A stretch of DNA of 64,000 bases, taken from an uncultured bacterium (GTDB lineage Bacteria > Elusimicrobiota > Elusimicrobia > Elusimicrobiales > Elusimicrobiaceae). The stretch is from the NCBI GenBank assembly GCA_949291545.1, contig CASEWB010000007.1, forward strand, positions 1 to 64,000, read 5' to 3'. Both the position numbers and the translations under genes were made by a program. Shown in pieces: positions 1 to 64,000 of this stretch. The notes under the pieces were generated by a model. The model searched no databases. It was not told the DNA's origin and saw nothing but the letters and a program-made list of their open reading frames with translations. The first letter of the stretch is position 1. Every line of letters begins with the position of its first letter.

Positions 1-1
1 A

Positions 2-3000
2 GCTGTTTCCGGTGCGCTGGACGAAGCGACGGTGACGAAAGAAATCGTCAAAATGGTAGCGGAAAAGACCGGTTACCCCGAAGACATGTTGGACCTGGAC
101 TTGGATATGGAAGCCGACTTGGGCATCGATACGGTTAAACAAGCCGAACTGTTTGCCGCGATGCGCGAACACTATGGCATTGCCCAGCAGGAAGGCATCC
201 AGCTTAAAGACTATCCGACGATCCGCCACTGCATCAACTTTGCATTAGCCAACGCGGGCAAACCCGCGGCGGCCGCGCCGGTTGCCCCGGCGGCTCCTGC
301 GGCTCAACCGGCCGTTGCGAGCGCGCCCGTAACGCCTGCTCCGGCTCCGGCGGTGCAAACCCCGGTTGCTCAGCCTGCGGCTCCGGTACAAGCGCCGGTG
401 GCTCCTGCTCCGAAATTGGCCAAAAAGCCTGAACACGTTGTGGCGGAACACATTGGTGCGCCGCAAGCCGACGCGTTGATTACAAACCCGACGGCTCCGA
501 TTGAAAAGCACTTCTCTTTGGCGGAACGCCCCGAACGGGAAGGCTACCAGGGCGAGCACTGCCACGAGAAAAAGCTGCGCTACGTTACCACGGTAGCCGA
601 CGCGCCGCTGACGGAACGCGAAAACAGACGCTTGTCCAAAGACCGCACCGTATTGTTGTTTGCGGACAACTCGCAGCTGATTAAAGCGTACCAGGAAGAA
701 TTTAAAGAATTGGGTGTGAAGTACCATGTGTTTACCACGCTCAAAACCCGCAGCAAAAACACGACGATCGTGAACTGGGAATCTTACGAGGAAACCGAAG
801 CCGCGTTGAAAGATTACGCCGCCGAAGACCCGAATATCCAGGGTATCGTGTACTTGCTGGGCGCTACAATTAAGAAGTTTGACAAGAAAGCCAGCCCGCA
901 CGCCGAGCTGACCAAATACGTCATGCCGCTGTTTATTGCACTGCGCGTATTTGAAAAAGGCCTCGCTAACCGCCAGGACGCCGATACGTTCTTTGCGGTG
1001 AACACCAAGATTGACGGTAACTTTGGTTATACCACCAAAGACGAGTTCAACCCCATTGTGGGCGCGCTGACCGGCGGCACCACCTGCTACCGCAAAGACG
1101 TGTACGAACGCACGGGCGCAATTTCCAAATTAATGGACTTTGAACCCACCGCCACTCCGGACGAAATGGCCCAAAAAACGATGGACGAAGTGCTCCACGG
1201 CGATATGCGCTTGATGATTGGTACGCGCGACAATGTCCGCTCTACCATTCTCTCGCTGCCGACCCGCCTGGACAGAAGCGTCAAGCACTTTGACTTGGCC
1301 GGCAAGACGATTATCTTCACCGGTTCCGGCCGCGGTATTGGTGCGATGCTCTCGCAGAAAATTGCCGCGCAGTACCACAGCAAGATTATCGTCTTGGATA
1401 TTATTGAAATCCAAGAAAAGACGCCGCTGTGGGCTTCTATGAACGAAGCGGAACTGGCCGCGCTTAAAAAACAAATCTGGGAAGACCTCAAAGCCGATAA
1501 GACCCAAAAGGCCACCCCGGTATTGTTGGAACGCGCCTTCGGCCGCGTGAAAGATTCCATTACGCTCTACAACAACCTGCAGAAACTGCGCGACTTGGGC
1601 AGCGAAGTGGAATACTACCACTGCGACGTGATGAATTCCTCGATGATGAAAGAAGTCTGCACCAAAATCAAAGCCAAGAACGGCCGTGTGGACGGGCTTA
1701 TTCACTTCGCGGGGTTGGAACGCTCCAAGCTGATTTACGACAAAGACCCGGCGGAATACTACCGCATCTTTGACGTAAAAGCCACCAGCTTTGCCACGTT
1801 CCTGGCCAACAACATCGTGCGTGACGACGGCTTCTTCGCTTTTGCGTCCTCCATTGCCGGCAAATACGGCAACTTGGGCCAGAGCGACTACGCCAGCGCC
1901 AACGATTACCTGGCCAAATCGGCCCTGTCCTTGTCCAACCAAGGTTACCGCGCCATCAGCATTGCCATGAGTGCTTACAAGAACGTAGGTATGGGCGTGC
2001 GCGCCGGGGTGGAAACCTTCCTGCGCTCCAACGGCGTGGACTTTGTGGACCCCGAAGACGGTATGCAGATCTTCCTGGACGAAATCGTCTACGGACAAGT
2101 ACCGGAAATCGTATTGACGGGTTCCTTGGGCAGACTGGATTGGGACCATCAGTTAAAGTTTGAATGGGACGAAATCGGAGCCGACGAAGCCGGCTCCGAC
2201 GGTTCCTCCAACACGCCCCAAGGCGGTTCCGCCGCTCCGGCTGCTCCGAAAGCGGCCGCGGGGGTGGATGCCTCTAAAGCCACGCACTTTTTAGGCAACG
2301 TCACTTCCTTGCAAAAGGGTTCGGAAATCCACTTGGAAAAAGAATTCAACTTAAACTCCGATCCGTACCTGGCCGACCACGCTATTGAAGGCACGCCGTA
2401 TGTGCCGGGCGTAATGGGCATTGAAACCTTTATGGAAACGGCCACCGCTTTGACGGGCAATGTGCCGCAGGGCCTCAAAGACGTGCACTTTTACCTGCCG
2501 ATTAAACTGTTAAGAAACCGCCCGCAGGCGGTGCGCGTTATCGGAAAGGCGGCCGGCAATGGCGCGTCGATGGAAATTGAATCCGACTTTATCAACAGCA
2601 AAGGCGTAAAAATGGGTAACACCCGCAGACATTTTACCGCCAAAACGCTGGACGGATTTACCTCCAACTGGGCTTCTGTAAAAGCCGAAGCTATGACTGG
2701 CCTCACCGCTCCTATGAGCGTAAGCAAAGAGGAAATTTACCAAAAGTATTTCCACGGACCTTCCTTCCAGGTGCTCGCGGGGATTATCCGCGTGGACAAA
2801 CACGCCTCGCTGGCGGTTTATAACACCACTCCGCGCCCGCAATGGAACGACGGCCCCCGCACGCTCTTGGCCAACCCGATGTTAATTGAAGCGGCCTTCC
2901 AGTGCTGCGGTTTCCAGGATATGAGCATTGAACACAAAATGACGCTGCCCGACGGCATCGCCGAAGTGGCCGTGCTCAACAACCATGTTCCGCCTGCCCA

Positions 3001-3127
3001 ACTGTACTTGTACGGCGTAAACCGCGGCAACACGGCCGACGGCAAAACCTTGCACGACGCCTATGTGTTTGACGCGCAGGGCAATGTGTGGGTGGAAATC
3101 CACGGTTACCAGGCCATTGGCCAGTAA
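2..3127 (+). CDS. PfaA-like multidomain synthase, C-terminal part (ACP-KR-DH), 5' truncated by the window
   Basis: The frame is open from the first complete codon, so this is the 3' end of a larger polyketide/polyunsaturated-fatty-acid-type synthase; the GTG at 32 is internal. In order: an acyl-carrier domain (about 32-250, motif [10 protein letters not shown]), an Ala/Pro linker (about 255-420), a long ketoreductase region with the Rossmann motif [10 protein letters not shown] near 1320 and the Ser/Tyr/Asn set in SSIAGKYGN and [10 protein letters not shown] near 1850-1910, a second Ala/Pro linker near 2230, and a C-terminal hot-dog dehydratase with [15 protein letters not shown] near 2380. 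Two oddities: the carrier site reads D-T-V where PfaA-type carriers have D-S-I, and the dehydratase motif usually read as LLDAA is LIEAA. A PPTase follows 11 bp downstream, supporting a carrier-dependent assembly line. Domain assignment is confident; the product is unknown. Confidence 0.85.
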
Positions 3128-3138
3128 CACAGGGCGCA

Positions 3139-3759
3139 ATGTCCTGCCAAATTAAAGTAGTTGATTTAAACCGTCTGCCCCCGGCCGACGAAATCCTGAG
3201 CCAACGGGAAGCGGCGTTTTTCCAAACGCTGCGTTTCCCCAAGCGCAGGGTGGAGTGGCTCGGGGGCAGATTTGCGTTAAAAGAGCTGGTGCGGGCCTGC
3301 TGTGGTGCCTCGTACCGGGAAATTGAAGCCCTGCCGCAGCCTTCCGGCAAGCCGCTTTTATCGGTGGGGGGAAAGGACGCTCCGCTGGCGTTTAGCATTA
3401 CACACAGCCACGGTTGGGCGGCGGCGGCCGTCAGCCAAGACGAGCGGTTTATTGGTATTGATTTGGAAAAAATTGAACACCGCTTGGACGCGTGGGCGAA
3501 AGATTTTTTCCACCCATCGGAACTCACCGGCACGGGCGATCGATTTTTAACCGCGTTGTGGACGCAAAAAGAAGCCGTGGTAAAAGTGCTGGGGACGGGC
3601 CTTTCTTTAAACAGCTACGACGTGCGTTGCATTGACGGAAAACCATTCTTTTTTGGCCCTGCACTGGAAGCCTACGCCCGCTTAGGCCGGCCGGAAATTT
3701 TACTGCAGACGGACGAGCAGATACCCGGCTTTATGTTTACGCTTGCGCACGGGCATTGA
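3139..3759 (+). CDS. 4'-phosphopantetheinyl transferase (Sfp/AcpT family)
   Basis: A 206-residue protein that should transfer the phosphopantetheine arm of CoA to the carrier domains of the preceding synthase. The family signature is visible: IGIDLEKIEH with the metal-binding Asp, then ALWTQKEAVVK, which matches W-T-x-K-E-A-x-x-K. The N-terminal half carries the other usual conserved stretch (SITHSHGWAAAAV). I place the start at the ATG at 3139, 11 bp after the synthase stop with a weak AGGGCG ahead of it; an upstream in-frame ATG at 3088 would overlap the synthase by 40 bp. The adjacency makes co-transcription and a dedicated partner role likely. Confidence 0.85.
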   Translation: MSCQIKVVDLNRLPPADEILSQREAAFFQTLRFPKRRVEWLGGRFALKELVRACCGASYREIEALPQPSGKPLLSVGGKDAPLAFSITHSHGWAAAAVSQDERFIGIDLEKIEHRLDAWAKDFFHPSELTGTGDRFLTALWTQKEAVVKVLGTGLSLNSYDVRCIDGKPFFFGPALEAYARLGRPEILLQTDEQIPGFMFTLAHGH

Positions 3760-3806
3760 ACCTTATTATTTAGTAAAATATAAGGTATATAGATTTCGGA
3801 GGGACT

Positions 3807-5411
3807 ATGATTGAACTCTTTGAGGACCCCAAACACGATAAGCCGTCGGACCAACCCGCTCCGGCCAGCTTGGTAAAATTTCGGCAAGTTTCCCAAGACG
3901 CCTTAAAAGGCGCCGGCGAGGCCCGCATCAAAGCCCAAAAAGACAAAGGCAAGATGACCGCCCGCGAACGTATTTCCTACCTGTTAGATAAAGACAGCTT
4001 TATTGAAATCAAAAGTTTGATGGAAAGCTCCTGCAGCGATTTTGGCATCAAAGATAAACATATCAAAGGCGACGGTGTTATCACCGGTTTTGGCCGCATT
4101 AACGGCCGCGAAGTGGCGCTTTTTGCACAGGATTTTACGCAGCTGGGCGGCTCGCTCGGCTTGGCGCACGCCAAAAAAATTGCCGCATTGATGGACCGCG
4201 CCATCGAAGCCAAAATCCCCGTTATCGGGTTGTATGATTCCGGCGGGGCGCGTATTCAGGAAGGGGTGGACAGCTTAAACGGCTACGGCGAAATTTTTTA
4301 CCGCAACGTAAAAGCTTCCGGCGTCATTCCTCAGATTTCTGTTATTTTAGGCCCCTGCGCGGGCGGTGCGGCGTATTCGCCGGCGTTGACGGACTTTATT
4401 TTTATGGTGGAAGGCATTAGCCATATGTTTATTACCGGTCCGGGTGCCGTGAAGGCCGCCACCGGCGAAGAAGTGGATTTTGACACCTTGGGCGGTTCCC
4501 GCCCCCACAGCGAAAAGAGCGGCGTATGCCAGTTTGTGGCCAAGTCCGAGCAGGACTGCTTCCGCCAGGTGCGCGAACTGCTTTCTTTCCTGCCTCAAAA
4601 CTGCGAAGAAAAACCGCCGCTGGACACCACCAGCGACTTGGTGGAACGCAGCGTGCCGGTGTTGGAACGCGTGTGCGAAATGGACCCGAAAAAAGCGTTT
4701 CGTATTCACCACGTCATTTGGCGCTTGGCGGACGATTACGGATTTTTTGAAATCCACCAAAATTTTGCCAAAAATATTGTTACCGGGTTTATCCGCCTGG
4801 GCGGCCATGTGGTAGGCGTAGTGGCCAATAACCCCGCGTGTTTGGGCGGTGCCTTGGATAGTGACGCCAGCGACAAAGCTGCGCGCTTTATCCGCTTTTT
4901 AAACGCGTTTAATATCCCGCTTTTAACCCTGGTGGACACGGGCGGCTATCTGCCCGGCGTACAGCAGGAACACGGCGGCATTATCCGCCACGGGGCGAAA
5001 CTTTTGTATGCGTATTCCGAGGCGTCTATCCCCAAGGTAACGCTCGTGTTGCGCAAAGCGTACGGCGGTGCCTATATTGCGATGGGTTCCAAATACCTGC
5101 GCGGGGATTTCAACTTTGCGTTCCCTAGTGCGGAAATTGCCGTTATGGGCCCGCGCGGCGCGGTGGAAATTTTGTACTCGCGCGATTTGAAGGCCGAGCC
5201 CGACGCCGCCAAAAAGGAAGAACTGAAGCAAAAAATGACGAAGGAATATTCCGATAAGTTTGCTTCTCCTTACCAAGCGGCTACCAACGGTTCTATCGAC
5301 GAAATCATTGAACCGGCCGAAACGCGTGCCAAAATTATCCGTGCGTTTGAAGTCCTAAAAAACAAACGTGACCCGCGCAAAAACCCGCGTAAGGGCAATA
5401 TTCCGCTGTAA
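3807..5411 (+). CDS. Acyl-CoA carboxylase carboxyltransferase (PccB/MmdA-like)
   Basis: A 534-residue biotin-dependent carboxyltransferase that moves CO2 between carboxybiotin and an acyl-CoA (acetyl- or propionyl-CoA), or works in reverse as a decarboxylase alpha subunit. Both crotonase-fold halves are present: the N half has DSGGARIQEGVDSL and GPCAGGAAYSPA, the C half has DTGGYLPGVQQEHGG and the acyl-CoA pocket motif RKAYGGAYIAMG. Length matches the family. A clear GGAGGG precedes the ATG by 3 nt, and an A/T-rich -10-like TAAAAT lies at 3774-3779. No biotin carboxylase or biotin carrier gene is in the window. Next to the synthase and PPTase it may supply malonyl- or methylmalonyl-CoA extender units; that role is inferred. 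A strong terminator follows. Confidence 0.85.
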   Translation: MIELFEDPKHDKPSDQPAPASLVKFRQVSQDALKGAGEARIKAQKDKGKMTARERISYLLDKDSFIEIKSLMESSCSDFGIKDKHIKGDGVITGFGRINGREVALFAQDFTQLGGSLGLAHAKKIAALMDRAIEAKIPVIGLYDSGGARIQEGVDSLNGYGEIFYRNVKASGVIPQISVILGPCAGGAAYSPALTDFIFMVEGISHMFITGPGAVKAATGEEVDFDTLGGSRPHSEKSGVCQFVAKSEQDCFRQVRELLSFLPQNCEEKPPLDTTSDLVERSVPVLERVCEMDPKKAFRIHHVIWRLADDYGFFEIHQNFAKNIVTGFIRLGGHVVGVVANNPACLGGALDSDASDKAARFIRFLNAFNIPLLTLVDTGGYLPGVQQEHGGIIRHGAKLLYAYSEASIPKVTLVLRKAYGGAYIAMGSKYLRGDFNFAFPSAEIAVMGPRGAVEILYSRDLKAEPDAAKKEELKQKMTKEYSDKFASPYQAATNGSIDEIIEPAETRAKIIRAFEVLKNKRDPRKNPRKGNIPL

Positions 5412-5426
5412 GCAGGCGGACTTTTT

Positions 5427-5464
5427 AAAACTCCCGCGTGGCAAGTGCCAGCGGGAGTTTTTTG
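5427..5464 (+). terminator. Rho-independent terminator of the carboxyltransferase gene
   Basis: An 11-bp stem pairs AAAACTCCCGC (5427-5437) with GCGGGAGTTTT (5451-5461), followed by a run of T. It lies 15 bp after the carboxyltransferase stop. Confidence 0.85.
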
Positions 5465-5621
5465 TTATACAAGCAGTTTCGAAGTTTTCCTTACGGGTAG
5501 GTTTTGCCGCGGCAATCTCGCGCTAGTTGGCCGGACGGGGGGATGCTACTAAAAACTGCGGCAGGAGCTTAGCCTAGAGCCATCAAAAGAGCAGCAAACC
5601 ACCTGTGTACGATAAATTGTT
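5465..5621. other. Unassigned intergenic stretch with base-pairing potential, possible small RNA
   Basis: These 157 bases between two terminators hold no credible ORF. They contain a closing helix GCAGTTT (5473-5479) with AAACTGC (5553-5559) around about 70 nt, and inside it the perfect palindrome TTGCCGCGGCAA (5504-5515). The 3' part (5560-5620) holds further G/A-rich elements. I could not match it to tmRNA, 6S, SRP, RNase P or a riboswitch by eye. Confidence 0.3.
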
Positions 5622-5655
5622 AAAAGCCGCCCCGGATTATTCCGGGGCAGCTTTG
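5622..5655 (-). terminator. Terminator of the malQ-carrier operon
   Basis: The inverted repeat AAAGCCGCCCCGGA / TCCGGGGCAGCTTT has one mismatch and a 4-nt loop. Read on the minus strand it ends in a TTTTAACAATTT tail 17 bp beyond the malQ stop, so it most likely ends the minus-strand transcript. Confidence 0.7.
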
Positions 5656-5672
5656 CATACAAGCGGGGAGGT

Positions 5673-8345
5673 TTACCGTGCGGAATGGGCAATCATTTGG
5701 TTGATTTTTTGGTTAAAAGAGTGTTCATTTAACAATTTTTCCAAAGAAAGCGGCATCCGGTAGCGCCAATAATGGTGCGGGTTTGCTGGCACGTTGATAC
5801 GTTCGGATTGGGGGTCGGGCGCGCGGAGTTTTTCGTCCATGGAGGACCAATCCTGCCACGAAATAAGCGCCAGCATAGACGGGCTTTGCAGATGCAGACG
5901 CAGAATTTGTTCGCAGGTAGCGGCGTCTGCTTCTGCCGGGGCCTGCCCGGGGCGCTGGAGCACTTCGTTCCAAAACCGTTGGGTAAGGGCCGGGCTTTCC
6001 CGCCACCAGCCGCGCAGGACGGACATATCATGCGTAGAAGGCGTGGCTACGGATAGATACGGATAGTGTTGTGTGTCGGCAAAGGCTTCTCCCAAACGTT
6101 TGGGCATACGCTGTATTTCCAGCGACAGCATTTGCAATTTTTCCATCACGCCGGGCACGCAGTCGGGCACCATTCCCAAGTCTTCCGCGCAGGCGAGCAT
6201 TCGGGTGGCTTGTGTAAGAGCGGGGAGTTTTTTCATGGCTTCGTCTTGCCAAAATTGATTGTGCCGCCGGTAGAAGTAATCGTTATACAAACGGGTATAG
6301 GCTTCTTTGTCCCGGGTGTTTAAGGCACGGAAAGCAGAGTCCGTCAAGGCCGCAATCCGCGGGTGATATTGGGTCGGGTCTGTGCGGTCCGGCACAAACA
6401 GTACATTGGCAACAAGCGCATATAAGCCGTTTTTTAGGCGGGCGGAGTCTTCGTCCGTTTTGCCGGCAAAGGCGGCCTCTATCTTGCGTTGGGTGTTGTA
6501 ATCCGGGCGTAAGTCGTATGAGCCGTCCGCGGCGCGGGAAAGATATTTTTTCTTAGCGGCGGGGGCTAAGTCGCCCAGTTTTTCGAACAACACCTGCTCG
6601 GTAATATACGGGCGTACAAAATCCGGATTAAACGGGAGGCCGTAGCTTTCAATTTCCGCCGTGTCCAACGGCCGTGCCGGGGAAAACTGCCCCAACAAGC
6701 CTTGTACGCTGTGGGACGGAATTTCCCAAATGCGGAAGAAGCCCAGCACATGGTCGATACGGTAGGCGTCAAAATAGTTGGCTATATGCGTAAAACGCCG
6801 CTCCCACCAGCGGTAACCGTCGCGGGCCATTACGTCCCAATTGTAAGTGGGGAAACCCCAATTTTGCCCGGTGGCGGAAAAATCGTCCGGCGGGGCGCCG
6901 GCTTGCGCATTGAGGCAAAACAATTCCGGTTCCGTCCAGGCTTCTACGCTGTGGGGGGAAATGCCAATCGGAATATCGCCTTTTAAAATAATGCCTTTTT
7001 CCCGTGCGCGGGCCGAAGCGTGCACCAACTGGGTGTGCAGTAAATATTGCACATAATACCAAAAAGATACCTGGGGGTAATTTTCGGACCTGGGTGCGCA
7101 AAAGGCGTTCAATTCCACTGGCGAAAAACGGGAGTGTTGCGGCCAAGCGGAAAAGTCCGCCGTGTGGTACTGATCGCGCAGCACGCAGAACATCGCATAG
7201 GCCGGCAGCCAATGCTTGTTGGCGTTGTAAAAACGTAAAAAGTCCGCCGTGGATAACACGCTTTTTCCCTCTTGCGCAAAAGCCGCTTTTAGGCGTTCGG
7301 TTTTTAATTGGAGGGCGCTTTCGTAATCGATTTGGGGCAATGCGTTTAGCTGTTGGCGGCGGGTTTCAAATTGCTTTTCGGTTTTTTTATCTAACGGCGG
7401 TAAACGACGCATATCGGCATAAATTGGGTGCAGGGCATACACGGAAAGGGCGTTGTAGGGGTAGGAGTCCTGCCAGGTGCGGGTGAGGGTCGTATCGTTG
7501 ACGGGCAGCAATTGCAAGACGCGTTGCCCTGTTTGCAGGGCCCAGTCGGACAATTTTTCCAAATCGCCAAAATCGCCCACGCCCCAGTCGTCCTCGCTGC
7601 GCAGCGCAAAGACGGGAAGGACCGTCCCCGCCGCCCGCAAAAAATGCATATGGCCAAAGCGCGGGCGCAAGTCATTTTCCACCCACACTTCCGCATTTTT
7701 TAAGTGAGGTTTCTCCAGCCGGCGGTTTGGGCCTTCTTCCCATAAAACCTGCTTATCCGTTTTAATAATAAATTTGTATTCCCGGGGATATTCGGCCTGG
7801 GCATTTAAGGACAAGCTCCATTCGTTGTATTCGCCTTCCGTCATTTTTATTGCGTGTTCCGGGTTCCAGTTTCCCAGTTCGCTGCCCGCGCCGCAAACGT
7901 ATAGTTTCCCAGCGGGCAGAACGGGCGTTTGGGCGCGTAAAATAACCGTGCGTGCAAACAAAGGGGCCGGTGCCGCCGGGAAATGCGCCCGACGCAAAAA
8001 AACATCTGTTGCGGCGGAAGAGTACAACCAAGAAGCCGCCGGCAGGTCCCGCCAAAAATCTTTCAAAAAGTAGCCGCTGGCGGCAGGGTCTGCATACAAT
8101 ACGCGCGGTACCGCGTGCCATTCCGTGCGCAAGGTGTGTGCGCCGCGGCGCACTTCGTAGTGATAGGAAAGCAACGCCGGTTGCTTGAGCAGTAACTGGA
8201 TTTCGCCGGACCAAGTTTTTCCGTCCTGTGTGCTGAGGGGAATATTAATTTTTCGTTCGTTGGGGGCCGCATTAGCGCGGTAGAGCAAGGCATGCAGCGT
8301 TTCGCCCCAAACAGTTTGATACGGCAAGGAAAAAGAAATTTTCAT
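5673..8345 (-). CDS. malQ: 4-alpha-glucanotransferase (amylomaltase) with two N-terminal starch-binding domains, DPE2-like
   Basis: An 890-residue GH77 enzyme that transfers alpha-1,4-glucan segments between maltodextrins or glycogen and releases glucose. The first about 230 residues form two CBM20-like modules; the second reads KLYVCGAGSELGNWNP and HAIKMTEGEYNEW, typical of starch-binding domains. The GH77 barrel follows, with the nucleophile Asp in RIDHVLGFFRIWE, the acid/base Glu in ACAEDLGMVPDCVP, and STHDMSVLRGWW. Plain bacterial MalQ lacks the CBM20 pair; the architecture resembles plant DPE2, which acts on maltose and soluble glucan. It starts 3 bp after the sugar carrier stop and has an AGGAG in that carrier's 3' end, so the two are co-transcribed and probably take up and process maltose-type sugars. 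Confidence 0.92.
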   Translation of the reverse strand: MKISFSLPYQTVWGETLHALLYRANAAPNERKINIPLSTQDGKTWSGEIQLLLKQPALLSYHYEVRRGAHTLRTEWHAVPRVLYADPAASGYFLKDFWRDLPAASWLYSSAATDVFLRRAHFPAAPAPLFARTVILRAQTPVLPAGKLYVCGAGSELGNWNPEHAIKMTEGEYNEWSLSLNAQAEYPREYKFIIKTDKQVLWEEGPNRRLEKPHLKNAEVWVENDLRPRFGHMHFLRAAGTVLPVFALRSEDDWGVGDFGDLEKLSDWALQTGQRVLQLLPVNDTTLTRTWQDSYPYNALSVYALHPIYADMRRLPPLDKKTEKQFETRRQQLNALPQIDYESALQLKTERLKAAFAQEGKSVLSTADFLRFYNANKHWLPAYAMFCVLRDQYHTADFSAWPQHSRFSPVELNAFCAPRSENYPQVSFWYYVQYLLHTQLVHASARAREKGIILKGDIPIGISPHSVEAWTEPELFCLNAQAGAPPDDFSATGQNWGFPTYNWDVMARDGYRWWERRFTHIANYFDAYRIDHVLGFFRIWEIPSHSVQGLLGQFSPARPLDTAEIESYGLPFNPDFVRPYITEQVLFEKLGDLAPAAKKKYLSRAADGSYDLRPDYNTQRKIEAAFAGKTDEDSARLKNGLYALVANVLFVPDRTDPTQYHPRIAALTDSAFRALNTRDKEAYTRLYNDYFYRRHNQFWQDEAMKKLPALTQATRMLACAEDLGMVPDCVPGVMEKLQMLSLEIQRMPKRLGEAFADTQHYPYLSVATPSTHDMSVLRGWWRESPALTQRFWNEVLQRPGQAPAEADAATCEQILRLHLQSPSMLALISWQDWSSMDEKLRAPDPQSERINVPANPHHYWRYRMPLSLEKLLNEHSFNQKINQMIAHSAR

Positions 8346-8348
8346 ACA

Positions 8349-9674
8349 TTACTCCTGCACGGGTTTATGGTCGCGCACCCAAAACGTAAACGCGGCCGCC
8401 GCCAGCAGGCTTAATCCGCCTACGCCTACGGCTGCAATGGCACTGCCGCCCAAAAGGTGCTTCATGATCGGGCCGAAAAACAGGTTCACACAAATTTGGG
8501 GGATTACGATAGAAAAATTAAATACACCCATATAGAACCCCATTTTTTCCGCGGGGAGAGCATTAGAAAGCATGGCATAGGGCATCGAAAGAATGCTGCT
8601 CCACGCAATGCCGATGCACACCATGGGTATAATTAATCCCATTTTGCTAAATTCTACGCCTACTAATGTTAATCCCAGCGAACCCAACCCTAAGCCGCCT
8701 ACGGCCAAACAAACGATGTGAATGGCTTTGGCGGAAAATTTAGTCGTCAGCCACAGCAGGGCAAACGCAAACACAAACGCCACCCCATTATAAATACCAA
8801 AACAGGAACTGCCCCAGTTGGCGGCTGTTTCGTATTGCGGCGTACCGGGCACCGCGTGGAAAACGCCCGAAGCAATCCCGGGCGTAAAATACACCCACAT
8901 TACCATAAACGCCGCCCAGGTGAAAAATTGCACCACCGCCAGGCGGCGCATGGTGGAAGGCATCGTCACCAAAGCGCTGTACATTTCGGACAATGTTTTT
9001 TTGAAGCTGACCGTTTGTTTTTGTAACTGTTTAAACGCGTCCATATCGGCCGGGGGATATTCCGGCGTAGTTTTGATGGTTGCCAAAATGGCTGCCAGCA
9101 GCACCCCCGCACCAATGTAAAACGAGTAGCGTACCGTAGCCGGAATGTGGCCCAGCGGTGCTTCGGTGCTGACGCCTAGCGACGTTAAAATTTGCGGCAG
9201 GAAAGACGCAATTACCGCACCCGCGCCAATCATTACGCTTTGCATAGCGTAACCGGTTTTGCGCTGTTCTTCGGGAAGAATGTCGCCCACGAAGGCGCGG
9301 AACGGTTCCATACTTACATTGACGGACGTGTCCAACACCCACAAGGCAATGACGGCCATCCACACGGCCGAGGCTTGAGGCATCAAAATAAGCGCTATGA
9401 CGGAAAAAATCGCCCCGCCTAAAAAGTAGGGGCGTCTTCTGCCCAGGCGGCACCAGGTGCGGTCGCTGAAATATCCCACCAAGGGCTGTACCAATAAGCC
9501 CGTCACCGGGGCGGCCAGCCACAGCAGCGGAATTTGGTCCTCCCGCGCGCCCAGGCGGGAGTAAATAGCGCTCATGTTGCCCATTTGCAGGGCCCAGCCA
9601 AACTGAATGCCAAAAAAGCCCAGGCACATATACATAATTTGCAAAAATGTTTTTTGCGGACGGTCCGTAGTCAT
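8349..9674 (-). CDS. MFS sugar transporter, GPH/SLC45-like
   Basis: A 441-residue polytopic inner-membrane protein with about 12 hydrophobic segments. The loop between segments 2 and 3 reads [17 protein letters not shown], the marker of the glycoside-pentoside-hexuronide / SLC45 group, and the segment [17 protein letters not shown] is typical of the same group, which carries maltose, sucrose and related sugars with cations. The ATG at 9674 is preceded by AGGAGG. It is the first gene of a two-gene operon with malQ, so an alpha-glucoside such as maltose is the likely substrate; the exact sugar cannot be read from sequence. Confidence 0.8.
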
Positions 9675-9707
9675 AGCTCCTCCTGAAATAAATAAAAGCT
9701 TACTTCC

Positions 9708-9716
9708 ATTATAACA
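9708..9716 (-). promoter_or_regulatory. Extended -10 promoter of the sugar carrier-malQ operon
   Basis: Read on the minus strand this is TGT-TATAAT, 33 bp upstream of the carrier ATG, leaving a short leader that contains AGGAGG. I see no good -35 box. Confidence 0.5.
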
Positions 9717-9783
9717 CTATTTTCAGGCGGCATACGCGGCCGATTTAAACAAACAAAACGGGCTGGAGCCAAAACAAAAAGTT

Positions 9784-9792
9784 TGATATTAT
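9784..9792 (+). promoter_or_regulatory. Extended -10 box directly upstream of the sigma-factor ATG
   Basis: TGA-TATTAT ends 6 nt before the ATG at 9799. There is no Shine-Dalgarno, so the transcript would start at or next to the A of the start codon (leaderless). Confidence 0.5.
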
Positions 9793-9798
9793 GTATAT

Positions 9799-10944
9799 AT
9801 GGAAAACGATTCCTTAGATAGTGTAAACGAATATTTTAAACACTTGGGCAAAATCACGCAAGAAATTGACCGTGAAGAAATGTCCCGCCTGTGGAAACTG
9901 GCTAAAAAAGGGGACAAAGATGCCAAAAATAAAATTATGGAAATGAATTTGCGGTTGGTGATTCCGACGGCAAAACGTTTCCAGCGCCCCGGTATGGAGC
10001 TGATGGATTTAATCGAAGAAGGCAACCTCGGGCTTTTGCAGGCTGTCGATAAATTTGAACCCGAAAAAGGATACCGCTTTTCCACCTATGCCGTTTACTG
10101 GATTGAACAATACATTCGCAAATATATTGAAGAACAGTCCGGCTCCATTAAAATCCCGTCGCACGCGTGGGGGAATTTAAAGAGATGGTTCCGCGCGTGG
10201 AACGAATTGAAAGAAGCCAACGGGCGGGACCCTTCTTTAAATGAAATGGCGGCGGAACTGAATTTGACGGCGCGGCAAGTAAAGTCCATCATGGATACGC
10301 TAAGCGCCGCCAAAGGGGTGGATTCTTTGACCACCTTGGTATACGAAGAAGACGAAACCACGCTGGAAGATTTAATCAGCGACGACGGCAAAGGCAACCC
10401 GCATGATGTTTTCCTAAAAAACGAAAACCAAAACAGCATTAAAAAAAGCATGGAAGATTTAAACGACCGCGACCGCCAAGTAGTGATTATGCGCTATGGG
10501 TTGGACGATAATGAACCCAAAACGCTGGGCGAAGTGGCCGAAATTTTAGGGCTTTCGCGCGAGCGCGTCCGCCAGATTGAAGAACGTGCGGTAAACACCC
10601 TTCGCAAAGAAGCCCAAAAAGCGGGGATTTTAGAAGTGACGGATATGGACTTGCGCACTCGCAAGCTCCATAGCGCTATGCGCCCCCGCTTAAAAACGAA
10701 TATTTTGGGCCAAACGGTGGACAACAGCCCCTTGGCCCGCTTGCTTAAAAAACGCCTGGCTTTGGACGAAGCACCCCAAAAAGCTTCTGCCAAAAAGGCC
10801 AAACCCGCAGCAAAGAAGGCCAAAACAACGGCTCCAAAAGCGCCTTCTAAAGGCGCTCATAAAGCTGCCAAAAAGGCTCCTGCCAAAACCAGCAAAAAAG
10901 CTGCTTCTAAAACAAAAACCAAAAAGGCCCGTTCCCGCAAGTAA
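9799..10944 (+). CDS. Sigma-70 family RNA polymerase sigma factor with a Lys/Ala-rich C-terminal tail
   Basis: A 381-residue sigma factor of group 1/2 type that directs RNA polymerase to promoters. Region 1.2 is short and region 1.1 is absent. Region 2 is intact (LRLVIPTAKRF, DLIEEGNLGLLQAVDKFE, GYRFSTYAVYWIEQYIR), region 3 follows, and region 4 has the helix-turn-helix TLGEVAEILGLSRERVRQIE. After region 4 (about residue 280) comes a linker and then, from about residue 327, a tail of about 55 residues made almost entirely of Lys, Ala, Pro, Ser and Thr, like histone H1. Whether it is the housekeeping or a second sigma cannot be decided here. The start has no SD and a close -10 box. tRNA-Arg(CCT) begins 8 bp after the stop. 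Confidence 0.9.
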   Translation: MENDSLDSVNEYFKHLGKITQEIDREEMSRLWKLAKKGDKDAKNKIMEMNLRLVIPTAKRFQRPGMELMDLIEEGNLGLLQAVDKFEPEKGYRFSTYAVYWIEQYIRKYIEEQSGSIKIPSHAWGNLKRWFRAWNELKEANGRDPSLNEMAAELNLTARQVKSIMDTLSAAKGVDSLTTLVYEEDETTLEDLISDDGKGNPHDVFLKNENQNSIKKSMEDLNDRDRQVVIMRYGLDDNEPKTLGEVAEILGLSRERVRQIEERAVNTLRKEAQKAGILEVTDMDLRTRKLHSAMRPRLKTNILGQTVDNSPLARLLKKRLALDEAPQKASAKKAKPAAKKAKTTAPKAPSKGAHKAAKKAPAKTSKKAASKTKTKKARSRK

Positions 10945-10952
10945 TTTTTATT

Positions 10953-11026
10953 GCCCCCGTAGCTCAAATGGATAGAGCGGCTCCGTCCTAAGGAGAAGGT
11001 TGCGAGTTCAACTCCCGCCGGGGGTA
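10953..11026 (+). tRNA. tRNA-Arg(CCT)
   Basis: Cloverleaf of 74 nt: acceptor GCCCCCG with CGGGGGT (first pair G-U), D arm GCTC/GAGC, anticodon loop GTCCTAA with CCT at positions 34-36, T loop TTCAACT, discriminator A. The anticodon stem ends in a G-A mismatch and the T stem has one A-C mismatch. CCA is not encoded. Confidence 0.85.
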
Positions 11027-11127
11027 ATGTTTGCTTTTCCCCAAAAAGCCTGCGTCTTTTTTTCTAATCCAAAAAATCTTTTGCTTTTGCCGTGCAAACA
11101 AATTAAGGTAATAGAAAGGGGGAAAAT

Positions 11128-11736
11128 ATGGAAACAAACCACTGTTTTTTAAGTGCCTTCATTCAACGCCGGACCCGCTACGCGCTGACGGCCCACAGCC
11201 CCGTGCCGGACGAAGAAATTATCCGCACGGTGCAAACGGCTGTAAAATATGCACCCAGTGCTTTTAATTCGCAAGGCACACGGGTTTTGGTGTTGTTGGG
11301 GGGGAGGCACGGCGAATTTTGGCATTTGGTGCGGGAGGAGCTGCACCGTGTGGTGCCAGCGGATAAATTTAAACCCACGGAAGATAAAATCGCGTCGTTT
11401 GCCGCAGCATACGGTACGATTTTGTTTTTTGAGGATTGGCATACCGTACAAGAACTGCAGCAGAAATTCCCGGCCTATAAAGACAATTTCCCGCTGTGGG
11501 CTTATCAGTCCAATGCAATGGTGGAATTAACCGTGTGGACGGCTTTTAGCACGTTGGGGCTGGGGGCCAGTTTGCAGCATTATAACCCGTTGGTGGACGA
11601 AGCGGTGCAGAAAGCTTTTGGGGTGCCGGCCGGGTGGAAACTAATCGCCCAAATGCCATTTGGCACGCCGTCTGCCCCTGCCGAGGAAAAAAGCTTTTTG
11701 CCGCTGGAGCCGCGTGTAAAAGTGTTGGATAAATAG
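11128..11736 (+). CDS. Nitroreductase family protein (HBN/FRM2-like)
   Basis: A 202-residue FMN-dependent oxidoreductase. The N-terminal RRTRYAL and the APSAFNSQGTRVLVL stretch are the FMN and dimer motifs of the family, and GLGASLQHYNPLVDE near residue 150 is typical of the subgroup related to yeast Frm2/Hbn1. It would use NAD(P)H to reduce nitro or quinone-type substrates in the cytoplasm; the natural substrate is unknown. GGGGG precedes the ATG by 6 nt. It is a single gene between a tRNA and its own terminator. Confidence 0.82.
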   Translation: METNHCFLSAFIQRRTRYALTAHSPVPDEEIIRTVQTAVKYAPSAFNSQGTRVLVLLGGRHGEFWHLVREELHRVVPADKFKPTEDKIASFAAAYGTILFFEDWHTVQELQQKFPAYKDNFPLWAYQSNAMVELTVWTAFSTLGLGASLQHYNPLVDEAVQKAFGVPAGWKLIAQMPFGTPSAPAEEKSFLPLEPRVKVLDK

Positions 11737-11750
11737 TTCCGTATTATTTT

Positions 11751-11776
11751 AAAAACGCCCCGCGGGGCGTTTTCTT
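11751..11776 (+). terminator. Terminator of the nitroreductase gene
   Basis: AAAAACGCCCC pairs directly with GGGGCGTTTT and is followed by CTTTT. Confidence 0.8.
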
Positions 11777-11810
11777 TTGGGGGAGTTATAAATACCAGAG
11801 CTAAAAAACA

Positions 11811-11843
11811 ATAAAAAAGGCGCTTTTTAAAAGCGCCTTTTGT
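11811..11843 (-). terminator. Terminator downstream of tRNA-Gln
   Basis: The near-perfect repeat AAAAGGCGCTTTT / AAAAGCGCCTTTT ends, on the minus strand, in a T6 tail 24 bp beyond the tRNA. Confidence 0.7.
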
Positions 11844-11866
11844 AAGTTATACTCGGTTTACAAGAG

Positions 11867-11937
11867 TTTCCGGACTAGGACTCGAACCTAGAATGACTGG
11901 ACCAAAACCAGTAGTGATACCATTTCACCATCCGGAA
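11867..11937 (-). tRNA. tRNA-Gln(TTG)
   Basis: A 71-nt cloverleaf on the minus strand: acceptor TTCCGGA/TCCGGAA, D stem GTGA/TCAC, anticodon stem ACTGG/CCAGT around loop TTTTGGT (anticodon TTG), T stem CTAGG/CCTAG with loop TTCGAGT, discriminator A. All stems are fully paired. CCA is not encoded. Confidence 0.95.
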
Positions 11938-11995
11938 GTAAATTGTTTCATCACAGCTAGAGCGAGATGAATAACGGAAAATCTGTGCTGAACCC

Positions 11996-12334
11996 TTATT
12001 GTGCGTCTTTGCCGCTTTCGGTGGCGGCGTTAAAGTCATAGTTGGAAGCTTCGGCTGTTTTCGCTGTGCCCATCGGATTATTTTTAAGTTCTTCCTCGTA
12101 GGCTTTCAAAACATTGGTTTCCAAATATTCCCGAAATTCCTGATTGATTGGGTGGACCATATCTTTATGAGTCCCGTCGGGTAATTTTCGGGAAGGCATA
12201 CAGAGAAAAACGCCTTTGGTTCCTTCCACAACTTTCATATTCCGAACTACGAAAGAATCGTCAAACGTTACGCTCGCAAACGCTTTGAGCCGATCCTCCC
12301 CCATAAGATGTATCCTTATTTCCGTTATTTTCAT
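11996..12334 (-). CDS. spoVG: SpoVG family septation/RNA-binding regulator
   Basis: A 112-residue protein matching SpoVG from its first residue (MKITEIRIHL, LKAFASVTFDDSFVVRNMKV, GVFLCMPSRKLPDG, DMVHPI). SpoVG is a small site-specific nucleic-acid-binding regulator found well beyond sporulating bacteria. The C-terminal 30 residues are a variable polar tail. AGGAG and AAAGG stand just ahead of the ATG. Its first 74 bases lie inside the 3' end of ispE in another frame, so the two are translationally entangled. ispE next to spoVG is also the order in many Firmicutes. Confidence 0.95.
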   Translation of the reverse strand: MKITEIRIHLMGEDRLKAFASVTFDDSFVVRNMKVVEGTKGVFLCMPSRKLPDGTHKDMVHPINQEFREYLETNVLKAYEEELKNNPMGTAKTAEASNYDFNAATESGKDAQ

Positions 12335-13223
12335 CCTTTAAGCTCCTATGAAATGTCGTAAAGAAAACTATCCGTTCCTCGTTGTGTAATTTATTTACCA
12401 AATTTTTTGCATCCTTTTCAGTTTCAACTAAAGCAAAAACCGTGGAGCCGGAACCGGACATTAAAACTGCGTCTGTATTTGTTTTCAAATCGAGCAGCAC
12501 ATTTCGTACAGAGTTTGTAAAAGGAACAACACACTCCTCCAGCCGGTTGAATAACAAATGTTTCCATCCGGCCAGCGGACTGGCACATCTTATGTATGTT
12601 ATTAATTTATCTAAATTAGAGACGTTTGTCAAGGATGTTTCTTTAGAAGGCAATTTTAACCGTGCAAAAACATCCTTGGTGGGAATGACCGTTTTGGGGT
12701 ATACCAACACCAGCCACGGCAGGGGCCCCTGGGCGGGAACGGGGGTTAATTTCTCGCCGATGCCTTCCCCTTTTAAGAACGTATCTTCATACATAAAAAG
12801 CGGTACATCCGCCCCCAGCTTGGCCGCTGCGGGCAGCAGTCCGGATTTATCTTTTTTAAAAATTTCGCACAAGGCCAGCAGCACCCCGGCTGCGTCAGAA
12901 GAACCACCGCCTAAACCCGCGCCGGTGGGGGTGTGTTTGTCCAGCGTCATATGCACGCGGGCGGTCAGATTAAAATGTTCCAAAAAAATCCGCGCGGCCC
13001 GGCAAGCCAAGTTGGTTTGGTCGGCCTGGAGCATAGGGCCGATAGGGCCTGTAAGCGTGAGGGAAATTTCCGTTTGAGGCTGTGGCTCGGCGTCTACGGT
13101 CAGCGTATCGCCTATATTGATTTTGGCAAACAGCGTGGCTAATTCGTGGTAGCCGTTGGGGCGCTTGCCCGTTACCTCCAAAAACAAGTTTACTTTAGCC
13201 GGGCAAAAACGTGTTACTTTCAT
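12261..13223 (-). CDS. ispE: 4-diphosphocytidyl-2-C-methyl-D-erythritol kinase
   Basis: A 320-residue GHMP kinase that phosphorylates CDP-methylerythritol in the non-mevalonate isoprenoid pathway. Visible motifs are PAKVNLFLEVTGKRPNGYHE at the N terminus, the ATP loop PTGAGLGGGSSDAAG, and GSGSTVFAL in the C-terminal half. The protein is about 30 residues longer than most IspE; the surplus is the C-terminal stretch after FTTFHRS, which is read through the first 74 bases of spoVG in a different frame. The start overlaps the stop of the MORN gene by 4 bases. Confidence 0.95.
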   Translation of the reverse strand: MKVTRFCPAKVNLFLEVTGKRPNGYHELATLFAKINIGDTLTVDAEPQPQTEISLTLTGPIGPMLQADQTNLACRAARIFLEHFNLTARVHMTLDKHTPTGAGLGGGSSDAAGVLLALCEIFKKDKSGLLPAAAKLGADVPLFMYEDTFLKGEGIGEKLTPVPAQGPLPWLVLVYPKTVIPTKDVFARLKLPSKETSLTNVSNLDKLITYIRCASPLAGWKHLLFNRLEECVVPFTNSVRNVLLDLKTNTDAVLMSGSGSTVFALVETEKDAKNLVNKLHNEERIVFFTTFHRSLKDENNGNKDTSYGGGSAQSVCERNV

Positions 13224-14290
13224 TTTGTCTTCCTGTCTGTATTATGGACCAAAGAACCCCAGTGGTATTCTTCGGCAGAAAGGAGCTCGCCGTTTTCTGC
13301 ATAGACATTGCGGCGGCCTTCCAACATTCCTTCCGTATAAAATTCTTCCAGGCGTATTTTGCCCGAAGCAAAATATCCCGTGCGGTCCCCGTCCAAACGG
13401 CCGTTGCTGTAATTCTCCCGGTACCACAGTTCCCCTGTCGGGAAATAAAGCAGCCGCTCGCCGTTTAATTTGCCGTTTGCAAAATTGGCCTCGCTTTCTT
13501 TGCAGCCGTTGGGGTAGTAAATGGTACGTTTGCCTTCCAGCCGGCCGTGCTTGTAGGTTTCTTCTTGGCGGAGGGTGCCGTTTTTTTGCGAGACGGTTCT
13601 TCTTCCTTCCAGCAGCGAATTTTTATAAGTGCACTGGGCGTGCAGCGTGTCGTGTTTTAGCGTGGTAAAATATTCCGCCGGCCCGTGCAAAATGCCGTTT
13701 ACATATTCTTCGCGGGAAAGCAGTACCCCGTTGTCGTCATAGCGTAAAACCGGCCCGTTTAACTTGTTGCCTTTATAATGGGCCTCCGTTTTTACAAGGC
13801 CGTTTTCACTAAATTCTTTTACTTCCCCGTCCGGAATGTTGCCCAATAATTCCAAGGTCACCCCGTTGGAAGATAAAGTTTCCTCGGCCACTTCTTTTCC
13901 GTTTATATAGAAAGAGTTGGTGTTTTTGTTGCTTTTTAAAATTGTGCCCGGGTAGAGGCGGACGGCTTTTTCTTCTTTATGTTCTTTGTCCGCCGGTTTG
14001 ATCACATTGCGTTCCGTAATGCTGACCAGGTGCCCGTTTTCGTACTGTTCGCTGTAGGTAACGGTGTTGTTGGTAAGGTTGATTACTTCAAATTTGCCAT
14101 TTAGTTTGCCGCCTTTTAAATTTTTGATAGTCGCGGAGGAAACGTTTAATTCTGTAATTTCTCCATCCGGCAGTTGCCCGGTAGTGTTGACGATGTTTTG
14201 TTCTCTGTCCAAAAATTCTTTCGCCAAGGGAATGGCCCGGTAATAGGTACGGCCGGAAGGAGTGGAAATGCAGATAAATTTTTCTTTCAT
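13220..14290 (-). CDS. MORN-repeat protein (YwqK-like repeats)
   Basis: A 356-residue protein consisting, after a divergent N-terminal 90 residues, of about ten repeats of 22-24 residues with the pattern Y-x-x-G-x-L-x-G-x-x-x-x-Y-x-x-N-G (for example YKHGRLEGKRTIYYPNG). Such MORN variants are often annotated as YwqK-type antitoxins, but they act as interaction scaffolds and no toxin lies nearby. There is no signal peptide. I chose the ATG at 14290 because AGGAG precedes it by 7 nt; 52 further in-frame codons upstream lack a usable site. It is the first gene of the operon with ispE and spoVG, coupled to ispE by an ATGA overlap. Confidence 0.75.
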   Translation of the reverse strand: MKEKFICISTPSGRTYYRAIPLAKEFLDREQNIVNTTGQLPDGEITELNVSSATIKNLKGGKLNGKFEVINLTNNTVTYSEQYENGHLVSITERNVIKPADKEHKEEKAVRLYPGTILKSNKNTNSFYINGKEVAEETLSSNGVTLELLGNIPDGEVKEFSENGLVKTEAHYKGNKLNGPVLRYDDNGVLLSREEYVNGILHGPAEYFTTLKHDTLHAQCTYKNSLLEGRRTVSQKNGTLRQEETYKHGRLEGKRTIYYPNGCKESEANFANGKLNGERLLYFPTGELWYRENYSNGRLDGDRTGYFASGKIRLEEFYTEGMLEGRRNVYAENGELLSAEEYHWGSLVHNTDRKTK

Positions 14291-14401
14291 GCTGAGTCTC
14301 CTGTATTTGAAGTCATTGTACAATACTTTTTTGTGCGTGTGTGATAAAGTGTATTGCGCCAGAGGGTTGTTTAAAGAAAGAAAAACGCCCCGCGCCTGTG
14401 C

Positions 14402-14432
14402 TTGACAATCGGGTTTTTGTTTATAGTATACT
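14402..14432 (+). promoter_or_regulatory. Promoter of trxA
   Basis: A perfect TTGACA at 14402-14407 is followed by TAGTAT (16-bp spacer) or TATACT (19-bp spacer). The leader then carries AAGGGAG ahead of the trxA ATG. Confidence 0.65.
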
Positions 14433-14472
14433 GTGAATATACACAAGATTTCTTTTTTAAGGGAGTATTCAA

Positions 14473-14793
14473 ATGAGCGAAGTAATTTTGAACGATGCCA
14501 ATTTTGAAGCGGAAGTGCTGAAATGCGACAGCCCGGTAATGGTGGATTTTTGGGCTACTTGGTGCGGTCCGTGCCGCATGCTGGCCCCGGTGGTGGAAGA
14601 ACTCGCCGGCGAATATGCGGGGAAAGTGAAAGTCTGCAAATTGAACGTGGACGAAGCCCCCGACACCAGCTCCAAATACCGCATTACCTCCATTCCTACG
14701 ATTATTTTCTTTAAAGGCGGGCAAGTGGCCGGCCAAACCGTAGGTTTGCAGTCTAAATCGGCGTTACAGGAAAAATTAAACGCCTTGTTATAA
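14473..14793 (+). CDS. trxA: Thioredoxin
   Basis: A 106-residue cytoplasmic thioredoxin with the active site WCGPC (FWATWCGPCRM) and the cis-proline loop ITSIPTIIFF. Length and order are standard. It reduces protein disulfides using electrons from thioredoxin reductase, which is not in the window. It has its own promoter and a good SD, and a secreted thioredoxin-like gene follows 8 bp later, so both probably share a transcript. Confidence 0.95.
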   Translation: MSEVILNDANFEAEVLKCDSPVMVDFWATWCGPCRMLAPVVEELAGEYAGKVKVCKLNVDEAPDTSSKYRITSIPTIIFFKGGQVAGQTVGLQSKSALQEKLNALL

Positions 14794-14801
14794 GGTGCCT
14801 T

Positions 14802-15239
14802 ATGAAAAAACTTATTTTTGCAATCGCCCTGTTGGCAGGTGTATGTTTTGCCTTGCAGCCGGCTTTTGCCCAGCAGGCGGCAGACGTGCCGGATTTAACC
14901 AGCAAGGCCTATGCGTCCATGAAAAAGGACGATGTGTATGTGGTTATGTTTACGGCCGCATACTGCGGGCCTTGCCGGATTGCCAAAAAAGAAATGCTGC
15001 CTGTGCTGATGGAAAAATATGCATCGGCGGAAAATGTCCACTTTTATGAACTGGACGTAGAAAAAGACCAGCCGGCCCCGGACGGAACTTTTTTAAAAGA
15101 CCGCTGGGTCGTGGACAGCTTGCCAACCTTTGTAGTGGTATATAACGATGCGGTAATGTTCTCCGCCAAGGGGTATTCCCGCAAAACCAGCCAAAGCTTG
15201 CAGCAATCCATTATCAACAAAATAAATGCTTTAAAATAG
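14802..15239 (+). CDS. Secreted thioredoxin-fold protein
   Basis: A 145-residue protein with a signal peptide (hydrophobic residues 5-20, likely cleaved after AFA) and one thioredoxin domain. The active site is YCGPCRIAKKEM and the cis-proline loop is VDSLPTFVVVY. In the periplasm it could act as a disulfide reductase or be part of a redox relay. No DsbD-like partner is in the window, so the electron source is unknown. AAGGTG precedes the ATG. Confidence 0.8.
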   Translation: MKKLIFAIALLAGVCFALQPAFAQQAADVPDLTSKAYASMKKDDVYVVMFTAAYCGPCRIAKKEMLPVLMEKYASAENVHFYELDVEKDQPAPDGTFLKDRWVVDSLPTFVVVYNDAVMFSAKGYSRKTSQSLQQSIINKINALK

Positions 15240-15246
15240 TTGTTCA

Positions 15247-15278
15247 CTCCCGCCCTGTTTTGGGGCGGGAGGAATTTT
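15247..15278 (+). terminator. Probable terminator of the trxA operon
   Basis: CTCCCGCCC pairs with GGGCGGGAG around a 7-nt loop. The T tail (AATTTTCC) is weak, so read-through into polA is possible. Confidence 0.55.
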
Positions 15279-15295
15279 CCTTTCCTGGTTAACCT

Positions 15296-17875
15296 ATGAC
15301 CCAACTGACCCCGCAATTCTTTTTGATTGACGCCCACAATTTTTTACACCGCAACTACCATGCCCTGCCTAAACTTTCCACTTCGTCCGGGCAGGAAGTA
15401 GGGGCCCTGTTTGGGTTTGCCCGGTGGCTGATTAAAATGCTGCGTGAAAAAAACCCGGCCTATGTGGCGGTGTGTTTCGATTCGCCCGGCGGGTGTGCCC
15501 GGCGCAAGGCGTTATTCCCGGCTTATAAAGCGACACGCAAAAAGCCGGACGACGCCCTAATTAGCCAGCTGAATTTAGCGCGGGAACTGGTAGACACTTT
15601 GGGCTTGCGGGTGGTGGCCCAGCCCGGTATCGAGGCGGACGATTTAATGGCTTTTTTGGCCAAGCGTGCAGCCAGCCAGCACGTTCCCAGTGCACTGGTG
15701 ACGACGGATAAAGACGTATATCAATTTTTAAACGAATATATTTCCATTTGGCCGGCCGGCGGCAAGGACGGGTTTAAAGGACCCGAAGCCGCCAAAGAAA
15801 AATTCGGCGTGGATGTGCCGTTTTTGCCGGATTATTTTTCCATCGTGGGCGACGCGGCCGACAATGTGCCCGGTGTGATGGGGGTAGGACCTAAAAGCGC
15901 GGTGGATTTGATTACCAAGTTTGGCCATTTGGAAGACATTATCCGCGCCGCCCAAAACGACAGCCCGGACATCAAACCGGCAGTGGCCAAAAAAATTCTC
16001 ACGCACGAGGGGGAGGCGCTCCTTTCCAAGCAACTGGTAGTGCTGGACCCTAATTTACAAATGCCTTTTTCGATGGATGATTACCGCGTACGCACGCCGG
16101 AAAAAGCAAGGTTGACAGAACTGTTTGAACGGTACGAATTTAAAAACTTGTTGGATTTTTCCCAGGCGCCCCGCCCGGCGGTGGTTGCTCCCGGGCAGGA
16201 GGCCGCCCAGCCGGAGCTGACGGTGCAGCAAGTGTTGGAACGTGCCTTGCAAAATGGCAAAATTTTCCTCCACGCGCAGGAAGAACTTTTAACACTGGGC
16301 CTAAACGAAAAAGAATTCGCCATTACGCCGCTGGCCGAGGTGCAGCCGTGGGAGCTGGACGCGCTTAAAAAATTGGTGGAGAACGACGGCGTGGAAAAAA
16401 TCGGTTACGATTTAAAATTAACGCTGCGCGAGTTGGACATTAATGTACACGGGCAGTTTATTAACTGTTTTGACGGACGGCTGGCACGGTATTTGCTGGA
16501 CCCGTCGGGCGATTTAAGTTTTGTGGGCGCGTGTTTGGATTATTTTTCAGTTACCGTCAGTGAAGAAGATCCCCGCGTTTTAATGACCGAATACAACCGT
16601 TTTATCTGGCCGCTGAAAGAACAATTAGTCCAACGATTGCGTGAAAGCGGACAATACGATTTGCTGTACAGCCTGGAATTGCCGCTAATGATGGTTTTGT
16701 CCGATATGGAATTTGCGGGTTTTCGCATAGACCCGGGCTGGCTGGAAAGTTTTAAAGCCTTGCTGGAACAAGAAATTGCGCGTTTGCAAAAAGACATCGA
16801 CGCCCGCGCCGGTTACCCGGTCAATATTAATTCCACCAAACAGCTGGGCGTATTGCTGTTTGAAGAAATGAAAATTCCGCCCGTCAAAAAAACCAAAACC
16901 GGCTATTCTACGGACGAAGAAGTGTTGGAGCAAATTGCCCAAACGCACCCCATTGCGCGTGCCATTTTGGAATACCGCGCCAGCAACAAACTGAAAGCTA
17001 CTTATGTAGATAACTTGCTGCTGATGGCGGACGAAAACGACAAAGTCCATTCCTATTTGGACCAAACCGGTACGGTTACGGGGCGTTTGTCCAGTTCCAC
17101 GCCGAACCTGCAAAACATTCCCGTCCGGACCGAAAAAGGCCGCCTGCTGCGCAAAGCCTTTTGCGCCGCGCCGGGCAATGTGCTCTTAAGTGTGGACTAT
17201 TCTCAGATAGACTTGCGCGTGCTCGCGCACGAAAGCCAGGACCCGGTGCTTGTGCAGGCGTTTTTGGACGGGGGGGATATCCACACGCAAACCGCCGCGC
17301 AGATTTTTGGCGTAATGCCTTTGATGGTGACCGACCAAATGCGCTCTAGTGCAAAGGCAATTAATTTTGGTATCATTTATGGACAGGGCCCCATGGGGCT
17401 TTCCCAATCGCTCGGCATTTCCATGCGCGAGGCAAAAGAATACATAGACAATTATTTTAAGAATTTCCGCGTCGTGCGCGAATGGATCGATCAAAACATC
17501 GCGCAGGCCCGCCAAAACGGATACGTTAAAACGATGTTGGGCCATGTGCGTTACTTGCCCGAATTTAATATGGGCGTAGGGGCTATGGCTTCCTTTGCCC
17601 AGCGGGCCGCCATTAATACTATTGTGCAGGGCGGCTCGGCCGATATCATTAAAAAAGCAATGATAAACGTGTTCCGCGTGTACCGCGGTACACCCGTGCA
17701 AATGACGATGCAGGTGCACGACGAACTGATTTTTGAACTTCCGCAGGACCGTTTGGGCGAAACTGCCGCCCGCATTAAAGACTTAATGCAAAATGCGGTG
17801 CGCCTGCGGGTGCCGCTTTTGGCCAGTGCAAAAGCCGGCAAAAACTGGTACGAACTGGAAAAACTGCCTTTATGA
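15296..17875 (+). CDS. polA: DNA polymerase I
   Basis: An 859-residue family A polymerase for repair and Okazaki-fragment processing. The N-terminal about 290 residues form the 5'-3' flap nuclease (FFLIDAHNFLHRNYH, GIEADDLMAFLA, VGDAADNVPGVMGVGPK). The C-terminal polymerase has motif A DYSQIDLRVLAH, motif B AKAINFGIIYG and motif C QVHDELIFE. The middle domain (about 300-460) does not show the DxE exonuclease motif (the matching place reads KIFLHAQEELLTL), so proofreading is probably absent, as in Bacillus-type Pol I. No clear SD precedes the ATG. The stop overlaps coaE by 4 bases. Confidence 0.97.
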   Translation: MTQLTPQFFLIDAHNFLHRNYHALPKLSTSSGQEVGALFGFARWLIKMLREKNPAYVAVCFDSPGGCARRKALFPAYKATRKKPDDALISQLNLARELVDTLGLRVVAQPGIEADDLMAFLAKRAASQHVPSALVTTDKDVYQFLNEYISIWPAGGKDGFKGPEAAKEKFGVDVPFLPDYFSIVGDAADNVPGVMGVGPKSAVDLITKFGHLEDIIRAAQNDSPDIKPAVAKKILTHEGEALLSKQLVVLDPNLQMPFSMDDYRVRTPEKARLTELFERYEFKNLLDFSQAPRPAVVAPGQEAAQPELTVQQVLERALQNGKIFLHAQEELLTLGLNEKEFAITPLAEVQPWELDALKKLVENDGVEKIGYDLKLTLRELDINVHGQFINCFDGRLARYLLDPSGDLSFVGACLDYFSVTVSEEDPRVLMTEYNRFIWPLKEQLVQRLRESGQYDLLYSLELPLMMVLSDMEFAGFRIDPGWLESFKALLEQEIARLQKDIDARAGYPVNINSTKQLGVLLFEEMKIPPVKKTKTGYSTDEEVLEQIAQTHPIARAILEYRASNKLKATYVDNLLLMADENDKVHSYLDQTGTVTGRLSSSTPNLQNIPVRTEKGRLLRKAFCAAPGNVLLSVDYSQIDLRVLAHESQDPVLVQAFLDGGDIHTQTAAQIFGVMPLMVTDQMRSSAKAINFGIIYGQGPMGLSQSLGISMREAKEYIDNYFKNFRVVREWIDQNIAQARQNGYVKTMLGHVRYLPEFNMGVGAMASFAQRAAINTIVQGGSADIIKKAMINVFRVYRGTPVQMTMQVHDELIFELPQDRLGETAARIKDLMQNAVRLRVPLLASAKAGKNWYELEKLPL

Positions 17876-18462
17876 TTCTACGCGCTAAAGATAAGTTGGT
17901 AGTGGGTCTTACCGGAAGTATGCTCAGCGGCAAGAGTACGGCCTTGGCCTATTTTGCCAAAAACGGGGCCGAGGTCCTGTCGGCGGACGAGCTGGTGCGC
18001 CAACTGTACCAAGTGCCAACTGTGCAAAAGCGGTTGTTGTCCTGGTTCGGCTCCTGGGAGCCGGCCCAAGTGGCCCGGTGTATATTCGCCCGGCCGCAGG
18101 ACCGCCAAAAACTGGAAAAATACCTCCACCCGCAAGTGCTCAAACGGGCGGCGGAATATATCAAGCAATCTCCCCACAAACTGGTTGTGTTTGAAGTACC
18201 TCTTTTGTTCGAGGCCGGGTGGGATAAATTAACCGATTTGAATATTGTTGTTTTGGGGGACAGCAAAACGCTTTCCGCCCGCCTAAAAGCCCGCGGCGTT
18301 ACCGCGGCGGAATACAAGCGGCGTGTGGTCGGGCAGCTGCCCGAGGCGGAAAAAGCCCGCCGCGCCGATATTGTGCTGTCCAACCGCGGCAGCAAAACCG
18401 ATTTGGGGTTAAAAATAAAACGCCTCTGCCGGGCGTTTGAAACTATTTACGAAGTAAAGTAA
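17872..18462 (+). CDS. coaE: Dephospho-CoA kinase
   Basis: A 196-residue P-loop kinase for the last step of CoA synthesis. The Walker A motif GSMLSGKST, the SADELVRQLY segment and the lid region are in the expected order, and length is normal. It starts inside the last codons of polA (ATGA overlap), so translation is coupled; polA-coaE adjacency is common in bacteria. rho follows after 9 bp. Confidence 0.95.
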   Translation: MILRAKDKLVVGLTGSMLSGKSTALAYFAKNGAEVLSADELVRQLYQVPTVQKRLLSWFGSWEPAQVARCIFARPQDRQKLEKYLHPQVLKRAAEYIKQSPHKLVVFEVPLLFEAGWDKLTDLNIVVLGDSKTLSARLKARGVTAAEYKRRVVGQLPEAEKARRADIVLSNRGSKTDLGLKIKRLCRAFETIYEVK

Positions 18463-18471
18463 GGAGAAACA

Positions 18472-19896
18472 ATGGAAGAAATTATCCCGCAGGAAAAAAC
18501 CGTAAAACCTGCCAAAGAAACCAAGCCGGCCAAAACGGCTTTAGAAGAAACCAAAAACCAGCGGCCTGTCCGCACCATGCGCCCTGCGCCGAAAGCGGCT
18601 TCTCAGCCTGCCCCGCGCCAACCTAACGGTGCCAAACCGATGGACGCCCGCGCACTCAATAAACTGAGTATGCCGGAGCTTACCAAACTGGCCGTTAACT
18701 ATAACCTGGAAGACATTTCCGGCTTGCGCAAACAGGAACTGATTGGCCGCATTATTGCCGTGCAGGCCAAACAAAACGGCTCCGTATACGGCGGCGGCGT
18801 GTTGGAAATTTTGCCCGACGGTTTTGGCTTTTTGCGCTCGGAGGAAAACAATTACCTCGCCGGAGCGGAAGATATTTACGTTTCTCCTTCCCAAATCAAA
18901 CGCTTTGGCTTGCGCAAAGGCGACACGATTGAAGGCCTTATCCGCCCGCCCAAAGACAACGAACGTTTTTTTGCCATGCTGCAAGTGCAAAAAGTGAATG
19001 GCCTGGACTCGGATAAAGTCTACAACCGTCCGTTGTTTGAAAACCTTACCCCGCTGCACCCCAATGAACGCTTTACGCTGGAGCTGGATAAATCCTCGCT
19101 CACGCAGCGCGTGATTGACTTGATCGCGCCTATCGGCAAAGGCCAGCGCGCGCTGATCGTGGCTCCGCCCAAAAGCGGTAAAACCATGATTTTGCAGGCG
19201 ATTGCCCATTCTATTGCCGAAAATTATAAAGACGCCGTTTTGATGGTGTTGTTAATTGACGAACGCCCCGAAGAAGTAACCGATATGAGCCGCAGTGTAA
19301 AGGGCGAAGTGGTGGCCTCTACGTTTGACGAGCCGGCCGACCGCCACGTCCAAGTGGCCGAAATGGTGCTGGAAAAAGCCAAACGCTTGGCCGAGCAAGG
19401 CAAAGACGTGGTGATTTTGCTGGACTCCATCACCCGCTTGGCCCGCGCGTACAACACGGTGGCGCCTTCTTCCGGCCGCGTGCTGACCGGCGGCTTGGAA
19501 GCCACTTCCTTGCAAAAACCTAAACGCTTTTTGGGCGCTGCCCGCAATATAGAAGAAGGCGGCTCGCTGACGATTATTGCCACGGCTATGATTGAAACGG
19601 GCAGCCGTATGGACGAAGTCATTTTCGAAGAGTTCAAAGGCACCGGCAACAGCGAACTGTGCCTGGACCGCAAGCTTTCCGAACGGCGCATTTTCCCGGC
19701 GGTGGACATCAACCGCAGCTCTACCCGCAAGGAAAACCTCCTGCTTAGCGAAGACGAACTGAACAAGGTTTGGATTATGCGCAAAGTGTTGGCGCCCTTA
19801 AGCTCGGTGGACGCTATGACGCTTTTGTTGGAAAAGCTGTCTTCCACCAAGTCGAACAAGGACTTTTTTAAACAAATGGAAGTAAACGCTTTCTAG
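18472..19896 (+). CDS. rho: Transcription termination factor Rho
   Basis: A 474-residue hexameric RNA-DNA helicase. After a Lys/Pro/Ala-rich N-terminal extension of about 60 residues come the Rho N helix domain ([18 protein letters not shown]), the cold-shock-like RNA-binding domain ([15 protein letters not shown]), Walker [19 protein letters not shown], Walker [17 protein letters not shown] and the Q/R-loop region. All catalytic parts are present. AAGGAG precedes the ATG. The basic extension recalls the tails of the sigma factor and of L31 nearby. Confidence 0.97.
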
Positions 19897-19939
19897 CTTA
19901 GGCGGGGAAAGAAATTGATTTCCCAAAACCCGCAATATA

Positions 19940-19948
19940 TGGTAAAAT
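19940..19948 (+). promoter_or_regulatory. Extended -10 promoter of rpmE
   Basis: TGG-TAAAAT lies 30 nt upstream of the rpmE ATG, leaving a short leader that contains AAAGGAAG. Confidence 0.5.
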
Positions 19949-19978
19949 AAAATATAAGATTTTCAAAGGAAGACTAAA

Positions 19979-20323
19979 ATGAAAGAAAAAATACACCCTA
20001 CTTACGAATTCGTAGAAGCCGTCTGCGCGTGCGGTAATAAATTTATGACCCGCTCCACGGCCAAAACTTTAAAGCTCGACATTTGCTCCGCCTGCCACCC
20101 CTTCTTTACCGGCAAACAAAAATTACTGGACACCGAAGGTATGGTGGAAAAATTCAACAAACGCTTTGCTAAGACCGAAGGCAAAACCATGGTCCGCAAA
20201 CCGAAAACCGAAGTAAAAGCCAAGGCTAAATTGGTCAAAAAACCGGTTGTCGCCAAAAAAGCGGCAGTAAAAAAACCGGCCAAAAAAGCCGCGGCCAAAA
20301 AAACCGAAGCGGAAGCCAAATAG
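19979..20323 (+). CDS. rpmE: 50S ribosomal protein L31 with a basic C-terminal extension
   Basis: A 114-residue protein. Residues 1-65 are a zinc-type L31, with CACGNKF and [10 protein letters not shown] providing the metal cysteines. Normal L31 ends near residue 70; here a further tail of about 45 residues follows, almost only Lys, Ala, Val and Pro, of the histone-H1/AlgP kind. The tail may bind rRNA or DNA; its role is unknown. It has its own promoter and SD, and a strong terminator separates it from prfA. Confidence 0.93.
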
Positions 20324-20336
20324 CAGCCGTTTTACC

Positions 20337-20376
20337 AAAGAGCAGACTGTCCGAAAGGGGGTCTGCTCTTTTTCTT
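20337..20376 (+). terminator. Terminator of rpmE
   Basis: AAAGAGCAGAC (20337-20347) pairs with GTCTGCTCTTT (20361-20371), followed by more T. Confidence 0.85.
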
Positions 20377-20407
20377 TGTAGACAAAATTTTGCAGTAAGG
20401 ACGTTTT

Positions 20408-21466
20408 ATGGACACTTCTAAATATGTAGCCGAATACAAACAATTGGAAGAAGAACTTTCTTCCGGCAATTTATCCAGCCAGGAACTCGCCCAAAAAGCC
20501 AAACGCCATGCGTTTTTAAAACCGATTATTGATAAGGAAATGGAAATCAACGCTACGGAAAAGGCCATCGCCGACGACCGTGCCATGATTGAAGCCGGCG
20601 AGGACAAGGAACTTGTCAAAATGGCGGCGGACGAACTGGCGGAACTGGAAGCCAAACTGCCCCAACTGCAAAAAGAACTGCGTATTTTGGTTATTCCGCC
20701 TGATCCAAACGATTCCAAAAACATCTACCTGGAAATCCGCCCCGGCGCAGGGGGGGACGAATCGGCCCTGTTTGCGGCGGAACTTTTGCGTGTGTACCAG
20801 CATTTTGCCCAAACCAAAGGCTGGACCACCGAAATTTTGGAATATACGCCCACCGGCTTAAAAGGCTGCAAATACGTCAGTATGTTCATTAAAGGCGATG
20901 GGGCCTACTCGTGGCTTCGCAACGAGGCAGGCACGCACCGCGTGCAGCGCGTACCGGATACCGAAACCGCCGGCCGCGTGCATACCTCTACTGTAACCGT
21001 AGCCATTATGCCCGAAGCCGAAGAAATTGACATTGAAATCCGCCCCGAAGATTTGGAAATGGAAACCTGCCGTTCCGGCGGCGCGGGCGGCCAAAACGTA
21101 AACAAGGTGGAAACGGCCGTGCGCATTATCCATAAACCCACCGGCATTGTTGTTTCCTGCCGCGAAGAACGCCACCAGGGCAAAAACCGCGAAAAAGCGA
21201 TGGCTATGCTGCGCGCCAAACTGTACCAGATTGAAGAAGAAAAGCGCAATAAAGAAATTTACGACGAACGCAAAGCGCAGGTGGGCACGGGGGACCGGTC
21301 GGAAAAAATCCGCACCTACAACTTTCCGCAAAGCCGTGTGACCGACCACCGCACCGATAAGTCGTATCATAACTTAATGGAAATTATGGAAGGCAACATC
21401 GAGCCTATCTTGGAAGATTTGCGTGCCTACCGTGTGGAGCAAAAACTAAAAAACCTGCAAATCTAA
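20408..21466 (+). CDS. prfA: Peptide chain release factor 1
   Basis: A 352-residue class I release factor for UAA and UAG. It has the GGQ loop ([11 protein letters not shown]) and the codon-recognition site [13 protein letters not shown], where P-x-T (here PDT, more often PAT) marks RF1 rather than RF2 (SPF). Length is normal. TAAGGA precedes the ATG. It heads the group prfA-GT9-prmC-murA-folC; prmC in that group methylates the GGQ glutamine of this protein. Confidence 0.96.
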
Positions 21467-21468
21467 CC

Positions 21469-22437
21469 ATGCAACAGTTACCTGCGGTACAAGAACTTAA
21501 AAATATCCTCGTTGTGCGGGGGGAAGGTTCGCTGGGGGACGCGGTATTATCCTCTGTTTGTTACCGTGCGTTAAAAAAATCCAATCCGCATTTGCGTATT
21601 ACCGTCGTGGCGTTTGCCTCGGCGGTAACTTATTTGCAGGCGCTCCCAACGGTGGACGAAGTATACCGCCTGCCCATTACAAATGTGCTCCGTCCCAACC
21701 AGCGCTGGCCTAGCCTGTTGTGGCACGCTTTTAAATTGCGCCGCCGCCGGTTTGATTTGGTGATGGATTCTTCTTGTAAAGATTTTTACAACTGGCGTTT
21801 ATTTAAATGGATTATCGGTTCGGACCGGGTGTTTGATCCGCTCACCCGCCCCGGCGATTTTACGCCCAATGTGCACGCCAGCCAGCGTGAAAAAGAAATG
21901 GCCTGCCGCCTGGGCGCTCAGGACGCGGACGATTCGTACGATTTGCCTATCCTCCCGCCCGCCCAAGCCAAATGGAATGCTTTTGCTAAACGCCATTTGT
22001 CTGGCGAATATATTTTGCTTAATCCATTTGGTTCCGTGCAGGAGCGCTGTTTGAATAAAGAAGCTTTCCAGGCCGTGCTAAGGGCGCTTGGGGCTTATGG
22101 CATTGCCTGCCCGGTGGTAGTGCCGTTTGTGCCTGCCCGCCGCACCCAGGCGGAAGCCTTGTGGGCCGGCGCTTCCTACCCGGTTATTGGTTACGAAACG
22201 ACGTCCCTTTTTGACTTATTTGCCGCGGTGCAATCGGCGCGCCTGGTGCTTACGCCGGACACGGCGGCTGTGCATATTGCAGCCGGCTTCCGGCGCAAAA
22301 CCATTGCGTTTTACAATAACTATACGGTGTATTACGGGCCGAATAATCCGTTGGCGGTGCCGGTTTTTACCGCGCGCGAAACCGTCAGCCGGTTTAACAG
22401 GCAGGACGTGTCGGCCGCTTTAAGGAAACTATGGTAA
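21469..22437 (+). CDS. Glycosyltransferase family 9 (heptosyltransferase-like)
   Basis: A 322-residue GT-B enzyme related to ADP-heptose:LPS heptosyltransferases. The N domain has VVRGEGSLGDAVLSSV and the C domain LTPDTAAVHIAAGF, the usual donor-site motif. It probably adds a core sugar to lipopolysaccharide at the inner membrane; the donor cannot be fixed. It starts 2 bp after prfA and its stop lies inside the first codons of prmC (7-bp overlap), so it is firmly part of the release-factor operon, an unusual insertion between prfA and prmC. Confidence 0.8.
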   Translation: MQQLPAVQELKNILVVRGEGSLGDAVLSSVCYRALKKSNPHLRITVVAFASAVTYLQALPTVDEVYRLPITNVLRPNQRWPSLLWHAFKLRRRRFDLVMDSSCKDFYNWRLFKWIIGSDRVFDPLTRPGDFTPNVHASQREKEMACRLGAQDADDSYDLPILPPAQAKWNAFAKRHLSGEYILLNPFGSVQERCLNKEAFQAVLRALGAYGIACPVVVPFVPARRTQAEALWAGASYPVIGYETTSLFDLFAAVQSARLVLTPDTAAVHIAAGFRRKTIAFYNNYTVYYGPNNPLAVPVFTARETVSRFNRQDVSAALRKLW

Positions 22438-23279
22438 AAAATAATTCGGTTCAGCAAGTGTTGGCGGCGGCGCAAAAACGGCTGGAAGCTGCCGGTTCCG
22501 ACGAGCCCGAAGCCAATGCACAGTGGCTTTTGGCGTATGCCTTGGGGGTAAGCCGTACTTGGGTGTTGGCAAACGGGGGGGAGGACGTTCCGGCGGAAAA
22601 ATACGAAGTTTTCCTCCGTATGTTAGCCCGCAAAGAAGAAGGCGCCCCCCTTTCGCACATTGTAGGCACGCAGCCGTTTTGCGGGTTGGATATCCGCGTA
22701 ACGCCCGATGTGTTGACCCCGCGCCCGGAAACCGAAGAACTGGTGGCGCTCGCCGCGTCGGCGTTTGACCGCCGCGGAAAGTACGAATTTTTGGATATGT
22801 GCACTGGCAGCGGCTGTATTGCGGTGGCGCTGGCGCATCAATTTCCTAATGCGGTGGTGCTGGCGGCAGACAAGTCCGAAGCGGCTTTAAAGGTAGCGCA
22901 GGAAAATGTCCACGCATACCGGTTGGAAAATCGTATCCAACTTTTGCAAAGTGACATTTGGGAAAACGTAATGGGAACGTTTGACTTAATTATTTCCAAC
23001 CCGCCTTATATTCCCACGGCCGATTTGGCCGGCCTCACGCGCGAAGTACAGCACGAACCCCGCTTGGCGCTGGACGGCGGGGAAGACGGATACGCCGTTA
23101 CCCGCCCGCTGTGTGCGGCGGCAGACGGCTATTTAAAGCCGGGCGGACTGCTGGCGCTGGAATTATGCAAAGGGCAGCCTTGGCCGCTGGCCCGGGGCCT
23201 GGCGGAAATTGGGTGGAAGGCTGAAGTAAAAAAAGATATATTTAACATAGAACGGTTTGTATTGGCCCGGAAAGATTGA
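22431..23279 (+). CDS. prmC: Release factor glutamine-N5 methyltransferase
   Basis: A 282-residue SAM-dependent enzyme that methylates the GGQ glutamine of RF1 and RF2. The SAM site DMCTGSGCIAVALA and the catalytic NPPY motif (SNPPYIPTADL) are present, as is PRPETEELV ahead of them. Its substrate gene prfA lies one gene upstream. Confidence 0.95.
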   Translation: MVKNNSVQQVLAAAQKRLEAAGSDEPEANAQWLLAYALGVSRTWVLANGGEDVPAEKYEVFLRMLARKEEGAPLSHIVGTQPFCGLDIRVTPDVLTPRPETEELVALAASAFDRRGKYEFLDMCTGSGCIAVALAHQFPNAVVLAADKSEAALKVAQENVHAYRLENRIQLLQSDIWENVMGTFDLIISNPPYIPTADLAGLTREVQHEPRLALDGGEDGYAVTRPLCAAADGYLKPGGLLALELCKGQPWPLARGLAEIGWKAEVKKDIFNIERFVLARKD

Positions 23280-23302
23280 TTTTTTATTTTAGGAGCATTG
23301 TT

Positions 23303-24568
23303 ATGGACAGATTTATTATTCACGGCGGAAAAAAATTGAACGGTACGGTTCACATCAGCGGCAGCAAAAATGCCGCCTTGCCCATTTTGGTAGCTACTTT
23401 ATTGACGGACGAACCGTGCGTGTTGCACCGCGTGCCTAATTTGCGCGATGTACGCACCACGCTTAAAATTTTGGAATATTTGGGCAAAAAAGTGGAATAT
23501 AAGGATAACACCGTCACCATCACCGCCGACGGAGTGTTGAAAAATAATCTGCCTTATGAATTGGTTAAACAAATGCGCGCCAGTTTTTGGGTGGCAGGGC
23601 CGCTTTTGGCGCGTTTTAAAACGGCCGAAATTCCGCTGCCCGGCGGGTGCGCTATTGGCGTGCGCCCGGTGGACATTCATTTAAAAGGATTTGAAAAACT
23701 CGGCGCTCAGTGCGAAACGAAGGCCGGCAACGTCATTATCCACGCGCAAGAATTAGTGCCGGCTAAAATTGTGCTGCGCTTTCCCAGTGTGGGGGCGACG
23801 CAGAACCTGTTGATGTGCGCGTGCCTGATTCCCGGCGAAACCGTGCTGGAAAACGTGGCCAAAGAACCGGAAGTGGACGACGTAATTGCTTTCTTGCAAA
23901 AAATGGGGGCGGATATCCGCGTGGGCGATAAAGGGCAAATTATCGTGCACGGCAAAACTTCGCTGCACGGCGCGGCGCACACGGTAGTGGCCGACCGCAT
24001 TGAAACAGGGTCCTACATTTTGGCCGCCTGCGCCACCCGCGGGGACGTAACCGTCACCGGGTGCGTGCCGGAACATAATTCCATTTTGTTGGAAGATTTG
24101 CAGGAAGCCGGCTTTACCTTGGACGTAACGCAGGACTCGGTGCGCGTGCACGCCTACGAAGGCGCCATTAAACCCGTGCGCGTGCGCACAGCGCCTTACC
24201 CGGGTTTTGCAACCGATTTGCAGGCCCCGTGGATGACGCTGATGACTTTGTGCGAGGGCACGGCGGAAGTGGACGAAGATATTTTTGAAAACCGCTTTAT
24301 GCACGCGCCCGAGCTCGTGCGTATGGGGGCTAATATCGTAACCGAAAAAAGCGTGGCGCGTGTGACGGGCGTAAAAGAACTGTCTGCCGCGCATGTGCAG
24401 GCTTCCGATTTGCGCGGCGGTATGGCGCTTGTGATTGCCGGCCTGTGCGCCAAAGGCGAAACCGAAGTAGAACGCGTGTATCACATTGACCGCGGGTATG
24501 AAAATTTGGAACAAAAACTGACCGCTCTGGGTGCGGATATCCGTCGGTATAACCCCGAAAAACAATGA
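23303..24568 (+). CDS. murA: UDP-N-acetylglucosamine 1-carboxyvinyltransferase
   Basis: A 421-residue EPSP-synthase-fold enzyme for the first step of peptidoglycan precursor synthesis. The catalytic Cys loop is intact (PGGCAIGVRPVDIHL), so it should be fosfomycin-sensitive. Substrate motifs SGSKNAALPI and GDVTVTGC are present. I chose the ATG at 23303 because AGGAG precedes it by 7 nt; an in-frame ATG at 23276 would overlap prmC. The stop overlaps folC by 4 bases. Confidence 0.96.
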   Translation: MDRFIIHGGKKLNGTVHISGSKNAALPILVATLLTDEPCVLHRVPNLRDVRTTLKILEYLGKKVEYKDNTVTITADGVLKNNLPYELVKQMRASFWVAGPLLARFKTAEIPLPGGCAIGVRPVDIHLKGFEKLGAQCETKAGNVIIHAQELVPAKIVLRFPSVGATQNLLMCACLIPGETVLENVAKEPEVDDVIAFLQKMGADIRVGDKGQIIVHGKTSLHGAAHTVVADRIETGSYILAACATRGDVTVTGCVPEHNSILLEDLQEAGFTLDVTQDSVRVHAYEGAIKPVRVRTAPYPGFATDLQAPWMTLMTLCEGTAEVDEDIFENRFMHAPELVRMGANIVTEKSVARVTGVKELSAAHVQASDLRGGMALVIAGLCAKGETEVERVYHIDRGYENLEQKLTALGADIRRYNPEKQ

Positions 24569-25800
24569 GTTTTGACATCGTATTTAATTACATTTTAAAA
24601 CGTTCCGGCATTGGCTGTGGTGCCGGCCCGGACGGCTTCCGTGAACTGCTGGCGCGGTTGGGAAACCCACAGGACCAATACAAAATTATTCATGTAGCCG
24701 GCACCAACGGAAAAGGCTCTGTCTGTACATTAATGGCGCGCATACTGACGTGCGCCGGATACAAAACGGGGCTGTTTGTGTCGCCGCATTTGGTGTCTCC
24801 CACCGAACGAATTCAGATTGACGGAAAATCTATTTCCAAACAACAGTTTTCCCAAGCAGTGCTGGACGTGTTTCAAGAAGAAGAGGAAGAACTGAATTTT
24901 TTTGAAATTCTCACCGCTGCCGCTTTGGTGTATTTTGCCCGCCAAAAAGTACAGTACGCCGTGTTAGAAACCGGCTTGGGCGGCCGCAAGGACCCCACCA
25001 ACGCCTGCACCCCTGTACTCAGCTTGATTACGTCCATCGGTTTGGACCATATGCAGTATCTGGGCTCCAGCCTGACGCAAATCGCGCGGGAAAAAGCCGG
25101 CATTATTAAGCCGGGCGTTCCGGTAATCAGCGGGACGGTGAACCCCGCCGCGCGCGACGTCATTCGCCAAACGGCCAAAAAGCAGCAGGCCCCTTTGCGT
25201 TTTGTAGGGGAGGGGGAACCTTTTTTTGAATATGCTTACGATTTCGTAAACAATCAAACCGTTTTGCATACGCGCGACGGAGGGGAATTTGTATTGCACG
25301 CGCTGGGCCGGCGGCAAACCATCAATGCGTGTGTGGCCTATCAGGCGGCACGCCAGCTGGGCCTGCCCGAAAGTGCCGTAGAAAAAGCGTTTGAAACTGT
25401 TTCCCTCCCTGGCCGGTTTGAAGTGGCCCGCGTGGGGAAACATACGTTTGTTTTGGACGGCGCCCACAACCCGCAGGCGGTGGAACTGCTGATGGAGTTT
25501 TGGGAGAAAACGCCTTTTGCGCAAGACACCACACTGTTGTGCGGGTTTATGCGGGATAAGGATTATAAAAAAATGCTGGCGCTTTTGTGCCCGCATTTTG
25601 AGCGGATTATTTTAACGGTTCCTCCCTCGTCCCGCGGGGCAACGGAGGACGATTTGCACGGCGCACTGCCCAAAAAAGCAAATATTACCTTTGAGCCCGA
25701 TTGGAAAAAAGCCCTTTTGCTGGCTAAAAAATCGCCGCGCGTATTGTGCACAGGCTCGTTTTATTTGGTGGGGGCGGTGCGCGGAAAATTGCGTTTGTAA
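24565..25800 (+). CDS. folC: Folylpolyglutamate synthase / dihydrofolate synthase
   Basis: A 411-residue Mur-ligase-family enzyme that adds glutamate to folates. It has the ATP loop AGTNGKGSVCTL, the SPHLVSPTERIQID segment, and the C-terminal ligase domain with LDGAHNPQA. Length is normal. It is coupled to murA by an ATGA overlap and is the last gene of the run; no strong terminator follows. Confidence 0.94.
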   Translation: MSFDIVFNYILKRSGIGCGAGPDGFRELLARLGNPQDQYKIIHVAGTNGKGSVCTLMARILTCAGYKTGLFVSPHLVSPTERIQIDGKSISKQQFSQAVLDVFQEEEEELNFFEILTAAALVYFARQKVQYAVLETGLGGRKDPTNACTPVLSLITSIGLDHMQYLGSSLTQIAREKAGIIKPGVPVISGTVNPAARDVIRQTAKKQQAPLRFVGEGEPFFEYAYDFVNNQTVLHTRDGGEFVLHALGRRQTINACVAYQAARQLGLPESAVEKAFETVSLPGRFEVARVGKHTFVLDGAHNPQAVELLMEFWEKTPFAQDTTLLCGFMRDKDYKKMLALLCPHFERIILTVPPSSRGATEDDLHGALPKKANITFEPDWKKALLLAKKSPRVLCTGSFYLVGAVRGKLRL

Positions 25801-25829
25801 ATACGGCGCTTTTCCGTCAGAAAACGGGG

Positions 25830-25860
25830 TTGACAGTAACGGGGCGATTGTGGTTAAATT
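25830..25860 (+). promoter_or_regulatory. Promoter of the coiled-coil gene
   Basis: TTGACA at 25830-25835 with TAAATT at 25855-25860 (19-bp spacer; TTAAAT gives 18). Confidence 0.55.
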
Positions 25861-25892
25861 AAATGTAAGCATCTTGAGGACGGGGAACAGCC

Positions 25893-28007
25893 ATGGCGTT
25901 AGATAACAATCAATTTGATGGACACGGGGATATAGCCCAATTTTTGGAAAAATTTAAAGAACAGTCTTTTTCGGAAAATAATACTTCCGACAAGGCCTAT
26001 TCTCCCCGTGAAGGCACCGTCCCTGCAAAATCTTCCCAATACGAACGTTCCTTAGAAAAGTTGGAACAGAAAATTTTGGAATTGGAAGAACGCTTTGAAG
26101 CCTCTTCCAGCCAAAACCAAATGATCCTTTCCGAGCTGGCCCGCACGCGCGAGGCTATGGAACGCCAAAAAGATAAAGACGCTTTCTTGGAGCATTTATC
26201 CCGCACCATTGCCAACTTAAAAGCCAGTGTGGAAAACCTTTCCCGCGCGCAGCAAGCTTATCGGGAGCCCGATGTACAGCGCAGTTTCGACCCGGTTCCG
26301 TCGGCTTTTAAAGCCAATGCCTCGGAACATACGGCAATTTATCATTATCAGGCAGGGGCGTCTTCTTTTGCCCAGCCTGACCGGGAAGAAAAAGAACGCA
26401 TTATCACCAGCTTGCGCCAGAAAGCTTCTCAGCTTAAAGCCGTCAACAGTGCGTTGGACCGCGAAATTAAAAAAGTGCAGCAGGAAAAAATGGAAGCGCT
26501 TAAAAAATCCGCCGAACAGGCAAAAGAAATCCTGTCTTTGCGCGACCAACTGACTGCCGCCGAAGAACGCTTTAAATCCTTTAACTTTGAAGGCCGCATT
26601 ATTTCCATTAAGCAGGAATACCAGCAGAAAGTTTCCAGCCTGGAAAGCCAACTGCAGGAAATTTCGGATACTTGTATGAAACAAGTGGAGGAAATTGAAT
26701 CCCTCAAGGCTGAAAATTTAAAACTGCACAAAGCGGCCGCCGAAAAAGAAGAAGCCCTTTTCCGCTTGGAAGCCAAAGAACGCGAATTGCTTGCTTTGAA
26801 GGCGGAAATGGCCTCCCTGCAGGACAGCCACACCAAAGACGCCAAAAAACAATTGGCGGAATTTTCGCAGCGGCTGCACACTTTGGAAGGCGAACGCGAC
26901 GGCTTGGCGGTAGAGCTGGAACAGGCCCAAGCTTCGTTGGACGCGGTACGCCAAGAAAAAGAAATGCTGGAGAAAAATTTTAAAGAATTGCTGGAAAAAA
27001 TTAACAATAACGACGTGGTTATTGAGCAGCTTAAGCGCAAAATTGAAGTACTCGGCCAGCAAAATAGCGAACTTACCCAGCATAATGCGGTGCTGCAAAC
27101 CGCTAACGACGCCCTTTCGCGCGAAAAGGCGGAACTGGCGGCCCATACGGAACATTTAACACAGCAAAACAGTGCGCTTTCTGCCCGTGCGGAAACATTA
27201 TCGCAGGAGAAAGAAAACCTCTCCGTCCAAGCCGCTTATTTAAGCCACGAAAAAGCAGAACTTTCGGCCCATTCGGAAAGCTTGGCCCGGGAAAAGGAAG
27301 AATGGCTCTCCCGCGCGGAAGATTTAGCCCGCGAAAAAGAAGAACTTTCTGCCAAAGCGGAACATTTGGCTTTGGAAAAAGAAGAAATTTCCGCCCGTGC
27401 TGAACATCTGGCGCGGGAAAAGGAATTTTTGGACCAAAAAGCCCGCCAGTTAGGCACAGAAAAAGACGCTTTATCCAAAAATGTAGATGCCCTGCATACG
27501 GAAAAAGAAGCTTTGGAACGGGAAAAAGCCGCGCTGTCTGAACAAAGCCGTGAATTGCAGCAGCGCACCGTTCAGTTGGAAAGCGAAACAAAAGCGCTTG
27601 CCAAAGAAAACCAACAGCTTCGCAACCAAAGCGCGGCCCTGCTGGCCGCTCGCTTAGTGCAGGAAAAGGAACGCGCCGCCAAGGAACAAACGCTGCATAA
27701 AGCGGCGGCTGTTCCGGCTAAGCCGCACAAACCGGCGGTTTTGCCGCCTGCTCCGGTGCCGCCCAAAACCCAACAGCCGGCAGTTCCTGCCTCCGCTTTT
27801 GTGGACGGGCCGACGGCGGGGGATAAACCGGTGGAAGTAAAAAAGCCGGCCAACGCCAAAGTAATGACCGAAGCCGACTTGCCTGAAATTAAAGTGGCCG
27901 ATCCCGTCCCACAGCCTGAACCGCTATTTGACGGGGAAGACTTCTTGGAAAAAACAGACAGTTTTATCGGGCGAATGAAATGGTCCATCTTCCGGGAAGA
28001 TAAATAA
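25893..28007 (+). CDS. Long coiled-coil protein with ten tandem 14-residue repeats
   Basis: A 704-residue cytoplasmic protein with no signal peptide or membrane segment. Residues about 45-120 and 165-640 are Glu/Lys/Gln/Ala-rich coiled coil. From about residue 402 to 541 the coil is exactly periodic: ten copies of 14 residues with consensus x-x-A-E-x-L-x-R-E-K-E-E-L-S (for example ARAEHLAREKEFLD). The last about 90 residues are Pro/Ala-rich, then acidic. I recognise no family; the build suggests a scaffold or filament-forming protein, perhaps in cell shape or division, which is inference. It has its own promoter and terminator. The start ATG has GGGG 7 nt upstream. Confidence 0.8.
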   Translation: MALDNNQFDGHGDIAQFLEKFKEQSFSENNTSDKAYSPREGTVPAKSSQYERSLEKLEQKILELEERFEASSSQNQMILSELARTREAMERQKDKDAFLEHLSRTIANLKASVENLSRAQQAYREPDVQRSFDPVPSAFKANASEHTAIYHYQAGASSFAQPDREEKERIITSLRQKASQLKAVNSALDREIKKVQQEKMEALKKSAEQAKEILSLRDQLTAAEERFKSFNFEGRIISIKQEYQQKVSSLESQLQEISDTCMKQVEEIESLKAENLKLHKAAAEKEEALFRLEAKERELLALKAEMASLQDSHTKDAKKQLAEFSQRLHTLEGERDGLAVELEQAQASLDAVRQEKEMLEKNFKELLEKINNNDVVIEQLKRKIEVLGQQNSELTQHNAVLQTANDALSREKAELAAHTEHLTQQNSALSARAETLSQEKENLSVQAAYLSHEKAELSAHSESLAREKEEWLSRAEDLAREKEELSAKAEHLALEKEEISARAEHLAREKEFLDQKARQLGTEKDALSKNVDALHTEKEALEREKAALSEQSRELQQRTVQLESETKALAKENQQLRNQSAALLAARLVQEKERAAKEQTLHKAAAVPAKPHKPAVLPPAPVPPKTQQPAVPASAFVDGPTAGDKPVEVKKPANAKVMTEADLPEIKVADPVPQPEPLFDGEDFLEKTDSFIGRMKWSIFREDK

Positions 28008-28017
28008 AATTTATTTG

Positions 28018-28044
28018 GGCCTGATGATTTTCATCAGGCCTTTT
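28018..28044 (+). terminator. Terminator of the coiled-coil gene
   Basis: A perfect 10-bp stem GGCCTGATGA / TCATCAGGCC with a TTT loop and a T4 tail. Confidence 0.85.
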
Positions 28045-28065
28045 AAACAGAAGGAATAAAAATCT

Positions 28066-29139
28066 ATGTCAGTGTTGAAAGTAGTGGTGTTGTACGGCGG
28101 TAAATCCACCGAGCATGAAGTGTCTGTCCACAGTGCGCAAACGGTCTGCCAGCTGTTAAGCGCAGCAAAAGACAAATATCAAATTTATCCTATTTTTATC
28201 AGCAAAGAAGGCCATTGGTTCCTCCAGCGGCAATGCGGCCCCCAAACCCCGCAGGACGTGCCCGTTACGCCTGTACTGCGCCAGGACGCGCAAGTGGCCG
28301 CGCTGGACGGTTCCTGGGCCGTAAAAGCCGATGTGTTTTTCCCGGTGTTGCACGGAACCAACTGTGAAGATGGAACGATGCAAGGCTTTTTGGAAACGTT
28401 AGATGTGCCCTATGTGGGGTGCGGGGTGTTGGCTTCGGCTATGGGAATGGACAAAGAAATTTCCAAATTAATTGCGCACGAAGCGGGTGCTCCGGTACTG
28501 CCATACCGGGTGGTTTCTAAATTTAAACCATATAATCGCGCCGAGCTGGAAGCTTGGGTGAAAGAAACAGGCCTGCCGGTATTTGTTAAACCGGTGCGGC
28601 TGGGGTCTTCGGTGGGGGTGCGCAAAGTCAAAGAATTGGCGCAGCTGCATGAAGCTATTTCCTTTGCGCTTCAGTTTGATACGGACGTAATGATTGAAAA
28701 AGGAGTGGACCACGCCCGTGAAATTTTTTGCGCCTTGTATGGCGATGAAACCCAAGTGGTTTCGTCCGCTTGCGGGGAACTGCGCACGCTGGCGGGGGAA
28801 TTTTTTGATTATAACGCCAAATATATTGTGGCCGGTGGCTGCGAAACTAAAGTCCCGGCCGATATCCCCGCCCAAACCGCCCAGGAAATGCGCCAAGACA
28901 GCGAACGCATTTTCCGTGCGTTGCGTGGCAGTGGCCTGGCGCGGGTGGACTTTTTGATGGATAAGGACGGCTCGTATTATTTTTCCGAAATCAATACTTT
29001 GCCGGGTATGAGCCAAACCAGCCTTTTCCCGCAGTTGTTTGAAGCCAGCGGCGAAAATTACAGCCAAATTTTGGACCGCTTGATTAAGCTTGCGCAGGAA
29101 AGACATACGCGCAAAGCGGGATTATCCCTTTCCAGGTGA
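28066..29139 (+). CDS. ddl: D-alanine--D-alanine ligase
   Basis: A 357-residue ATP-grasp ligase making the D-Ala-D-Ala terminus of peptidoglycan. It has LYGGKSTEHEVSVHSA at the N terminus, FVKPVRLGSSVGV in the ATP-binding part and SEINTLPGMSQTSLFP at the metal site. AAGGA precedes the ATG. A membrane protein gene starts at its stop. Confidence 0.96.
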   Translation: MSVLKVVVLYGGKSTEHEVSVHSAQTVCQLLSAAKDKYQIYPIFISKEGHWFLQRQCGPQTPQDVPVTPVLRQDAQVAALDGSWAVKADVFFPVLHGTNCEDGTMQGFLETLDVPYVGCGVLASAMGMDKEISKLIAHEAGAPVLPYRVVSKFKPYNRAELEAWVKETGLPVFVKPVRLGSSVGVRKVKELAQLHEAISFALQFDTDVMIEKGVDHAREIFCALYGDETQVVSSACGELRTLAGEFFDYNAKYIVAGGCETKVPADIPAQTAQEMRQDSERIFRALRGSGLARVDFLMDKDGSYYFSEINTLPGMSQTSLFPQLFEASGENYSQILDRLIKLAQERHTRKAGLSLSR

Positions 29140-29141
29140 GT

Positions 29142-29627
29142 ATGGACAAAATTTTAAACCGCTTTTTTAGCTTGAATATCTGGGTGCAGATTATTTTTGT
29201 TTTTTGCCTGTTTGGAGCTGGGGTCAGTACGCTGCTGGTCGCGCGGGACTTGGCTTCTGACGGCATTTTGCTGCGCCTGCATATGGGCTTTTGGGTGTTG
29301 TATGTGTCCCAGGTGGTTTTTATTTTGCTAAAGGAACGGTATGTGTGGATATTGGCGGCGCTGCAAGGCGTGCTGGCCCTGCTGACGAATGCGGATTTTA
29401 CCTTTGTGCCGCTTTTGCGGGTATTGGGGTCCATATATGTAACGGTGGGGCCGGAAATTTCGGTCGAGGCGTTGAAAGTGTATAAATATGTGTTTACTTC
29501 GGCCGCGTTTACGTTGCAAATGCTCAGTGCGTATGCCTTATTTTCGCTCTTGCCAAAACCCGATATTAAAAAGAAGTTGCCTCCTGCGCCCGTTGCTGCG
29601 GCGGAGGGGGGAGTTCCCCAAAAATAG
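29142..29627 (+). CDS. Small membrane protein of unknown function
   Basis: A 161-residue protein with four or five hydrophobic helices (about residues 11-30, 47-63, 67-85, 90-106 and 120-140) and a Lys/Pro/Ala C-terminal tail likely in the cytoplasm. I recognise no family. The ATG at 29142 has AGGTGAG immediately upstream; a GTG at 29136 overlapping the ddl stop is the alternative start. It is in an apparent operon with ddl, which may link it to the envelope. Confidence 0.7.
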   Translation: MDKILNRFFSLNIWVQIIFVFCLFGAGVSTLLVARDLASDGILLRLHMGFWVLYVSQVVFILLKERYVWILAALQGVLALLTNADFTFVPLLRVLGSIYVTVGPEISVEALKVYKYVFTSAAFTLQMLSAYALFSLLPKPDIKKKLPPAPVAAAEGGVPQK

Positions 29628-29631
29628 TTTT

Positions 29632-29670
29632 AAAATCCCTGCGGTGTGGTGCGGCGCGGGGATTTTCTTT
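29632..29670 (+). terminator. Terminator of the ddl operon
   Basis: AAAATCCC (29632-29639) pairs with GGGGATTTT (29659-29667), then CTTT. The loop is long and G-rich. Confidence 0.55.
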
Positions 29671-29728
29671 AGTAAATAGGAAGAACGCCAAAGCGGTGTG
29701 TTAAAAGGAAGCAGTATAATTTGTTTAT

Positions 29729-29764
29729 AAAAAGCCGGAGCGGTTATCCGCTCCGGCTTTTTAT
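29729..29764. terminator. Bidirectional terminator, mainly for tgt
   Basis: A 15-bp perfect stem AAAAAGCCGGAGCGG / CCGCTCCGGCTTTTT with a TTAT loop. It is flanked by T on one side and A on the other, so it can work in both directions. Confidence 0.85.
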
Positions 29765-29785
29765 GGATTAAACGGATTTTTCCGG

Positions 29786-30970
<1,185 letters not shown>

Positions 30971-31085
30971 TATCTGTTTTGAGGCTTTGCTCAGGCGCCG
31001 GGCGAAAGCGGAAACGGAGCCCAATAAGAGGGGCACCGGTTTTTTGCGGCAGGGGCCGCGGCCGCGGAAAATAGGGGGTTTTTTC

Positions 31086-31115
31086 TTGATTTAGAACTCT
31101 TTTTTTTAGTACATT
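31086..31115 (+). promoter_or_regulatory. Candidate promoter of the first prepilin gene
   Basis: TTGATT at 31086-31091 and TACATT at 31110-31115 with an 18-bp spacer would start transcription near 31122. Confidence 0.4.
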
Positions 31116-31121
31116 TAAAAT

Positions 31122-31224
31122 GGTGTATGAGGAGGGGCGGTTCTTACCGCTTAGGTTGTCCTATATTCAAAAAACCTCCTCTAATGTTAGATAGCGTTAG
31201 CGCTTTTTTCAATGAGGAGGTTGT
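31122..31224 (+). promoter_or_regulatory. Structured leader of the first prepilin gene with an SD-sequestering helix
   Basis: The true SD GAGGAGGTT (31214-31222) is a perfect 9-bp complement of AACCTCCTC (31173-31181). An earlier copy GAGGAGG (31129-31135) can pair with the same segment instead (7 bp), enclosing a second hairpin GCGGT/ACCGC (31137-31150). Between them AGCG-TTAG-CGCT plus T6 (31193-31210) looks like a short terminator. The two pairings exclude each other. Confidence 0.5.
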
Positions 31225-32307
31225 ATGTATTTTAAAAAGAAAAAAGCCTTCACGCTGACGGAACTGTTGGTTGTTGTCATTGTGATAGGCATATTGGCGG
31301 CTGTCGTTCTGCCCAAATTCAACAAAGTGATAGAAACACGCAAAACGACGGAAGCGGAAGAATTGATGGCCGCGGTGCGCACGGAACAAGAAAAACGCTG
31401 TGCGCTGGACAAAAATTATCTGACGGATTTAGATAAACTGTCAGAAATTATTCCCGCGTCGGATACTAAAAATTTTACTTATGTAGCTACGGCCACGGGC
31501 ATTCAGGCCAAGAGCAAGGGGAAATACGGCTATACGCTGCAAATGCCTTCGTACCGGGACGGGCGTTTATGCTGCGAATCGGCCGAAGAATGCACCAAGT
31601 TAAATAAAGATTACCCCCTGTGCTCGGAATTAACAGCCTATGCCGACTACCAAAGCGGGGCAGAGTGCGCGGGAACGGTCGCTTCGCAAGGATGCAGCGG
31701 CGCAAAGCCTGTATCCAGCCAGGCTTGTTCCAACGGGTGCGGCACGCAGACGCGTTCCGTATCGTGCAATACAACAACGGGCCAGTGGGAAACGGGCATT
31801 TGGACGGGGGATTGCACCTGCTCTTGTACCGGAACGAAACCGGAAAGCCAACAGACTTGTAATGGCTGCGGCGTCCAGACCCGTACGGTAGCGTGTGATA
31901 CGTCAACCGGCGCATGGACAAGCGGCGAGTGGGGCTCCTGCAGCAAAACGGCCGAAGAATGTGGGGAAAAAACTGAGCACTATGAGTGTCATTGGACTCT
32001 TGTGGAGTGTTATGATAAGTTCCCTACCCCGAAGGAAAATATGGATTATTTGAGAAATAAGTGGGTGTCTTCTGATGATATATACCATGAAGTGTCCGCT
32101 TGGGGCCCGGGACCAGACCTTAACACTTGTGGTTCTTTACAAGAATATGCTGAACAGGCGCAAGCGTCAGCCGATAAAAATGCTGCAGGAATTGAAGATG
32201 AAATGCCTACTCACTATTGCCTCTACTATGCCCCAGATGGAAAGGCAACCGTAACTGCTAAGATGGGTTGTATTGAAGAACTCTATTGTAATAGAGTAAA
32301 AGATTGA
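31225..32307 (+). CDS. Type IV prepilin-like protein with Cys-rich thrombospondin-like repeats
   Basis: A 360-residue protein with a class III signal: basic KKKKA, then FTLTELLVVVIVIGILAAV with Glu at mature position 5. The residue before the cleavage site is Ala rather than the usual Gly. After the pilin N-terminal helix and a globular part come two Cys-rich repeats (about residues 160-250) sharing C-G-x-Q-T-R-x-V-x-C and flanking W residues, resembling thrombospondin type 1 modules. The last about 110 residues are a further Cys-containing domain in visibly A/T-richer DNA. It is probably exposed on a pilus or pseudopilus tip and may bind a surface. It stands alone, divergent from tgt, with no pilus assembly genes nearby. 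Confidence 0.82.
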   Translation: MYFKKKKAFTLTELLVVVIVIGILAAVVLPKFNKVIETRKTTEAEELMAAVRTEQEKRCALDKNYLTDLDKLSEIIPASDTKNFTYVATATGIQAKSKGKYGYTLQMPSYRDGRLCCESAEECTKLNKDYPLCSELTAYADYQSGAECAGTVASQGCSGAKPVSSQACSNGCGTQTRSVSCNTTTGQWETGIWTGDCTCSCTGTKPESQQTCNGCGVQTRTVACDTSTGAWTSGEWGSCSKTAEECGEKTEHYECHWTLVECYDKFPTPKENMDYLRNKWVSSDDIYHEVSAWGPGPDLNTCGSLQEYAEQAQASADKNAAGIEDEMPTHYCLYYAPDGKATVTAKMGCIEELYCNRVKD

Positions 32308-32391
32308 AATCAGTATCAAGGTTTATTTAAAATATTTCTAAAAGAAGAAAGTTTTGCTTGTAAAGGCAGCAATTCTGTTTGTATGGCAATC

Positions 32392-32428
32392 AAAACGCCC
32401 CGGCGAAAGCCGGGGCGTTTTATTTTTG
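32392..32428. terminator. Bidirectional terminator between prepilin gene and queA
   Basis: A 13-bp stem AAAACGCCCCGGC / GCCGGGGCGTTTT with a GAAA loop and T-rich sequence on the plus-strand side. Confidence 0.85.
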
Positions 32429-32439
32429 TTCGGCAAAAA

Positions 32440-33477
32440 CTACAAAATCATCATACTGTCGCCAAACGAATAGAAGCGGTACTTTTTCTCCACCGCTTGC
32501 AGGTAGGCCTCGTAGATAAAATCCTCTCCGGCAAAAGCCGACGTCATACACAAGGGCGTAGAGTCCGGAAAGTGGAAGTTGGTAATCAGGCAGTCAATGG
32601 CTTTAAATTTGTATCCGGGATAGATAAACAAATCGGTCCATTTTTTGCCGGGGTGGGTGATGTGGTTTTCGTAGGTAAAGCTTTCCAGCGTGCGCGTGCT
32701 GGTGGTGCCGCAGGAAAACACACGCTTGCCCGCCGCACGCACGGCGTTTAGGGTGTCGGCCGTTTCGGGGGACACTTCCCCCAGTTCGGCCAACATATGG
32801 TGCTGTTCCGGCTCGCCGCGCAAGGGCTTAAAGGTTCCCCAACCGACGTGCAAAGTAATGTAACAGATTTTTACGCCTTTGTCTTTCAGCTTTTGCAAGA
32901 GTTCGGGTGTAAAGTGGAATCCCGCCGTAGGCGCTGCGATAGACCCCGTATATTTGGCGTACACGGTTTGATAGCGGTCTTTGTCCGTGGCGATGCTGGG
33001 GGTCATACCATCGTGTTTGCGGGCTTTTTCGATGTATTGCGGCAGGGGCATTAGGCCGTGGGCATTGCAAAACGGCAAAATATCTTCTTGGTTAAACTCC
33101 AAAACAGCTTCGTTATTTTCCGTTTTCCCTTTGATAAGCGCGGCCAGGCCGTCGCCAAAATCCAGCGTAACGCCTTCTTTATAATCGCGTGTTAAAACAG
33201 CCCACACGTTCGGTTTTTCCAACGGGCGTACTAACAGCACTTCCACTTTCCCGCCCGTGGGCTTGTGGGCGAAAAGTTTGGCGGGGAATACCTTGGTGTT
33301 GTTAATCACCAAAGCGTCCCCGGGGTTGAAATATTCGTGAATATCGCGGAAGATGCGGTGTTCAATGGTGTGGGTGTCGCGGTGGAGCACCATTTGGCGC
33401 GAGCTGTCGCGCGGGGTGGCTGGTTGTTTGGCAATCAGCGGGTCTAGATTGAGTTTTTTAAAGCGTTCAAATGCCAT
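32440..33477 (-). CDS. queA: S-adenosylmethionine:tRNA ribosyltransferase-isomerase
   Basis: A 345-residue enzyme for the epoxyqueuosine step that follows Tgt. It has the N-terminal LIAKQPATPRDSSRQMVL, the DALVINNTKVFPAKL stretch, TAGFHFTPELL and YKFKAIDCLITNFHFP. Length is normal. It begins 1 bp after the stop of the SpoIID-like gene with no SD, so it depends on upstream translation. Confidence 0.95.
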   Translation of the reverse strand: MAFERFKKLNLDPLIAKQPATPRDSSRQMVLHRDTHTIEHRIFRDIHEYFNPGDALVINNTKVFPAKLFAHKPTGGKVEVLLVRPLEKPNVWAVLTRDYKEGVTLDFGDGLAALIKGKTENNEAVLEFNQEDILPFCNAHGLMPLPQYIEKARKHDGMTPSIATDKDRYQTVYAKYTGSIAAPTAGFHFTPELLQKLKDKGVKICYITLHVGWGTFKPLRGEPEQHHMLAELGEVSPETADTLNAVRAAGKRVFSCGTTSTRTLESFTYENHITHPGKKWTDLFIYPGYKFKAIDCLITNFHFPDSTPLCMTSAFAGEDFIYEAYLQAVEKKYRFYSFGDSMMIL

Positions 33478-33478
33478 A

Positions 33479-34714
33479 TTATTGAATTTTTTGTATTTCC
33501 GAACCCGGATAATAATTTTTTAAAATCTTTTTGTAATTTTTACCGTCTTTGGCCATACCGTTTGCGCCGTCCTGGCACATACCAATGCCGTGGCCGTAGC
33601 CTTTGCCTTCGAAATGTACGTCTTTTTTGCGCACGGAAAGTTTGGTAATTTTGCAGCTGCGTATGCCGGTGGCCAAGCGGAATTTGCCGCACGGAACGGT
33701 TTTGGACCCTTTGGACGTGCGAATGGTCAAATTAGTGGCGCGGCCGGTGTCCGTTTTGCGGGCGATTTTGATGCTTTTTAAAGTGCCCGATAGACCTACG
33801 GTTTTGGCATAGTTTTCCACCTTGGCGCGGGGAAGGTTCATTTGCCATTTGTAGCTTTTGGAATGGGAATCCGTTTTGCAGGAAGCGCCCGAAAGCGGCT
33901 TAATGGAAGTTAAGCTTGGGTTCCAGCTGCGTACATCGTCCGTACCGCCGCCGCAGTTGGCGTGATAGTAGGTAAAAAACAGTTTATCTTGGTAGGTCAG
34001 CACTTCGCCGCGGGTTTGGTCTACCGCTTTTTTGACGGAATCGTATTGTTTGCCGCCGCCTTTATACATTTGGCTGCGTACGTCGGAATACAAGTCAAAA
34101 TGTTGGTTCTTTACGTTTTCCAGCGATTTGAGCGTGTAGGTGCGCGCGGCCACCGCCTGGGCTTTGAGGGCTTCCAGCGGCCAGGTGTGGCTCATTTCGT
34201 ACGGAAGTACCCCGTAGAGGTAGGTTTCCAGCGGGACGTATTCCACCAAGTGGAAGGTATTCCCGGCGGGAATAATAAAAATTTTACCGGAGTAGGAATT
34301 GTTGTCCCAGCTGAGTAGTGTATTGAGCGCAGGTTCCAATACAATGGTTTTGTTGGATTGCAGTGTACCCACTTGTATTTTCCCGCCGCTTAAGGCTTTT
34401 ACCGCAAGTGTACCCGGGGCGGAGATTTTGTACTTTTTATCCAAATTTAACGTATAGATATATACTTTGCCCGTATGTTTAATGCGCGCTGATTTTTGTT
34501 TTTCGGCCAACAGGACGCGCACGGTAACGTCCTTGGGGCGGGATTTGGATTGCGGGTCCTGTGATTGGGGCATTTCCACCCGGTTGAGGAGTTCCTTGCT
34601 GGCTTGGCCTTTGGCGGCTTGGGCCGTCAGCGCGGCACGTTTAGACGGTGCCGCACAAGCGCACAGCAGCACCGCACAGGTAAAAAGTGCAAGCAAGCGG
34701 TTGGCGTGTTTCAT
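33479..34714 (-). CDS. SpoIID/LytB-domain lipoprotein, probable lytic transglycosylase
   Basis: A 411-residue protein with a lipoprotein signal (lipobox-like LLCAC near residues 16-20). The SpoIID domain follows: EYVPLETYLYGVLPYEM with the Glu matching the catalytic Glu of SpoIID, then PLEALKAQAVAARTYTL, YYHANCGGGTDDV and GYGHGIGMCQDGANGMA. The family cuts denuded peptidoglycan glycan strands. It is likely anchored in an envelope membrane and used in wall remodelling. GGGGGAG precedes the ATG. Its place between ruvB and queA is the same as in many Firmicutes. Confidence 0.85.
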   Translation of the reverse strand: MKHANRLLALFTCAVLLCACAAPSKRAALTAQAAKGQASKELLNRVEMPQSQDPQSKSRPKDVTVRVLLAEKQKSARIKHTGKVYIYTLNLDKKYKISAPGTLAVKALSGGKIQVGTLQSNKTIVLEPALNTLLSWDNNSYSGKIFIIPAGNTFHLVEYVPLETYLYGVLPYEMSHTWPLEALKAQAVAARTYTLKSLENVKNQHFDLYSDVRSQMYKGGGKQYDSVKKAVDQTRGEVLTYQDKLFFTYYHANCGGGTDDVRSWNPSLTSIKPLSGASCKTDSHSKSYKWQMNLPRAKVENYAKTVGLSGTLKSIKIARKTDTGRATNLTIRTSKGSKTVPCGKFRLATGIRSCKITKLSVRKKDVHFEGKGYGHGIGMCQDGANGMAKDGKNYKKILKNYYPGSEIQKIQ

Positions 34715-34726
34715 ATTCTCCCCCGG

Positions 34727-35745
<1,019 letters not shown>

Positions 35746-35749
<4 letters not shown>

Positions 35750-36357
35750 TTTTTCAGTACCCGCAGGGCCTCTTTAATGATGTTTTCAATTTTATCGTTG
35801 GGGTTGATGCCTTCGGCGTAGAGTTTTTCCATCGCGCGGCGCGCTTCCGCGGCCGAATACCCCAGCGCAGATAAAGCTTCCAACACGCCGCTCATATACG
35901 GCGCTTCGTCCATCACTTTTATTTTGCTTTCGCCTTGGACGGTAACGGCGTCCATTTTATCTTTTAAGGAATTGATAAGTTTTTCTGCCGTCTTAGCCGT
36001 GAAGCCGAAGATCCCCGTCAAAATTTTGGGGTCGCGTTTTAAAATGGCGTTATGAAAATCGGCCACTGAGCGCAGGGCTTTGTTTAAAAACTCCATTGCT
36101 TTTTTGGGGCCCGTGTTGGGAATGGCGGTTTTGAACAGGAGCCAGAGGTCCTTCTCCTCTTTGTTTAAAAATCCGTACAGGACGGTTCCGTCGTAGGGGG
36201 AAATGGATTCGGCCACATACAGCGCGGCTTCGGTTCCCGCCGTCAGCTCCAAAGCGGAGCTGTGGGCCAGGTTCACTTCATACCCTACCCCGCCGCAGAC
36301 GATAACGACGCCGTCCTCTTTCACTTCCAGCACTTCGCCTTTTAAATACGCTATCAT
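35746..36357 (-). CDS. ruvA: Holliday junction DNA helicase subunit RuvA
   Basis: A 203-residue junction-binding protein with an OB-fold N domain ([12 protein letters not shown]), a helix-hairpin-helix region ([17 protein letters not shown], where the second HhH around [17 protein letters not shown] is clearer) and the C-terminal RuvB-binding three-helix domain ([17 protein letters not shown]). It has no SD; an extended -10 box ends 6 nt before the ATG. Confidence 0.95.
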
Positions 36358-36363
36358 ACCTAC

Positions 36364-36372
36364 ATTTTAGCA
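36364..36372 (-). promoter_or_regulatory. Extended -10 box directly upstream of ruvA
   Basis: On the minus strand TGC-TAAAAT is followed by GTAGGT and the ATG. The spacing is 6 nt, as for tgt, so the mRNA should be leaderless. Confidence 0.5.
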
Positions 36373-36539
36373 TATTATCCGGTGATGGCCCGGTGCGAAA
36401 GAAGCGCATTGGGGGCTGCAGAAAAAACAGCCGGGCGGACCTTCGGTTGGGGCCGTTTTGTAAGGGAGGACTTGTGAAAAGCGTGAAAGCGTTGTCGGTT
36501 GCACAACCGGGTATAGAGAGGGGAGTGGCGGCTCGCCCC

Positions 36540-36567
36540 TTGACTCGTTTTTTTTTTTTGATAAATT
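36540..36567 (+). promoter_or_regulatory. Promoter of the second prepilin gene, leaderless type
   Basis: TTGACT at 36540-36545, a 16-bp spacer ending in TGA, and TAAATT at 36562-36567. The ATG at 36574 follows after 6 nt and there is no SD. Confidence 0.55.
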
Positions 36568-36573
36568 TTGCCT

Positions 36574-37137
36574 ATGAGCACAACTTATCAAAAAACCTTT
36601 CCGGCAGGGAAAAACGCCGGATTTACGCTTATAGAGCTTCTTGTGGTGGTTTTAATTATCGGTATTCTGTCGGCGATTGCGCTGCCGCAGTATACCAAAG
36701 CGGTGGAAAAATCCCGCGCCGTGCAGGCGTTAGCCGTTTTGAAATCCTTTGGACAGGCGTTTCAAGCGTATTATATGGCCAATGGAGATTATCCCACTTC
36801 GTTTGATCAGCTGGATTTGGATATGAGTGCTTGGACGGGGAATGAAAAGTGGTATGCTAACGCAACAGATACTCTCTCCAACGGGGAGTGGTCGCTGCAA
36901 ATTATCGCGGATGATGCCTCTGCTGGGGTGTTTGTCGGCCGACTTACCGGGGAATATAAAGGCGTTGGCTTTGGCTTTTTTGGAAAGACACTGTATGATA
37001 CGGATACGATTTTGTGCTTGGAGCGGACAGGCAGCGGCGTTGTTTTTGGGAAAACCCCCGGGGATTATTGCACCAAATTATTTAACGCACCGTATTTCCA
37101 TGCCTATGGCGGAACGCGTGCCTATCGTATGCCGTAA
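36574..37137 (+). CDS. Type IV prepilin-like protein
   Basis: A 187-residue protein with a prepilin signal: GKNAG then FTLIELLVVVLIIGILSAI, with Gly at the cleavage site and Glu at mature position 5. The following QYTKAVEKSRAVQALAVLKSFGQAFQAYY is the conserved helix of major-pilin-like proteins. The C-terminal part has two Cys (CLERTG and DYCTKL) that could form the pilin D-loop disulfide. I chose ATG 36574 for its fixed spacing to the -10 box; TTG 36568 is the alternative. It is divergent from ruvA, and its stop codon directly abuts the ruvC stop on the other strand (0 bp between). Confidence 0.85.
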   Translation: MSTTYQKTFPAGKNAGFTLIELLVVVLIIGILSAIALPQYTKAVEKSRAVQALAVLKSFGQAFQAYYMANGDYPTSFDQLDLDMSAWTGNEKWYANATDTLSNGEWSLQIIADDASAGVFVGRLTGEYKGVGFGFFGKTLYDTDTILCLERTGSGVVFGKTPGDYCTKLFNAPYFHAYGGTRAYRMP

Positions 37138-37707
37138 TTAGTTTACTTTTTTGATTTGCGCTTTTTGGGCGGCCTTCAGTCTTTCCAGGAAGGCCGTTTT
37201 TACGTTTAGCATGGCATTCAGCGGGGCGGTTTTGGCGTGGCAGACGGCAATGGCCACGGCGTCGGCCGTGTCGTCCGGTGAGGGGGCTTTGTCCAGGTGC
37301 AGCGTCAGTTGTACCATACGTTGCACTTGTTTTTTGTCCGCGGTGCCCGTGCCGCAAATGATCATTTTCACGCGTTTGGGGGGATAAAAAGAAATGGATT
37401 TGCCCGCCAGCTGGCAGGCTAAAATAATCACGCCGCGCGTCATAACCGTGTTGGCCATGGTAACGGCGCGTTTTAAAAAGTAGTTCTGCTCCATCGCCAC
37501 TTGGTCGGGTTGATAGGCGGCCAGCAGTTTTTGCAGTTCGTGGAAGATGTATTCCAACCGCTTAGGCAATTCCTGCTGGGCGTCCGTATGGATAAGCCCG
37601 CACGCCTGTAAAGACAGAACGGAACGGGCGTCCCTTGTAAGGATGGCCCATCCCGTTCTGTCTAAACCAGGGTCTATACCTAAAACGGTGGTTGTTTGTT
37701 TGTTCAA
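37138..37707 (-). CDS. ruvC: Holliday junction resolvase RuvC
   Basis: A 189-residue endonuclease. The catalytic acids are visible in LGIDPGLDRTGWAIL, in AMEQNYFLKRAVTMA and in SPDDTADAVAIAVCH. It lies 12 bp after yebC on the same strand. The usual downstream ruvA is separated from it by the plus-strand prepilin gene. There is no terminator between the convergent ruvC and prepilin stops. Confidence 0.96.
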   Translation of the reverse strand: MNKQTTTVLGIDPGLDRTGWAILTRDARSVLSLQACGLIHTDAQQELPKRLEYIFHELQKLLAAYQPDQVAMEQNYFLKRAVTMANTVMTRGVIILACQLAGKSISFYPPKRVKMIICGTGTADKKQVQRMVQLTLHLDKAPSPDDTADAVAIAVCHAKTAPLNAMLNVKTAFLERLKAAQKAQIKKVN

Positions 37708-37719
37708 GCGTCCTCTGTA

Positions 37720-38478
37720 TTAGGCGTTGAGTTTGGCCGCTACGGCTTCGTCGATGTTGGAGTTGTCGTAGACGTTTTTGGTATCGTCGTGGTCGTCTAA
37801 GGCGTCCAACATTTTCATTAAAGTTTCGGCGGTGTGTTCGTCGGTGATGTTCACTTCCGTATCCGGCAGCATCGTCAAATCGGCCGATTCGGGCGTAATG
37901 CCTTTGGCTTCAATGGCTTTTTTCACGGCGTCCAATTCCGCCATATCCGGGTTAGTGATTACTTCATACACATCGCCCGCGGTGCGCACGTCTTCGGCGC
38001 CGGCTTCCAGGGCCAGGTTCATTAAATCGTCTTCGGAAATGTCTTCTTTCTTCACGACGATAAGCCCTTTGCCTTTAAACATATAAGACACGCAGCCCGC
38101 CGTGCCGATAGAACCGCCGTGGCTGGTGAAAATTTTGCGGATTTCCGAGAAAGTGCGGTTTTTGTTGTCCGTCGTGCATTCCACGATAACCGCCACGGAA
38201 CCGGGGCCGTAGCCTTCGTAGGTGATTTCTTCGTACGAAACACCCGGCAGCTGGCCGGTACCTTTCATAATAGCGCGTTTGACGTTATCGGAAGGCATAT
38301 TGGCGGCGCGGGCGTCGTCAATGGCTTTGCGCAAGCGGGGGTTTTGGTCCGGGTTGCCGCCGCTCATTTTGGCGGCGATGGTGATTTCTCTTAAAATTTT
38401 GGTAAATACTTTACCTTTTTTGGCGTCTACGAGGGCCTTTTTGTGTTTAATACCGGCCCAGTGCGAATGTCCACCCAT
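37720..38478 (-). CDS. YebC/PmpR family protein
   Basis: A 252-residue protein starting MGGHSHWAGIKHKKA with AKKGKVFTKILREI, the hallmark of the family, plus NPRLRKAIDDARAANMP. Members have been described as DNA-binding regulators and as factors that help ribosomes through difficult sequences. The ATG at 38478 has AGGAG 7 nt upstream; an in-frame ATG at 38601 would run the gene through the tRNA-Arg and is rejected. It heads the yebC-ruvC group. Confidence 0.93.
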   Translation of the reverse strand: MGGHSHWAGIKHKKALVDAKKGKVFTKILREITIAAKMSGGNPDQNPRLRKAIDDARAANMPSDNVKRAIMKGTGQLPGVSYEEITYEGYGPGSVAVIVECTTDNKNRTFSEIRKIFTSHGGSIGTAGCVSYMFKGKGLIVVKKEDISEDDLMNLALEAGAEDVRTAGDVYEVITNPDMAELDAVKKAIEAKGITPESADLTMLPDTEVNITDEHTAETLMKMLDALDDHDDTKNVYDNSNIDEAVAAKLNA

Positions 38479-38571
38479 AGGTATACTCCTTACTGCAAAT
38501 TTAGATACTTCTATTTTAGCAAATTTTGGCTTCCTCGGCAGGGGGTCTGTCCTGCGGGGGAAAAGAAAATC

Positions 38572-38644
38572 TGCCCCGTACAGGACTTGAACCTGTACCA
38601 CCGGTTCCGAAGACCGGGACTCTATCCAATTGAGCTAACGGGGC
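38572..38644 (-). tRNA. tRNA-Arg(TCG)
   Basis: A 73-nt cloverleaf on the minus strand: acceptor GCCCCGT/ACGGGGC, D arm GCTC..GAG, anticodon stem CCGGT/ACCGG around loop CTTCGGA (anticodon TCG), T stem TACAG/CTGTA, discriminator A. CCA is not encoded. Confidence 0.95.
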
Positions 38645-38712
38645 GATTTTAATTTTAGCGCGCAGGCTTGTTTAGCAAGCGGCGTTTTTATTGTAGCAAA
38701 CTTTGCCTGGTT

Positions 38713-39633
38713 TTATTTGGCCAAGATGTGGGCGTGGTCCAAAGAAGCCGGCTCCGGGTGAATGGTAACCAGCGTTTGCGGCCCGAAAGATTGCTGGAGG
38801 GCTTGTTCCATTTTGTCCGTAGCATCGTGCACGCGCTTTAGGTTCCACGCGTCCGGCAGATAAACGTGAAATTCCAAGCACGCGTATCCGCCAATTTTGC
38901 GGGTTTTAATGTTGTGCGCGCAGGCTTCCGGTTCCGCTTGGCGGCAAATTTGTATGATGGTTTTTTCGGCCTGGGCGCCTAAGGATTTGTCCAAAAGCTC
39001 CTGCCCGGCTGTTTTTAAAATATTCCAAGCCACTTCAAAAATAAAAAAGCTTACCACCACAGCGGCCAGCGGGTCCAGCGCGGTCCATTTGTTCCCCAAA
39101 AAGTACGCGCCGCCAATACCCAACAGCGTGCCGATGGAGCTCATTGCGTCCGATCGGTGGTGCCAGGAGTTGGCTTCCAAGGCTGAACTGCCAATTTGTT
39201 TGGCGGCTTTTAGCGTGTAGCGGTATAACCATTCTTTAATAATAATGGATAGCACCGCCGTCCACAGTGCTATGGCGTGCGGGCGGGCAATCGCGCCGCC
39301 TTCGGCCAGCCGGATAATATCCGTCAGCCCGTTGTAAAGGATTTTGGCCCCTACCGCTAACAGCGCCACTGCAATAACCAGGGTGGCCATTGTTTCAAAG
39401 CGGCCGTGCCCGTAGGCGTGGTCCTGGTCGGCTGGCCGGGCCGAAAATTTTAAACTGACGAGCACTACAATGTCCGTCAGCGAGTCGGACAGCGAATGTA
39501 CCGCGTCCGCCACCATGGCGGAACTGCGGCCCCAAATACCGGCTGCGAACTTAACCGCACAAAGCGCCGTGTTGATTAACATTCCTTTTACGGTGATTTC
39601 GCGGGCGAAAGTGGAACGTGTTTGTAAATCCAT
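38713..39633 (-). CDS. Cation diffusion facilitator (CDF) family transporter
   Basis: A 306-residue inner-membrane exporter of divalent metals (Zn, Co, Fe, Mn or Cd) with six hydrophobic helices and a C-terminal cytoplasmic domain. The metal-site signatures are HSLSDSLTD in helix 2 and HHRSDAMSS in helix 5. The metal cannot be fixed by eye. It has no SD and an extended -10 box 6 nt from the ATG, back to back with the promoter of the CpXC gene. Confidence 0.9.
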   Translation of the reverse strand: MDLQTRSTFAREITVKGMLINTALCAVKFAAGIWGRSSAMVADAVHSLSDSLTDIVVLVSLKFSARPADQDHAYGHGRFETMATLVIAVALLAVGAKILYNGLTDIIRLAEGGAIARPHAIALWTAVLSIIIKEWLYRYTLKAAKQIGSSALEANSWHHRSDAMSSIGTLLGIGGAYFLGNKWTALDPLAAVVVSFFIFEVAWNILKTAGQELLDKSLGAQAEKTIIQICRQAEPEACAHNIKTRKIGGYACLEFHVYLPDAWNLKRVHDATDKMEQALQQSFGPQTLVTIHPEPASLDHAHILAK

Positions 39634-39639
39634 ATACTT

Positions 39640-39648
39640 ATTTTATCA
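39640..39648 (-). promoter_or_regulatory. Extended -10 box directly upstream of the CDF gene
   Basis: On the minus strand TGA-TAAAAT, then AAGTAT, then the ATG: 6-nt spacing, no SD. Confidence 0.5.
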
Positions 39649-39696
39649 TTTTCAAATTATCGGGGATAAATCGAAGTAGCCAAACTAATGTTTTTT

Positions 39697-39705
39697 TGCT
39701 ATAAA
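39697..39705 (+). promoter_or_regulatory. Extended -10 box directly upstream of the CpXC gene
   Basis: TGC-TATAAA ends 8 nt before the ATG at 39714, with no SD in between. Confidence 0.5.
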
Positions 39706-39713
39706 TAATACAT

Positions 39714-40355
39714 ATGAAATCTATCAAAAACGAAGCGGCTGCCCATTGCCCTAACCATTGTGAACCTTTTGATGTAGAATACTGGTCGTTCATCAGCGCC
39801 GAACAAGACCCCGATTTAAAATCCGCCATTTTAGGCGGTGAATTAAATTTAGTACAGTGCCCGGAGTGCCAAACGTTTTTCCACCACGACGGGGATTTAA
39901 TTTATTTTGACGCGCCTTCAGAGCTTCTTGTCTTTGTGTTCTCGGAGAAAGACCGTCAGCGCGAGCCCGAACTGGTGGCTCGTATGCACAAGGATTACGA
40001 ATTAATCAAAACCACTTTGCTAAAGCAATTGAATATGGACTATCCGCCCGTATCCGTATTCGGGCTGGAAGCTTTAAAGGGGGTATTGCAGGGGGAGGAA
40101 GAAGCCGCGTTTGAATCGGAAGCGGTAGCCGCCGCGGCGGCCGCTGCCGGGCTGCGCGTGGTGCGTTTGAAACCTTCGTATGCCCGGGCACACCATTTCC
40201 CTTTTTATGTGCCTGCGCCGGAGAAAGACCAAACGCCCAACGGTTATGCCGTGGCCGCCAGTAAAGTGCTTAAAACAGGTTTGCAGAGCAGCCTGCTGCG
40301 CAACTTTCTGGACCAAATGAGCCAAGAAAAAGCCTTGCCCCCGCAAGTGCTATGA
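39714..40355 (+). CDS. CpXC-domain protein
   Basis: A 213-residue cytoplasmic protein. The N-terminal 60 residues hold the CpXC-type zinc-ribbon-like Cys pairs (HCPNHC and VQCPECQTFFHHDG). The middle is helical and contains an Ala run near residue 140. The function of CpXC domains is unknown. The stop overlaps the start of the CCA-adding enzyme (ATGA), so both are translated together; this may point to a role in tRNA or RNA maturation, but only by position. Confidence 0.75.
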   Translation: MKSIKNEAAAHCPNHCEPFDVEYWSFISAEQDPDLKSAILGGELNLVQCPECQTFFHHDGDLIYFDAPSELLVFVFSEKDRQREPELVARMHKDYELIKTTLLKQLNMDYPPVSVFGLEALKGVLQGEEEAAFESEAVAAAAAAAGLRVVRLKPSYARAHHFPFYVPAPEKDQTPNGYAVAASKVLKTGLQSSLLRNFLDQMSQEKALPPQVL

Positions 40356-41464
40356 TATCCAACATACCAAAACAATATAGGGATCAACTCTACGCCATTG
40401 GTGCGTATGCCCAAAAGCTGGGTTTAAAAGCCTGGGTGGTGGGCGGCGCCGTGCGCGATTTTTACCTTAAAAAAAATACGCTGGATATTGATTTGACTTT
40501 TGACGGAAATCAAGAGTCCGTAGCCGGTTTTTGCATCAAACAGTGGGGGGGCGGAAAGAAAAAGTTTTCCCAATTTGGCACGTTTCGCGTAAACTTGGAT
40601 AACGGCCTAAAACTGGATATGGTCCGCGCCCGCAAAGAAACCTATCCCTACCCCGGTTCCTTGCCGGTGGTGTCTTTTTCCAAAGAAATGAAGGACGACC
40701 TGTTCCGGCGTGATTTTACGACAAACGCCTGGTGTTTTTCCATCTTGCCGCAAAATTTCGGCCAGCCGTATGACCCTTTTGGTGCCCAAAAAGATATTGA
40801 TGCCGGCATCGTGCGCATTTTACACGATAAAAGCTTTTTGGACGACCCAACCCGTATGTTCCGCGCGGTGCGGTTTGCCGGGCGGTTTGGCTGGCGCCTG
40901 GCACCTAAAACCGAGCGGCTTTTGCGGGAAGCGGTGAAAGAGGAATACCCGCTGCTTTTAACCCGTGAGCGTTTTTGCCACGAGTTTTTAAAAGTATTGG
41001 AAGAACCTCGTGTAAAAGAAATTTTTGCATTAATGGAAAAGTACGATATGCTCAAATTTGCTTGGCCCGGTGTGCAGTGGAACGAAGCGTTGTTAAAAAC
41101 TGCTGACCCGTTGGTTCGGGTGGGGATTTTGGTCTGCTTGTTGGGCGCCAGTGGGGAAGACTTTTTGCGTACCCTGCATCTGCCTAAAGAACCGGCACAG
41201 GCTATTTTAGGAGCGTGGAAAATTGCGCAGGAACAGATGTGCCCTTTGGCTGCGCTGCTTCCCTTGCAGCGGGAAATTTTGCAAGCGGTTTTACCCAGTT
41301 TGCCGGAGGCCGCTTTAGAGCCGTGCTTTGTACGCGGCGGGGAACTGAAGGATTTGGGGTTGGCCGGAAGGCGTATCTCCGGCGCGCTGGACCGGGTGCG
41401 CAAAGCGCAGTTCACGGGTAAAATAAAAAACCGTGAAGAAGCGTTGGAGTTTTTAAAGCAATAA
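40352..41464 (+). CDS. cca: CCA tRNA nucleotidyltransferase / poly(A) polymerase family
   Basis: A 370-residue class II nucleotidyltransferase. It has WVVGGAVRDFYL, the catalytic D-x-D in NTLDIDLTF, RRDFTTNAW and the DDPTRMFRAVRFAGRF motif of the neck region. All three tRNA genes in this window lack an encoded CCA end, so a CCA-adding enzyme is needed; CCA and poly(A) activity cannot be told apart by eye. It is coupled to the CpXC gene and ends at a clear terminator. Confidence 0.88.
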   Translation: MISNIPKQYRDQLYAIGAYAQKLGLKAWVVGGAVRDFYLKKNTLDIDLTFDGNQESVAGFCIKQWGGGKKKFSQFGTFRVNLDNGLKLDMVRARKETYPYPGSLPVVSFSKEMKDDLFRRDFTTNAWCFSILPQNFGQPYDPFGAQKDIDAGIVRILHDKSFLDDPTRMFRAVRFAGRFGWRLAPKTERLLREAVKEEYPLLLTRERFCHEFLKVLEEPRVKEIFALMEKYDMLKFAWPGVQWNEALLKTADPLVRVGILVCLLGASGEDFLRTLHLPKEPAQAILGAWKIAQEQMCPLAALLPLQREILQAVLPSLPEAALEPCFVRGGELKDLGLAGRRISGALDRVRKAQFTGKIKNREEALEFLKQ

Positions 41465-41485
41465 TGGAGAGCGAAAATTATTATT

Positions 41486-41509
41486 TTCCCGGGAAACCGG
41501 GAATTTTTT
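41486..41509 (+). terminator. Terminator of the CpXC-cca operon
   Basis: TTCCCGG-GAAA-CCGGGAA followed by T6, 22 bp after the cca stop. Confidence 0.9.
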
Positions 41510-41554
41510 GCTTTTAAAACCGACTGAAGTTTGTAAGAATAGGGCGTATAAAAT

Positions 41555-41623
41555 ACGGCCGGCTGGTTAAGCCGGCCGTCGGTTCCTCAAGTAAAAAGAA
41601 AGGGAAAAGCCCTTTCTTTTTAC
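41555..41623. terminator. Two further strong hairpins in the 475-bp gap
   Basis: The gap 41465-41939 has no ORF of note. It holds ACGGCCGGCT/AGCCGGCCGT (41555-41579) and a perfect 14-bp stem GTAAAAAGAAAGGG/CCCTTTCTTTTTAC (41591-41623), which can terminate from either side. From 41640 to 41790 it is A/T-rich with nothing recognisable, followed by the promoter of the next gene. Confidence 0.6.
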
Positions 41624-41794
41624 CCGCTCCGTTTTGGTTTGCTTTAGTTGTAACCCCAATCAATTGTAGTGATTAATTAAGGCTATTTCAGTATAACTAA
41701 TTTTAATTATTATTTCAAGTCTAATAGTGTATTTTCCTAATTTTCCCGTCTAAAAAATGTTGCCAAGCGGAGAATGAAATTGCAAAAAAAGCAC

Positions 41795-41822
41795 TAGACA
41801 AACAGATAAAAAAAGGTAGAAT
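41795..41822 (+). promoter_or_regulatory. Promoter of the orphan secreted-protein gene
   Basis: TAGACA (41795-41800), a 16-bp spacer and TAGAAT (41817-41822). It leaves a leader of about 110 nt before the ATG at 41940 with no obvious SD. Confidence 0.6.
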
Positions 41823-41939
41823 AAAAAAAACGCCCTTGATATTTTATTTTCTCACTTAAGAGTTTTTACGCTGAAATGTTTTATTCCTGTGGCGTTGAGG
41901 ACTTCAGCAAGGATTAGTTGAACCGAACGAGAGTAGCCT

Positions 41940-42743
41940 ATGAAGAAAATCCTTGTTTTTTTAATAGCTGTTCTGTTTTGCGCCAGTCCAACTGTGTATG
42001 CACAAAGTGCCTACCAAGTCCTTCGTACGGTATCGCGGGTTAAATTTAAAGCGGTTCCCTACGGCAAAATTTCCCGCCACCTGCAAGCCCCAATAGCCAG
42101 CCAAAAACTGGCCGAACAAGTAGCTTCTCTTACCTACCCCAGTGCCATTAAGTCTTATCCCCAAAACCGTATTAAACTGAAGGGGAGTGGTTTCTTCCTA
42201 CAGCCGGAAGTCCATATTATTACCCAGTTTGACGCGCCTATTTTATCCCACCCTTCTTCTTTGTGGGGCAGCTACCAATATATGCGCGTGCTGACTAAAC
42301 TAGCCCAACAGCCGGGCGCTATTAACCCCAAATATGCTAAAGAATGGAAGCGCCTGCATCAGGTAACTTCTTATAATGGGGTGCATCATATTGTGAACCA
42401 GCGGACGCTTAAAGCTATTTACGGCGCTATGAAACACCGCGCCGAAGCCAACCAAGAACCTTTCACCTTGCGCCTAGACGAATTGCTGCGCGGGGCACCG
42501 GCCTCGCTGCATCCTTTCCACGGGAATCCAGAGTACAAAACCTTTTTTCACAACCCGGAACGCCAAATGCAACTGTACGAAGAAGGCGGTATCCGGGCGA
42601 TTGTGGTGGATTATTTTATTTCGTTACATAGATTTCACACCAAGCACCCCAACACCGCTCCTTTTATTCCCACAGACGTAAGGAAGAACACCCTGCTGGA
42701 AGCCAAGTTGTGGGCGGAAACATTCCATCTAAAATGGAAATAA
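41940..42743 (+). CDS. Secreted protein of unknown function
   Basis: A 267-residue protein with a Sec signal peptide (residues 4-17 hydrophobic, probable cut after VYA near residue 21). The mature part is basic and rich in His, Tyr, Pro and Gln, has no further membrane segment and only few Cys. I recognise no domain. The context is a single gene with its own promoter, a long leader and its own terminator, just before the polysaccharide operon. It may be a lineage-specific periplasmic or exported protein. Confidence 0.7.
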   Translation: MKKILVFLIAVLFCASPTVYAQSAYQVLRTVSRVKFKAVPYGKISRHLQAPIASQKLAEQVASLTYPSAIKSYPQNRIKLKGSGFFLQPEVHIITQFDAPILSHPSSLWGSYQYMRVLTKLAQQPGAINPKYAKEWKRLHQVTSYNGVHHIVNQRTLKAIYGAMKHRAEANQEPFTLRLDELLRGAPASLHPFHGNPEYKTFFHNPERQMQLYEEGGIRAIVVDYFISLHRFHTKHPNTAPFIPTDVRKNTLLEAKLWAETFHLKWK

Positions 42744-42752
42744 TCCTTGTGT

Positions 42753-42785
42753 AAGCCCTCCCCAAACCGGGGAGGGCTTTTTTAA
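42753..42785 (+). terminator. Terminator of the orphan secreted-protein gene
   Basis: AAGCCCTCCCC / GGGGAGGGCTT with a short loop and a T6 tail. Confidence 0.9.
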
Positions 42786-42823
42786 TAGCAGAACAAAAAA
42801 CAAAGAGGAGAAATTTTTTTGCC

Positions 42824-42852
42824 CTGACAAGGTTTTACTGTATGGTTAAAAT
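42824..42852 (+). promoter_or_regulatory. Promoter of the polysaccharide operon
   Basis: CTGACA (42824-42829), a 17-bp spacer and TAAAAT (42847-42852). The predicted leader before rfbF is about 120 nt. Confidence 0.6.
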
Positions 42853-42978
42853 TTGTTATAAAAATAGTATATAGCCGGTCCATGAAAAAGAAAGAAGCGG
42901 GGTGTTGAGCAATATAAAAAGTTGCCAAGCGCTCCATTTGTTTTTTTATTACATTTCCCGGCAGCAAAAGGAGCGCAA

Positions 42979-43758
42979 ATGAAAGTTTTACTGTTGGCGG
43001 GCGGATTAGGGTCCCGTTTGAGCGAAGAAACTGTTTTAAAACCCAAGCCGATGGTGGAAATTGGCGGATATCCCATTTTGTGGCATATTATGAAGATTTA
43101 TTCCGCCTACGGATTTGATGATTTTGTGATTTTGACTGGTTACAAATCCCACTATATCAAGGAATACTTTGTAAATTATTACCAGCGGTATTCCGATATT
43201 ACGGTGGACATGGTGAACAATACGGTTACGGTGCACAAAACGCGCCACGAACCCTGGAAAGTAACCATGCTCTACACCGGCCAAAACGCTATGACGGGTG
43301 CCCGCATTAAAAAAGCTACTCCGTATATTGGGGGGGAACCTTTCTTGCTTACCTATGGAGACGGCGTGAGCGACGTCAACATCAAAGATTTAATTGCTTC
43401 CCACCAAAAATCCGGCAAGCTTATTACAATGACGGCCGTCCAACCGATGGGCCGCTTTGGCGCCTTGACGATTAACGACCACGATGACATTACCGCATTT
43501 GCCGAAAAACCGCAAGGCGACGGTGCGTGGATTAACGGAGGCTTCTTTGTCTGCCAGCCGGAAGTGATGGATTACATCGCGCCGGGTGATGATGTGGTGT
43601 TTGAAAAAAAACCCCTCGAAACATTGGCCGCCCAAGGCCAGTTGCACGCCTATAAACATACCGGTTTTTGGCAGCCGATGGATACGATGAAAGACAAAAC
43701 CACGCTGACCGCTTTGTGGGAGCAAAACAAAGCCCCGTGGAGAGTGTGGAAGGACTGA
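42979..43758 (+). CDS. rfbF: Glucose-1-phosphate cytidylyltransferase
   Basis: A 259-residue nucleotidyltransferase making CDP-glucose, the first step to CDP-3,6-dideoxyhexoses. The N-terminal AGGLGSRLSEETVLKPKPM and the later YGDGVSDVNI match RfbF/DdhA over the whole length. The ATG at 42979 has AAGGAG 6 nt upstream; an in-frame ATG at 42922 lacks a site. First gene of the operon. Confidence 0.95.
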   Translation: MKVLLLAGGLGSRLSEETVLKPKPMVEIGGYPILWHIMKIYSAYGFDDFVILTGYKSHYIKEYFVNYYQRYSDITVDMVNNTVTVHKTRHEPWKVTMLYTGQNAMTGARIKKATPYIGGEPFLLTYGDGVSDVNIKDLIASHQKSGKLITMTAVQPMGRFGALTINDHDDITAFAEKPQGDGAWINGGFFVCQPEVMDYIAPGDDVVFEKKPLETLAAQGQLHAYKHTGFWQPMDTMKDKTTLTALWEQNKAPWRVWKD

Positions 43759-43761
43759 TTT

Positions 43762-44832
43762 ATGTGGAAAGATACCTATAAAGGAAAACGAGTTTTACTA
43801 ACGGGGCACACCGGTTTTAAAGGCGCCTGGCTGGCCCTATGGCTCAAGCGTTTGGGGGCGCAGGTGTGCGGGTACTCTTTGGCACCCAAAACCAACCCTT
43901 CTATGTTTACGGAATTAGCAATCGGCAATCAGCTGGCAAAAAGCGTGATCGCCGATATTTTAAATCCGCAGACGCTGGAACAGGTTTTTAAGGAATTTCA
44001 GCCGGAAATCGTGTTCCACCTGGCGGCGCAGCCGTTGGTGCGTTTATCGTATGCGGAACCGGTATTGACGTATCAAACCAACGTTATTGGCACGTTAAAC
44101 GTGCTGGAAGCCGCCCGCAAAACGCCTTCCGTAAAAGCTTTTGTAAATATCACCACCGATAAATGTTACGAAAATAAAGAAGTCGCCCGCGGATATACCG
44201 AGGACGAGCCTATGGGCGGGTACGATATGTATTCTTCGTCCAAAGGTTGTGTGGAGATTATGTCTTCCTCTTACCGTCGGTCTTTCCTGTCCGAAGGCGG
44301 CTTTGCGCTGGCTACGGCCCGTGCGGGCAATGTGATTGGCGGCGGGGATTGGGCGCTGGACCGCTTAATCCCGGATTGTATCCGCAATATAGAAGCCGGC
44401 AAAGAAATCGAAATCCGCTCCCCGCATGCTACCCGCCCGTGGCAGCATGTGCTGGAACCTCTTTCGGGCTATTTGCTGTTGGGGCATTTGCTCTATACCA
44501 AGGGTAAAGAATATGCCCAAGGGTTCAACTTTGGTCCCAACCCCGACAGCGTGCTGACGGTGGCCGAAGTGGCCAAGCAAGTCGTGGCCGATTATGGGCG
44601 CGGCACGGTCAAAGTGCACAAGCGCGATAATTTGCACGAAGCAAACTTGCTGATGTTGGACATCACCAAAGCCAAAACGGTGCTCGGCTGGCAGCCGGTG
44701 TATACGGCTAAGCAGGCCATTGAACAGACGGTGGCCTGGTACCAGCGGTTTTACCGGGGTGAGAAAATGTTGGGTTTTACGCTATCACAAATTGAACATT
44801 ACGAAAAGGACATTGTATGGAAAAAGAATTAA
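43762..44832 (+). CDS. rfbG: CDP-glucose 4,6-dehydratase
   Basis: A 356-residue extended SDR that makes CDP-4-keto-6-deoxyglucose. It has the NAD motif GHTGFKGAWLALWL, the catalytic Y-x-x-x-K in DMYSSSKGCVE and the expected length. It starts 3 bp after rfbF, and its end overlaps rfbH by 16 bases. Confidence 0.95.
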   Translation: MWKDTYKGKRVLLTGHTGFKGAWLALWLKRLGAQVCGYSLAPKTNPSMFTELAIGNQLAKSVIADILNPQTLEQVFKEFQPEIVFHLAAQPLVRLSYAEPVLTYQTNVIGTLNVLEAARKTPSVKAFVNITTDKCYENKEVARGYTEDEPMGGYDMYSSSKGCVEIMSSSYRRSFLSEGGFALATARAGNVIGGGDWALDRLIPDCIRNIEAGKEIEIRSPHATRPWQHVLEPLSGYLLLGHLLYTKGKEYAQGFNFGPNPDSVLTVAEVAKQVVADYGRGTVKVHKRDNLHEANLLMLDITKAKTVLGWQPVYTAKQAIEQTVAWYQRFYRGEKMLGFTLSQIEHYEKDIVWKKN

Positions 44833-46172
44833 GAGAAACTGTAAAAGAAGCCGCGCGCAACTATTACCGCGGGGTGTACGGAACCAAAAAAGAATTTGCT
44901 TATATCCCGCCGTCCGGGAAGCTTTTGGACGAAGAAGACTTGATGGGTATGATTGACGCCAGCTTGGATATGTGGCTGACGGCCGGCCGCTTTAACGACC
45001 AGTTTGAAAAAGATTTTGCCGCCTTTTTGGGTGTAAAATTTGCCCTGTCCACCAATTCGGGCTCGTCGGCCAATTTGCTGGCGCTCTCGGCGCTGACGTC
45101 TTATAAATTGGGTGAAAGACGCCTTAAAAAAGGCGACGAGGTGATTGCCGTAGCGGCGGGCTTTCCCACCACGGTCAACCCCATTATCCAGCAAGGGTTG
45201 GTGCCTGTATTTGTAGATTGCGAAATTGGCACTTATAACATCAATGCCGAACAAATTGAGGCTGCTTTAAGCCCCAAAACCAAAGCTATTTTTGTGGCGC
45301 ATACGCTGGGCAATATGTTTGATATGGGCCGCATTTTGGACATCTGCAAAAAACACAATTTGTGGCTGATTGAGGACTCCTGCGACGCTCTAGGCGCGCA
45401 GTGGAACGGCCAAAAGGCCGGTACGATTGGGCACATTGGCACGTTTAGCTTTTACCCGGCCCACCACCTGACCATGGGCGAAGGCGGTGCCGTGGTAACT
45501 AACGACCCGCAGCTCTACCGCATTATTTTGTCCTTCCGCGACTGGGGCCGCGACTGCTGGTGTAAACCCGGCACGGATAACACCTGCAAAAATCGGTTTA
45601 ATATGCAGTTGGGACACTTGCCTTTCGGTTATGACCATAAATATACTTATTCCCACGTTGGGTTCAATTTAAAAATTACCGACTGGCAGGCCGCCTTGGG
45701 CGTTAGTCAGGTTAAAAAGCTGCCCGCGTATATCCAAAAACGCACCGACAACGCGGCTTTCTTAACCCAACACCTGGCCGATTTAAGCCAGTGGCTGATT
45801 TTGCCGGAAGTCAAAAAAGAATGCCGCCCCTCGTGGTTCGGCTATTTGATTTCCGTCCGTCCGGACGCTCCTTTCACCAAGCAGCAGCTGGTGGAATACC
45901 TGGAGCAAAACGGCATTGGAACCCGCCAGCTGTTTGCCGGCAACCTCTTGCGCCAGCCTATGATGGTGGAGAACGAAATTCCGCTTCGCATCGGCAATTC
46001 GGGCGTTTTGAAATCGTGTGATTTGACGGAAAAAGAATACGCCCTCTTACCCAATACGGACTTTATTATGAACCATACTTTTTGGGTGGGCACGTTCCCC
46101 GCGCTGGGCGAAAAAGAACTAACCAAAACGTGTGAAGTCATTCACCGTTTTGTACGGGAACACACGAAATAA
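44817..46172 (+). CDS. rfbH: CDP-4-keto-6-deoxyglucose 3-dehydrase (E1)
   Basis: A 451-residue aspartate-aminotransferase-fold enzyme with PMP and a 2Fe-2S cluster that removes the 3-hydroxyl group. The pocket motif reads FYPAHHLTMGEGG, with His where aminotransferases have the PLP lysine, which is the mark of this dehydrase. Cys residues for the cluster lie in the CWCKPGTDNTCKNRF stretch. It normally needs the reductase E3 (RfbI/DdhD), which is not in this window. The end overlaps the next gene by 1 base. Confidence 0.94.
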   Translation: MEKELRETVKEAARNYYRGVYGTKKEFAYIPPSGKLLDEEDLMGMIDASLDMWLTAGRFNDQFEKDFAAFLGVKFALSTNSGSSANLLALSALTSYKLGERRLKKGDEVIAVAAGFPTTVNPIIQQGLVPVFVDCEIGTYNINAEQIEAALSPKTKAIFVAHTLGNMFDMGRILDICKKHNLWLIEDSCDALGAQWNGQKAGTIGHIGTFSFYPAHHLTMGEGGAVVTNDPQLYRIILSFRDWGRDCWCKPGTDNTCKNRFNMQLGHLPFGYDHKYTYSHVGFNLKITDWQAALGVSQVKKLPAYIQKRTDNAAFLTQHLADLSQWLILPEVKKECRPSWFGYLISVRPDAPFTKQQLVEYLEQNGIGTRQLFAGNLLRQPMMVENEIPLRIGNSGVLKSCDLTEKEYALLPNTDFIMNHTFWVGTFPALGEKELTKTCEVIHRFVREHTK

Positions 46173-47059
46173 TGCGTAAGAAAATTTTACTGACGGGCGG
46201 AAACGGTTTTATCGGCAAAAACATTCAGGAAAGTTTCTTGGCCGAAAAGTACGAAATCACCGCCCCGCGCAGCTACGAGCTTAACCTGGCTGATACGCAG
46301 GCAGTGGACGCTTTTTTTGCCACCCGTCAGTTTGATGCTGTTATTCACGCCGCTACCAAACCCGGCCACCGCAACGCCAAAGATCCTACCAACTTGTTTT
46401 ACACCAATGTGCGTATGTTTGAAAACCTGGCCCGCCATACGGACCGCTTTGGCCGGTTGATTAACTTGGGCAGCGGCGCCGTGTACGATGTATCGGCCGA
46501 TAACCGCTTGGTGCGGGAAGAAGAAATCGGCCTCCGTATGGGGAAAGACGACCACAGCTTTTGCAAATATGTGGTGCATAAGCGGATTGAAAAAATTCCG
46601 CATATGGTGGACTTAAATATTTTTGGCATTTTTGGCAAATATGAAGATTGGGAAATCCGTTTTATTTCCAATGCTATTTGCAAAACAATTTTTGGTTTGC
46701 CAATTACTCTTCGGCAGAACCGCCGGTTTAGCTACTTGTATGTAGCGGATTTGATGCCTGTCTTGGATTATTTCCTGGAGCACGACGCGCATTTTTCCAG
46801 CTACAATGTAACGCCAAACGAGGAAACGGAACTGTTGGAAGCCGCCCGCTGTATTCAAAGACTCGGCGGGAAGGATACGGAAATACGAATAGCCGCTCCG
46901 GGATATGGCCTTAACTATTCCGGGAGCAACGAAAGATTAAAAGCAGAAATCCCAGGGTTAAAATTTACACCGCTGGAAAAAGCAATCCAAGAACTATATC
47001 AGTATTATACCCGCCAGCAGGAAAAGCTTGACCCCCAATTGCTGCTTCAAGATAAGTAG
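46172..47059 (+). CDS. NAD-dependent epimerase/dehydratase family protein (sugar-nucleotide SDR)
   Basis: A 295-residue extended SDR. LTGGNGFIGKNI binds the cofactor and FCKYVVHKR carries the catalytic Tyr and Lys. It resembles GDP-fucose-synthase-like and CDP-hexose reductases. After rfbFGH it would be expected to reduce or epimerise the 4-keto group of the CDP-dideoxy sugar, as abequose or paratose synthases do; the exact product is not clear. The aldolase gene follows after 8 bp. Confidence 0.82.
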   Translation: MRKKILLTGGNGFIGKNIQESFLAEKYEITAPRSYELNLADTQAVDAFFATRQFDAVIHAATKPGHRNAKDPTNLFYTNVRMFENLARHTDRFGRLINLGSGAVYDVSADNRLVREEEIGLRMGKDDHSFCKYVVHKRIEKIPHMVDLNIFGIFGKYEDWEIRFISNAICKTIFGLPITLRQNRRFSYLYVADLMPVLDYFLEHDAHFSSYNVTPNEETELLEAARCIQRLGGKDTEIRIAAPGYGLNYSGSNERLKAEIPGLKFTPLEKAIQELYQYYTRQQEKLDPQLLLQDK

Positions 47060-47067
47060 AGGATAGT

Positions 47068-47883
47068 ATGAACACTTTAGAACAAAAAATGTTGGAAACG
47101 CTGCAGGATTTAAAAGCCAATCACCATGTAATTGGTATCAAAGCAGAATTCGAAGCGGAAGGCACCCGTTTGGAAGAAGCCCTGCGCTTGAAGGAAGTGG
47201 TAACGAAAGCGGGCTTGGATTTGATTATTAAAGTAGGCGGCTGTGAAGCCATCAAAGATATGTTTGATGCGCGCGTAATCGGTGTAAAAGGCATTGTGGG
47301 CCCTATGATTGAAACCGCCTACGCCATGACGAAATATATCAAAGCCACGGAGTTTGTGTTTCCGGAAGATGAACGGAAAGATACGGAGTTTTTTATCAAC
47401 GTAGAAACAAAAACCGGGGTGGATAATTTAGACGAAATGATGGCTTGCCCGGAATTTGACCGTCTGGCCGGCGTGGTTTTGGGCCGGGTGGATATGACGG
47501 GTTCTATGGGCTTGACGCGGGAAGATATTAATTCGGAAGTGGTGTTTAACATTGCCGAAGCCGTCAGCCGCAAAATGCAGAAAGCGGGCAAAAAGATGGT
47601 AATCGGCGGAGGCGTGTCTGCGGCGTCTTTGCCGTTCTTTAAACGCTTGCCGGCCGGCTCTTTAACCAAATTTGAAACGCGCAAAATTATTTTTGACGCA
47701 CAAGCCGCCTTGCAGGACCCAAATGCCGATAAAGGTATTTTAAAAGCGGTTGGTTTCGAACTGATGTGGCTGAAAAACAAACGCGACTTTTACGGAATGA
47801 TTTTTAAAGAAGACGCCAAACGCATTGAAATGCTGGAAGCCCGTTATAAAAAACTGATTGAACAGGCCGGCGGGCAGTTATGA
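47068..47883 (+). CDS. HpcH/HpaI (citrate-lyase-beta-like) aldolase family protein
   Basis: A 271-residue TIM-barrel protein of the pyruvate-dependent class II aldolase group. The metal-site Glu is in FINVETKTGVDN and an Asp in GRVDMTGSMGL. Known members make or break C-C bonds between pyruvate or a similar enolate and an aldehyde. Its place inside the polysaccharide operon, coupled by a 4-base overlap to an SDR and then a cyclase-like gene, argues for a biosynthetic role in sugar building rather than catabolism. Confidence 0.78.
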   Translation: MNTLEQKMLETLQDLKANHHVIGIKAEFEAEGTRLEEALRLKEVVTKAGLDLIIKVGGCEAIKDMFDARVIGVKGIVGPMIETAYAMTKYIKATEFVFPEDERKDTEFFINVETKTGVDNLDEMMACPEFDRLAGVVLGRVDMTGSMGLTREDINSEVVFNIAEAVSRKMQKAGKKMVIGGGVSAASLPFFKRLPAGSLTKFETRKIIFDAQAALQDPNADKGILKAVGFELMWLKNKRDFYGMIFKEDAKRIEMLEARYKKLIEQAGGQL

Positions 47884-48542
47884 AAACTGTGTTATTAACC
47901 GGCGGAAGCCGGGGGATTGGAAAAGCTGTTAAAAAGTTGTTTTTTGCCCGCGGATTTAAGGTGCTTGCCCCCAGCCGGGAAGAGATGGATTTGTCGGACT
48001 TATCTTCCATTGCGCGGTATACGGCCTCTCTCAAACAGGGAGTAGAGGTGTTGGTTAATTGCGCCGGAATTAACGAGCTGGCGGGTTTGGAAGAAGTAAC
48101 AGAAGAAAAAATTCAAAAGATGATTTCAGTCAATTTGCTGGCCCAGGTGCAGCTTATCCAATGGGCTTCCAAACATATGAAGGCGAAATCTTACGGCAGA
48201 ATTGTAAACTTTTCTTCTATTTGGAGTGAATTTTCCAAGCCGAGGCGTGTGTTGTATTCGGTGGCCAAGGCGGCAGTTAATGGGTTGACGACTGCAGCCG
48301 CGGTTGAATTGGCCCCGCATAATATATTGGTCAATGCAGTAGCTCCCGGCTTTGTAAATACCGAAATGACTTCCGCTAACAATACCCCCGAACAAATCCG
48401 CCAAATTACCGACCAATTGCCCATACGTCGTTTGGCCGAACCAAAGGAAATTGCTGAACTGGTATATTTCTTGGCGTCGGAGCAAAATTCGTTTATGACA
48501 GGGCAAACTTTGTTTATAGACGGAGGATTTTCATGCATTTAA
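47880..48542 (+). CDS. Short-chain dehydrogenase/reductase
   Basis: A 220-residue classical SDR: cofactor loop TGGSRGIGKAV, NCAGIN, catalytic Ser in NFSSIWSEF and Tyr/Lys in LYSVAKAAVNG, and the C-terminal DGGFSCI. It resembles 3-oxoacyl-ACP reductases but lies in a sugar operon. It could reduce the keto product of the aldolase or cyclase. It overlaps both neighbours (4 and 10 bases). Confidence 0.85.
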   Translation: MKTVLLTGGSRGIGKAVKKLFFARGFKVLAPSREEMDLSDLSSIARYTASLKQGVEVLVNCAGINELAGLEEVTEEKIQKMISVNLLAQVQLIQWASKHMKAKSYGRIVNFSSIWSEFSKPRRVLYSVAKAAVNGLTTAAAVELAPHNILVNAVAPGFVNTEMTSANNTPEQIRQITDQLPIRRLAEPKEIAELVYFLASEQNSFMTGQTLFIDGGFSCI

Positions 48543-49609
48543 ACGAGATGGACATCCATTCCCATATTCGCAATTATCAAGTAGTACTGGAAGGGACCGA
48601 TTCTTTTCTTAAAGAGCTGGCTTCTCTTTCCCCGGCGTTTTATGTAGTGGATAAACGGGTGTGGGAATTATACAAGAGCGCTTTTGCCGGTTTCCCGGAC
48701 GAAAATGTATATGTTTTGGAAGCACTGGAAGACCACAAAAATTTGGATACCGTGTGTGAACTGTATCAAAAAATACTGGCTCTTTCGCCCAAGAAGAATA
48801 TGAATTTGGTGTCCATCGGGGGCGGCATTGTCCAGGACATCACGGGCTTTGTGGCGTCCACCCTGTACCGCGGAATAAAATGGACTTTTGTTCCGACTAC
48901 CTTGCTGGCGCAGGTGGATAGCTGCATCGGGGCTAAAACATCGCTTAATTTCCGCCATTATAAAAATTTAATAGGTTCTTTTTATCCGCCGCATAAAGTG
49001 CACATTTGGCCCGGATTTTTAAATACTCTTTCTGAAGTGGATTATTATTCCGGCATTGGAGAAATGGCCAAGCTTCACTTAATGGCGGGGAAAACCCAAA
49101 CGCAGGATTTTATTGCCCATCTGCCGGCATTGGATAAGCGCGATGGGGCGGTGCTGCTTAAGTTTATTGCGGCCTGTTTGTCCATTAAAAAGGCTTACAT
49201 AGAACAGGACGAATTTGATACTGGTCTGCGCAACCTGCTTAACTACGGGCATTGTTTCGGGCACGCGTTGGAAACAGCGTCCTCCTTTAAAATTCCGCAT
49301 GGGCAGGCGGTTGTACTGGGAATGTTGTTGGCTAATGAATACGCCCGACGGGTTGGCGTATTAAGTGCAGCGGAAGAACAATTTATCCGCCGGAAAGTAT
49401 TACAGCCTATTGTAAAAGTGCCTGCCCAGGATATCCCGGCTGACAAAGAAGCCGTAGTGCAAGCTATGGGAAAGGACAAGAAAAATACAGGCCAAGGCCT
49501 GGCGTTGATTTTGCTGGAAGATAAACACCAGTTGAGGAAAATTACAGATCTGCGCCCGGACCAGGCATTGGACGTATTGGGAGAATTAAAAAAATTAGCC
49601 TATGATTAA
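48533..49609 (+). CDS. 3-dehydroquinate synthase-like sugar cyclase
   Basis: A 358-residue member of the DHQ-synthase superfamily. The NAD site SIGGGIVQDITGF and the run PTTLLAQVDSCIGAKTSLN are conserved, and the zinc ligands are visible in GEMAKLH, NYGHCFGHALE and IPHGQAVVLGM. The family closes carbocycles from ketose phosphates (DHQ synthase, 2-deoxy-scyllo-inosose and valiolone synthases). Its location suggests a secondary cyclase rather than the shikimate enzyme. GGAGGA precedes the ATG. The end overlaps the ThDP enzyme by 8 bases. Confidence 0.85.
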   Translation: MHLNEMDIHSHIRNYQVVLEGTDSFLKELASLSPAFYVVDKRVWELYKSAFAGFPDENVYVLEALEDHKNLDTVCELYQKILALSPKKNMNLVSIGGGIVQDITGFVASTLYRGIKWTFVPTTLLAQVDSCIGAKTSLNFRHYKNLIGSFYPPHKVHIWPGFLNTLSEVDYYSGIGEMAKLHLMAGKTQTQDFIAHLPALDKRDGAVLLKFIAACLSIKKAYIEQDEFDTGLRNLLNYGHCFGHALETASSFKIPHGQAVVLGMLLANEYARRVGVLSAAEEQFIRRKVLQPIVKVPAQDIPADKEAVVQAMGKDKKNTGQGLALILLEDKHQLRKITDLRPDQALDVLGELKKLAYD

Positions 49610-51431
49610 AGTTTCGGATTATTTGGTCAAAAAGTTGGAATCGTACGGTGTGCGCCAAGTGTTTATGGTTACCGGCGGCGGCGCTATGCACCTAGACGAC
49701 AGTTTTGGCAAAAGTACCAAAATTAAACGTATTTTTAACCACAACGAGCAAGCTGTTTCCATGAGTGCCGAAGGCTATGCACGCACGAACCAGCAGCTGG
49801 CGGTGGCGTGTGTGACCACCGGCCCCGGCGGCCTAAACTGCCTAAACGGCGTGTTTGGCTCTTGGACGGACAGCGCCCCGGTGTTATTTGTTTCCGGACA
49901 AGTTAAATTTTCGACGACGATGGCCTCCTGCCCGCAGGTGCCCCTGCGCCAGCTGGGCGACCAGGAAGTGGATATCGTTTCCGTGGTGAAACCTTTGACC
50001 AAATATGCCCGTATGGTGGTTGATCCATACGAAATAGATGCCGTGTTGGACGAGGCAATCTATCAGGCGGTTTCCGGCCGGCCGGGCCCGGTATGGATAG
50101 ATATTCCGCTTAATGTGCAGGCCGCGCCGGTAGACCCGAAAAAAATGAAAAAATTCCGCCGCCCGGCTGCCAAAAAAACTTCTTTGGATAAAACCGCCGC
50201 CCGGATTATGCGTATGCTGTCTAAGGCTAAGCGGCCGCTCGTTGTGGCGGGAAACGGTATTCATTGCGCTTGCGCTCAAAAGGAGCTGGGCCGCCTGCTG
50301 AGCAAAACCCAACTGCCCGTGGTTACCACTTTTAACGGGTTTGATTTGGTTTCTTCTTCGGATCCTTTGTTTGCCGGACGCATTGGTACGGTGGGCCAGC
50401 GTGCGGGCAATTTTGCATTGCAAAACGCTGATGTTATTTTGTTTTTAGGCACGCGCAATAACATCCGCCAAGCTAGTTATAACTGGGAAAATTTTGCCAA
50501 AAACGCCAAAAAAATTATCGTAGATATTGATCCGGCAGAACTCAAAAAGCCCACTGTTCACCCCGATGTGGCGGTTTGTGCCGATGTAAAAGATTTTCTC
50601 CTGGCGCTGCTGCGCCAAAAAGGCGCTTTTCAAGCTCCGGCGCAGTGGCTTTCGTTCTGCCAACAAATGAAAGCCAAATACCCGCCCCTGCGGGAGTTTT
50701 CTATCCGTCCGCAAGACAAAGTACACCCCTATTTGTTTATGCAGGAGCTGGGAAAGCAGTTGCCCCAAGGAGCGCAGGTGGTGGCTTCTAACGGAACGGC
50801 TTGTGTGGCGTTTTTCCAAGCCCTTGAATCCAAGGCGGGGCAGCGGCTATTGCTAAACTCCGGCGATGCATCTATGGGGTATGGCTTGCCGGCGGCTATT
50901 GGTATGTGCGTGGCCAATGGAGCAAAAGATACCGTCTGCCTGGAAGGCGACGGCAGCATTATGATGAACTTGCAAGAGCTCCAGACGGTAAAAACAAACC
51001 GCTTGCCAATAAAAATTTTCGTCATTAAAAATGGTGAATATATTTCCATTATCCAAACCCAGCGGAACTTTTTTAACGGACGCTTAACCGGCTGCAACGT
51101 GCAGAGCGGGGTGGAAGTGCCGGACTTTGTAAAAGTGGCTCAAGCGTTTGGTTTGCCTGCGGTGCGTATTAGCAAAAATAAAGATTTACAAGCCGGTATT
51201 CGCCGCGTGTTGGCTATGCAAGGGCCGGTGGTGTGCGAGCTGGACTGCACGCACGACTATACGTTTGCGCCCAAACTCTCCGCCCGTAAACTGCCGGACG
51301 GCACGATGGTCAGCCCGTCTTTGGAAGATATGTTCCCGTTCCTGGACCGCCAGGAAATGGAACAAAACCGGGCGGCTGCCCAGCAAATCGGGGGGAAGGC
51401 GCGCAAAAAATATGTGCGTAAACACGATTAA
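49602..51431 (+). CDS. Thiamine-diphosphate enzyme, acetolactate-synthase-like
   Basis: A 609-residue three-domain ThDP enzyme. The cofactor-activating Glu is in FNHNEQAVSMSAEGYAR and the ThDP/Mg site in EGDGSIMMNLQELQ with KNGEY about 25 residues on. It resembles acetolactate synthase large subunits, but there is no small subunit, and the gene lies in a CDP-dideoxysugar operon. The known parallel is YerE, which adds a two-carbon unit from pyruvate to a CDP-3,6-dideoxy-4-ketosugar to give yersiniose; IolD-type diketone hydrolases are another possibility. The substrate is unknown. The last 20 bases overlap the GtrA gene. Confidence 0.85.
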   Translation: MIKVSDYLVKKLESYGVRQVFMVTGGGAMHLDDSFGKSTKIKRIFNHNEQAVSMSAEGYARTNQQLAVACVTTGPGGLNCLNGVFGSWTDSAPVLFVSGQVKFSTTMASCPQVPLRQLGDQEVDIVSVVKPLTKYARMVVDPYEIDAVLDEAIYQAVSGRPGPVWIDIPLNVQAAPVDPKKMKKFRRPAAKKTSLDKTAARIMRMLSKAKRPLVVAGNGIHCACAQKELGRLLSKTQLPVVTTFNGFDLVSSSDPLFAGRIGTVGQRAGNFALQNADVILFLGTRNNIRQASYNWENFAKNAKKIIVDIDPAELKKPTVHPDVAVCADVKDFLLALLRQKGAFQAPAQWLSFCQQMKAKYPPLREFSIRPQDKVHPYLFMQELGKQLPQGAQVVASNGTACVAFFQALESKAGQRLLLNSGDASMGYGLPAAIGMCVANGAKDTVCLEGDGSIMMNLQELQTVKTNRLPIKIFVIKNGEYISIIQTQRNFFNGRLTGCNVQSGVEVPDFVKVAQAFGLPAVRISKNKDLQAGIRRVLAMQGPVVCELDCTHDYTFAPKLSARKLPDGTMVSPSLEDMFPFLDRQEMEQNRAAAQQIGGKARKKYVRKHD

Positions 51432-51840
51432 AAACGCTTTTGAGCAGTTGGTATCCCTCCTCAGCCGCCTGACGAAACTGCCTGAGCAGTTTGTGACGTT
51501 TTTGTTTGTCGGCGTGCTTAACACCCTGGTCGGATACGGGCTGTATGCGTTTTTTGTGTGGGTGGGGTGCAACTATATTTTTGCACCGTTGTTTTCCACG
51601 GTGTTGGGCGTACTGTTTAATTTTAAAACTATCGGTGTGATTGTATTTAAAAGCCACAACAACCGGTTGATTGGCAAATTCTTTGGCGTATATGGCATTG
51701 TGTATGTGTGTAATGTGCTGGGACTAAGGGGTTTAGCCGGGTGTGGGGTAACAAATATGTATGCGGCGGGAGCGATACTTGTGTTGCCGCTTGCATTATT
51801 AGGATTTATCTTAAATAAAAAATGGGTGTTTAAAGCGTAA
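51412..51840 (+). CDS. GtrA-like membrane protein
   Basis: A 142-residue protein with four hydrophobic helices; the segment EQFVTFLFVGVLNTLVGYGLY and the closing NKKWVFKA are typical of the GtrA family, thought to flip undecaprenyl-phosphate-linked sugars. I chose the ATG at 51412, which overlaps the ThDP gene; longer in-frame starts only read the shadow of that gene. GtrB follows after 1 bp. Confidence 0.85.
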   Translation: MCVNTIKNAFEQLVSLLSRLTKLPEQFVTFLFVGVLNTLVGYGLYAFFVWVGCNYIFAPLFSTVLGVLFNFKTIGVIVFKSHNNRLIGKFFGVYGIVYVCNVLGLRGLAGCGVTNMYAAGAILVLPLALLGFILNKKWVFKA

Positions 51841-51841
51841 T

Positions 51842-52783
51842 ATGAAAAAGAAAATTTCTATCGTGTCCAGTGCCTATAATGAAGAAGGAAACGTACGGGA
51901 GTTGTACGAGCAGGTAAAAGCGCAAATGACGCTTTTGGCCGATAAATACGATTATGAACAGATTGTGCTGGACAATGCCTCTACCGACGGTACTTTGGCC
52001 GTCTTGCGGGAAATTGCCACGCAGGACAAGCGGTTTAAAGTAATAGCCAATGCACGGAATTTTGGGCATATCCGCTCGCCGTATTATGGTATTTTGCAGG
52101 GGTCGGGCGATGCGGTTATTTACTTAGCGTCCGACTTGCAGGACCCGCCTTCCTTGATTCCTCAGTTTGTTGCCGCGTGGGAACAAGGCTATAAGGTGGT
52201 TTTAGCGCAAAAACAAACCAGTAAAGAATCGCTGGTATTTTTTGCCGTGCGGCGTTTGTATTATCGGCTGCTAAATTGGGTGAACGATTCCGGCGCCAAG
52301 CTGGAGCCTAACTGCACGGGGTTTGGCTTATACGATAAATGCGTAATCGAAGAGCTGCGCAAATTACAAGATCCTTACCCGTATTTGCGCGGACTGGTGT
52401 GCGAGTTGGGCTATGCGCATAAACTTATCCCGTTTGAACAACCCTTGCGGAAGCGTGGGTTTACCAAAAATAATTTCTATACGCTTTACGATAACGCTAT
52501 GATTGGTTTTACCAATCACTCCAAAGTGCCGCTTCGCTTGGCGGCGCTGGGTGGGTTTGCGTTGGGGATAATCAGCCTGTTTTTAGCGATGGTGTATTTG
52601 GTGCTGAAGCTTCTTTATTGGGAACGATTCCCGATGGGGACGGCGCCTTTGTTGTTGGCTGTGTTATTCTTTTCCAGTGTACAGTTGTTTTTTATTGGTA
52701 TTATTGGGGAATATATCGGCGCTATTTTAACGCAAGTACTAAAGCGCCCTTTAGTGATAGAAAAAGAACGGATTAACTTTTAA
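51842..52783 (+). CDS. GtrB-like glycosyltransferase family 2 (polyprenyl-phosphate sugar transferase)
   Basis: A 313-residue protein with a GT2 domain (SAYNEEGNVRELYEQ, LDNASTDGT, the D-x-D-like ASDLQDPPSL) and two C-terminal membrane helices, the build of GtrB/ArnC/DPM1. It would load a sugar onto undecaprenyl phosphate. With GtrA before it and a large membrane protein after it, the trio matches O-antigen side-branch modules. Confidence 0.88.
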   Translation: MKKKISIVSSAYNEEGNVRELYEQVKAQMTLLADKYDYEQIVLDNASTDGTLAVLREIATQDKRFKVIANARNFGHIRSPYYGILQGSGDAVIYLASDLQDPPSLIPQFVAAWEQGYKVVLAQKQTSKESLVFFAVRRLYYRLLNWVNDSGAKLEPNCTGFGLYDKCVIEELRKLQDPYPYLRGLVCELGYAHKLIPFEQPLRKRGFTKNNFYTLYDNAMIGFTNHSKVPLRLAALGGFALGIISLFLAMVYLVLKLLYWERFPMGTAPLLLAVLFFSSVQLFFIGIIGEYIGAILTQVLKRPLVIEKERINF

Positions 52784-52785
52784 TT

Positions 52786-54729
52786 ATGTGGAAAAAATTC
52801 AAACGGTTGATTGTTAAACATAAAACGTATTTATTGGGTTTGGCCAGTGTACTGGTGGGAACTTTGTTGTTTGTGGCTTTGTTTTGGAACAAATCTATTA
52901 CATTGGTGGAAGGTTGGTACAACCTGTATGCCCAGTTTATTTTGCAGGAAGGATTGGTCCCCTATAAAGACTTTCCCTTAATTGTGCCGCCCATTGCGCT
53001 TGGTTTGTGGACGGTGGTCCAAGCCGTTTTTGGAAATACCTTGGTGGTGTTTCGGGTTATGGATATTGGAGTTAAGCTCGTTTTGGGCGGGTCGTGCTAT
53101 CATTTGTTTACCCGTTTCTATTCCGAAAAAATTGCCGCCTTGGGGGCAATTATAGTCAATTTTATTCTTATGTCCGCCATTTACGATAACGGCGTTCCTT
53201 CGTATAACATCTATGCGGTTATCTTGTGTGTGTGGCTGATTATTGCGGGGCGGGCGTTTTTGAAACAATTGTTTGTTAAAAATACCATTAGCAACGGAGC
53301 GCTTTGGGGAATTGGAACCTTGTTCGCCTTGTCTTTCCTTAACAAACAAACTTCCGGTCCGCTGACGATTATTGCAGTGTGTGCCGTGCTGCATTTGGCG
53401 GTATGGCGCCAGAAAGGCTTTAAAGAGATGTGCAAAGTATTTTTGAAGCTCTTGGCGTCTTCCTTAGTAGTTGTGGGGCTGGTGTGGATTGCTTTGGCTG
53501 TGTGGGGGTGTTTGCCGGATTATTTGAACCAGATTTTTATGTCGGAATCCAAAGGCAGCGTGGGGGATATTTTCTTCCGGCGGATTGTGGAGATTTTTGT
53601 TTCTTACGCTTTTGTGCGGGCACTGTTATTGGGAGGAATAATCAGTTTTATTATACAGGTGTTGGTTTCCAATAAAATTTTGCGCTTGTATAAAACCCCT
53701 TCGTTTATGATGAACAAAAAACGCATGGGCCTTTTTGTTCTTTGCGTGCTGGGCGGTATTTTGGCGGCCATTGGCTGCGCCTGGATAAAAACCGCTCATT
53801 CGGTACCGCAATACAATTTCCATTTGTCCACTTACAGTGGTAATATAAATGCTTTTATTATAGCGGGGTTGTGCTTATTTGTGTTTTTATGTTTGTACAG
53901 TACGCTGATGGTTTTGTTTGTGAAAAAACGGACTTACCGTGTATATGCCGAACTTTTACTGTATATCACTTTCCTGGCGTTAACTTATTCATTAATTTTG
54001 AGCTACGGCTATCCCGTGACGTATCCTTTTGTGTTGGCGGTGGTGGTGTGCTTTTTGCTTAAACAAAGAATCCAATGGAATTGGGCTAAAGATATGTTGC
54101 TGTTGGGTTTGGTAGGGATAGTGGCGTTCTTCTGCATTTCTATGAAGCTAGAAAGTCCTTCACTCTTTTATGGGTGGCGTGCCGGCAGTGTGGTGCAGCC
54201 TTTGGAAAAATCGTTTATCCCGGCATTGCGCGGATTAAAACTCCCGCTGGAAGAAAAGAAAATGCTGGAAGACATCTATACGGAGGTGCAGCACTATACA
54301 AATCCGTCCGATCCGATTTTGGCTTTTAATAACAACCAGGTGTTTTATCTGTTGCTCAATCGGCCTCCTTATACACGCTATGTTTCCTATTATTATGACG
54401 TGTCGCCGGACAGCCAGTCCTTGCGAACAATTGAGAAAATGAAACAAGGCCTCTTGCCTAAAGCCATTGTATATTTGCGTTTTCCTGAATGGGTTCGTGC
54501 TTTTCACGAGCAAGCTTTTAGAGATGGCCAGCGTTCAGGGCAGCGCCAACTGGACGAGTATATCCAACATTTAATTGATTCTGGCGTATATAAAGTGATT
54601 CGCCATTATGAAAAGAAATCCGCCAAAAACGGGAAATTTGAAAATTCCTTTTTGGAAGACGGTTTTTCGCTGGAGCTTTTGGTGAAAAATATGCAATCTA
54701 GTAAAAGGGGAAAATCTTATGACAAATGA
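52786..54729 (+). CDS. Large integral membrane protein, probable GT-C type transferase of the gtr module
   Basis: A 647-residue protein with about twelve hydrophobic helices and a soluble C-terminal region of about 150 residues. In gtr modules the third gene is a serotype-specific, poorly conserved membrane glycosyltransferase that takes the lipid-linked sugar made by GtrB; position and build fit that role. An early luminal stretch WNKSITLVEGWYNLYAQ may hold the acidic residue typical of GT-C enzymes. I recognise no named family. The DNA from here to about 55,700 is more A/T-rich than the flanks. The end overlaps the next gene by 11 bases. Confidence 0.7.
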   Translation: MWKKFKRLIVKHKTYLLGLASVLVGTLLFVALFWNKSITLVEGWYNLYAQFILQEGLVPYKDFPLIVPPIALGLWTVVQAVFGNTLVVFRVMDIGVKLVLGGSCYHLFTRFYSEKIAALGAIIVNFILMSAIYDNGVPSYNIYAVILCVWLIIAGRAFLKQLFVKNTISNGALWGIGTLFALSFLNKQTSGPLTIIAVCAVLHLAVWRQKGFKEMCKVFLKLLASSLVVVGLVWIALAVWGCLPDYLNQIFMSESKGSVGDIFFRRIVEIFVSYAFVRALLLGGIISFIIQVLVSNKILRLYKTPSFMMNKKRMGLFVLCVLGGILAAIGCAWIKTAHSVPQYNFHLSTYSGNINAFIIAGLCLFVFLCLYSTLMVLFVKKRTYRVYAELLLYITFLALTYSLILSYGYPVTYPFVLAVVVCFLLKQRIQWNWAKDMLLLGLVGIVAFFCISMKLESPSLFYGWRAGSVVQPLEKSFIPALRGLKLPLEEKKMLEDIYTEVQHYTNPSDPILAFNNNQVFYLLLNRPPYTRYVSYYYDVSPDSQSLRTIEKMKQGLLPKAIVYLRFPEWVRAFHEQAFRDGQRSGQRQLDEYIQHLIDSGVYKVIRHYEKKSAKNGKFENSFLEDGFSLELLVKNMQSSKRGKSYDK

Positions 54730-55834
54730 TTTAATATCAGTTATTACCCCTTATTATAATGATCAAGAGTTCCTTTATGATAGTATAGAATCTGTTTTAA
54801 GTCAGACGTATCAAAATTGGGAACTTATTTTAATTAATCATGCCTCCAGCGATCAAAGCCGCTCGATTGCTCATTCGTTTAAGGACAAACGCATAATACA
54901 CAGGGATTTATCCATTAATACTGGCGCTTCTGGAAATATGCTAGTACAGGAAGGGTTGGCAGTTGCAAGAGGAAAATATATCAAGCTCTTATCGGCGGAC
55001 GATATACTTCTTCCAACGGCGTTGGAACAGTTGTTTCGTGCTGCTGAACAACAAAACGCGGCATTAGCTTTTGGCGATATGTCTTTTGTAGATGCAAAGA
55101 AAAATCCGTTGGGGATAACTTGGTTTAAAGACCGGGAGCCGGCTAATCAGCCAGAATATGTTTATTTGCAGCGTTTTTTGGAAGGAGCCAGTGTTTTCCC
55201 GTTTGCTGGGGGGCTGATTCAGACTGATGCTTTGCGTCGGATTCGTTGGGATTGTGTAAGTGTATCTGTGGCCGATATGAGCCTGTGGATACCGGTGTTG
55301 CTCAACAGGGGAAAAGTGGCCTTTGTAAATGAAGTGCTGGCTCTTTATCGTACGCATCAAGGGCAAATGTCCGGGGTAGCGCAGTTAGCAAATATAAAAA
55401 AATGTGCAGGGCTGGAAGACATGCAATTGGTGCACAGCTTTTTGCCGGGGCCGCGTTCGGTTGAATTACTTCAGCAAATGTTGCCGCAGTCCTCTTTTGC
55501 GGGCCGATTATCAATGGAAGATACGGAATATATTCCGTTTGTTATGGCACATTATTTTGCTACGAAAGGAGTCCGCCCTTCGTACCGTTTGGCGGGGCGG
55601 TTGGCGTTAGTTCCGTTACTGTCAGATCCTATCCAACGTGATAAAATCCAGCAGAAATTTGGCTGGGGACTGCAGAATTTGCGTGCTGATATGTTGCGGG
55701 AACCTCTCTATATTTACAATAGCGAAGAAGGAAATGCCAAAAATGCCTCTCTGGGCCGTTTATGCTATTTTGTAGTACGCAAATTGCTTTGGCTGATTAC
55801 GCTGCGGGAGTGGCGGCATCGGCGGCAACTGTAA
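54719..55834 (+). CDS. Glycosyltransferase family 2
   Basis: A 371-residue GT2 enzyme: VITPYYNDQEFLYDSIESVL, NHASSDQSRS, and the D-x-D-like SADDILLP. There are no membrane helices, so it acts at the cytoplasmic face on an O-unit or similar acceptor. Codon and base use in its first 300 bases is clearly A/T-richer than that of rfbF-rfbH, which suggests more recent acquisition. SD GGGG lies ahead of the ATG. Confidence 0.85.
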   Translation: MTNDLISVITPYYNDQEFLYDSIESVLSQTYQNWELILINHASSDQSRSIAHSFKDKRIIHRDLSINTGASGNMLVQEGLAVARGKYIKLLSADDILLPTALEQLFRAAEQQNAALAFGDMSFVDAKKNPLGITWFKDREPANQPEYVYLQRFLEGASVFPFAGGLIQTDALRRIRWDCVSVSVADMSLWIPVLLNRGKVAFVNEVLALYRTHQGQMSGVAQLANIKKCAGLEDMQLVHSFLPGPRSVELLQQMLPQSSFAGRLSMEDTEYIPFVMAHYFATKGVRPSYRLAGRLALVPLLSDPIQRDKIQQKFGWGLQNLRADMLREPLYIYNSEEGNAKNASLGRLCYFVVRKLLWLITLREWRHRRQL

Positions 55835-55852
55835 AGAAAACGTACTTTATAA

Positions 55853-55858
55853 TATAAT
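55853..55858 (+). promoter_or_regulatory. Internal -10 box before the second GT2 gene
   Basis: Two overlapping TATAAT boxes (55848-55853 and 55853-55858) lie in the 31-bp gap; the second ends 7 nt before the ATG at 55866. There is no SD, and no clear -35. Confidence 0.35.
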
Positions 55859-55865
55859 GATACAT

Positions 55866-56798
55866 ATGCCCATATCCCTAAGTGACCAACTGGAACTTAT
55901 TCTCCCCACTTATAACCGTCGGGAACATTTACAGCGCACGCTTACCCAGCTGACTGCGCCTGAAAGCCCTGTGCGGCATTGCTCTTTGACTGTGTTGGAC
56001 AATGCTTGTACGGACGGCTCCTCGGACTTGATTGAAGAATTTGCCGCGAAATGCCCCAATATCAAGCACATTCGCCACGAAAAAAACATCGGCGGAAACG
56101 GCAATATCGCCCGTGCATTTGAACTGGCGCGCAAGCCGTATGTGTGGGTGGTGTGCGACGACGATTCCTTCCGCTGGGAAGCCTGGCCGGAAGTAGAAGA
56201 AGCCCTCTTTTCCAACGAGTACGACATTTTGCTTACCCGCAAGGACGATTTAAAAGGTACCAGCAATTTGGCTAAAATCGTCCGCCAGCTGACGTTTTTA
56301 CCTGCCGGGATTTACCGCACGGCTAATATCACCAGCGGAGTGTTGATGAATGTGCTTAGCAATATCCCCAATATGTTCCCGCACTTAGCAGTGGTATGCG
56401 CGGTGCTGAACAAGAAAGGCCGCATCTTCCTGCCGCAGGGGGAAATTATGGACAAGTGCACGTTTTCCGACCAAAGCGGCGACGAATGGAGCGTAAGTGG
56501 TTATGATGTATATCCACATCCGTTTGTAGGCAATATATTTTGGACGGTTGGCTTTTTAAACTCTTTACAAATGATTGAAGATAAAAAACTTCACGCGTAT
56601 ATCTTAGAAAATGTGGGGAACCACGGCTTTTTTGGCTATATTTTAGGTTCTTTCCGTAAAAATTATACGCGTTACGGCGGCAATGAACTAAACATCGCTT
56701 TTGTAAAAAGCGGATTAACGGGGGGACAGCGAATTAAATTTTTGTTTGCGCGCATCTTGCTTCGTATCGTTACGTTATTTGCCCGTAAACGGAGATAG
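55866..56798 (+). CDS. Glycosyltransferase family 2
   Basis: A 310-residue GT2 enzyme with ELILPTYNRREHLQ, LDNACTDGSSD and the D-x-D-like VVCDDDSFRWE. The C-terminal half is specific to this protein. I prefer the ATG at 55866 because a TATAAT ends 7 nt upstream; the ATG at 55857 overlaps that box. It is the only gene inside the operon with a gap over 20 bp before it, so it may also be read from its own promoter. RmlC-like follows after 1 bp. Confidence 0.85.
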   Translation: MPISLSDQLELILPTYNRREHLQRTLTQLTAPESPVRHCSLTVLDNACTDGSSDLIEEFAAKCPNIKHIRHEKNIGGNGNIARAFELARKPYVWVVCDDDSFRWEAWPEVEEALFSNEYDILLTRKDDLKGTSNLAKIVRQLTFLPAGIYRTANITSGVLMNVLSNIPNMFPHLAVVCAVLNKKGRIFLPQGEIMDKCTFSDQSGDEWSVSGYDVYPHPFVGNIFWTVGFLNSLQMIEDKKLHAYILENVGNHGFFGYILGSFRKNYTRYGGNELNIAFVKSGLTGGQRIKFLFARILLRIVTLFARKRR

Positions 56799-56799
56799 T

Positions 56800-57327
56800 A
56801 TGAAATTTACACCGCTGCGCCTGCCGGGTGCTTACCTTTTGGAACGAGAAGTTTTTACTGACGAACGCGGTTCTTTTGCACGCCAATTTTGCCGCAAGGA
56901 AATGCTGGACCATGGTTTGGATTTTACCCTGTGCCAGTGCAATTTGTCCGGTAATACGCGCCGGGGGACTATCCGCGGCCTGCATTACCAAAAAATGCCG
57001 TTCCCGGAGCCTAAAATTGTCAGCTGTTTAAAGGGCAAAGTGTTCGATGTGTTGGTGGACTTGCGGCCCCAATCTCCCTTTTATTTGCAGCATATTGCAT
57101 TGGAATTAACCGAAGCCGATAATTTCTCTGTTTATGTGCCGCCTTTGGTGGCGCACGGCTTTCAGACCTTGCAGGACGATACAATCGTCTATTACCAACT
57201 GGGGGAGTTTTTCCAGCCGCAAGCCTACGACGGTGTCCGCTGGAATGACCCCAAGCTGCATATCTCCTGGCCTATTACCGAAAATATTATCATTAACCAA
57301 CGGGACAACAATTATGCCTTGCTCTAA
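56800..57327 (+). CDS. RmlC-like NDP-sugar 3,5-epimerase
   Basis: A 175-residue cupin of the dTDP-4-dehydrorhamnose 3,5-epimerase family. FTDERGSFARQF, IRGLHYQKMPFPEPK with the catalytic His, and the later DTIVYYQLGEF with Tyr are present. No rmlA, rmlB or rmlD is in the window, so a CDP-sugar role is more likely: in ascarylose synthesis an RmlC homologue (AscE) epimerises the CDP-3,6-dideoxy-4-ketohexose. GGAGAT precedes the ATG; the longer ORF start at 56746 lies in the previous gene. Confidence 0.85.
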   Translation: MKFTPLRLPGAYLLEREVFTDERGSFARQFCRKEMLDHGLDFTLCQCNLSGNTRRGTIRGLHYQKMPFPEPKIVSCLKGKVFDVLVDLRPQSPFYLQHIALELTEADNFSVYVPPLVAHGFQTLQDDTIVYYQLGEFFQPQAYDGVRWNDPKLHISWPITENIIINQRDNNYALL

Positions 57328-58201
57328 AAAAGTATTTGTCACCGGGGCCACCGGACTAATTGGAAAAGAACTCTTGCTCCCGCTTACCCAAGCGGGGTTT
57401 GACGTGTTTGCCTTAACAATTGACGAAACCAATCCTTCCGTTCCTGGCATACATTGGGTAAAGGGCAATTTGTTTGACGAGCTTTTTATCGCGCGGACGT
57501 TAGCGGAGGTGCAGCCGTCGCACTTATTGAATATGGCTTGGTGCGCTACGGGCGATTATGCTACCGCCAATATCAATTTCGATTTTGTACGCGCCGGGTT
57601 GACGCTGCTGAAACATTTTGCCCAAAACGGCGGTAAAAGAGCTGTATTCGCCGGCACTTGTTTTGAATACGCGCTGACGGACCACCCTATCCGGGAAACG
57701 GACGCGGTGGAACCGCCCAATCCGTACGCTTGCTGTAAAAACGCTTTGCACCAAATGGCCGAAATGTTTTGCCGTCAAAATCACATTAGTTTCGGTTACG
57801 GCCGTATTTTTTATGTATACGGACGGAAAGAGCACCCTTCCCGCTTAACGGCTGGTATTATGAACGCCTTGCGTGAGGGAAAACCGTACGAAATCAAATT
57901 TTCACAGCTTCGGCGCGATTATATGTACAGCAAGGATATTGCCGGGGCTTTTGTGAAATTGCTGGACAGTTCTGTGGAAGGAGCAGTGAATATTTGTACC
58001 GGCAAGGCTGTTTCGCTGGCGGAATACGCCACGGTGTTAGGGACTTTATTGCACCGGCCGGACCTTTTGGTATTAAAGCAGGAGCCCACCTCACAGCCGC
58101 TTACGATTGTGGGGGATAACACCCGCCTTACCCAAGAGGTCGGCTTTGTGCCCCGCTATTGCCTGGAAGAAGGCCTGCGGGAAGTAGTGGAGGAAAACTA
58201 G
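57314..58201 (+). CDS. NAD(P)-dependent epimerase/reductase (extended SDR)
   Basis: A 295-residue extended SDR with VTGATGLIGKELL and catalytic YACCKNALH, and GRIFYVYGRKEHPS typical of sugar 4-ketoreductases. After the RmlC-like epimerase it could play the AscF or RmlD role and reduce the 4-keto group. The start is inside rfbC-like (14-base overlap); the longer frame start at 57134 is a shadow. The GT8 gene follows with no gap. Confidence 0.85.
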   Translation: MPCSKKVFVTGATGLIGKELLLPLTQAGFDVFALTIDETNPSVPGIHWVKGNLFDELFIARTLAEVQPSHLLNMAWCATGDYATANINFDFVRAGLTLLKHFAQNGGKRAVFAGTCFEYALTDHPIRETDAVEPPNPYACCKNALHQMAEMFCRQNHISFGYGRIFYVYGRKEHPSRLTAGIMNALREGKPYEIKFSQLRRDYMYSKDIAGAFVKLLDSSVEGAVNICTGKAVSLAEYATVLGTLLHRPDLLVLKQEPTSQPLTIVGDNTRLTQEVGFVPRYCLEEGLREVVEEN

Positions 58202-59161
58202 ATGAAACACGTTGCGGTAATGTGCGCCTCCAGCCGGTTTTATGCCTTTGCTCTGTATGTAAGTTTATGGAGCTTTTTGAAAAATTCTCCCCGTTTGGCT
58301 TCTGCGGCAGATATCTATATTTATGCCTTTGATTGGGACGAACCGCTAAAACAGATTTTTCGTTCCTTGGGCGATTTTACGATTATCGACTACGACCTCC
58401 CCGCTAATATAGAACGCACGCAATTTATCCAGCGTTTTACGCCGGCGTTGTACTCCCGGTTTGAAGCTTTTTCTCTATTGGAAAAATACGAACGGGTAAT
58501 TTGCTTGGATTCGGATATTTTGGTGCAGAAAGAACTTTTTCCGGTGTTGTCCCAATTCCACGGGCCGATAGCCTTGACCGTGGACGATTGCCCTACCGTC
58601 CAGCATAATTTTTTAGGTCCTATTCCCGGGTATGATATGAGCGCCCCTTGCTACAATGCGGGATTTATTGTGCTTAACCAGGCGGCGTTTGCCGTATCCG
58701 GTTCTCAAATCCGAAAGTGGTTGTATCAAATGCTTCAAAAATATGCCAAGTGTTCGTACTTGGGGGATCAGGGGCTTATTAATTTGATGCTGCAGGAATT
58801 TTCCCTGCCGGTGGAAATCTGTTCGTCGTTGTATAATTTGCCGGCTTCGTCGGCTGGTGCAGAACTGAAAAAAGCTTTTGTCGTGCACTCAACGGGCCAC
58901 CGCAAATTTTGGTGTTATTACTTTTTTAAGCAGTGGGTGGACGGCTATATGCAATGGCGCAAAGCGGGCGGGGGTGCTGTGCCCGTACGCAAAGATTCCG
59001 CCCGGTGGAACAAATGGGTGAATAAAAAAATCACGCCGCAAAACCGTATTTTTTGGGAACTTGCCCCGGACGGGTGCAAATACCCGGCCAAGTTTCTTTT
59101 GTTTGCTTGGAAATATGCCCGTGCTTATCCGAAAAAACAACCTGCCGTCCAAAAGGCATAG
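58202..59161 (+). CDS. Glycosyltransferase family 8
   Basis: A 319-residue retaining GT-A enzyme of the LPS galactosyl/glucosyltransferase kind. The D-x-D motif is in RVICLDSDILVQKE; SAPCYNAGFIVLNQ and LGDQGLINLML are family motifs, and HSTGHRKFW holds the C-terminal metal His. It probably adds a hexose to the LPS core or O unit. It is the last gene of the operon, followed by a strong terminator. Confidence 0.88.
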   Translation: MKHVAVMCASSRFYAFALYVSLWSFLKNSPRLASAADIYIYAFDWDEPLKQIFRSLGDFTIIDYDLPANIERTQFIQRFTPALYSRFEAFSLLEKYERVICLDSDILVQKELFPVLSQFHGPIALTVDDCPTVQHNFLGPIPGYDMSAPCYNAGFIVLNQAAFAVSGSQIRKWLYQMLQKYAKCSYLGDQGLINLMLQEFSLPVEICSSLYNLPASSAGAELKKAFVVHSTGHRKFWCYYFFKQWVDGYMQWRKAGGGAVPVRKDSARWNKWVNKKITPQNRIFWELAPDGCKYPAKFLLFAWKYARAYPKKQPAVQKA

Positions 59162-59190
59162 AGCGCAGAGGAGAAACTTTTTAAATAAGC

Positions 59191-59219
59191 AAGGGCCGCC
59201 TGTATGGGCGGCCCTTTTA
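59191..59219 (+). terminator. Terminator of the polysaccharide operon
   Basis: AAGGGCCGCC / GGGCGGCCCTT with a short loop and a T4 tail, 29 bp after the GT8 stop. Confidence 0.85.
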
Positions 59220-59454
59220 TGGAGCCTATATTTTGCAGCGAATGAGTGTATAGGCAAAGCGGCCCATTTGGTCAAAGATTTTATCTATTTTTAGCCCGGC
59301 TTTTTCTATAAATACGGTGCGTGGTTGTTTCTTTAAAATAAGTGGCAGGATTATAAAACGATATTTTGCTTAGTAATTTATAGACGTTTGGAAAGTTTTT
59401 GTATACAATATCCGTATTGGGGTTTGATTATTTAATTGTGTAGAGGAAAGCCAC

Positions 59455-59715
59455 ATGCAAGACCTTATCGAAGAAATCAAACAGCTGATTTCCGCCCATA
59501 TTGATTTGGGCGGAGCGGACTTATCTAAATTTGGGCCGGAAGGTAAAATTTTTGGAGAGAGCGGTTTGGGTTTAGACAGCTTGGACGCGGTAGAACTTAT
59601 TACATTATTGCAAAGAAAATACGGTATTACTATCCAAAATATGCACGAAGGCCGTGCCATTTTTCACAATTTGGGGACACTAGCCCAATATATTGAAGAA
59701 AATAGAAAAAAATAA
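59455..59715 (+). CDS. Acyl carrier protein
   Basis: An 86-residue acidic four-helix carrier with the phosphopantetheine site GLDSLDAVEL (Ser42). GAGGAAAG precedes the ATG. It stands alone, with no fatty-acid synthesis genes around it, so it is probably a special-purpose carrier rather than the housekeeping AcpP. What it serves is not evident; the truncated gene-like stretch after it may once have been its partner. Confidence 0.88.
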   Translation: MQDLIEEIKQLISAHIDLGGADLSKFGPEGKIFGESGLGLDSLDAVELITLLQRKYGITIQNMHEGRAIFHNLGTLAQYIEENRKK

Positions 59716-59716
59716 C

Positions 59717-60025
59717 ATGCTTTCCTTATTTGAATCTCTGCTGGAGCAAATGCACGGAAAACAGTGCGGTATGTTTTGCCAGTAGCTGGGGCGAAGTTCT
59801 AACACTTCTTTTTTGCGCGAAGGCGCCCAATTAAAATGCCCCCGGGAAGAAACCGGGAAGCTAAAACGAAAGGTATGGCGCGTCTATTTCCATTTGATAA
59901 ATGCTTTTTACTGCAAAACCTGCTCCTCCGACGCAAGTTGGAGCGTCTTCCTGCTAGCTTCTATACGCTGTGCCAAGCCAATTATGGCAAGCCTTAAATG
60001 TGTTTTTTCCCTCGGATTAATTTAG
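59717..60025 (+). pseudogene. Possible gene remnant: in-frame ORF interrupted by one TAG
   Basis: An ATG at 59717, 1 bp after the ACP stop, opens 22 codons to a TAG at 59783; the same frame then runs open to 60025. The translation matches nothing I know. The rest of the 383-bp gap (60026-60098) is A/T-rich and holds the MarR promoter. It may simply be non-coding. Confidence 0.25.
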
Positions 60026-60062
60026 GGCATTTTTTTAAAATTATTAATTAACCAGTAAATTA

Positions 60063-60092
60063 TTTACATATCAACTATTTTCTTGCTATAAT
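60063..60092 (+). promoter_or_regulatory. Promoter of the MarR efflux operon, leaderless type
   Basis: TTTACA (60063-60068), an 18-bp spacer ending in TGC, and TATAAT (60087-60092). The ATG at 60099 follows after 6 nt; no SD. MarR-type autorepressors usually bind here, but I see no clear palindrome. Confidence 0.65.
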
Positions 60093-60098
60093 GTTGCT

Positions 60099-60599
60099 AT
60101 GGAAAAACTTTCGGTTTCTCAGTTAATCCAGGCAAACAAGACCTTAAACCGTTCGCATACTTCCGCGGAATTGCTGGTGCGGTCTTCGGCCCTTTTGTAT
60201 AACAAAGCGGAAAAAATTACAAATAGTTTTTTTCTGGCTCAGGGTATTACGGCGGCCCAATACAACGTGTTGGCGTTGTTGGCCGAGGAAGACGACCGTA
60301 TCAACCAGCTGACAATCAGCAAACGGATGCTGGTTTCTCCCGGCAATATTACGCGTATTTTGGACAAGCTGATAGCCGCCGGGTGGATTAAGCGGGAGGA
60401 GGACCTGCAGGACCGCCGGCATAAACGCGTGCTGATTACGCCCCAAGGGCGTGCGCTGTACCGTAAAATAAAACCCGTTTATCATGCATTTATGCGCCGT
60501 TTGACAGGCGGCTTGCCGGAAAAAATCCGCCTGCAAGTAGCCTATGCCATGATAGAGTGGGCACACCAATTGGACGATTTTTCTTATGAAAACTTGTAA
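60099..60599 (+). CDS. MarR family transcriptional regulator
   Basis: A 166-residue winged-helix repressor: the DNA-recognition part INQLTISKRMLVSPGNITRI and the wing KREEDLQDRRHKRVLIT are clear. As the first gene of an efflux operon it probably controls its own promoter and responds to an exported small molecule. The stop lies 14 bases inside the TolC-like gene. Confidence 0.92.
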   Translation: MEKLSVSQLIQANKTLNRSHTSAELLVRSSALLYNKAEKITNSFFLAQGITAAQYNVLALLAEEDDRINQLTISKRMLVSPGNITRILDKLIAAGWIKREEDLQDRRHKRVLITPQGRALYRKIKPVYHAFMRRLTGGLPEKIRLQVAYAMIEWAHQLDDFSYENL

Positions 60600-61941
60600 A
60601 TGGACCATACTTTTTTGTTTGCTGCTGGCGGGGCCGCTTGCCGCCAAAGAATATTCTTTCGAGCAAGCTTACAGCCGTGCTTTGCATAGCAGCGAAAAAC
60701 TGGCTTCCGCCCGGCAGGAAGCCGATATGTATCGCGCACAATTAAGCAGCGCGCGCGGGCTCTATTTCCCGCAGATTGGCGTTAAAGGGAGTTACACCTC
60801 CATCAATGACCCTATTTCTATAGATTTAAATGAAATCCGGGACGCCATACAGCCGCTTTATCCGTCCGGCGTAACCTTGCCTCCTTTTGTGCTGGACGTG
60901 CAGGACGACCACTTTTTCCAGGCGCAGGCGTATGCGTCTTGGGCTATTTATTCGGGGGGTAAAATATCGGCGGCTAATGCCGCGGCGGGAGCCAATGTGG
61001 CGGGAGCACAAGCCAAAGTTAGTATGTTAAGCAATAACTTATTGGTGGAATTGACCAATAAATACTTTGGCGCGTTGTTGGCGGACAAAATGGTGGAAGT
61101 GCGGGCGCAGTTTTTGCAAAACGCCCGCCAAAATGCCAAAGACGGGGCGGATATGTTCCGCGTAGGAACCATTGCGCGTGTGGAAAAGATGGCCGTAGAT
61201 GTGGTGCAGGCTCAGGCCGAGCGGGATTATGCTTCCAGCGTAAATGACGCGCAGATGGCGCAGTCGCTTTTGCAGAGCCTGCTAAGCGAAACGGAAGGGG
61301 TTAAACCTAGTTCCGCTTTGTTTGTGCTCCCGATGGAAAAACTCCCTACCTTGGCGGAGCTGCAGCAGACGGCTTTGCACAAAAACCCGTCCCTGGCCTT
61401 GCTGGACAGCAAAACCAATTTGTCCCAAGCTAATGCCAAAGCGCAGCGGGCTGGGTTTTTGCCTTCGGTGTATTTGTTTGCCAATCGCGAACTCTATACC
61501 AACGATTTGACCGTGTTGGACCCGGATTATGCCTACGGCGTAGGCTTTGCCTGGAATTTGTTTGAAGGGGGGCGCACTTATAACCAAAGCAAGGCTGCGG
61601 CCAAACAAACTGAAAGTATTTTGTCCCTTAAAGAACAGCAAACCAAGGATATTTTAACGGGGCTGGAATATTATTACAAAAAAATGCAGAATGCCCAACA
61701 GAATTATCAGGCCTTGCAAAAAGAATTGGCTTTTACCGAAGAGTTCTACAAAACGCGCCGCTTGGGGTTTCGCGCAGGGACGAGCACTTCCTTGGAAGTG
61801 AATATGGCAATGACCCAATGGCTTAAAACACAATTGGACAGCCTAAAGGCCCAGTATGATTTTGTTACTTCATTAGCTACAGTGCTAAACTTAAGCGGTC
61901 AAACGGATTTGTTTGGGCAGTATGCCCAGCAGGCTTTGTAA
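60586..61941 (+). CDS. TolC family outer-membrane efflux protein
   Basis: A 451-residue protein with a signal peptide (cut near LAAK, residue 20) and two OEP repeats, each of long helices and strands (for example NLLVELTNKYFGALLADKM and ILTGLEYYYKKMQNAQQNY). It forms the outer-membrane duct of a tripartite pump. It overlaps the MarR gene and is followed 9 bp later by HlyD. Confidence 0.9.
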   Translation: MKTCKWTILFCLLLAGPLAAKEYSFEQAYSRALHSSEKLASARQEADMYRAQLSSARGLYFPQIGVKGSYTSINDPISIDLNEIRDAIQPLYPSGVTLPPFVLDVQDDHFFQAQAYASWAIYSGGKISAANAAAGANVAGAQAKVSMLSNNLLVELTNKYFGALLADKMVEVRAQFLQNARQNAKDGADMFRVGTIARVEKMAVDVVQAQAERDYASSVNDAQMAQSLLQSLLSETEGVKPSSALFVLPMEKLPTLAELQQTALHKNPSLALLDSKTNLSQANAKAQRAGFLPSVYLFANRELYTNDLTVLDPDYAYGVGFAWNLFEGGRTYNQSKAAAKQTESILSLKEQQTKDILTGLEYYYKKMQNAQQNYQALQKELAFTEEFYKTRRLGFRAGTSTSLEVNMAMTQWLKTQLDSLKAQYDFVTSLATVLNLSGQTDLFGQYAQQAL

Positions 61942-61950
61942 GGAGATTTT

Positions 61951-62727
61951 ATGAAAATAAAAAAAAGATTGTTGCCGGTGATGGTAGCCGGGATTATTTT
62001 GGCGGGGTTGTTTGTTTGGGGAATGTGGCCTAGAAAGGTGTATTTGCAGGGGGAAGTGGTGATCCGCCAGTTAAACATTTCGCCGCGTATTGCGGGGCGG
62101 GTAGACCAAATTTTTGCGCGCGAGGGAGATGCGGTAAAAAAAGGAGAAGTAGTGGCCACCTTGTATGCGCCGGATATGCTGGCCAAAGCGGTGCAGGCGA
62201 ATGCCCCGCGGGAACTGGCCCAAAAAAGCTATGCCCGTATGCAGCAATTGTATGAGGGGGGAGTCGTTTCCGCCCAAAAGTTGGACGAAGCCCGCGCAGG
62301 GGCGCAGCGGGCCTTGGGCGCGGTGAACGAAGTGGAGAGCTTTGTAAATGAAATGAAACTGGTTTCGCCGGTGGACGGGGAAATTTCTTCCGTCGTGTTG
62401 GAGCAGGGGGAATTGGCGGCACCGGGGATTAGTGTGCTTACGGTGTTGGATTTATCGGATGTATGGGTTTCGTTTAATGTGCGGGAAGATTTACTGTCGC
62501 ATTTTGCTTTACAGCAGGAAATCCGTTTAACTATCCCCGCTTTAGGGGACGAGCCTTATCCTTTCCGTGTTACTTATATTTCCAAACAGGGAGATTATGC
62601 CGTTTGGAGTGCCACCAAAACGCGCGGAGAATTTGATTTGAAAACCTTCGAAGTTCGGGCCAAACCGGTGAACCCGATGCCAGGGCTGCGCCAGGGAATG
62701 ACGGCTTTGATGCAGATTTCTTTATGA
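61951..62727 (+). CDS. HlyD-family periplasmic adaptor
   Basis: A 258-residue membrane-fusion protein: one N-terminal membrane helix, a biotinyl-lipoyl-like part (ISPRIAGRVDQIFAREGD and VSPVDGEISSVVLEQGE), a short hairpin and a beta-barrel region. It links the inner-membrane permeases to the TolC-like duct. AAGGAG precedes the ATG and the end overlaps the permease gene by 4 bases. Confidence 0.9.
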   Translation: MKIKKRLLPVMVAGIILAGLFVWGMWPRKVYLQGEVVIRQLNISPRIAGRVDQIFAREGDAVKKGEVVATLYAPDMLAKAVQANAPRELAQKSYARMQQLYEGGVVSAQKLDEARAGAQRALGAVNEVESFVNEMKLVSPVDGEISSVVLEQGELAAPGISVLTVLDLSDVWVSFNVREDLLSHFALQQEIRLTIPALGDEPYPFRVTYISKQGDYAVWSATKTRGEFDLKTFEVRAKPVNPMPGLRQGMTALMQISL

Positions 62728-63899
62728 AGCATATTTGGCGGCAAGTTTTTTGCCGGGAATGGGGAATTGTTTTTAAACGCAAAAAGAGCTGTGGCTTTTT
62801 TATGTGCGTGTATCCGTTTGTGATTATGGGGTTGTTGCTGGCTATTTTTTCTGCCCAAGTGCTCGATAAAATCCCGCTGGGGGTGGTGGATAACAGCCAA
62901 GGATATTATTCCCACGAATTGATGCGCGCTTTAAAGAGCAACCGCTTTTTGGACCCGCGCCCCTTTCCTACGGTGGCCAGTGCCAAAAAAGCCTTGGAGC
63001 AAGGCCGTATATACGGGGTGCTCTCGGTGGATAAATCGTACGATAAAGATTTATTAAAACACACAGGGGCACAGCTAAACGCCTGGATTAATAACGAATA
63101 TCTGCTGGTAGGGGGCAATTTAAGCAAAGGCCTTTTATCGGTGGTGGGGTATTTGCAAAGCAAATACCAACGTTCCACCCTTGCGGCTATGGGGGTTCCT
63201 CCGGCGATGTTGGCGTCTTTTACGGCGCCGCTCCAAGTAAGCGAAAATATCCTCTATAATCCCGGTATGAACTATATTTATTTTTTAGGGTTGGGTTTGT
63301 TGCCGGCCGTATTGCAATTATTTGTGTGTATGAGTGTTTGCTATGCTTTGTTATGGGACGTTAAAACCCGCCGGGCAAAATGTTTACGCTTTGGTTTTAG
63401 GCGCCACCCCTACGCCGTGTCCGGCGGTAGGATTGCTTTCTACACGGCGGTTTATTTTGGGGTATTGGCGGTATGGTTGGGCATTTTGATTGCGTTTTTT
63501 AAAACGCCTGTCGAAGGCAGCCTGCTGCGTACCTTGTGCGGAGGGGCGGCGTTTGTATTTTTGACGGCCAGCACAGGCCTGCTGATTGCCGGTTGTACCA
63601 ACAATTTGCGTTTATCCTTAAGTATGTGTGCCATTTATGCGGCCCCTGCATTTGCCTATTATGGGGTATCGTTTCCGGTGCAGTCCATGCCGGCGCTGGC
63701 GCGCTTGTGGGCGGAGGTGCTTTCTGGCACGCATTTAAATCGCATTTTTGTAAACGAATTGCTGCGCGGGGCCAATGCGGTTGGCACCTGGCAGGAAATT
63801 GCTTTTATGCTGGCAATGGGGACGCTGTTTTTTGTAGTAGGGACCAAAGGGTATGCCCGCTGGATAAAGCAAGATAAATACTTGGGGCCGCAGCTATGA
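62724..63899 (+). CDS. ABC-2 type transporter permease
   Basis: A 391-residue permease with one N-terminal helix, a large periplasmic loop (about residues 50-180) and five C-terminal helices, the ABC-2 / YhgE-like build. No ATPase gene lies between it and the adaptor; such HlyD plus two-permease sets without an ATPase are known, or the ATPase lies beyond the window. The stop overlaps the next gene (ATGA). Confidence 0.85.
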   Translation: MKHIWRQVFCREWGIVFKRKKSCGFFMCVYPFVIMGLLLAIFSAQVLDKIPLGVVDNSQGYYSHELMRALKSNRFLDPRPFPTVASAKKALEQGRIYGVLSVDKSYDKDLLKHTGAQLNAWINNEYLLVGGNLSKGLLSVVGYLQSKYQRSTLAAMGVPPAMLASFTAPLQVSENILYNPGMNYIYFLGLGLLPAVLQLFVCMSVCYALLWDVKTRRAKCLRFGFRRHPYAVSGGRIAFYTAVYFGVLAVWLGILIAFFKTPVEGSLLRTLCGGAAFVFLTASTGLLIAGCTNNLRLSLSMCAIYAAPAFAYYGVSFPVQSMPALARLWAEVLSGTHLNRIFVNELLRGANAVGTWQEIAFMLAMGTLFFVVGTKGYARWIKQDKYLGPQL

Positions 63900-64000
63900 T
63901 TATTCCTTTTATTTTAAAAGAATTAAAAGCTTTGCTTAAGGACGGCGGATTTTTACTGTTGGCGGTAGGGGGACCGCTGTTTTATTCTTTCTTTTATCCG
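63896..64000 (+). CDS. Second ABC-2 type permease, N-terminal part (cut by window end)
   Basis: Only 35 codons are visible. After a short basic stretch (ILKELKALLKDGG) a hydrophobic helix begins, as in the N terminus of ABC-2 permeases. The start overlaps the previous permease stop, so it is the paired half-transporter. Confidence 0.7.
   Translation, partial: MIIPFILKELKALLKDGGFLLLAVGGPLFYSFFYP

Follow-up and report, generated by a model that had tools for sequence, protein, structure and literature searches.

A candidate operon for a C4-branched CDP-3,6-dideoxyhexose, with exchangeable genes for its side-chain donor

The operon and its genes

In the window (the whole 64,000-nucleotide stretch of DNA analysed), four open reading frames on the forward strand encode, in order, an aldolase (ALD), an SDR (SDR2), a DHQ-synthase homologue (CYC) and a ThDP enzyme, with successive overlaps of 4, 10 and 8 bases. 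Upstream of this four-gene cassette lie rfbF-rfbG-rfbH and then a second SDR (SDR1). The arrangement had been described in an earlier note, and the coordinates and overlaps were the same when re-computed. The genes are:

42922..43758, forward strand: rfbF/ddhA, glucose-1-phosphate cytidylyltransferase (TIGR02623, 395.8 bits, cut-off 300)
43762..44832, forward strand: rfbG/ddhB, CDP-glucose 4,6-dehydratase (TIGR02622, 475 bits, cut-off 278)
44817..46172, forward strand: rfbH/ddhC, C3 deoxygenation of CDP-4-keto-6-deoxyglucose (NF011936, 670 bits, cut-off 423)
46172..47059, forward strand: SDR1, extended SDR (PF01370)
47068..47883, forward strand: ALD, divergent HpcH/HpaI class II pyruvate aldolase (PF03328, 48.9 bits)
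47880..48542, forward strand: SDR2, FabG-like SDR (PF13561, 157.8 bits)
48533..49609, forward strand: CYC, DHQ-synthase homologue (TIGR04425, 408.6 bits, curated cut-off 400)
49602..51431, forward strand: YerE/JanthE-like ThDP carboligase (PDB 8rph, 399.7 bits over 2-591)
51430..51840, forward strand: GtrA-like membrane protein, start approximate (PF04138, 48 bits)
51842..52783, forward strand: GT2, undecaprenyl-phosphate glycosyltransferase-like, PgfS/ArnC-like (NF047588, 184 bits, below cut-off)
52786..54729, forward strand: polytopic membrane protein of 647 aa with about 12 TM segments (hydropathy)

A Pfam search with the 647-aa protein gave no match; it is possibly a GtrC-type transferase, and the GtrA-like protein would be part of a flippase. 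The GtrA family adjoins the cassette in about 19 loci, and a GT2 homologue adjoins the ThDP gene in mycobacterial loci.

Enzyme families of the cassette

The ThDP enzyme carries a GDG-X25-N motif and matches JanthE (PDB 8rph), the closest solved ThDP enzyme, along its full length, as against 259.8 bits for AHAS. Its score to the curated IlvB model is below the cut-off (347 bits, cut-off 538), and a tree whose comparison set did not include YerE itself split it from AHAS with 100% SH-aLRT. The 8rph score and the tree uphold the earlier suggestion of a YerE-like enzyme rather than an acetolactate synthase. JanthE differs in having CDG where the window's enzyme has GDG, and is described in PMC12188165 as having no known physiological substrate. 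An inositol-type ThDP enzyme was considered and set aside, IolD being absent among the NCBIfam matches listed. At least one rfb gene is present in 59 of the 71 ThDP loci, and many of the remainder are on short contigs.

According to PMC12247030, a YerE-type ThDP enzyme adds an acyl unit to CDP-3,6-dideoxy-4-ketoglucose in the yersiniose A pathway, and the donor of ErwE is a 4-hydroxy-2-oxo acid, that is, an aldol product of pyruvate. By analogy, the window's enzyme would decarboxylate a 2-keto acid and join it to C4 of a CDP-4-ketosugar. Yersiniose A synthesis (YerE, YerF) is alike in ThDP acyl addition to the same ketosugar, with an SDR acting next; unlike the pathway considered here, it takes pyruvate itself as the donor and does without an aldolase, SDR2 and a cyclase. 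Erwiniose synthesis is alike in drawing its ThDP donor from a pyruvate aldol, but the chain is shorter, and the openly readable sections of PMC12247030 report no cyclase homologue for it.

CYC passes the curated cut-off of TIGR04425, a family of AroB-related putative sugar phosphate phospholyases, and falls below that of the aroB model TIGR01357 (268.6 bits, cut-off 305). It shares with AroB the fold, the zinc ligands (E177, H240 and H256) and all substrate residues, with 14 of 14 conserved among the DHQS residues that contact substrate or metal; K250 and R264, which bind the carboxylate of DAHP, are among them. It differs in the sub-cut-off score, in having a cysteine, Cys241, at the T272 position (GHC for the GHT of AroB), in its position in a separate clade of the tree and in residing in a genome without the shikimate pathway. 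The cyclase homologue with all zinc ligands that had been described from the sequence is therefore real, and it is a dedicated one, not AroB. Among solved structures its scores reach 147 bits with DHQS, 111 with DOIS and 104 with the 4p53 cyclase; since DHQS scores higher and the carboxylate binders are kept, assignment as a sedoheptulose 7-phosphate cyclase or 2-deoxy-scyllo-inosose synthase was rejected.

CYC and the ThDP gene are the sole AroB-like and AHAS-like genes found in the genome, which would favour regarding them as housekeeping AroB and IlvB lying by chance in a sugar operon. The probability of this is negligible. Neither chorismate synthase nor IlvD was found in the genome (92% complete), which lacks both the shikimate pathway and that for branched-chain amino acids; CYC and the ThDP enzyme score below the AroB and AHAS cut-offs; a separate true AroB is carried by 17 of 20 other cassette genomes; and the trees set both proteins outside AroB and IlvB. 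Short of sequence missing from the assembly, these results refute a housekeeping role. The earlier note had held that grouping with AroB and IlvB, with no other copies in the genome, would count against a sugar pathway; second copies are indeed lacking, but the grouping is not seen.

ALD gives a weak match to Pfam HpcH_HpaI (PF03328) that is nevertheless over the cut-off. Its AlphaFold2 model (pLDDT 94) is best matched in the PDB by HpaI class II pyruvate aldolases, but with TM-scores of only 0.52-0.58 to the top HpaI structures, and ALD is therefore judged to be only distantly related to HpaI. Its metal ligands E113 and D142 are invariant, and this, with the Pfam and fold matches, places it in the HpcH/HpaI class of TIM barrels with metal ligands, consistent with the HpcH-like aldolase originally proposed. 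Its product would be a 3-deoxy-2-ulosonate phosphate.

All 60 ThDP loci that bear the cyclase also have SDR2, which never occurs without the cyclase. SDR1 adjoins the ThDP gene in many loci and is retained in L117 and L120, clusters that have lost SDR2-cyclase; SDR1 or another extended SDR is retained in many clusters. In the yersiniose A pathway the SDR YerF acts after the ThDP enzyme, and SDR1 would be a YerF-like reductase of the exocyclic ketone that the ThDP enzyme leaves.

Distribution and exchange of the donor genes

The search across genomes for the four-gene neighbourhood that the earlier note had called for was run, and the unit recurs in many phyla. Dozens of genomes belonging to unrelated phyla keep the arrangement, which therefore is not due to chance; archaea have it too, as do glycolipid loci of mycobacteria. 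By construction, loci seeded with CYC contain CYC and loci seeded with ALD contain ALD, and the cyclase-first search pattern contained NYGHCFGH, which favours the C variant. L071 and L072 group with AroB and were left out of the cassette members. Cultured bearers of the cassette include the Alistipes strain of L074. In searches of plasmids and phages, the complete cassette was not found in any named isolate. A Novosphingobium plasmid carries rfbF-rfbG-ALD only, and an Ilyobacter ALD match was rejected as a cassette, the locus being catabolic.

Exactly one of ALD (54), NeuB (13) or HMGL (3) is carried by 70 of the 71 distinct ThDP loci, and none carries two; no shuffle out of 20000 reached 70, the maximum being 58. 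HpcH-like, NeuB-like and HMGL-like enzymes belong to unrelated families, all of which use pyruvate or PEP to form 2-keto-3-deoxy acids. On the ThDP tree, the occupant of the slot has switched 11 times or more. NeuB fills it in L109 and L110, which belong to the same genus as the window, and the sister rows L112 and L113 have ALD and NeuB, respectively; a tandem pair of aldolases is present in L025, L030 and L032. Two kinds of HAD phosphatase are present where a locus has ALD or NeuB and lacks the cyclase, with at least three lineages represented (L107, L108; L117, L120; L138-L141). L020 has both HAD and cyclase; L143, L144 and L146 have neither. CYC-SDR2 is also found without a ThDP gene, beside 2-hydroxyacid dehydrogenases and NeuA/PseF-like cytidylyltransferases, which activate 2-ulosonates. 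We conclude that donor building is modular, with ALD exchanged for NeuB-like or HMGL-like enzymes and CYC plus SDR2 for a HAD phosphatase, and that the same ThDP step can therefore attach different chains.

The operon might instead yield two products, with ALD, CYC and SDR2 making a quinate-like carbocyclic acid that decorates the glycan while the ThDP enzyme uses pyruvate to form a yersiniose-type sugar. The intact DHQS residues of CYC would suit such a division, as would L148, where a ThDP gene and rfbFGH occur with no donor module, as in yersiniose. It does not explain, however, why donor enzyme and ThDP gene are paired one to one; ALD accompanies the ThDP gene without a cyclase in L107, L117 and L120, and no conserved acyl-activating or acyl-transfer enzyme lies around the cassette. 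We consider two products very improbable.

A proposed route to a caryophyllose-type sugar

We propose, at a probability of roughly 0.64, that the product of the operon is a CDP-activated 3,6-dideoxyhexose with a caryophyllose-type branch at C4. By family assignment, RfbF, RfbG and RfbH would supply CDP-3,6-dideoxy-4-ketoglucose. ALD would join pyruvate to an aldose phosphate, of which a tetrose 4-phosphate is the simplest choice, giving a 3-deoxy-2-ulosonate 7-phosphate. CYC would bind this compound like DAHP, oxidise C5, eliminate the C7 phosphate, re-reduce C5 and release a 3,7-dideoxy-2,6-diulosonate with no lasting carbocycle, whose C6 ketone SDR2 would reduce; the resulting 2-keto acid would end in CH3. 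To judge from YerE, ErwE and JanthE, the ThDP enzyme would decarboxylate the acid and couple it to the CDP-sugar at the C4 ketone; SDR1 would then reduce the new exocyclic ketone, and GT2, GtrA and the large membrane protein would place the sugar on a surface glycan. The adjacent rfbFGH genes, the YerE-like ThDP enzyme and the conserved cassette all support a dedicated CDP-3,6-dideoxyhexose pathway to a C-C branched sugar, as first suggested. A search limited to openly readable papers found no description of this gene set, in agreement with the earlier statement that no described pathway with exactly this set was known.

CYC would be a phosphate-eliminating lyase, and it probably strips the phosphate to leave a methyl end with no ring closed. 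We put slightly better than even odds on a broader statement: that CYC removes phosphate by elimination from a 3-deoxy-2-ulosonate phosphate, with no lasting ring, and forms with SDR2 a terminal deoxygenation module. This module would be one exchangeable component of a widely distributed gene set whose custom 2-keto acids serve as donors for YerE-type enzymes and, in loci without a ThDP gene, for CMP-sugar activation. The fully conserved DHQS active site could equally reflect genuine cyclisation. Bartlett and Satake are said to have found in 1988 that the enolpyranose intermediate of DHQS is able to cyclise unaided, and non-cyclisation by CYC would therefore need active control.

A carbocycle could form on the sugar itself if the ThDP enzyme transferred the phosphorylated chain first and the cyclase then eliminated the phosphate, with the exocyclic ketone as the site of ring closure; SDR2 would reduce the resulting cyclohexane, joined to the sugar by a C-C bond. 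Every catalytic residue of the ring-closing DHQS is present in CYC, the exchange of CYC for HAD suits a phosphorylated branch equally well, and no sequence feature proves non-cyclisation. Yet K250 and R264 are invariant although such a substrate would have no carboxylate, SDR1 would be left without a ketone despite the retention of extended SDRs, SDR2-CYC also occurs in ThDP-less loci, and the sugar known to correspond to the module has an open chain. We regard ring closure on the sugar as unlikely. An open-chain branch with a terminal methyl fits better because the cyclase and SDR2 stand between the maker and the user of 2-keto acids and are exchangeable with a phosphatase, and because the DAHP-type carboxylate binders and an extended SDR are kept; the carbocycle of the earlier note is accordingly not supported. 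Bradyrhizose and caryose are rare C-C built sugars, carbocyclic or fused, from which this operon differs in its gene set and in offering no evidence of a ring.

Caryophyllose is 3,6-dideoxy-4-C-(D-altro-1,3,4,5-tetrahydroxyhexyl)-D-xylo-hexopyranose (PMC5706390), and its C4 chain is exactly the predicted donor minus CO2. The LOS of M. marinum contains caryophyllose, which is lost in mutants of MMAR_2331, MMAR_2332 and MMAR_2333. MMAR_2332 is a ThDP enzyme and MMAR_2333 a GT; MMAR_2331 therefore falls in the ALD position by gene order, and may be ALD by analogy with a near relative of M. marinum. Mycobacterial LOS-type loci (L142, L145, L147) have the order rfbF-GT2-ThDP-ALD-SDR2-CYC. L145 lies beside PKS and MmpL-sized genes and contains sites for the mmpL12 primers of M. 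marinum with 1-2 mismatches; its source is a near relative, as judged from these primer sequences. The M. marinum system and the operon share CDP-deoxyhexose genes, a YerE-like ThDP enzyme and GT2, with ALD-SDR2-CYC found in the related LOS-type loci, whereas the operon belongs to a gut Elusimicrobia-like MAG, encodes proteins 34-50% identical, includes SDR1 and is one compact unit. No description of roles for ALD, SDR2 and CYC in caryophyllose synthesis was found in the openly readable literature.

The mycobacterial CYC and ThDP proteins are 34-36% identical to those of the window, and the product may therefore differ from the mycobacterial one. The same branched-sugar logic would give a new homologue or stereoisomer instead of caryophyllose if ALD used a triose or pentose phosphate, or if CYC carried out another deoxygenation. 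The low identity agrees with this, and the three donor enzyme types and the tandem aldolases show that chain length may vary. Nevertheless, all the contacts that DHQS makes with a C7 substrate are conserved in CYC; this favours a tetrose phosphate as the second substrate of ALD, and a different chain seems rather improbable.

If the caryophyllose-type reading is right, the hypothetical family TIGR04425 would gain a specific, testable reaction, and the side chain of caryophyllose, the C12 sugar of mycobacterial glycolipids, a proposal for its origin. Enzymes that form tertiary alcohols would gain new tools in the donor modules. From gene content alone, many branched sugars not yet seen are predicted in a range of bacterial phyla and in some archaea.

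Gene content of the cluster and separation from AroB and IlvB

The cassette described in the earlier note was confirmed as four genuine open reading frames on the + strand, overlapping by 4 (ALD/SDR2), 10 (SDR2/CYC) and 8 (CYC/ThDP) bases and lying behind rfbF, rfbG, rfbH and an SDR.

46172-47059, +, SDR1: extended SDR, upstream of ALD
47068-47883, +, ALD: HpcH/HpaI-like aldolase
47880-48542, +, SDR2: FabG-like SDR
48533-49609, +, CYC: DHQ-synthase-like "cyclase"
49602-51431, +, ThDP: YerE/JanthE-like carboligase

In profile searches rfbF, rfbG and rfbH each score over their curated cut-offs, and rfbF-rfbG-rfbH-SDR1-cassette forms a single run with gaps never exceeding 8 bases. The genes that follow encode a GtrA-like protein, a PgfS/ArnC-type GT2, a 12-TM protein, further glycosyltransferases and another epimerase. 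Immediately 5' of rfbF (41940-42743, +) is a 267-aa protein whose one hydrophobic segment is N-terminal and which matches no Pfam family. The genome is 1.55 Mb and 92% complete, and the window's closest database relatives are gut Elusimicrobia MAGs.

CYC and ThDP are the sole AroB-like and AHAS-like genes detected in this genome, as a housekeeping role would have it. However, chorismate synthase and IlvD were also searched for there and not found, with both searches positive in 14 of 14 controls. CYC passes the 400-bit cut-off of TIGR04425 ('AroB-related putative sugar phosphate phospholyase (cyclizing)') with 408.6 bits and reaches 268.6 of the 305 bits that the AroB model requires, and ThDP falls under every acetolactate synthase cut-off shown. 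An AroB over cut-off (316-402 bits) is also present in 17 of 20 other genomes with this cyclase, whose cassette cyclases score 239-280 bits with the AroB model. Quick trees without bootstrap place cassette cyclases apart from AroB (99% SH-aLRT) and cassette ThDP enzymes apart from AHAS (100%). The sub-cut-off scores, the missing chorismate synthase and IlvD, the separate AroB and the trees refute a role as housekeeping AroB and IlvB, barring genes absent from the 92% complete assembly.

ALD is a distant relative of HpcH/HpaI (48.9 bits). Among solved structures, its AlphaFold2 model (pLDDT 94) is best matched by class II pyruvate aldolases of the HpaI type, followed by pyruvate kinases; the TM-scores of 0.52-0.58 indicate superfamily-level likeness. 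All of these enzymes bind pyruvate or PEP.

Distribution of the cassette and its presumed donor slot

A cyclase scan of a genome contig collection yielded 73 loci. Translated searches showed that rfbF/G/H-SDR1-ALD-SDR2-CYC-ThDP, often with GtrA and GT2, recurs across Elusimicrobia, Gastranaerophilales, Alpha- and Gammaproteobacteria, Spirochaetes, Bacteroidota, Chlorobi, Omnitrophota, Lentisphaerae, Actinomycetota, Chloroflexi, others and one Micrarchaeota archaeon; content is constant and gene order variable. The contigs labelled Micrarchaeota (locus L046, cassette) and Thermoplasmatales (L057, CYC-SDR2 pair) reflect either cross-domain transfer or binning error. The L113 cluster contains an additional, more distantly related YerE-like ThDP gene (L113:11005-12759, -). 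An FGGY-type sugar kinase gene, which may be the source of the phosphate, adjoins CYC in Elusimicrobia (L109, L110, L111) and Mycobacterium (L142, L145, L147).

Where the HpcH-like aldolase is missing a NeuB-like enzyme stands in, and three loci with sufficient flank but neither (L033, L058, L074) carry an HMGL-like enzyme nearest to 4-hydroxy-2-oxovalerate aldolase. Exactly one of the three occupies this slot in 70 of 71 distinct ThDP loci and two in none, a count that omits L102 (aldolase on the opposite strand) and two contigs that are cut short and is partly by construction, as ALD-seeded loci necessarily have ALD; the NeuB and HMGL cases arose from cyclase- or ThDP-seeded searches. The single locus without a slot enzyme is L148 (Mycobacterium). 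None of 20000 presence shuffles among loci reached the observed exclusivity. Mapped on the ThDP tree, the slot label needs 11 or more switches; some fall inside the genus of the window itself (L109, L110), and another separates the sister rows L112 and L113.

HpaI-, NeuB- and DmpG/HMGL-type enzymes are unrelated, yet the established chemistry of all three families yields 4-hydroxy-2-keto (2-keto-3-deoxy) acids, with pyruvate or PEP as starting material, and decarboxylase-family ThDP enzymes take 2-keto acids as donors. From this common product class we infer that the slot enzyme supplies a 2-keto acid. ErwE prefers 4-hydroxy-2-oxo acids (PMC12247030). Two HpcH-like aldolases stand in tandem before SDR2-CYC in L025 and L030 (L032 is interrupted by masked bases), and in Alphaproteobacteria L124 and L125 a lone ALD lies beside waaA- and lpxK-like genes with no branched-sugar genes nearby.

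Proposed phosphate removal and the question of a ring

CYC and SDR2 co-occur in 60 of 60 loci. Among loci with a slot enzyme that lack the pair, 7 of 10 have a HAD phosphatase: a HAD_2 enzyme in L107 and Mycobacterium L138-L141, a NagD/HAD-IIA enzyme in the Bacteroidota loci L117 and L120. In L108, with no ThDP gene in range, ALD is next to HAD_2. Among loci not cyclase-seeded, none of the 10 with CYC has a HAD, against 7 of the 10 lacking CYC (hypergeometric probability 120/77520, or about 0.0015, by our own arithmetic; one clade accounts for four of the seven); over all slot-bearing loci Fisher's p is 7.7e-7, inflated by seeding. L020 carries a HAD and the cyclase together. This replacement indicates that both fill the same place, phosphate removal, for which the predicted reactions are elimination by CYC+SDR2 and hydrolysis by the phosphatase.

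The SDR2-CYC pair also occurs without ThDP or aldolase (L040, L041, L047, L048, L055, L057, L060-L065, L075), beside a varying mix of Gfo/Idh/MocA, SerA-like 2-hydroxyacid dehydrogenase, SIS isomerase and PseF/NeuA-like cytidylyltransferase genes, possibly an undescribed CMP-ulosonate pathway.

All 14 DHQS metal- and substrate-binding residues are unchanged in CYC, among them K250 and R264, which bind the carboxylate (A. nidulans numbering); the only change at the DHQS active site is T272 to C in most members. Since the DAHP carboxylate binders are kept, the CYC substrate should be a free DAHP-like 2-ulosonate phosphate, before ThDP decarboxylation. The carbocycle proposed in the earlier note is probably wrong: a DHQ-type product would have lost its 2-keto acid function and be of no use to the ThDP enzyme, and the ThDP-less SDR2-CYC neighbours fit making and CMP-activating a 2-ulosonate. 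SDR1 is kept where SDR2-CYC is lost (L117, L120), which suggests that the exocyclic ketone must be reduced whether CYC is there or not. A known sugar also fits the predicted open-chain product exactly. Caryophyllose is 3,6-dideoxy-4-C-(D-altro-1,3,4,5-tetrahydroxyhexyl)-D-xylo-hexopyranose (PMC5706390; PMC7821131), and its chain equals 3,7-dideoxy-hept-2-ulosonate minus CO2 (CHOH, CH2, three CHOH, CH3). Elimination of phosphate from a C7 2-keto-3-deoxy phosphate and reduction of the 6-ketone would give precisely this type of chain.

CYC thus probably forms no lasting ring. The chief reservation on chemical grounds is spontaneous ring closure, of which the DHQS enolpyranose intermediate is capable, and for this reason a non-cyclising DHQS homologue, if true, would be unusual and interesting.

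The idea of a branched sugar is supported by the slot/ThDP exclusivity, the CDP-sugar genes and the caryophyllose match. Observed are the genes present and their conservation, the slot exclusivity, the phosphatase exchange, the kept active site and the split from AroB and IlvB; each reaction, the aldehyde partner, the lack of cyclisation, the stereochemistry and the final sugar are predicted. As the earlier note supposed, no described precedent was found in the literature searched. The pathway would be a YerE-type branched sugar route plus, possibly, a new enzyme activity.

Mycobacterial loci

A cassette-type ThDP gene (435-698 bits, versus 380 or less for IlvB) was found in 11 of 218 genomes of a Mycobacterium-type genus, picked via the Myco_19_kDa family. 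These loci have a common backbone, rfbF-GT2-ThDP against rfbH-rfbG-GtrA, and differ in donor module.

Donor modules of the Mycobacterium loci
L142, L145, L147: ALD-SDR2-CYC
L138-L141: NeuB + HAD
L144, L146: NeuB
L143: ALD
L148: none

The region L145/L159 also holds PKS and MmpL-sized genes and, with 1-2 mismatches and about 3.4 kb apart, the M. marinum mmpL12 primer sites (PMC12507525), and is therefore taken as the LOS-type locus of a near M. marinum relative. Deleting MMAR_2331, MMAR_2332 (the ThDP enzyme) or MMAR_2333 (a GT) in M. marinum halts caryophyllose addition; by gene order, MMAR_2331 would occupy the place of ALD. Gastriose of M. gastri has a seven-carbon chain, which would suit the NeuB + HAD type with a KDO-like donor. 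L138-L148, as LOS-type loci differing chiefly in the donor module, form a natural series for side-chain prediction.
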